A stretch of DNA of 32,500 nt from Halichondria panicea. Lineage: Eukaryota > Porifera > Demospongiae > Suberitida > Halichondriidae. Shown here piece by piece: positions 1 to 32,500 of the stretch (the stretch's first letter is position 1; each line of letters opens with the position of its first letter). Made by a program: the position numbers and the translations under genes. The notes under the pieces are model-generated. The model was not told the origin of the DNA and made no database searches. It saw only the letters and a list, made by a program, of their open reading frames with translations. The DNA is taken from NCBI RefSeq assembly GCF_963675165.1, contig NC_087377.1:4362042-4394541 (forward strand). The letters are read 5' to 3'.

Positions 1-880
1 AACTGCAGGCTTTTTATACTCGAATTGAAGCGCTTTTCCAATAATTAACACTAATAACCTTCGTATAATTATTATGCGAAGGTTTTTAGAATTGATTCAG
101 CTAATCTATGAGCTAGTTAGCTTGTATATACAGTGCATGATAGCTAAAATATTATAGCTGGTGATATCCATCTGGAAGGACTCTCTTGGGCATATGCTAT
201 AATATGCTGTTATGCATGTTACCAAGGGTGTATACGCATGTTACCTTGTCTGATCATGCTGAGAGAATGTGAGACATGCATGCTTTTATTCCAAGTTCCT
301 GGTCAATATTTGATGTTGTAAAATGAACTGTATAACATAATAGTATGATATATAGATCCAGTTAGGATTGCCTTGCTTGCGCCTTTCTCTTCGCAGCCTG
401 GAATCGAGGCTAGAATAGCCAGCTTGCGAGTCAGCTCTCATCACAGAGACATCCGGTTGCTGGGTGGGGCTCGAAATGACTGCATTATAGGCGCATTCTC
501 GAATATAAGGGTATATAGAGCTCTGCTATTGACCCCAAAAGCGCATGCACTAATAATCCAGTTTCTACGGTATGTTAGACACTAGTTGATAAAATCTACA
601 TGGGAAGTACATGGGAAGTATAGTACATGGGAAAAGTGCCTCAGAGCAGGTACTATGGGACTTAGTATACCTGTAAATTACCTAGTATTCTGTTGTCAAG
701 TAATGTAATGTATTGTAGTCAAGCGGTTTGCGCATGCGCACTATATTATTCTGCATAATTATGACTGTACAGTAGACTCTAGCTCGTTAATTATATAATC
801 CGGTCACCCTATATCTATCTTGCAGGCTATAATTATAAAGCTATATATAATAATTATGTTATATCTTGTAGTAGTACATT
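1..880. other. No gene recognised; AT-rich with small hairpins
   Basis: A hairpin AACCTTCG...CGAAGGTT lies at 57-86. An ORF of 70 codons at 373-585 has no recognised domain. TACATGGGAA is repeated three times at 598-634. Confidence 0.5.
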
Positions 881-1660
881 GCTTGGAATATTTATCTCAA
901 CTTTTCAAGGTATAATTATTGTCGGGATAATTAAAGTACCAGAGGAGACTCTGTATTAGAACAAAGAAAATTGCCCAGAAAAGTGTCTCATAATTATAGC
1001 TTCCACAAGGGATATTAATTTTGGCAAGAACTGTGAAAGAAGCCATTAAGATCAACCATGAGTTAGTGCATGCACTTGACCTTTTCCAAGAATTCACCAA
1101 AACAGTTAGCCACCCTACTGCAGTCTAGCTATTTCCTGTGATAGTCCAAACGGAAAATTATATTCTAGGCTGAGGAGTTGACAATCCATATAGTTATAGC
1201 TGTGATGTACAAGCTTATTGCATGTGCTTTGATTCGATCTGTCTGCACTGATACAAGAGTCAATACAAGATGGCAACTGTCCTGACTGTCCAGTCTGTGG
1301 AGCATGCACTGCTGCATGAGGCTTCAATTACAAGCACCTTTTCTGGCAGCTTCAGTAAAACCAGACAAAGACGACAAGCCACGATAAATCCAGAGCCTGG
1401 TAAATCATGTATTTCCAAAACTTAAAATTGATAAAATGTGTGCATGCTTTTCTGTGATGGGTTGGTTTTGATAGTATATGTACGTAATTGTTTGATTATA
1501 GCTAAGCTTGCCTATCAACTGACTAGAATGTTGATAATTATTATTCCTCGAGGCGTAGCCGCACGAGGGATACGGTATGCCTGTATGTATGTGTATTCCA
1601 ACCGTATAACTGCTAGCTTGGCGATTGCAATGCGACGAAAACTAGCTATTCAAAATTGCA
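881..1660 (+). repeat. Left arm of an inverted duplication (partner about 9880-10663)
   Basis: The plus strand here matches the reverse complement of about 9880-10663 over several hundred bases with scattered substitutions and small indels. The match includes the upstream flank of exon 1, exon 1 itself, and downstream intron into a terminal hairpin near 1547. A further partial copy of the last portion follows at about 1650-1860. Arms lie about 8 kb apart around gene A exons 2 and 3. Confidence 0.75.
1205..1399 (+). pseudogene. Inverted, frameshifted copy of the exon-1 (signal peptide) region
   Basis: On the plus strand this segment starts MYKLIACALI and then loses frame. It is 195 nt against 187 nt in the two intact exon-1 copies. 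The eight extra bases are two separate 4-bp insertions: GATC (or TCGA) at about 1236-1239 and CATG at about 1315-1318. The splice donor GTAAAT is preserved. It belongs to the inverted duplication described separately. Confidence 0.7.
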
Positions 1661-1870
1661 TGTGCATGCTTTTCTGTGATGAGTTGGTTTTGATAGTATG
1701 AACGTAATTATATGACTATAGCTAAGCTTGCCTATCAACTGACTAGAATGTTTAGTATTGTTATGATAATTATTATGCCTCGAGGCGTACTCGCACAAGG
1801 GGTACGGTAAAGCTGCCTGTGTGTATGTGTATTCCAACCGTAATTGCTCGGCGGTTGCAATGCGAATGAA
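1545..1870 (+). repeat. Two partial copies of a hairpin-ended repeat (CCTCG...CGAGG + ATACGGTA)
   Basis: At 1547 and 1777 the sequence TTAT(T/G)CCTCGAGGCGTA... is followed by a CGAGG-like partner and (A/T)ACGGTA, then ATGTGTATTCCAACCGTA. A reverse-complement copy ends near 9950-9990. The two plus copies are near-tandem and share the flank from TTTCTGTGATG to AGAATG. Confidence 0.55.
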
Positions 1871-1920
1871 AAAAAAAACTATAACAAAATATTTGCATAA
1901 AAACTAGACACTTATTTTAC

Positions 1921-2058
1921 CTTCTGTTGCAGACAAACTTCTAGTGACAGCAAAAGCTCTTGTTATTACCGAACGGTCTCCTCTTGTTATCATGAACTCC
2001 ATATCCACTAGACCCACTGTTTCCACAACAACAATGTCTTGAGCTTGGATCCAGGCCA
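1921..2058 (-). CDS. Gene A exon 3: first half of Calx-beta-like domain
   Basis: 138 nt with phase 1 at both ends. It encodes [31 protein letters not shown] and LSATEG. The donor is GTAAAA. The partner exon with the DDD and TITIIDD motifs was not found downstream. Confidence 0.65.
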
Positions 2059-2119
2059 CTGGAGGAAAGAAGTGAAATAAATTAACACAAAATTAATGAT
2101 AATTATTAATAGAACTTAC

Positions 2120-3520
2120 ATCCTATTGGTCTCATCTCGAACGGTAGAGGGTAAGTTACTCTAACGTCTATAGCAAAGCTTTGTACACACCCCCAGAACG
2201 GTACATCACCAGAAAATTGTATATCAAAGGTTTGTTGGTCAAAGTGTTCAGTAGCTCCCCGCCCACACACCATTGACTCAAAACAGTTCTACCTACAATT
2301 GATGTTAGTGAAACCATCAGACGGTGTCAATACATCTCCATTGACTAGTAATCCTGGAGAGTTTAGATCCTGGAGAGTGTAGCTCAAGGACACAGGATCA
2401 TTACCTGACAGACTTGTGAGACTGTACCGAGTCAGATAGGAATCAACAGGTGGTGTATACACCATCGAGTATCCTAATCTACTGTGGTAACTCATAGCTG
2501 TAACTGGACGTGTCGACTGGACGCTACAAAATGTTGTTGTGAAAAAAAAACATTCAACGTATTGGCCTCGATTTATAACAGCAGTGAAAAGTGCCCCAGA
2601 ACCTGAAAGGGGCACTCTATTATTACTCACAGAGCCTGGCCGACATGGGCAGTTGACTTGTATAAAAGCTTCATCACTGATAGAGCCTATTCGAAACATA
2701 GACCCCCCAAAAGGTTCAATCGATAAAAGAAAGAATAAATCGCCGTATGTTGGGTGTGATGGAATTTGCTCCACACAATAATCAGTAGTGTCACTTATGC
2801 CACTGAAAACAGACAATGGCTTGTCAGATGTAATGATAGTGCCGGTCAAATCACCATCATTGATAAGCAACAGAGTATCAAAGCGATTGAAACGGCGTCC
2901 ATAGATAGCTTCTTCCTGAGAGGTACCCGGAGTTGTACGCTGCACACTTGGATTCACCCAGGAGGGATGAGTGTATGGTTGTGATGGTCTAACATGAATA
3001 GTTGTGTTATCTTGACAGGGTGTCATGAGAAACTGGCTACCACTATCACTTCCAATATAATATAATGAAAATATAAAATATTGGTAGTCTCTCGCCGTTG
3101 GAAACTCGACACAGTTAATAGCCATGAAGGTACCAGTTGAGGATCTAGTACTGCTAAGAGCATATACTGTGAGCTCATCACTCTGATTATCTGCAGTTAA
3201 GATCAGTCCCTTTTGTCTATCACTTGTATCATTATTGCCATTACTCTGTACTGATAAGTCTGGTAGTCCGCTAATGTTTGCAGCAGCTTGCAATTGAATG
3301 AATGTGAACTCCCCCCTCCGAGCTGTGCCAATACGAGAGAACAATCCACTGTCAGGTGATGTCTCGTTGAATCCTGTTAGGCCATGCAACTTTGTTTCGA
3401 TAGTAAAATTTGATACATTTTGTTCCGTCGTAATATAAAGTGTTATCTCGGATCGTCCATTACTATCTCTCATAAATGCAAGAGCAAATGTATTGCCTCT
3501 GGTTGTAGGAGCATTGGAAT
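2120..3520 (-). CDS. Gene A exon 2: IgGFc-binding-like domain, nonsense at 2289
   Basis: The same length (1401 nt) and the same boundaries (CTACAG acceptor, GTAAGT donor) as RTK exon 2. Shared blocks include [38 protein letters not shown] and [18 protein letters not shown]. The only stop seen is TAG at 2289-2291, close to the 3' end. The reading frame resumes as [12 protein letters not shown], as in the main gene. Confidence 0.75.
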
Positions 3521-3550
3521 CTGTAGAAATAGAGATATTAATTTCATATT

Positions 3551-4300
3551 ACATGGATGTATAATTGCATGGGGCGAGCCCGTACCCAAGAGTGGTGATC
3601 CATCACTGGTCAACAACTACCGGCCAATATCAATATTACCAGTTGTAAGCAAGACCCTGGAAAAACACGTAAAAGCACTTATGGAGGAGCACATGAAATT
3701 ACATTCACCAATTTCCCTAAGGCAATGGGGCTTTATGTCGTCACGTTCAACTGTGTCAGCTCTCATTCAAGCTAGTGATTGATAACTGGAGCAGGGCTGT
3801 CGACAGGGGATGGTCTGTATTGTATTTTTCTATGTCCAAAAAAGCTTTTAATTCTGTCCCATGCACATGTTGCTCTTTTGAAGCACCTTCAGTATCTGCA
3901 CATCAATGAGTACATTGTAAAGTGGATGAATAGTTATCTACTGAGCAGAGAGCAATTTGTTGGAATAGACGGATGTACTTCAACTGGTCTACGAGTCCTT
4001 TCTGGAGTTCCTCAGGGCTCGGTCTTAGGAGGCCCCTACTATTCATCTCTTATATAGTCAGTTACTATAGGCAGAGGCTACTCTACATACCCGATAAACA
4101 GTACCATACATACATACAAACATGTACTACTCATGCATGCGCATGACATACTTTCTATGCACGTAACAGAAGTTATTTCACAGGACAGCAACCTCAACAT
4201 GTTTGCCGATGATAATTATATAATGGTCCTGTATAAAGTCATCAAGTCTAATAATGACTACATTCTACTTCAAAACGATGTAAATGCTGTTTCAACATGA
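3551..4300 (+). pseudogene. Degenerate non-LTR reverse transcriptase fragment
   Basis: Plus-strand segments in shifting frames encode the pieces of a LINE-type RT: KSGDPSLVNNYRPISILPVV then SKTLEKHV, WGFMSSRSTVSALIQA, a broken SKKAFNSVPH block, INEYIVKWMNSYLLSREQ, SGVPQGSVLGG, and finally NLNMFADDNY, where the catalytic box is FADD. Several frameshifts and stops, plus an apparent insertion of about 120 bp between SVLGG and the FADD block, make it dead. The endonuclease and 3' end are not recognisable. Clade (CR1/Jockey-like) is a guess. It starts within 30-40 bp of the acceptor of gene A exon 2, so it sits inside intron 1. Confidence 0.75.
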
Positions 4301-4762
4301 ACTCTATAGGCTACTTCAATTCAAGGCCACATATGCATGGAATATGCTTCATAAGTATGGAGTCCCCACTATAGAAGTGAGAAAACCTGGAAAAAGTACA
4401 GAGATGTGCCATGAGAGTGTGGTATCTATAAAGCAGGAAGAACTACTGACTAGTGAGTGTCAGCATCTGGCCTTACAACTCTAAAAGACAAGAAGATGAA
4501 TGTGTCACTTGTACAACATTTTACATGACATGATAGACTTTAATTCCCAACCCACCGGTTGAAAGAAGAGAGATTAGCCATTCACAGTTAATGGTCTCTC
4601 CCTGGTATATACCAATTATTAGATTTCGAACATCAATGCACCAATACTCATTAATTCTTCCCACACGCTGTAACTTAATGGAACAAACTTGTTAGTACAC
4701 ACAATATAGTTACTGTCAGTGTGTTTGTATATCCTATAATATGCTGTTATGCTGAATTAATT

Positions 4763-4801
4763 GTTATGCCTCGGTGCGCATGCGCAAGCGAGGTATACGG
4801 T

Positions 4802-4841
<40 letters not shown>

Positions 4842-5320
4842 CTATTTCAGCTGCTCAAGGATCAATGAAGTGCAAGTAAGAGTTTCTATAGGCTTCTAGT
4901 CATGTTTTCTTGGCGTGCTATTTGTGGATTTGCAAAATAAAGCTTCGTTCTTGAGTTATGCCTAGTTTTGCTTACTTGGAATGCCATTGCAGCCTTTTCA
5001 GAAGAGTCAGTAGCAAAACTTGTTCACCGAGTGTTGCTACTCTACTTAGTAGTTAGCTCTGCACTAGAACACTAGCTGCAAGAGTGAGAAGAGAGCTGCA
5101 AGGCTCTGCTGACTTGCAGCTAGACATAAACTTTTGGCATCGATCGTTTTTAACAACAATCATGGTCGATCATTACCCACTATTTGAGTTTCCCTGTGAT
5201 TACAGTACAGCAAAATTAATCATGCAATGATAGTATAAAAAGCTAGCTAGTAGTTTTATGTTTAGTTATGTAGCTTTGGCACCTCCACCGAGGCATCAGC
5301 ACCCGCGGTGCTTTCATTAT
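4763..5320 (+). mobile_element. Foldback-type nonautonomous element, copy 1 (+)
   Basis: One end is the hairpin CCTCGGTGCGCATGCGCAAG closing with CGAGG, followed by TATACGGTA and a GT microsatellite. The body starts GACTATTTCAGCTGCTCAAG, and the other end is CACCGAGGCATCAGCACCCG closing with a GGTGC hairpin. The same body recurs inverted at 7681-8290, and at 19864-20487, 20484-20875 and 32058-32475. No open reading frame is present. Confidence 0.75.
4803..4838 (+). repeat. (GT)n microsatellite
   Basis: Nearly pure GT run in the foldback element; the inverted copy carries CA at 8189-8243. Shorter CA runs occur at 20808-20826 and 23811-23826. Confidence 0.9.
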
Positions 5321-5438
5321 AAAAGCGTTGTATTTTTGTACGCCATGGACGACCGACATGACATTACTGTCTGACTGTTTAGATGTGGTGTGGCCCGTAC
5401 CAAGGCCACGCCCATATAGTGACGTTTAGAGGGGGGGT

Positions 5439-5573
5439 CCAGAGGAGGTCTGACATGCGTGCACGAATCACTACAAGTTCTGTGCATTAATGTTATTGCG
5501 GTCACGTGATAATATCCAGGCCAAATGCACTGAACTTGTAGTGATTCGTGCACGCATGTCGGACCTCCTCTGG
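5439..5573. repeat. Long imperfect hairpin (arms about 48 bp)
   Basis: The left arm starting CCAGAGGAGGTCTGACATGC is matched in inverted form by the right arm ending GACCTCCTCTGG, with a loop of about 38 bp containing GGTCACGTGA. Both sides abut G runs (5431-5437, 5572-5580). This has the form of a foldback MITE. A short ORF across it on the minus strand is a by-product. Confidence 0.8.
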
Positions 5574-5803
5574 GGGGGGGATCAGAATAATGCAAAAGTA
5601 GTTTGAAAGTGCCGCCCACCACTGCCCATAACTTGATGTTTATTCAGAGCTTCCACTAGAAGATATTTTGAACTATTATAGTCATATACATGCACCAACA
5701 TAATTATGATAATTATAATTATGTGCATGCTTCAAACTTCGTTTCATAAGTTAATATTAATGAGCAAACGTTCTGCTGTTTAGGGGTTGGTAGATTATGC
5801 TGG

Positions 5804-6066
5804 CATAATTTTGAGCATAATCGCATGTTGTCCTATTATTCACTGTGATTTGTACAGTGATTAATCGCGTATCAGTAATTGCACGTTGTCAAGGCAGTAA
5901 TTGCACGTTGTCATTAACGACGTGCAATTACTGCCTTGACGACCGCACGTTCGAATAACGGCCGCGGCTAATTTTTTTACTGAAACTGCAGCTAAAAGTG
6001 TCCTTAAAACTGCATCATTGCTTGTTACTTGTGCTATTAATCCCATATTGCACTCTTAGCCATACT
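5804..6066 (+). mobile_element. Short, internally deleted copy of a retrotransposon
   Basis: The first part (CATGTTGTCCTATTATTCAC onward to AAAACTGCATCA) repeats at 6094-6287, and the last part (ATTGCTTGTTAC to ACTATTAAT) repeats at 7467-7520. It is therefore a derivative in which the body of the downstream element is missing. It includes a 20-bp perfect inverted repeat, 5888-5907 with 5921-5940. Confidence 0.65.
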
Positions 6067-6093
6067 ATTAATAGGCACATTTTTTTGGAGAAT

Positions 6094-7520
6094 TATGCAA
6101 TTATGAGAATAAACGCATGTTGTCCTATTATTCACTGTGATTCGTACAGTGATTAATTGCGTATCAGTAATTGCACGTCGTCATTAACGACATGCAATTA
6201 CTGCCTTGACGACCGCACGTCGAATAACGGCCGCGGCTAATTTTTTTACTGAAACTGCAGCTAAAAATGTCCTTAAAACTGCATCACTTGGTGGCCTTGG
6301 GATAGACATTCCATCAAGAACAGCGGCTCATAAGATAGCATCATCCCTTCTAGTCACGTCGACTCTCTGTGACCACATCCTCTCTCAGGACCCTAACTAT
6401 GGCCCCACTATTGTTTCGTAGCAGCTGGAATTCAAGAGACAAGTTCATCAACAAAATCAAGCAAATAGCCTTGCTGAAGCGAATAGGATCTCGGAGGCCT
6501 TGCCGGACCCACTAAGGAGAGCGATGGATTTCGCAAAAGAGAAGGGAGCATCAACATGGCTCACTGCCATACCATTGGTGGAACACGGTTTTGCACTCCA
6601 CAAGGGCGCTTTTCAAGATGCCCTAGCCCTCAGATATGGCTGGACTCCAGCAGACATGCCCCTAAAATGTGAATGTGGAAAAAACTCATCAGTGGAACAT
6701 GCCATGTCCTGTGCTAGGGAAGGATTCCCCTCAATCAGGCACAACGAGATCAGGGACCTAACAGCCACCCTCCTAACAGAAGTGTGCAATAATGTTTGTA
6801 CAGAGCCGGAATTACAACCTGTGTCACAGGAAGCTCTGAGAGGTGCCTCAGCCAACCGCCAGGATATGGAGCACGGCTAGATATAGCAGCCAACGGTTTT
6901 TGGGGAGGAACATTTGAAAGAACTTACTTTGACGTTAGAGTATTTAACCCCTTGGCCCCGTCCAACAGACATACCCAACTCTCCTCCGCATACGGAAAGC
7001 ATGAAAGGATCAAAAAGCGGGCCTATGAACAAAGAATAAGAGAGATCGAACATGCCACCTTCACACCACTCGTACTTTCTGCCACAGGGGGGCTAGGTAA
7101 TGAGGCCAACACATTTTACAAAAGACTGGCATCACTTCTGGCAACCAAATGGAACAATCCCTACAGTAGTACTATGTGCTGGCTAAGATGCCGACTATCT
7201 TTCTCTCTCCTCCGATCATCAATCATGTCCATTAGAGGAGCAAGGTCCTCATGTGGGCACGCAGCGTTAACCCCTACAGCCGTGGACCTGGTTAACTCTG
7301 AATGTAACATTACATTATGAACTTACTCTTTTTTTCACTTACTTTGAACCTTCTATCATTGCGCATGCATAAAAAAATAAAAAAAATAAAAAAAATAAAT
7401 CACAAACGATTAACAATCAATAGTATGGCTACTCGTGTACGCCTCGTGCAATTAGTATCCTTGCCATTGCTTGTTACTCGTGCTATTAATCCCATATTGC
7501 ACTCTTAGCCATACTATTAA
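6094..7520 (+). mobile_element. Degenerate non-LTR retrotransposon C-terminal region (CCHC plus restriction-like endonuclease)
   Basis: A plus-strand frame from 6206 encodes ASLGGLGIDIPSRTAAHKIA, a late-RT/thumb-type segment, then HGFALHKGAFQDALALRYGW, then a zinc knuckle CECGKNSSVEHAMSC, then, after a frame change near 6870, ARLDIAANGFW...YFDVRVFNP and EHATFTPLVLSATGG. A CCHC finger followed by spaced Asp residues matches R2-type elements with a restriction-like endonuclease. There is a TAG at 6419-6421, with the frame continuing on both sides, and a 1-bp loss near 6867-6871. The catalytic RT core is absent, so this is a 5'-truncated dead copy. The 3' end is shared with the short copy upstream and, inverted, with 30022-30063. 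Confidence 0.65.
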
Positions 7521-7680
7521 TGGGCAGGTTTTGGAAATACAGGTCAGTACGAATCATATAGTATAAAAACATTTGTAGGCCTGCATGATGGAAGTATACT
7601 GGCGGTTAATTATCTCCTTGGCATAGTGTAACAGATGGAGTCGTGTGGCCATTACTTATAGTTTGATGTTATACTTGTGC

Positions 7681-8290
7681 AATGAAAGCACTGCGGGTGC
7701 TGATGCCTCGGTGGAGGTGCCAAAGCTACATAACATAAAACTACTAATAGCTAGCTTTTATATACACACATTGATTTGATTATAATTATCATGATGAACA
7801 TTTTTAATTTTGCTGCATGCGGGGAAACTCAAATAGTGGGTAATGATCGACCATGATTGTTGTTAAAAACGATTGATGCCAAAAGTTCAAGTCTAAAATT
7901 AATGGCTGCTAGTCAGCAGAGCCTTACAGCTTTATTCTCACTCTTGCAGCTACCAATAGCTAGCGTTCTAGTGGAGCTAACTACTAAATAGAGTAGCAAC
8001 ACTCGGTGAATAAGTTTTGCTACAGACTCTTCTGAAAAGGCTGCGCAATGGCATTCCAAGTAGGCATAACTCGAGAACGAAGCATTATTTTGCAAATCCA
8101 CAAATAGCATGCCAAGAAAACATGACTAGAAGCCTATAGAAACTCTTACTTGCACTTCATTGATCCTTGAGCAGCTGAAATAGTCTACACACACACATGC
8201 ACACACACACAGACAGACAGACACACACACACACACACACACAACACACTACCGTATACCTCGCTTGCGCATGCGCACCGAGGCATAACG
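7681..8290 (-). mobile_element. Foldback-type nonautonomous element, copy 2 (-)
   Basis: Reverse complement of the copy at 4763-5320, with the GT microsatellite as CA at 8189-8243 and the terminal hairpin at 8255-8285. The two copies face each other around 2.4 kb of retrotransposon debris. A further inverted match, GGGGTTGGTAGATTATGCT (5781) to 8391-8410, suggests that the inverted arrangement extends beyond the element itself. Confidence 0.75.
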
Positions 8291-9879
8291 ACATGGGGCC
8301 TATAATTATGTTGTGCTTTAAAGGATAATGTGGGTATAATTTGTAGGCTGCTAACTTGATAAAAGAATAGCATAATAGGTAATATCTCGAGCATAATCTA
8401 CCAACCCCTACAATTAAGCTGTACAGATGGCAGGCTGTGTACACGATGTTAGATCACGTGACAGTACTAAATCCCCATGCAATTATACATCTTAGATACA
8501 ACATGTGTTTTACTGTGTTGGTGCACTTGCTGGGAAGGTGTGTGTGCTAATGCCTCTCACCATGTTTAGCTTTCTCAAGAAGAGGTATTTATAATAGTTT
8601 GCTTTGTATATAATGTTACGTTTTTATTGTTGTTGATAATGAATTCCACACAGTAGCAGTGAGACACGGATCAAGGATTCTTGTCAGGGGGATTTCAGTA
8701 GCAAGGCAGGGCTCAAGCGGGACAAGGACTCCGCAAAAAAAGGTGTCACTTCTACAAAACAGTCAGCATGCGCATTAGGACTTCACCTAAAAAAAGGTCA
8801 GCACTTAATGTTTAGAGACAGCATGCGCTGGATCGAGGCTTAGAGCCTTTGAGTCACTAGAACTGCACAAACAGAACTAAAAGTAATTTAGTGATAAGCG
8901 AATATGAAAGCTTGTAATAAAGAAAAAACTAGCTAACAAGCTGCTTACGCGTCCCGCTCACTTATGTTTATGGATCAACCACTATAAGGTCGGGGGGTGC
9001 TTCCTCTGCTACCTGCTAGATCCGCCCCTGAGTTTAATGGAAACAGAAGCCTATCTGTGAATGAATAGGTTAAAGTTCGCAATGGTACAGCTTTGCAGCT
9101 AGCTCTTTTCTGACTTTTAACTAAAGTTGAATAGAAACTTTGTGCGAACAGATGATGCTACGAAAGATTCTGAAGAGACTGCAACAGACCTCACTGTAAG
9201 TATAAAATTAGTCATAACTGGAGAACAAAGCTGCATATATATCCACGTATCAAATCCAAGAGAACGTGGGCTATAATAATATTATTTACTGATATTCACT
9301 CTGTATCCTAATAGGTGATGTCCATGCAATAATTATGTTATACTAGAGTGACATAAGGTGTCATAGGGCGAGCGGAAGCGTTTGAATTCATGTTTTGCCT
9401 AAGTTCACCGTCAGGTTTAATTTGATGCACTTCCTTCATGTGATCAGTCAGCCCCACTTCTCTCTCTAGCTAGTGACTCTGAGACTAAAGCTGAGACTGA
9501 GCTGCATGGCTGGCCGGCCATGGATATGGAATGGTATAAATGTTAATGTGATAATGACGTTACTTAAAGTATAGTTTGGAAGTTCCCCTAATTTTGTCTT
9601 GTTTGTTTTGTGGCCAAGCAAGGTTTATTATCACAAGACAACAAGTTTTACTGCTGGCGTGCCCGTGGCCTCAAGTGCATGTGTCTTGTCTGAGCTTAGT
9701 GTAGCTTAGCCTTGCCTGCATGTGGCCTCAAGAGTCTGTGAGCTAGCCAGTTGTGGCCTCTGTAACCATGTGGACAGTTTCGGTAAAACGATAGCGAACT
9801 TTCATACATAAAATTCGCTATCTGATATTCTTTATGCTTTAGATAACCGTCCATTTGAACTCTTTCGTCACAACCAGTC
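8291..9879. other. Intron/intergenic DNA without recognised genes
   Basis: No convincing exon was seen. The stretch contains repeat-like text (GCATGCGC motifs at 8765 and 8822, a short G run at 8991-8997) and, near 9650-9760, GGCGTGCC-TGGCCTCAAG units like those at 23400-23700. It is the distal part of gene A intron 1. Confidence 0.5.
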
Positions 9880-10663
9880 ATAGTTTTCGTCGCATTGCAA
9901 TCGCCAAGCATGCAGTTATACAGTTGGAATACACATACCATACATACAGGCATACCGTATCCCTCGTGCGGCTATACGCCTTGAGGAATAATAATTATCA
10001 ACATTCTAGTCAGTTGATAGGCAAGCTTAGCTATAATCAAACAATTACGTACATACTATCAAAACCAACCCATCACAGAAAAGCATGCACATGCAATTTT
10101 CTAACATTTAAATAAGATTTGGAAATACATAATTTACCAGGCTCTGGATTTATTGTGGCTTGTCGTCTTTGTCTGGTTTTAGTGAAGCTGCCAGCAAAGG
10201 TGCTTGTAATTGAAGCCTCAGCAGTGGGTGCTCCACAGACTGGACAGTCAGGACAGTTGCCATCTTGTATTGACTCTTGTATCAGTGCAGACAGAATCAG
10301 AGCACATGCAATAAGCTTGTACATCACAGCTATAACTAGATCTATATGGATTGTCAACTCCTCAGCCTAGAATATAATTTTCCTTTGGACTATCACAGGA
10401 AATAGCTAGACTGTATGTAGGGTGGCTAACTGTTTTGGTCAATTCTTGGAAAAGGTCAAGTGCATTAACTCATGGTTGATTTTAATGGCTTCTTTCACAG
10501 TTCTTGCCAAAATTAATATCCCTTAATTATTGTGGAAGCTATAATTATGAGACACTTTTCTGGGCAATTTTCTTTGATCTAAATCAGCGGAGACTCTGGT
10601 CCTTTAATTTTACGATTGTTCTAAATATCCCGACAATATAATTATACCTTGAAAAGTTGAAAT
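9880..10663 (-). repeat. Right arm of the inverted duplication (intact exon-1 copy)
   Basis: The reverse complement aligns with 881-1660. This arm keeps exon 1 open and carries extra bases of its own, such as AGATCT at about 10338-10343 in the 5' flank and an ATAATTA-like insertion near 10524. Confidence 0.75.
10138..10324 (-). CDS. Gene A exon 1: signal peptide
   Basis: Encodes MYKLIACALILSALIQ (leader), then [14 protein letters not shown] and KTRQRRQ. It ends in phase 1 at GTAAAT, and joins exon 2 to give Asp as in the main gene. An upstream in-frame ATG at about 10357 also exists; I chose MYKL because it matches the main gene and the copy at 1205. Confidence 0.65.
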
Positions 10664-10988
10664 AAATATGCAATGTAGCTTTATATAGCCTGCAAGATAG
10701 ATACAATTATGGTGACTGGATTAATTAACGAGCTAGAGTCTAGACTTGAAGTTGCTCCCCTAATACACTACTTAGTGCATGTCAGAGCACATCATGGTAC
10801 AAGTTCTAGTAGCCATTATTGCTCAGACATAGCAACATTGTGGTGATTTTGTGGTTTTGTGGTAGTAAGCTGATTTAGTATTTTGCAAGGTCTATATAGG
10901 TAGCCTCGTTCCCAGGCCGATTTGTCTCTAAAGTAATGCTAAGCTGACAACTAGGCCTGGTAAAGATTGTATATGGGCGTGTCTTAAA

Positions 10989-11174
10989 TTAATGTCTTAT
11001 GAAAACACAGCTATAGAGAAAATTATTGACAAGATAATAATTATTATTATGGCCTCCAAGTTTCTTGTCAGCAGCTGCTGGTACTGGAACAACACAAAAT
11101 GTCCCTTCAACTGGAGTTGACAGTTTGGACCTGATGCTCATAGGCCGGGAAGCCTTCTTCTTTGACCCAACTTC
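10989..11174 (-). CDS. Possible terminal exon or fragment, unidentified
   Basis: After an AG acceptor (11176-11175) the minus strand is open for 62 codons to TAA at 10989. The first 40 residues, with KKKASRPMSIRSKLSTPVEG and FCVVPVPAAADKKLGG, have a coding-like composition. The last part comes from AT-rich repeat. No family is recognised and no neighbouring exon was found, so it may be an exon relic. Confidence 0.3.
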   Translation of the reverse strand, partial: EVGSKKKASRPMSIRSKLSTPVEGTFCVVPVPAAADKKLGGHNNNYYLVNNFLYSCVFIRH

Positions 11175-11880
11175 CTAGCTACCACCTAGATCTTATAGCT
11201 AGCTAGCTCAAGAGATAATTTGTAACACGGAGCTAATTTTGTGAATATGTACGGTATATAGCTTTTACGGGAATTCTTTGAATCTGAACAAATTGCAACC
11301 ATGCCCATATATACAAGGGTAAGGGCTGAGTGCATCCCGAGCGCACGTGTTATAATTATATCCCTATAGCAACACAAATACACCTGCACAGCTTCTACAA
11401 TTACTGAAAGAGACTAGTCCCAGCTGCTTGCATCTATATACTCAAAAGCCAGTATATATCTGACCATTCAAGATTGCTCATTGGCACGACGAATGGCTTA
11501 TAATTAGTTGACTCACAAAACCTTGGGCTCCTCGCTCGATGTTAGATCAGCCCCACCCCCCGAACGTTGCAAAAACATTTCTCTTCTCAACGCTGCTGCA
11601 AAATAGCCCCACCCCAAAGGTAAAGCTGCGGAGCAACTCGAACAACCCCATTTCAAACTCTGCTGCAAAAAAGCCACTCTCCAACTCTGACGATGCCTCC
11701 AACCAGTGACTGTATTCTAGGACTATATGTTCAAGCAGACAGTAAAGAACTGGACAAGCCTATAGATATACTATACGCCTGTGCTATGCGGCATTTATTT
11801 CTTTGTAAAAATGTTACGTAAAGCCTTCACAAGGCGTTGTGGTCAGTACGATACAGTGCAGAATATGATATTGTACAGTT

Positions 11881-11962
11881 GTTATAGTAGTTAGCTCTGC
11901 ACTAGAACGCTAGCTATTGGTATAGCTGCAAGAGTGAGAAGAGAGCTGCATGGCTCTGCTGG
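11881..11962 (+). repeat. Partial copy of the foldback element body
   Basis: Matches about 5045-5115 of copy 1 (TAGTTAGCTCTGCACTAGAA, then GCAAGAGTGAGAAGAGAGCT). Confidence 0.7.
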
Positions 11963-12061
11963 CTCACTGTCATCTTGGATACTCTCGTAATTGCTATAGC
12001 CTGGTCTGCAGTGCAGGCAATGATCGATGTCAAATGAAATTTTTAAATCACGAAAGTCACC

Positions 12062-13525
12062 GTATACTCATGGATACTATAAATTACATGGATATGAAAC
12101 GCCTCTAGATTACAGTGATTCCAGATAGTATCCGGAGTTTTGCTGGGAGGAGGATTGTCTCACAGCTACCAGAAAATGAAGAGCTACTGGCAAGCAAAGA
12201 ATCTGTTGCCACAAGAGTCTACAATTGAAAGCTAAAGTGATACCACTATGATTGGCATTAACTAGGTCTGTAAAGTAAGTTTTAGTTATGATTGTTCCAG
12301 TTAGAGCGTTGTAGCTGATTTGTGGAGCTAAAAATGGCTATATTCACTCTTTTAATAACTTTGTGTTAGTTGATCTGCTATTTGAAAAGAATTACTGTGT
12401 TTATTTTTTGTATAGTAGTTAGCCAGTAGGTATAGGTACTGGGTCCACTTACTTCTGACCTTGTGTATGCTTTAACTATCTGGTTACAAACAGTTGAAGG
12501 TGTTTTCAAGTGTCCTTCTTTGTGTAAGTGTCCTTCTTTGTGTTAGTTGATTTCTTGAACCACATTTGTTGAATGTCTGTACTAAGTTTTATTGCGTAGA
12601 GTAAGGGCGCCGGGCATGTTCACCGGGTCCACTAAGTTTTATTGATGCACATGTCTTAGTTTGGCTAAAAAGCAAGTTCAAATGTACTAAAAATTCACGC
12701 TCTCAATGAATTGTTGTTGATTATTTATTATTTTTCGATTATGAAATTATGTTATAGTTGTGACGCATGAAAAACGTTTTCTGCCTACCACTGAATCTGT
12801 TTAACAGTGTTATACTATAAAAGGGACCGTTTCAGGTTACTGGGTGGAGGGTGGGCTTTAGGTAACTTCAGCCATACTATGCCAGTATCTAGATAGTGGC
12901 ACAGTTCAAGGCTTGACCTGTGCCATATGGCAGATATTGGCACAGTGTTTCCTTTGATCTGCCCACTCAAAATGCAACAAAGCTACATAATTATATTTCG
13001 TTCGTATAATAATTATAGTAGTTACAATGTCATACTTGACTGTTTGCTTATGTTTTGCAGCCAGACTACACCTCAGACAATGCCTTGCGAGAAGAAGGAA
13101 CCATTCATTGACTGGCGAAAGAATGACACGAGAATGTGACGTCCACATGTCTATGTCAAAGCCTCTACTCCACATCAGCTATTATAGCCAAGCATTATCA
13201 TGATTCATTCATTTCCAATCTATCTAGACACATAGTTTTTGTTATTACTAAATAGTAATAATATTTTGTGCTATATTAAATCCCAGAATGCACATGTAAA
13301 GTGTATTCTTGTTATTGTCAAGCCTCCATCATCATCATTCTCAGTCAGAAATTTTCAAAAGTCATCTGAGATGCTCTCAGAGCTGGAACAACTAGAGACA
13401 CACTTTCAGTAGCCATAAAAATTCGTATACTAGACCGTTACATCCGAGGTGATCATCATCCCAGCCCAAACGTCCGTTTACGGAGGCGTTTCATATCCAT
13501 GTAATTTATAGTATCTATGGTATAC
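12062..13525. mobile_element. Segment bounded by an inverted repeat of about 44 bp
   Basis: 12062-12105 and the reverse complement of 13483-13525 agree at nearly all positions (core ATAAATTACATGGATATGAA then ACGCCTC). The interior of about 1.38 kb has two exon-like segments but no transposase. It might be a nonautonomous DNA transposon or a MITE pair in opposite orientation. No clear target duplication was seen. Confidence 0.45.
12116..12228 (+). CDS. Possible terminal exon, unidentified
   Basis: After a TTACAG acceptor the frame encodes IPDSIRSFAGRRIVSQLPEN, then EELLASKESVATRVYN, and stops at TGA 12226-12228. Composition looks like real protein and the exon sits right after the 44-bp inverted repeat. 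A second acceptor at 13060 (TTTTGCAG) precedes PDYTSDNALREEGTIH and a stop. No domain is recognised, and upstream exons were not found. Confidence 0.3.
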
Positions 13526-15338
13526 TTGTTCGAGTTGAACGAATTATGAACATTACCCCGGTAGTTCAATGTATTATGGGGACCTCACCTGTAATAATTA
13601 TAGGTAACCCCCACACACATTCAACCTATACCCCTATATACACACACGCACCACCCTGTGGGGTCTGGAGGCCATCATAACTCCTTTGTCCTTTGTCCTT
13701 GTAGGCAGTGAAGTCTCTCAGTAGGTCCTTGTTCAATGATCACTACTCAGGGGGCAGCGCACACACACCTCACGCACAGTGTTGAGTCTGTGTGTGAGGA
13801 GAGCAGCAATGACACACTTTAAACCCTGTACACAGCGGAACACTTCGTTGTTCTTGCATGCATGTAGATGTGCAATATGCTTTGCGTTCATTCTTTAATA
13901 TCATGCAGCCGCAATAATTGTACATGCAATGTGTGTGGATAATAATAAGAAACACAATCATGGCTAATTTATACTGGCTCTATGCAACGTACCCTTCCAA
14001 GCACTTAATTTGTGAATATCATCTCAAAAAACAGCTCCAGCAAAATGCATTATACGAACAAACATTATAATAGGTATGGCAGCTATATATATAGGGATGT
14101 GCCACTGCATGGTCAGTGGTTGGTACTACAAGGAGTCCATAAAAAGAGAGAGTATCGAATGAAGCATTATAGGTTGCATCAGATGTATTTGGAAAGTAAT
14201 GTGACTGCGCGCTTAATTGGTAACTGACCAATCCGAGCACATGGATCAGGCCTCATGCAGCAAGAAACTGCATAGCACCCCTGTCCCTTGTCCCCCAAAA
14301 GGAAACACTGCTATTCATCTCAAATATCTTTCAAGGTTGCTGCTTCTCAGCTTTACACAAGACTGTGAGAAGAACTAGCTCTAATAAGTGGGCAGGGCTT
14401 ACTTGCTTGTATCAAGTTGTATGAGCATGCATGTGCAGTGAGCTAGTGAATCCACATCCAGAGCTGAGCAATGATGCTACTGGAGCATCTTCCCACAACA
14501 ATGCATCTTATTCCATGTAGAAATCTTATTGTTTTGCACTGAAAATCGTGTGCTTAATTATAGTGAATTCACAAAATTTCGCCTCCTTTGGCAGCCAGCC
14601 GAACGCTTTACAGAGAAGAAAGAACAGCGCTAAGGAAAAAGGTCACAATTAGATAAAAAGGCAGTATATATATGGACCACTATAATATATAATGTTTTAT
14701 CTGCATGAGGAAGTTGGTACCAATGGTCAGGCACAAAGTTACAAATAATTTTATGACGATAGCTATGCACAACAACGATTGTCTTACAGGCATGCAGATC
14801 CAACATTACAGAGTTCTCCATCAAACATTTAAATCTTATATGTAGATCTGTGCAGAGTATTATAACTTGAAAGGTAAATCTTCCTTCACTTTTGAATTCC
14901 ATGATAGAATAATAATGCTTGCTACTTAGTCTTTGCAGGCATGCATGTCTCTTTGATGCTTTGTCACCTAATTCTAAGACTAACCTTACCATAATTATTG
15001 CGCATGCATGCATAAGAAAAATAATTAAATCGTCATGATTTGGCATGGATTGTGTTTAGGCATGCAATCATGAATAGCTATAATAATATTAGACGTTTAT
15101 TTTTCAAAAAGAAGATCGGAGAATTCACAGTTCTATATAATTATACGTCTTACACGTTATTGAGTTCGCTTATGCATGTTCGCCCCAAATTAAACGATCT
15201 GCACGCTCCTATTAGAGTATTATTAACGTACAGCTGTCAAGTAGATATATATTAATATACAATGTATAATTATACTGCTAGCTTATACTAAACTAATAGT
15301 CACAACACCAATTAAAACAGTGCAAAAATTATGTGAGA
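13526..15338. other. Intergenic DNA without recognised genes
   Basis: It lies between the exon-like segments and the RTK terminal exon. It holds a CA-rich patch near 13630-13770 and many GCATGC and ATAATTAT motifs. A 138-codon minus-strand ORF (14630-15046) has no recognisable domain and an AT-driven composition, so I do not call it. Confidence 0.5.
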
Positions 15339-15637
15339 TTACGAAGTTTCGTGTGAAGATCGTCTGTGCAGTACTTTAGCATATCCGGTGGTGTCTCGAT
15401 AGTCACTGTAACCTTCATGGTCGTGCTCTGGCAGTGGAGATTGTTGAGGGTCACTGTCGAAATGGTGAGCTGAGTCAGTAACTTGTTCAGCTGGATTTTC
15501 CTGTAACTCTTGTTTACGTCCTATCCCATAAGCAAGATTGGTCTCCGTGGTTACTTGTTCAGCTTGTAACCGGTCTTCATTTCTTAACCCGTATGCAGCA
15601 TTTGTTTCTATGGCAACCTCCTCACTAGCTGCATGAC
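15339..15637 (-). CDS. RTK exon 16: C-terminal tail with repeated ETNxAYG motifs
   Basis: A 299-nt terminal exon ending in TAA at 15341-15339. It encodes two imperfect units of about 24 residues, each with ETN-A/L-AYG and ending AEQVT, followed by [19 protein letters not shown] and SSHETS. The tyrosines are plausible autophosphorylation and adaptor sites. The phase matches exon 15 exactly across an intron of about 4 kb that holds a transposon. Confidence 0.75.
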
Positions 15638-18600
15638 CTACAAAGAATGCTAAAACACTTGAAAATTAACACAATTATAGGGGGGGACTCCATTACGTAT
15701 TGGCTATTATTATAATTATCAATTAGTGTTCTGACCAGTGGAAGGAGAAGCTTCTCCCCTATATACAAATCAGCTTCCCTCCCATAGATTCCTCCCTACC
15801 TTTCCATTGAGAAGGTCTAATACTAAATGGCTAATGGGTAATTCCATATCAATTCAGCAAAAGTTCGCACATGACCCCCTCGGAATTGCCTGAAATTTGG
15901 TATGTGGGTAGTGTTTGTGGTTTTAGGAAGTTTCTGAAAATTAAAACTCATAATGTTGTATGGCTTTGTGGTTATATAGCCCACTAAACATTCCACGTTT
16001 TGTCTGATTTTACTGCACTGACTGCTATTCAAGTCCTTGTAACTTTCCTATTCTTAAAGATGTTATGAAATTGATAATATAACCTCGGAGCATGCATGAT
16101 GGGCTTTCATTTAATGTACTGTATAGCTTCATTTGGTAAATAATAGGGGTGACAGATTCTTTCTGAATTGAACCTTTGATCTTTCAAAACCGACTGCTCG
16201 GAATTTCGTTAATTTTTTTTAGGTGTATGCTTAGGCCCTTATTTATGAACTGTGAACATTTCATGTTGGGGGTCCATTGGGATTGAAAGATATGTAGTCT
16301 TATAGAATAGTACATATGCCTCTCTCAGTACACTATTGCACACACTAACACTGTTTGCGTTTATTTAATTAAAAATAATTGTGTGTTTGATCATGCATGT
16401 ATCAAAGAATGATAGCTTGAACAAGGACAACCTCCTTTTTCCTTAGTGCAACCAATCATTTTATTAGCAGCAGTCAATTTTTACAGTGCACTAGTGTGTC
16501 ACATCTGCCTAGCCTACTGCTTACAAAGAAAAACAATGGCTCACAATTCTTGTTGCAATCCCTTTGATTTACCTGGGCACTATTGGAGAAGTCGCAAGAA
16601 CAACTTAAGACCTGTCACAGAATGGATGTGTGAGAAAGCTCCACAACTTTCTATTTCCTCCAAGATCTGTGACACCTGCCGAAAGAAGATTAGCAAGCAG
16701 ATACCACCACCTCAACCCCTTCTCCCTGAACCTGCTTCCCCATCACCTGAAGTCCCTGACTGTGACATTGACTATGTGCCAACATCTGTTTCCACCATTA
16801 ATAAATATTTGGCAGAAATTGGTGAAACACCTTATTCCAAGAGTAAAGCCCGTGGAAAGAACTATTCTAGCCAAAAAATTAAAAGGATTACAGAAGCAAT
16901 GCAGCACACAGTTATCACTGGCAACATTTTAGACGATGGGAGTGAGATGATTCAACAGCTCAAAGAAAAGTTTGAAGTAGTATCAAAAACAAGTGAACGT
17001 TTGCAAATTCTCACTGTTTTGCCCAAAAGCTGGACAGTGAAGAAGATTCAGGAGGAATTTGGTGTGACAAAACACACAGCACAAAGGTCAAAGAAGATTG
17101 TAGAAGAACAGGGGGTTCTGTCTCTTCCAAGCCCAAAAGCTGGTCATTCACTAGTGGTAGAAACTGTCGATGTTGTCCACTCATTCTATCAATCTGATGA
17201 CATCAGCCGAGTTATGCCTGGTATGAAAGATTTCGTATCTGTTAGAAAGGACGGCAAGCGTACCCATATTCAAAAGAGATTAGTTCTAAGCAACTTGAAA
17301 GAGGCATACAGCGAATTTAAGCAGAAATTTCCTGATCAAAAGGTTGGCTTTTCCAAATTTGCTGAGCTCCGACCAAAACATTGCATTCTAGCTGGCGCTA
17401 GTGGCACACACTCAGTGTGTGTGTGCACTATACATCAAAATGTGAAGTTAATGATATTTGAGATGCGACTCTCAGATCTACCAACATACCAGCATTGTTT
17501 GGCAAGAATCATGTGTAATCCACCCTTGCCAGAATGCTATTTTAGTGAATGTAAGGCTTGTCTGGGAATTGAAAAACTCAGAGATGACGTACTCACTTCA
17601 TTAGATGAAAATGAAGTGGACCAACTTATCTACAAACAGTGGGTTTCTACTGACAGATCCACGCTTGAAACTTTTTGTGCAACAGCAGAAGAGTTCGTTG
17701 ATACTTTCTGTGAAAAATTAGAGCTCCTGCGATCCCACTCTTTTGTAGCTAGTCAGCAAGCCGCATTCTATGCCGACTACAAAGCAGGCCTTAAGCCTGG
17801 TGAATTTTTGGTCACTGCAGATTTTTCGGAGAATTATTCATTTATTTTGCAAGATGCTGCCCAGGGCTTTCACTGGAATAACTCACAGGCAACTATTCAT
17901 CCCTTCGTCGCCTACTACTCTGATTTGAAAGTGGTGCACCATCTAAGTTATGTGGTCATTTCTGATTGTCTACATCATGACACTGTAGCTGTTTATCTTT
18001 TTCAGAAACTATTCCTAGGATTTTTGACAGCTCATCTTCCCGAAAGATTGCATCCCAAGAAAATTATATATTTCTCAGACGGCGCAGCATCCCAGTACAA
18101 AAACCGAAAAAACTTCCTCAACCTATGCCACCACAAAGACGACTTTGGTATGTCAGCTGAGTGGCATTTTTCGGCCACCTCACACGGAAAAGGCGCTTGT
18201 GATGGTCTAGGTGGAACAGTAAAGCGCCTAGCAGCTTGAGCGAGTTTACAGAGACCATACAATGACCAAATTATGACGCCTCGCCAGCTGTTTGATTGGG
18301 CATGCACGAATATACAAGCTGCTAATTTCGGTTATTGTAGCAATGAAGATTATCAGAGGGAAGAGCAAAATCTGGAGAAACGTTTCCAAAACTCTCGTAC
18401 TATTCCTGGTACTAGAAAGCTGCATTCCTTTGTTCCTGTCTCAAACACTAAAGTAAAGGTCAGGAATTATTCAGCTTCAAAAACTGTGAAAGAAGAGAGG
18501 GTCAGTTCGGCAAAGAATGATATTCCACCTAATTCAATTGTGGGCTTTGTAACGTGCTTATGTGATGGACATTGGTGGCTAGCTTGCGTACTGGAAGTCA

Positions 18601-21600
18601 ATCAGGAAGATAATCTAGTGAGGCTAATATTCCTGCATCCACATGGCCCAAATACTTCTTTCAAGTATCCGCAAAAAGAAGACATACGCACTGTTAAAAT
18701 AGAAACTATTTTAAGGCTTGTTGATCCCCGAACAAGAACTGGTCGTACATACACTCTGTTAAAAAAGATACTAAGTCTACTACTGAAATGTGTGTTATTT
18801 TGTCTCAGTAGAGTAAGTTATTTTTGCACATCTGTTTTGTGGCCAATCTTCTCGTCAAACAGTGTTAGTGTGTGCAATAGTGTACTGAGATAAGTCACAG
18901 AGGCATATGTACTATTCTATAAGACTACATATCTTCCAATCCCAATGGAGCCCCAACATAAATTTTCACAGTTCATAAACAAGGGCTTAACATATACCGT
19001 AAAAAAATTTAACGACGTTCCGAGCAGTCGGTTTTGAAAGGTCAAAGGTTCAATTCAGAAAGAATCTGTCACCCCTATTATTTACTGAATGAAGCCATAC
19101 AGTACATTAAATGAAAGCCCCATCATGCATGCTCCGAGATTATATTATCAATTTCATAACATCTTTAAGAATAGGAAAGTTACAAGGACTTGAATAGCAG
19201 TCAGTGCAGTAAAATCAGACAAAATGTGGAATGTTTAGTGGGCTATAACCACAAAGCCATACAACATTATGAGTTTTAATTTTCAGAAACTTCCTAAAAC
19301 CACAAACACTACCCACATACCAAATTTCAGGCAATTCCGAGAGGGTCATGTGCGAACTTTTGCTGAATTGATATGGAATTACCCTAATACTAAATGGTAA
19401 TCAAACTGCATATCTGAAAACTAAAACATAAATTCTCTTCAGGAGGGAGCTATAGGACCCCTGGATCCCCCTCTCACTTAATTCATTTTCTCCCACAATC
19501 TAGAGATAGTAGATAAGATACCCTGATAATAATGCACAGACGGTGTCTGCTTGAAGTAACATGCAATAAAAGAAATGCAGTGTGTCCTTACTTAGAGTGA
19601 GCTATCAATTGCTTACTGTGTTCATCCTCAGTGATGGGGACTAGCTCCATGTTCAGTTCCACGTAGCCCACCATGGTGCTCAGAACTTTCTCCAACTCGG
19701 CTGCTAGCTCATCGAAGGATGGCCTCTCGTCAGAATCCTCGTACCAACATGTAGTCATCAGTGAGATCCTGTAGTAACAATCAGACAAATGAACGACACT
19801 ATATATACAATCAAATTAAGTTGCCATGTGACATACTTTCATAAAATAAAAAAACATAGATAAAATGAAAGCACCGCGCGGATGTTGATGCCTCGGTGGA
19901 GGTGGAGGTGCATGTTAAAGCTATATACTAGCTATTTAGCCTTAGCTTTTATACACACATAATAATAATAATTATCACGATTAACATTCTTGCATAATAA
20001 TTAATTTTGCTGCATGCAGGCAAAATCCAGAATCGCAGGGAAACCCAAAGAGTGGGTAATGATCAACCATGATTGTTGTTAAAAACAATCGATGCCAAAA
20101 GTTCAAGTCTAAAATGAAGGAGTGCATCAGCAGCTATATAGAGCCTTGCAGCTCTTTTTCACTCTTGCAGCTGCCAATAGCTATAGCGTTCTAGTGCAGA
20201 GCTATAGGTAGTGTAGCAACACTCAGTAAACAAGTTTTGCTACGCACTTTTCTGAAAAGGCTGCAATGGCATTCCAAGTAAGCAAAACTAGGCATAACTC
20301 GAGAATGAATTAAGCATTATTTTGCAAATCCACGAATTAAAAAACATGACTAGAAGCCTATAGAAACTCTTACTTGCACTTTATTGATCCTTGAGCAGAT
20401 GTAGCAGTCTACACAGACACACAGACAGATGGACACACAAACATGCTACCGTATACCTCGCTTGCGCATGCACAGCGAGGCATGATGAAAGCACCACGGG
20501 TGCTCAGTGATGCGTCGGTGGTGATGCTAAAGCTATACATAACACTATATAATACTGTAATAACTCTTATATAATTATTATGACAACACTCCAAGGGCAA
20601 GTTTTTCTACGCACTATTCTGAAAAAGGATGCAAAGGCATTCCAAGTATTAAAGCAAAACTAGTCGAGAACCAAGAATAATTTGCAAATCCACGAATTAA
20701 AATCCACAAATTAAAATCCAAAAAACATAATTATGCTAGAAGCCTATAATTATGTAGAAACTTTTACTTGTATTTCATGGATCTTTGAGCAGTTGTATTA
20801 TAGCAGTCTACACACACACACACACATTACCGTATACCGTATACCTCGCTTGCACATGCGCGAAGCATGAATCACCTGCTATAGTTCGCTAGTCAATGTA
20901 TATATACACTAACATATCTGTTACCGAGGCAATGAATCACCTGCTATATAGCATCAATGTATATACACTAACATATCTGTAGAGCAGGCAATATTCTGGG
21001 GAGGTTCCAATCTCTTGCCCTCTCTGAGTAGAGCCACTAGGGACATTGGGTCCACTCCAGGGTAGGGGGTCCGGCCACTACTGAAGACCTCCCATACAGT
21101 CACACCATACGACCACTGCATTAACAAATTTCACACAGTTTTTTTAATTTGTAAAGTTAATCAAGCTTTGAGAGCACAAAACTGAACACAATACTGTATG
21201 CCATAATTATTTACTTGCCCTCCTTGATTAAACGCTTATCTCGTTTAAACACCCATTGTAAAAGATCTGTGTCTGTCAAGAAACGTCCTTCTTGGGGCGT
21301 AGCACTGTGGGTAGAGCTGAAGTACGTAGCACGTGGAACCAGTTGCAAGCATTGCATGGCAGCATAGAATAATAGTGATAGCAAAGAGAGAGATACCGAC
21401 ACCGAGGGAGAAACACCACTCCAACGACTTATTAAGATATAAGCTGAGAGCTGTGGCAGCAGCCAAGAATAATATAACTGTTACTGTGCAAGAGTTTGAA
21501 GTAAAGTAAATATGGTAGACTATCATACATAACTGGAGTAATAGAGCATTACACATGCAGTGTCCCGTAACTAATAGCAATTAACATACCACATCTGTCT

Positions 21601-24600
21601 TCTCATTGAATATAGCATCATTTAGACTCTCCATTGCCAACCATTTGTACGGCAGTTTGACTCCCTCAGCTTCACCCTGTCTGAAGTATCCTTGCGCATA
21701 CGTGTCCTCGGCCAGACCAAAATCACCAACTTTGACGTCACCATTTGAATCCAACCTACGAGAATTATTATTTCATGAACATTTGCTGACCTATAATGAT
21801 CAAACATGAAATAATTATGTGTAAATCCTCCATATTACGTATACTGTGTGCACTCGTGCAGCATGCAGCAAATAAGATCAGACAAATCAATTCAGTGCCT
21901 CACATGCAGTTCCTGGCAGCCAGATCTCGATGGACAAACTTGTGCCGAGCAAGATACGCCATTCCAAGAGCTATCTGATGACACATCTTCAACAGCAGCT
22001 TCCTCACAGCTAACACCTATAATTATGGTAGCAACAAATAATTTACGAAAACAAAAGATTTGGATCCAAAAAAGCAATCACTAATTTAAACACACCATTT
22101 GATAGACCCTTTCAATAACTACTAAATGCATTGTAATTGGACATTCCTAACTCAAGTTATCCATGCTCAAAGGTATCAACACCATTAATTTTTCAGAAGA
22201 AATGGTATCTCAGTAATAAACTATGTCTCTATATATATAGCTGTGGTCATCCTTGGTATATAGACTATAATAGTACGTGGCTGTATAACAAAAAGGTGGC
22301 CTGCCAATTAACACAAGCATGCTATGCATGGAGACTTTTGGGGTCCATTATAACAGGGCTGTATAGAGGGTGGACTGCTTACAATAACATATATAGGATG
22401 ACCACAACAAAAATGTTTCACTGTACAGTGTCACCACAATAGATACTTCACTGCATATAATTATACTGAACCATAATAACATGCAGGCTTCATCATTCAA
22501 ACTATAATATATATAATTATGATTTACATAGAGTTCAAATATACCTTCTCAGAATCCTCTCCTTCTGCCAACTCTAGCGCAGATCTCTCTTTTTTCAAGT
22601 AGTCTAGTAGACTCCCATTGGTCATATACGGCATCACCATAGAAACACCGGGTCCAGCGTCGAGACACACCCCAATCAGGGGCATGACGTGAGGGTGGTG
22701 GAACTCTTGCATCTTAGTGATCTCACTCACCATGCTCTGTACGTCACTCTGAGTGAACAGACCTGAGGGAGGTGGAGGGGGGTAGACACAAGTGCCTGAA
22801 AGATTCTGAATCAGACAAACGAGTGTTTAACTCATTTGATACTATAGTGCTCATGGGCAAACCCTTTGCTACATTATAGTATAATGATATGGTTATAATT
22901 ATTTCGAGGGTATAAATGTTTGCGGTTTTTGCTGATTTAGAGCAAACAATTATACCCACGAATTGCATGCATGCTTCAAAGGCTGCTATTTCGCAAAAAT
23001 TAAATCCGCAAAAACTTTTACAACGGTCATTCCGTGAAGTTTTATAACGATCCTCTATATAAGAAACTTTTCACATGTAGATCCCATGTATCAACTAGGG
23101 TTTATAATACTAGACAAATATAATAACTAGGAGCATGCAGAGCATGTTTGGGGCGAGCGAGCAATTTTGTTTTTGTTGTACAGTGATTAGGTACAATAAG
23201 AATTATTGTTTTATATGAATCGAATGAAGTAGTATCAGTGATTGTGGATGACCGAGTAGTCTGATGTAGATACGACTTTCCTGTGCCAGCTGTATACCCG
23301 TGACAATTATTGTTACTTTTTGCTGGACCCAAATTACAACAAATTACCGTAAGGCTTTAGTATACTGTCAATGTAAACAATCCAGATTGATAAGTAAGCT
23401 ACTCTGACCTGTTGTAAGCGTGCCTTTGTGGCCTCAAAAGTTTCCATCTGAGCTGGTCTGACATGCATGCCCGGCCGTAGTGTCTGGTCTCTGTGTTATC
23501 CTGTTGAGCTAGCAGGTTTATTGTCTCACTTAAAGTGACCTATGAGTATCCTTGATGAAACATGGCAAGTAAGCTGCTGTGACCTTCTGCAGGCGTGCCT
23601 GTGTGATCTCACGCTCAAAAAGTCCCCATCTGAGCTACTCTGACCTGCTGTAGGCGTGCCTGTAGCCTCAAGAGTCTCTGTGTCTTGTTTGAGCCTTCGT
23701 TGCTGAGTGTTAGCTAGCCGCTCTGGTCCCGGTCCCATGTGCAGCTTTCACGTAAAAGTTGGTAAATGGTCACGTGTACAAAAAACAAATATCGTGCCGA
23801 TACAGACACACACACACACACAGACAAAATTGCTACGTTCCATCACTAGGTTTAAGGGACTCGTTTCGCTCGCCCCAATTATTATATACACTGTTTAAAC
23901 ACGAAATAAAGAAAGAACCAAGAATTCTCTATGATACGCAAATCTTTTTTTTGACAGAACGCAGCATAAATAGATCAGCTACAATTATACCTTTCAGAGT
24001 CTTTAAAGCCACGCCCCTAATGGCAACGTTGTTCCAGTCCATTAGTAGTCCTTTGTACACAATCCCAAAGGCTCCTGGAATAATAGTTCGATCAAATTAA
24101 ACTGACAGAGAACTAATTTTTTGACTCTACAAATAGTTACCTTGACTGACTGCATCTTGCAGTTCAGATTGGAGCTGGGAATTCTCATTGATTCTGGAAC
24201 ATACTTCACGATCTCTCGCATTTGATAATCTGTAGATATAGAGCATAATTGTGATAGTATAGCTACTTAGGAAGTATAGGTATAATTATTATTTATCAAT
24301 TTATCAATTTTTGCTATGTTCAAAAATAGGTGGAGAGTGATATCTATAGAGGGCAAACTGAAGTGTAAAAGGCTTAACCTTGCCTGAAAAGTGTTGGCCC
24401 TCTGTGATGTTTTAAACAAATCGTGCATGTTGAAGAAACACACCGAACGACCATCTTTTGAATGTAAAAATTAACCTTTGAACATTGACTTTGAACGTTG
24501 ACTTCTCAAAACGTCACTGCATGCAGTACTAGCCATTCACTTAAAAATATATCAGGCTAGGAAAGTGCAAACTATTCAATTCTGGTATCATTTTGAATGA

Positions 24601-27600
24601 AGCCAAAGCTCTGCTCTGTCCAATTAAGCAGTAAAAACCAATTTTATATCTTGCAGCGTAAGGACCCTTTTCCTAAACTATCACAATTATATAGTCAGAA
24701 GCAGATGGAGTGTCTTACTACACAGATTCTGTATCGTCTAGCTATGTATCTACAAATCATCCATACAAACTGCTAAGTGCTGCTCATGATACTCACTATT
24801 ATTGTATTAGATCAAACGCGGTATCAGCAACACATGCATGTACAGCACATAGCTTATTACAAAGAAATGTGGTTAAGACGATAGTGAATCTGTGAATATG
24901 TAGTAAGACTCTCCATCCCCTCATCCGCTCCTGTTATAATACATACCCATAAGAGTACTTCGATCAGACAGCTTCCTCATTCTATAAAGAGAGAGATTAA
25001 ATCCAATCAAAAATACACAACACGATTGCCTAAGCTATAATAATAATAGTTAAAATACTGCAGACACTGTTGGGGCACATATTTTACCATTGGCACTGTA
25101 TGTTTCGTCTCGACCTTAAAAAACAGAGACAGTAAATTATTGCCAGTATAGCAACAGCAGCCACAACCACGACGACGATGATGCTGATAATCACTGGGTC
25201 AGACACACCTCCTCCCTCATTGGTTGGCTGCATAGTCGATACTGTTGGGTCTAAACACAGAGGGAAATGATAACTATAATTATGTCAACAGAATTCTGTA
25301 CTGTATAGCTATATACTTATATACGATCCTCCGAAAAAGAGACAATTTGTGGATAATTAAGCAGTGTTCTACATTTTCTACAGCTCCCTTTTTATAATTA
25401 GGACAGTAAATTAACACCAGTTTACTGCATGTAGTTATATAGCTAGTCAATGTGACATTTATGTGGGCTATATAATTGGTAAGGGGAAAGGGAATACTCA
25501 AAAAGTCTAAGAATATAGACTACACTGTACTATGGTACAGTGTAGTCTATATTCTTAGACTTTTATATGCATATGCACACACATATACATATAATGTATA
25601 CACATGCAGGGCTTACCTGTTGTGCACACAGGTTCAGTACCCGTCCAATATTCATCGAAGCATATCCTAGTAGCATCTCCTAGTGAGAGGTTGAATCCAT
25701 CATCACAAGTGCATGTATGTTGCAACAGTTCCATTCGGTCTAGTGCCATTCAAGGGAAAGCCAATGAAACTTAGTGTACCGTTGTCAATTTGAAGCAGGT
25801 CGGAGCAAAAGACTACAATAATGAAAAAATGTGTTTAAACATAAGAGGGTATATATAATAGGAAATGATCACATTAACTATATACTGACACATACAGTAT
25901 AGGAACCTCTGAAAACCAAACAATTTGAAGTCAGTCAGGATATGTTGTGACAGTAGAGTGCCCAAAATGAGTGTACAGAATACCATGCATTCTACTTGCA
26001 TGTTCTTAAAAGTGGTATTTAGCTAGTACAGTGTCCCTTTCTTAATTATCTCATATTCAGTTTGAGTCGTATAAGTTTAGGCTATACTTACTGTTATACC
26101 AAATAATTTTACATACAAATATTCTCATACATAATTATAACCTACTTTCTATATACACAGGTACCGTGCCCGTCCAATTTCCAGTGTCACATATCCTAGT
26201 GGCATTTCCATCCAGTCTGAACCCATTGATACAAGTATATGTTGCAACAGTTCCATTCGGTCTAGTGCCATTAAACACATCTTCCTCCATATTATATTCC
26301 AAGGTACCATTCTCCATTTCAATTTGAGGCAGGTCAAAACAAATAGCTACAATAATAAGTATTAGCAGTTCAGAGGTAAAAACTATATATATAATTATTA
26401 GCCTAGGAAATGACTACAATTTACTGTCACAGTGCATGGCCGGATGTTCACCATGCAGTATTTATTTATATTATATATTATGGCATCTTTACCTGATCGT
26501 AAAAACTACAGATCAAATTGTTCTGCTAACTTCGGTCATTCGCAAAGGTTTTGGCCGTAAAACATAGATGAATGTGAGTTATATATATACATGTATACAG
26601 TCAACGAGCTAGAAACATAAGCTCTATAATTATACGTACGTACCTTGATCGTCTATAATGGTGATGGTGTAAGATCGTCGTGGTAGATAGCAGTTTCCAT
26701 TATCTTCACATTCAACTACAATCTCTAATACTTCAACTGGTTCCGGAATGTCATCATCAATTATGGGCACGATAAATAGAACATTGGGAGCTGAATTACC
26801 AATTCTCCATTCCAAATTATTATTGCCTGTACCTCGGAACAAGCCAGTTGAATTGTAGTCCTCTCCTGCATGATATAATCAATAGAAAAATTTTGTGTAA
26901 AATTAATATTAATTTTGAGCAATGGCGAAACAGAATGAACATCTTGAAAACTTGATCACCCTTTATATATAGGCTTAAGTAGACACTCATCTCTTACCTT
27001 CTGTTGCAGACACATTTCTAGTGACAGCAAAAGCTCTTGTTATTACCGAACGATCCCCTTTTGTTATCATGAACTCCATAACTACTAAACCCATTGTTTC
27101 CATGACAACAAGGTCTTGAGCTTGGATCCATGCCACTGGATGGAGAAAGGAAGTAAGAATATATTGTATTGGGTATAGAACTTACATCCTATTGGTCTCA
27201 TCTCAAATGGTAGAGGGTATGCAAAGAAACCAAAACTGTATGCAAACCCCCAGAATGGTACATCACCAGAAAATTGTATATCAAAGGTTCCTTGGCCTAA
27301 GTGTCCAGTAGCTCCCCGCCCACACACCATTGACTCAAAACAGTCCGACCTACAATTGATGGTAGTGAAACCATCAGACGGAGTCAATACATCTCCATTG
27401 ACTAGTAATTCCTGATCAATGTTTAGTTCCTGGAGGGTATAGCTTAAAAAATCACCTAGTAGACTTGTGAGACTGTACCGAGTCAGATAGGAATCAACAG
27501 GTGGTATATACACCATCGAGTTTATGAAATCAACGTTGTAACTCATGACTGTAACTGGACGTGTTGATTGGACGCTACAAAATGCACGACTATTGTATGG

Positions 27601-30600
27601 TGTTCTACATTCAACGTATTGGCCTCGATTTATAACAGCAGTGAAAAATACCCCAGAACCTGAAAGGGGCACTCTATTATTACTCACAGAGCCTCGCTCA
27701 CATGGGCAGTTGACTTGTATAGAGGCTTCATCACTAACAGAGCCTATTCGAAAGTAATTAGATCCAAATAATTCAAATGGTGCAAGAAAGAAAACATCGC
27801 CGTAAGTTGGGTGTGGTGGAATTTGCTCTACATAATAATGAAAAGCTATAAAGCCACTGAAGACAGACAATGGCTTGTCAAATGTAATGATAGTGCCGGT
27901 CAAATCATCCACACTGCTAAGTAACAGAGTATCAAAACGATTGAAACGTCGTCCATAGATTGCTTCTTCCTCAGACAAGGTACCCGGAGTTGTACGTTGC
28001 ACACTTGGATTCACCCAGGAAGGGTGAGTGTATGGTTGTGATGGTCTAACACGAATAGTTGTGTTATCTTGACAGGGTGTGATGAGAAACTGGCTGTCAT
28101 CATCTTCAGATGAGAATACGAAATATTGGTAGTCTCTTGCCGTTGGAAACTCGACACAATTAATAGCCATGAAGGTACCAGCGGAGATCATAAAACTGCT
28201 AAGAGCATATATTGTGAGCTCATCACTCTGATTATCTGCAGTTAAAATCAATCCCTTTGGTCTATCAACTGCATCATCATTCATTACGACCCTCCCTACT
28301 GATAAGTCTGGTGGTCCAAAGTCTGGTAGACCATTAAAGTCTGCAGCAGCTTGCAATTGAATGATAGTGTATTCCCCCCTCCGAGCTGTGCCAGTACGAG
28401 AGTACAATCCACTGCCAGGTGATGCCTCGTTGAATTCTGTTAGACCAAAATACCTCGTTTCGATAGTGAAATTAGACACATTTTGTTCCGTCGTGATATA
28501 AAGTGTTATTTCAGGTGTACCGAAAAAAAAAATTCTCATAAATGCAAGAGCAAATGTACTACCTCTGGTTGTAGGAGCATTGGAATCTAGAAAAAATAGA
28601 GATATCGTATCACATGACATGACATGAACGTACTCTGACATGTACTGTATTACTAAAATGTTTTGCGAGCATGAAACGTGATTATGCGAACTTGGCAAAA
28701 ATAAAATCGCAAAACTGAATGGTGCATAGTAACGGATCCTTGCCAAAATGCAATAGTTAGACCACACAGGGTTAATTTTCTTCTGATTTGACTCATTCGT
28801 GTTTCACCGGTATGAAGGAATCACTAAAATTGTAGTATAATGGGGCCTATAGACCAGTGATGTAACCAGGGGGTGGCAAAGGGGGCAAATTCCCCCCCCC
28901 TTTTCTGGATCTCTATATACTTACCAGTCTCAGCTATAGCTAGCTAGCAGGCTATATAGCTACGTTCTTTGTGTATCTGTGGGTAATTATTGAATTAACA
29001 GTTACACGCATGCATGTGCCAGAGGAGGTTGGTCACGATTGTTAATTAATCTTCTAATTTTCTTTGTAACCTCCAATTCCTACAGTAAATGCACAGAAGC
29101 CATTGAAAGAACCCCAACCTACCCAACCCGCTGAGTCAGCATTTTTATCTTATTTTGGCATTCTTGAGCGTTTATCTGTCTTGTATTACGTCTCCTGTTA
29201 GCCTATAAGTCGTAGTAGTTTAAAACTATCGTTGCTACACCTGCTATATTAAGACAGGAGTCAAAGAAACAAGGAAAGTGCAGCAACAACTGGAACTTTG
29301 TGACTAATCTTAGTTTCTGGCTTATTACTTCGAGTATGACTATGCTACTCACTTTCTAGTATCACTGAGTATTGTTAGCATCACTTCCTACTAGTATAAG
29401 AGGCTATGATCGTTTGCAGCCTTTTGGCTTAGCTAGGATAGCTACTTTCTCTCAAGTTTCCACGGAATTGGAGGTTACAAAGAAAATTAGAAGATTAATT
29501 AACAATTGTGACCAACCTCCTCTGCGCATGTGCAAACAAATATGGGTGGGGAATTGCAGAAATCTGGGTGTGATTGCATGCTCACATTTGGCCACAAGTA
29601 TGCAATATTGGAATATTGGGTCATGTGGCACTGTATGCATGTGTCTGTTCCAAGAAATGTGTACTATAATTTATATATTATAGTCACGCCAGGAGGTATA
29701 CGAATCAGCGTAGCCAGGATTTATTGAAAGGGGGGGGCAACCTTTTTTCCCCGGGCACCTAGCGGCAGAAAATGTTTGCCCGGAAGTCACACCCCTTTTA
29801 ATTAATTGCGGTTGAATTTCACTTCCTGTCATCAGTATCAGTAGAGGCTAGATTCTAGATGTTATTGTCGAAAGTTGGATATCTTGATACTTGAGAGTTA
29901 GCTCTGTGGCTTAAATTATCCAGAGTTTGAGCAGAGATTGAAGAGCAACTCTGGTTTGAGAGATTATGTGATTCTTGGCCACACAGTGGAAATACAGCCA
30001 TGCTGTTAGTATATAGGGTATAATTATGGTTAAGAGTGCAATATGGGATTATTAATAGCACGAGTTAATTACCGTATAGCGAGTAATTTTCGTGGGGTAA
30101 AAAAATTCGTTCAACTCGAGAAACGGTGGTTTTCGAGAGTAAAAATTTCGTTTAGCCTCGTTGCCTGCCTGCGTTCCTACGTTCCGGTAATCCACGCCTA
30201 TGTTAAAAGTTTGTGGAGGTCAGCCCACGAAAATTACCCGCTATATATATATACGGTAACAAGCAATGTTAAGGCTTCCAATTACAATACGTTCTCATTG
30301 ACAGCGTGCACTTACTCGACAAATATAATTGCACGCTGTCAATGACGACGCATGCAATTACTGGACCAGATGTAATACAGGATTAATTGTACGCTCTCCA
30401 ATCACTAATAGCACATCATAATTATGATTATATCGACATAATAGTTAGACACTGTTTAGGAAGTTTCAACATGATTTAGAAGCTCAAAGGGCTGGTCACA
30501 GTGTAGTATCCTGAATTGATAGAACACTAGCTTCCTCTAACAATAGTAAACATGATCTATATACCTTGATAGACTATAGCTTAATTGCTTTTAGAAGATG

Positions 30601-30970
30601 TACATTCATGTCTAATCATCGATCGGGTTGACAAGCTTAGCTACAATGCGCACTATATATACTCGTACAATAATGATGACAACGTAACATTACATAATTA
30701 TAATTAGGTATAATTATATTCCAAACTATCACAATTGACACCAAAAACACGATGATCGAAAATTGAGAATAGATTTCACATACCAGACTCCAGATTTATA
30801 GATCTAGTGGCTTGTCGTCTTTGTCTGGTTTTACTGCTGCCGGCAAAGGTGCTTGTAATTGAAGCCTCAGCAGTGGGTGCTCCACAGACTGGACAGTTGC
30901 CATCTTGTACTGACTCTTGTATCAGTGCAGACAGAATCACAACACATGCAATAAGCTTAAATATATACAT
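15339..30970 (-). CDS. Receptor tyrosine kinase with IgGFc-binding, Calx-beta and sushi ectodomain (about 16 exons)
   Basis: This is a single-pass membrane receptor predicted to bind an extracellular ligand and phosphorylate tyrosines inside the cell. Domains in order: signal peptide with CPVCG and RQRR; IgGFc-binding-like domain; Calx-beta-like domain; two sushi-like modules; transmembrane helix; kinase with [25 protein letters not shown] and a KTDVWSYGV junction; tail with several tyrosines. Exons read from high to low coordinates: 30970-30784, 28586-27186, 27135-26998, 26865-26644, 26346-26146, 25812-25617, 25250-25088, about 24975-24943, 24229-24141, 24074-23991, 22762-22545, 22016-21904, 21755-21590, 21115-20973, 19768-19617 and 15637-15339. 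Expected protein is about 1260 residues. Phases agree at every junction except across exon 6, which has a 4-bp frameshifting insertion, and exon 8, whose ends are uncertain. The last intron hosts a transposon. The kinase identity is firm; the exact gene model and whether this allele is functional are inferred. Confidence 0.85.
15818..15835. repeat. Left flanking direct repeat (probable target-site duplication)
   Basis: TAATACTAAATGGCTAAT immediately precedes the transposon; the right copy at 19385-19401 lacks one C. Confidence 0.8.
15836..16357 (+). repeat. Left terminal inverted repeat of the transposon
   Basis: Matches the reverse complement of 18856-19384 over its whole length, up to AACACTGTTTG. 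It contains no ORF of its own and probably carries the promoter of the transposase. Confidence 0.9.
16536..18893 (+). pseudogene. DDE-type transposase, one in-frame stop (TGA at 18237-18239)
   Basis: I start at ATG 16536 (ACAATGG, good Kozak context); an in-frame ATG at 16446 adds 30 less likely residues. The N-terminus has [10 protein letters not shown] and, further on, [10 protein letters not shown], a possible zinc-binding module. Around residues 165-190, [20 protein letters not shown] looks like a helix-turn-helix. The catalytic core shows [11 protein letters not shown] (Asp about 429), [18 protein letters not shown] (Asp about 515) and [16 protein letters not shown] (Asp about 556), so a DDD/DDE-like triad is plausible. 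TGA follows KRLAA, and the same frame continues with [18 protein letters not shown] and a C-terminal part with [23 protein letters not shown] and [12 protein letters not shown] that resembles a Tudor/SH3-like fold. I could not assign a named superfamily. The TGA probably arose from CGA. Confidence 0.8.
18856..19384 (-). repeat. Right terminal inverted repeat of the transposon
   Basis: Inverted partner of 15836-16357. The 3' tail of the transposase reading frame (to 18893) runs into it. Confidence 0.9.
19385..19401. repeat. Right flanking direct repeat (probable target-site duplication)
   Basis: TAATACTAAATGGTAAT immediately follows the transposon end GGAATTACCC. Confidence 0.8.
19617..19768 (-). 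CDS. RTK exon 15: end of kinase domain
   Basis: A 152-nt exon encoding [20 protein letters not shown] and [18 protein letters not shown]. CWxxDxxERPSF is the conserved end of the kinase C-lobe. A donor GTAAGC inside CAC A|GT puts it in phase 1; the acceptor of the last exon at 15637 supplies GT to make Ser. Confidence 0.88.
19864..20487 (-). mobile_element. Foldback element copy 3 (-) in an RTK intron
   Basis: Begins TGAAAGCACCGCGCGGATGT, ends with GTATACCTCGCTTGCGCATG and CGAGGCATGATG. The body matches the copy at 7681-8290. It lies between kinase exons 14 and 15. Confidence 0.75.
20484..20875 (-). mobile_element. Foldback element copy 4 (-), shorter, abutting copy 3
   Basis: Begins TGATGAAAGCACCACGGGTG directly after the end of copy 3 and ends TATACCTCGCTTGCACATGC. 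About 200 bp of the internal body are missing. Its end carries a doubled ACCGTAT unit. Confidence 0.7.
20973..21115 (-). CDS. RTK exon 14: kinase C-lobe (WSYGV)
   Basis: A 143-nt exon encoding [39 protein letters not shown] and QNIACSTD. This is the helix F to G region of tyrosine kinases. It leaves in phase 2 at GTTAGT, and the first base of exon 15 completes Met. Confidence 0.92.
21590..21755 (-). CDS. RTK exon 13: DFG and activation segment
   Basis: A 166-nt exon encoding [20 protein letters not shown], then [13 protein letters not shown] and IFNEKTDV. It has the DFG magnesium-binding motif, a candidate activation-loop tyrosine, and a P+1 loop of the tyrosine-kinase type. It ends in phase 0 at GTATGT, and the next exon begins WSYGV. 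Confidence 0.92.
21904..22016 (-). CDS. RTK exon 12: catalytic loop
   Basis: A 113-nt exon encoding [20 protein letters not shown] and RDLAARNC, the HRDLAARN catalytic loop typical of tyrosine kinases. It ends two bases into Met at GTGAGG. Confidence 0.92.
22545..22762 (-). CDS. RTK exon 11: helix C, gatekeeper and hinge
   Basis: A 218-nt exon encoding [36 protein letters not shown], then [24 protein letters not shown] contains the helix C glutamate; [12 protein letters not shown] is the hinge and helix D. It ends in phase 0 at GTATAT, joining VLAVRKLL of the next exon. Confidence 0.88.
23400..23720 (-). repeat. Imperfect tandem repeat in an RTK intron
   Basis: Units with TGACCTGYTGTARGCGTGCC and GTGGCCTCAARAGT recur at about 23406, 23579 and 23640. 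Related text is present at 9650-9760. This lies in the intron between exons 10 and 11. Confidence 0.6.
23991..24074 (-). CDS. RTK exon 10: glycine-rich loop and VALK lysine
   Basis: An 84-nt exon encoding [16 protein letters not shown], then VALKTLKG. It holds the nucleotide-binding loop and the beta-3 lysine of the kinase N-lobe. It leaves in phase 1 at GTATAA, and the next exon starts with GT to complete Gly. Confidence 0.8.
24141..24229 (-). CDS. RTK exon 9: juxtamembrane to start of glycine loop
   Basis: An 89-nt exon encoding [10 protein letters not shown], then [17 protein letters not shown], and ending one base into the Gly of the next exon at a GTAACT donor. Across the junction the loop reads [12 protein letters not shown], so the first glycine of the usual GxGxFGxV is Ser. 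The 5' end depends on the unresolved exon 8. Confidence 0.6.
24943..24975 (-). CDS. RTK exon 8 (tentative): juxtamembrane
   Basis: A small open segment encoding [10 protein letters not shown] lies between the transmembrane and kinase exons. Several acceptors (24981 or 24975) and donors (GTATGT ending at 24947, or GTATTA ending at 24943) are possible. The 24975-24943 choice fits phase on both sides but uses a poor donor. The upstream acceptor at 24981 would create a TGA at the junction with exon 7. Confidence 0.35.
25088..25250 (-). CDS. RTK exon 7: transmembrane helix
   Basis: The exon encodes a Ser/Thr/Gly-rich stalk ([14 protein letters not shown]), a hydrophobic helix of about 25 residues starting [20 protein letters not shown], and a basic stop-transfer stretch (FLRSRRN). 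It enters with two bases completing Asp from exon 6 or exon 5 and leaves in phase 2 at GTAAAA. This places the kinase in the cytoplasm. Confidence 0.75.
25617..25812 (-). CDS. RTK exon 6: sushi-like module 2, frameshifted by a 4-bp CATG insertion
   Basis: The exon is similar to exon 5: [25 protein letters not shown], then after a frame change [28 protein letters not shown]. It is 196 nt, whereas 192 nt would keep phase 1 at both ends. The extra four bases are GCAT/CATG at about 25712-25715, between the ATY and the TC codons, judged against exon 5. Read straight through, translation stops six codons later. The acceptor and the GTAAGC donor are intact, and the 3' part joins the transmembrane exon in phase. 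Confidence 0.65.
26146..26346 (-). CDS. RTK exon 5: sushi-like module 1, last cysteine missing
   Basis: A 201-nt exon, phase 1 at both ends. It encodes [15 protein letters not shown], then [18 protein letters not shown], then [17 protein letters not shown]. This is the C...C...C...W.G..P.C plan of a sushi (CCP) module, but the closing cysteine is replaced by Tyr (TAT); the paired exon 6 has PVC at this place. Several N-x-T glycosylation sites are present. The disulfide pattern of this module would be incomplete. Confidence 0.65.
26644..26865 (-). CDS. RTK exon 4: second half of Calx-beta-like domain
   Basis: A 222-nt exon, phase 1 at both ends. It encodes [22 protein letters not shown], then [20 protein letters not shown] and ends [10 protein letters not shown]. 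The acidic IxDDxxxEPxExxxI and TITIIDD signatures are the calcium-binding core of Calx-beta domains. A CNC pair in CEDNGNC may form a loop disulfide. The donor is GTACGT. Confidence 0.75.
26998..27135 (-). CDS. RTK exon 3: first half of Calx-beta-like domain
   Basis: A 138-nt exon, phase 1 at both ends, with a CCAG acceptor and a GTAAGA donor. The translation includes [26 protein letters not shown] and [10 protein letters not shown] and continues in frame into EDYNSTG of exon 4. The pattern of METMG followed by a beta strand, then ATEGEDY, is the first half of a Calx-beta fold. The homologous exon in gene A (1921-2058) has the same length. Confidence 0.7.
27186..28586 (-). CDS. RTK exon 2: IgGFc-binding-protein-like N-terminal domain
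   Basis: A 1401-nt open exon of about 467 residues, phase 1 at both ends, bounded by a TTTTTTCTAG acceptor and a GTAAGT donor. It contains the pattern of the IgGFc-binding N-terminal family: [14 protein letters not shown], then [20 protein letters not shown], then [18 protein letters not shown], then [16 protein letters not shown], and later [29 protein letters not shown] and VNCPC. The family is found in large secreted and adhesive proteins such as FCGBP. Ligand unknown. A run of ten A/T near 28522-28531 encodes three Phe and is in frame. Confidence 0.8.
29019..29524. mobile_element. Nonautonomous element with ~60-bp inverted repeats
   Basis: 29019-29079 (CCAGAGGAGGTTGGTCACGA onward to CTCCAATTCC) is matched in inverted form by 29464-29524. 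The interior of about 385 bp has no recognisable ORF. The ends share CAGAGGAGGT with the hairpin at 5439-5573, which may indicate a related family. Confidence 0.7.
30022..30063 (-). repeat. Inverted 3'-end fragment of the CCHC/endonuclease retrotransposon
   Basis: The reverse complement matches 7480-7515 (TGCTATTAATCCCATATTGC then ACTCTTA). Confidence 0.65.
30069..30258. mobile_element. MITE with TTACCGTATA termini
   Basis: Left end TTACCGTATAGCGAGTAATT then TTCGTGGG; the right end is its inverse (CCCACGAAAATTACCCGCTA then TATATATATACGGTAA), where a TA run has expanded by about 8 bp. A related element with GGGGAATTTTCGTGAGG and AAATTTCCCGCGATACGTA ends lies at about 31301-31506. Confidence 0.7.
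30297..30341. repeat. Short hairpin
   Basis: CATTGACAGCGTGCA pairs with TGCACGCTGTCAATG. The flank GACGACGCATGCAATTACTG resembles the hairpins at 5888-5940 and 6165-6205. Confidence 0.7.
30784..30970 (-). CDS. RTK exon 1: signal peptide and cysteine/furin-like segment
   Basis: The exon begins with ATG at 30970-30968 and encodes a hydrophobic leader ([13 protein letters not shown]), then CPVCG, then KTRQRRQ, which resembles a furin cleavage site. It is 187 nt and ends in phase 1 at a GTATGT donor. Joining to the AT of exon 2 makes GAT (Asp). The homologous exon at 10324-10138 is also exactly 187 nt despite internal codon gains and losses, which supports real coding constraint. Confidence 0.75.
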
Positions 30971-31300
30971 AACAGCTATAGATTGTATGTCAACTCCTTT
31001 ATATATAGCTAAGGTCTACTCAAAAACGTTAGCTAGATCTACAGCTATACTTACTGAACAAAACATCCAGACATTAATTATATAGAGGTGTCAGCATTAA
31101 TTAATACCTTATGTGGGTGATAATGGTTTCCCATTAATTTAAACATTCTTGCCAAATGCCATCATCTTTTCTTTTGGTCCCTTCCTTTAAAGCATGCCAG
31201 GTCATCTTATGACTTTTTCAATGACAACAGACCACATAGTATAATTATACAAGCAGGGGTTATACAAGCATTTTATTCAAAAAGCATAAAATGTTAATTA

Positions 31301-31506
31301 TATCGTACAGCGGGGAATTTTCGTGAGGTGTAAAATTTTACATTTTTTGAGGGCACGGAGAAGCAAAAAAATTAAACTCCCACACACCAGTATTCACATG
31401 CAAAGCTATCGGTGGGTGGCATTGAAACGCGAATATTAGAACCCATGAAATGTTCGCAAATAGCAAACATTTGCACCAGCAAAAATTTCCCGCGATACGT
31501 ATGGTA
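31301..31506. mobile_element. Possible MITE related to 30069-30258
   Basis: The ends ATCGTACAGCGGGGAATTTT and AAAATTTCCCGCGATACGTA are inverted relative to one another with mismatches. No ORF. It lies upstream of the RTK start. Confidence 0.5.
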
Positions 31507-32057
31507 TTAGGCCATGATAAATTATACTTTTTTCACCCATTATTCTATTCTTTAATTCTTGAAATATGTGCCTGTTATATTAAAAATCCGATTACTCTCT
31601 GATTATTCCCAAAATAATGTGACATACAAAATTAAGACATAGCACAACACACATGCAGCTGACTCAAGACATAAATTAATATAATTATCATATTATCTTG
31701 CTGAATTGAACTGATCCATAATTAGGTAAAAGGGCGGCTGATTCATGAGACTAAATATTCACCTTCAGCCATTTTTTGATGAAAACACTGTTATGCAAAA
31801 CTTAATCTTAATGTAATGATGATCTTTACCAAAAATGGACATTGATGCCCAATTATTCTTGAGACACCTATTATGCTCCAAGCATAATTTATCAGGGCCT
31901 ATAGGTATATGCCAATAATTAATGTGCACCCAAAGAGCTCAATTAATATTTTGTTTCTAGTGCTAAGGCCACACCAAAAAATTGTTTTACAGTTTTGTGG
32001 GTGGGGCTCTGAGTCTGATCATACTGAGCATGCATGTGCAGGAAGCAACTCCTAATA

Positions 32058-32475
32058 ATGAAAGCACCGCGGATTCTGATGCCTCGGTGGTGGATGTGCG
32101 AAACCTACTTATTAAATTGCTAATACACACGCCGCCATCAGTAGAGCCCTTTTCTCACTTACATCCTTGAATCCAAGAAAACATGACTATAATTTATAGC
32201 CTATATAATATATATAGGAACTCTTCATTGATCCTTGAGCAGCTGTAGCAGTCTACACAGACACACAGACAGACAAACACACAAACACAATGACGCTGGC
32301 CATCCGACCGAAAATGTTATTTTTAAAGAATGACCGAAGAAGTGCATGAGTATCAGTGCATAATTTACCTATAGAGTGGTAGGCGGCACTACCTAGCTCT
32401 TCAGTCTCAGATTCAAATCCAGTACTCTGAGGGAAACCGTTACCCCGCTTGCGCATGCGCACCGAGGCATAATTA
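32058..32475 (-). mobile_element. Foldback element copy 5 (-), with a ~150-bp insertion
   Basis: Begins TGAAAGCACCGCGGATTCTG, contains AGTCTACACAGACACACAGA, and ends CCGCTTGCGCATGCGCACCG. Between about 32290 and 32443, other copies have nothing; here there is unrelated sequence with exon-like character. Most of the element body (from 32105 to 32160) is reduced. Confidence 0.65.
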
Positions 32476-32500
32476 TAACTGGTATTGTAAGAAGATTGTT

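Follow-up and report, generated by a model that had tools for sequence, protein, structure and literature searches.

A Sola-like DNA transposon in the sponge Halichondria panicea and the length of its target duplication

How long is the target duplication of a DNA transposon that is bounded by a direct repeat of 17–18 bp? The question is raised by a locus of the sponge Halichondria panicea (contig NC_087377.1), of which we analyzed a stretch of 32,500 nucleotides, here called the window. If the repeat is a true target duplication, the strand-transfer sites would be spaced far more widely than in most eukaryotic DDE/D families, and the element would stand for a second lineage beside IS481EU with such wide spacing. 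If 4 bp were duplicated, the element would be an ordinary transposon, and the locus would warn that a long duplication can be mimicked when a single copy inserts into a tandem repeat.

The element covers positions 15836–19384 of the window, and the first-pass annotation had its coordinates and sequences right (3549 bp, with inverted ends of 522 and 529 bp; Table 1). Its termini read GGG...CCC, with GGGTAATTCCATATCAATTC as the end sequence, and alignment of the left with the right terminal inverted repeat (TIR) gives 502 identities, 16 mismatches and 15 gap positions, one 9-bp gap included, which corresponds to an identity of 502/533 aligned columns. With up to 3 mismatches allowed, the end 20-mer is found in the window at the element's own two ends only. 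The boundaries are probably set correctly, because the terminal 12-mer GGGYAATTCCAT recurs, with one base differing, in a related element whose transposase is just 32% identical (L006, described below); misplaced boundaries were rejected on the same evidence. Taken as a whole, the element is most likely a nearly complete cut-and-paste DNA transposon of the DDD type.

Table 1 Features of the transposon and its flanks, in window positions
Feature	Position	Strand	Details
Left flanking direct repeat	15818..15835	+	TAATACTAAATGGCTAAT, 18 bp; ends in TAAT, the candidate short target duplication
Left terminal inverted repeat	15836..16357	+	522 bp, first bases GGGTAATTCCAT
Transposase, first part	16536..18239	+	ATG to in-frame TGA at 18237–18239; weak helix-turn-helix (HTH), candidate Asp residues D429, D515 and D556
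Transposase, same frame after the stop	18240..18797	+	frame open as far as 18893, within the right TIR
Right terminal inverted repeat	18856..19384	-	529 bp, last bases ATGGAATTACCC
Right flanking direct repeat	19385..19401	+	TAATACTAAATGGTAAT, 17 bp; starts with TAAT, the candidate short target duplication

The element had been called an intact-looking DNA transposon, of which the second half holds; "intact" is too strong because a single in-frame TGA splits the transposase frame into stop-to-stop lengths of 607 and 217 aa. The protein read through this stop aligns with the L006 homologue both before and after the TGA, the part after it by a tblastn match to about residue 666 and for the remainder by global alignment only. 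Because the TGA thus interrupts a frame whose two sides both align to a homologue, the copy in the window is probably disabled.

Profile searches give little to classify the protein by. Residues 153–194 match the Pfam family HTH_23 weakly (E = 0.0015, under Pfam's cut-off), and neither a Pfam transposase family for the window protein or the L006 homologue nor the integrase core was matched at an E limit of 10, a limit at which HMMER's own filters discard most matches above about 0.1. A profile search of NCBIfam with the transposase returned 0 matches and a search of PHROGs a single one at E = 0.6; one sequence search of the PDB returned 0 matches and another 7, all at E of at least 1.5 and none a transposase by name. 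Three aspartates, D429, D515 and D556, are kept in both homologues (2/2, the window protein and L006). We treat them as a candidate catalytic triad, picked among several conserved acidic residues, because others, E432 and D477 among them, are equally present in both proteins. In two low-confidence AlphaFold2 models, built from two sequences (mean pLDDT 36.8, and 43.5 for the core model), residues 423–569 are predicted to follow the order strand, helix, strand, strand, helix, strand, helix, strand, helix. This order would correspond to that of an RNase H-like core in which strand 1 is followed by an additional helix. At the same low confidence, one aspartate is predicted to follow strand 1, another to follow strand 4 and the third to lie within the last helix. 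Foldseek with the core model gave 0 matches at E ≤ 0.001, the best at 0.11 being the core of HIV-1 integrase. The three conserved aspartates and the low-confidence models together suggest that the protein is likely a DDD transposase.

The relative came from a scan of genome contigs with the pattern A..HGKG..DG.GG, which gave 6 stretches that were then compared by tblastn. L006 is JAAEPJ010000558.1, a contig of 4028 bp from a bacterial genome assembled from a metagenome (isolate Cli_8), and is probably eukaryotic DNA that was binned by error. Its transposase is homologous over 531 alignment columns at 32% identity (E = 7e-57, tblastn), and the element measures 3536 bp against 3549 bp in the window, with GGGCAATTCCAT and its inverse as ends. 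L006 differs from the window element in that its perfect TIR spans just 12 bp, its N-terminus is different and its frame has no stop. At its flanks no target duplication is recognisable, neither of 4 bp nor longer. A chimeric assembly would explain the missing duplication; in its present form L006 favors neither a 4-bp nor a 17-bp duplication.

Searches around this relative yielded the same contig again. Among 60 genomes around the L006 genome, 1 has a transposase match at E ≤ 0.001, and among the 3 of its phylum set likewise 1, in both cases the L006 genome itself. One end region of L006 (bases 250–700) has no second copy in its genome at E ≤ 0.01 among the 40 of 54 candidates that were scored. 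Two further stretches from the pattern scan contain the motif: L004 (positions 1442–1504, HGKG..DGLGG) matches over 21 aa at 57% identity (tblastn, E = 0.003) and lies on a 3.1-kb contig from the bin of an uncultured delta proteobacterium, and L007 matches over 35 aa with the same motif (E = 0.20). L004 may encode a distant relative of the transposase on a contig assigned to the wrong bin. L005 and L002, with tblastn matches at E = 0.65 or worse, and L003, with none, were set aside.

Searches with other parts of the element extend to viral and plasmid sequences. The exact end 20-mer has 1 match in viral contigs (L001), which we take as chance because the contig has neither an inverted repeat of at least 20 bp nor a tblastn match to the transposase. 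Protein scans of viral contigs gave 3 (single protein), 78 (A1) and 59 (A2) stretches and a single-protein scan of genome contigs gave 23, none of them confirmed as relatives. Transposase motif patterns had 0 matches in viral contigs in 4/4 scans, and the part of the transposase before the stop had no tblastn match among plasmids and phages.

The unusually long flanking repeat that had drawn attention to the locus is real. Its two copies are a single C apart, and an exact search for the 13-mer TAATACTAAATGG finds it in the window at the two flanks only. Of 200,000 position pairs drawn at random from the window, 84 have adjacent direct repeats of at least 16 bp with at most one edit, or about 4e-4. 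A longer satellite containing the 17-mers was considered and rejected, as no third unit is visible by eye in the flanks and no array is listed there. The same flanks contain a shorter repeat: TAAT stands perfect at both junctions, adjoining the element ends, and also at both ends of the 17/18-mer. Two histories of the site are of interest. In one, which we consider rather unlikely, the ends were joined to strands 17–18 bp apart, giving a true target-site duplication of which one copy later gained or lost one C. A near-perfect repeat that adjoins both element ends is what this would leave, and one indel in about 35 bp agrees with the divergence of the TIRs. It leaves unexplained the TAAT at both ends of the 17-mer; in the window outside the element, 0.73% of 17-mers start and end with an identical 4-mer of any sequence by chance.

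The other history, in which TAAT is the duplication, is the one that we regard as probable: a 4-bp TAAT duplication inside an older two-unit tandem repeat, which the first-pass annotation had offered as its alternative. Before insertion, the target would have contained two tandem units of about 14 bp, TAATACTAAATGGC-TAATACTAAATGG-TAAT. The transposase would bind the ends and cut at GGG...CCC, and strand transfer at target sites staggered by 4 bp would duplicate TAAT. Insertion at the middle TAAT of the tandem repeat would then leave flanks that resemble a 17–18-bp duplication, exactly as observed. Of this history, catalysis by a DDD core, the stagger of 4 bp and the prior tandem repeat are inferred. 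A variant of the 4-bp history, in which TAAT was duplicated on insertion and about 13 bp of flank were copied across the element afterwards or by faulty repair, would likewise place TAAT at each junction and leave one copy imperfect; it requires an extra event, nothing specific to it is seen in the window, and we consider it very improbable.

What speaks against a 4-bp duplication within an older repeat is that suitable tandem repeats are rare in the window. Across the 28,659 positions tested outside the element, a 4-bp duplication would give an apparent repeat of at least 16 bp with at most one edit at 16 (5.6e-4) and one of at least 14 bp at 29. Compared with the 0.73% of 17-mers that start and end alike, these counts translate into a likelihood ratio of 13 or 7 for a true 17-bp duplication over a 4-bp duplication plus tandem repeat, before priors. 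With a prior of 1–10% for so long a duplication, which is a matter of judgement and at whose upper end the 17-bp duplication would lead, its posterior is 0.07–0.59. The 4-bp duplication is hence ranked first because of the priors, that is, of what is known of such families, and the window statistics lean the opposite way. The 17-bp duplication is further based on one insertion, and the relative L006 shows no recognisable duplication. A single copy fits both a rare 17-bp duplication and a 4-bp duplication within an older repeat, and cannot tell them apart.

The first-pass annotation started from the premise that known eukaryotic DDE families usually duplicate 2–11 bp, and suggested that a 17-bp duplication could point to an undescribed superfamily or integration mechanism. 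This premise needs exceptions. IS481EU elements of parabasalids have target duplications of about 4, 15 and 25 bp; in the prokaryotic IS1202 group they measure 5–6, 15–17 and 24–29 bp (PMC10045372), which gives the 17–18-bp duplication a precedent in length. Duplications of about 7–19 bp, made by another mechanism, are also described for some Helitron-like elements in a green alga (PMC3627910). Because IS481EU already exceeds about 11 bp, a length of 17 bp would not by itself establish a new superfamily. No 17-bp target duplication was named among the matches listed in a literature search on TIR transposon superfamilies.

IS481EU resembles the window element in that both long (about 15 bp) and 4-bp duplications are known from it. 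These elements end in TNT...AYA, have TIRs that mostly measure less than 50 bp and encode a transposase of the IS481/integrase type (PMC10045372). Set against this description, the window element has GGG...CCC termini and TIRs of 522/529 bp, and its protein matches no integrase core in Pfam; we rejected IS481EU as its family. The lack of a Pfam integrase-core or transposase match also leaves a 17–18-bp duplication with no tie to the families that make long ones. We consider it unlikely that animal DDD transposons with GGGYAATTCCAT termini form a lineage that makes true 17–18-bp target duplications; were it so, a wide strand-transfer spacing would occur in a family that shows no kinship to IS481.

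Kolobok duplicates TTAA at its target. The same TTAA is reported for piggyBac (PMC7351741). The junction flanks of the window element are TAAT, not TTAA, and it has no Pfam transposase match, so both were dismissed. Mutator/MULE elements share the long TIRs. Their target duplication is given as 7–12 bp in plants (PMC10741241), which fits neither 4 nor 17 bp, and that of IS256/MuDR as 4–10 bp (PMC10045372), which would allow 4. The one feature on which Mutator/MULE fails is the Pfam search, where neither MULE nor another transposase family was matched, and it was rejected on this point.

The closest description is that of Sola, which is summarized in PMC10741241 as having a DDD transposase, a 4-bp target-site duplication (TSD), TIRs of 11–1124 bp and a length of mostly 2–9 kb. 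The TIRs (522/529 bp) and length (3549 bp) of the window element fall within these ranges, which are weakly diagnostic; its candidate DDD residues and a possible AT-rich 4-bp duplication would also agree with Sola. For the Sola2 elements of two amoebozoans AT-rich 4-bp TSDs are described, with the form AWWT in Dictyostelium (PMC3627910), from which the TAAT of the window element departs. Unlike the window element, Sola is described without a long flanking repeat in the passages of PMC10741241 and PMC3627910 consulted. The element is thus most like Sola; we call it Sola-like rather than Sola, the likeness being one to published features.

The window contains further repeats and coding fragments. 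Blocks at 4766–5325, 7674–8291, 20031–20488 and 32185–32475 recur in both orientations, several of them with a motif like CGCTTGCGCATGCGC, and probably represent another inverted-repeat element with fragments elsewhere. A large inverted duplication, made up of many blocks that are 89–99% complementary, links 929–1764 with 9881–10609. Two copies of an IgGFc-binding domain lie about 25 kb apart on the - strand (1908–3529 and 26985–28595; Pfam PF17517, E = 2.4e-21 and 3.1e-23), with DNA blocks that are 86–94% alike. Together with the tyrosine-kinase-like fragment given below, these domains suggest an animal host. Positions 3414–3782 carry a reverse-transcriptase fragment on the + strand (E = 1.6e-5, under Pfam's cut-off) and positions 22524–22826 a fragment of a tyrosine-kinase-like domain on the - strand (E = 3.1e-12).
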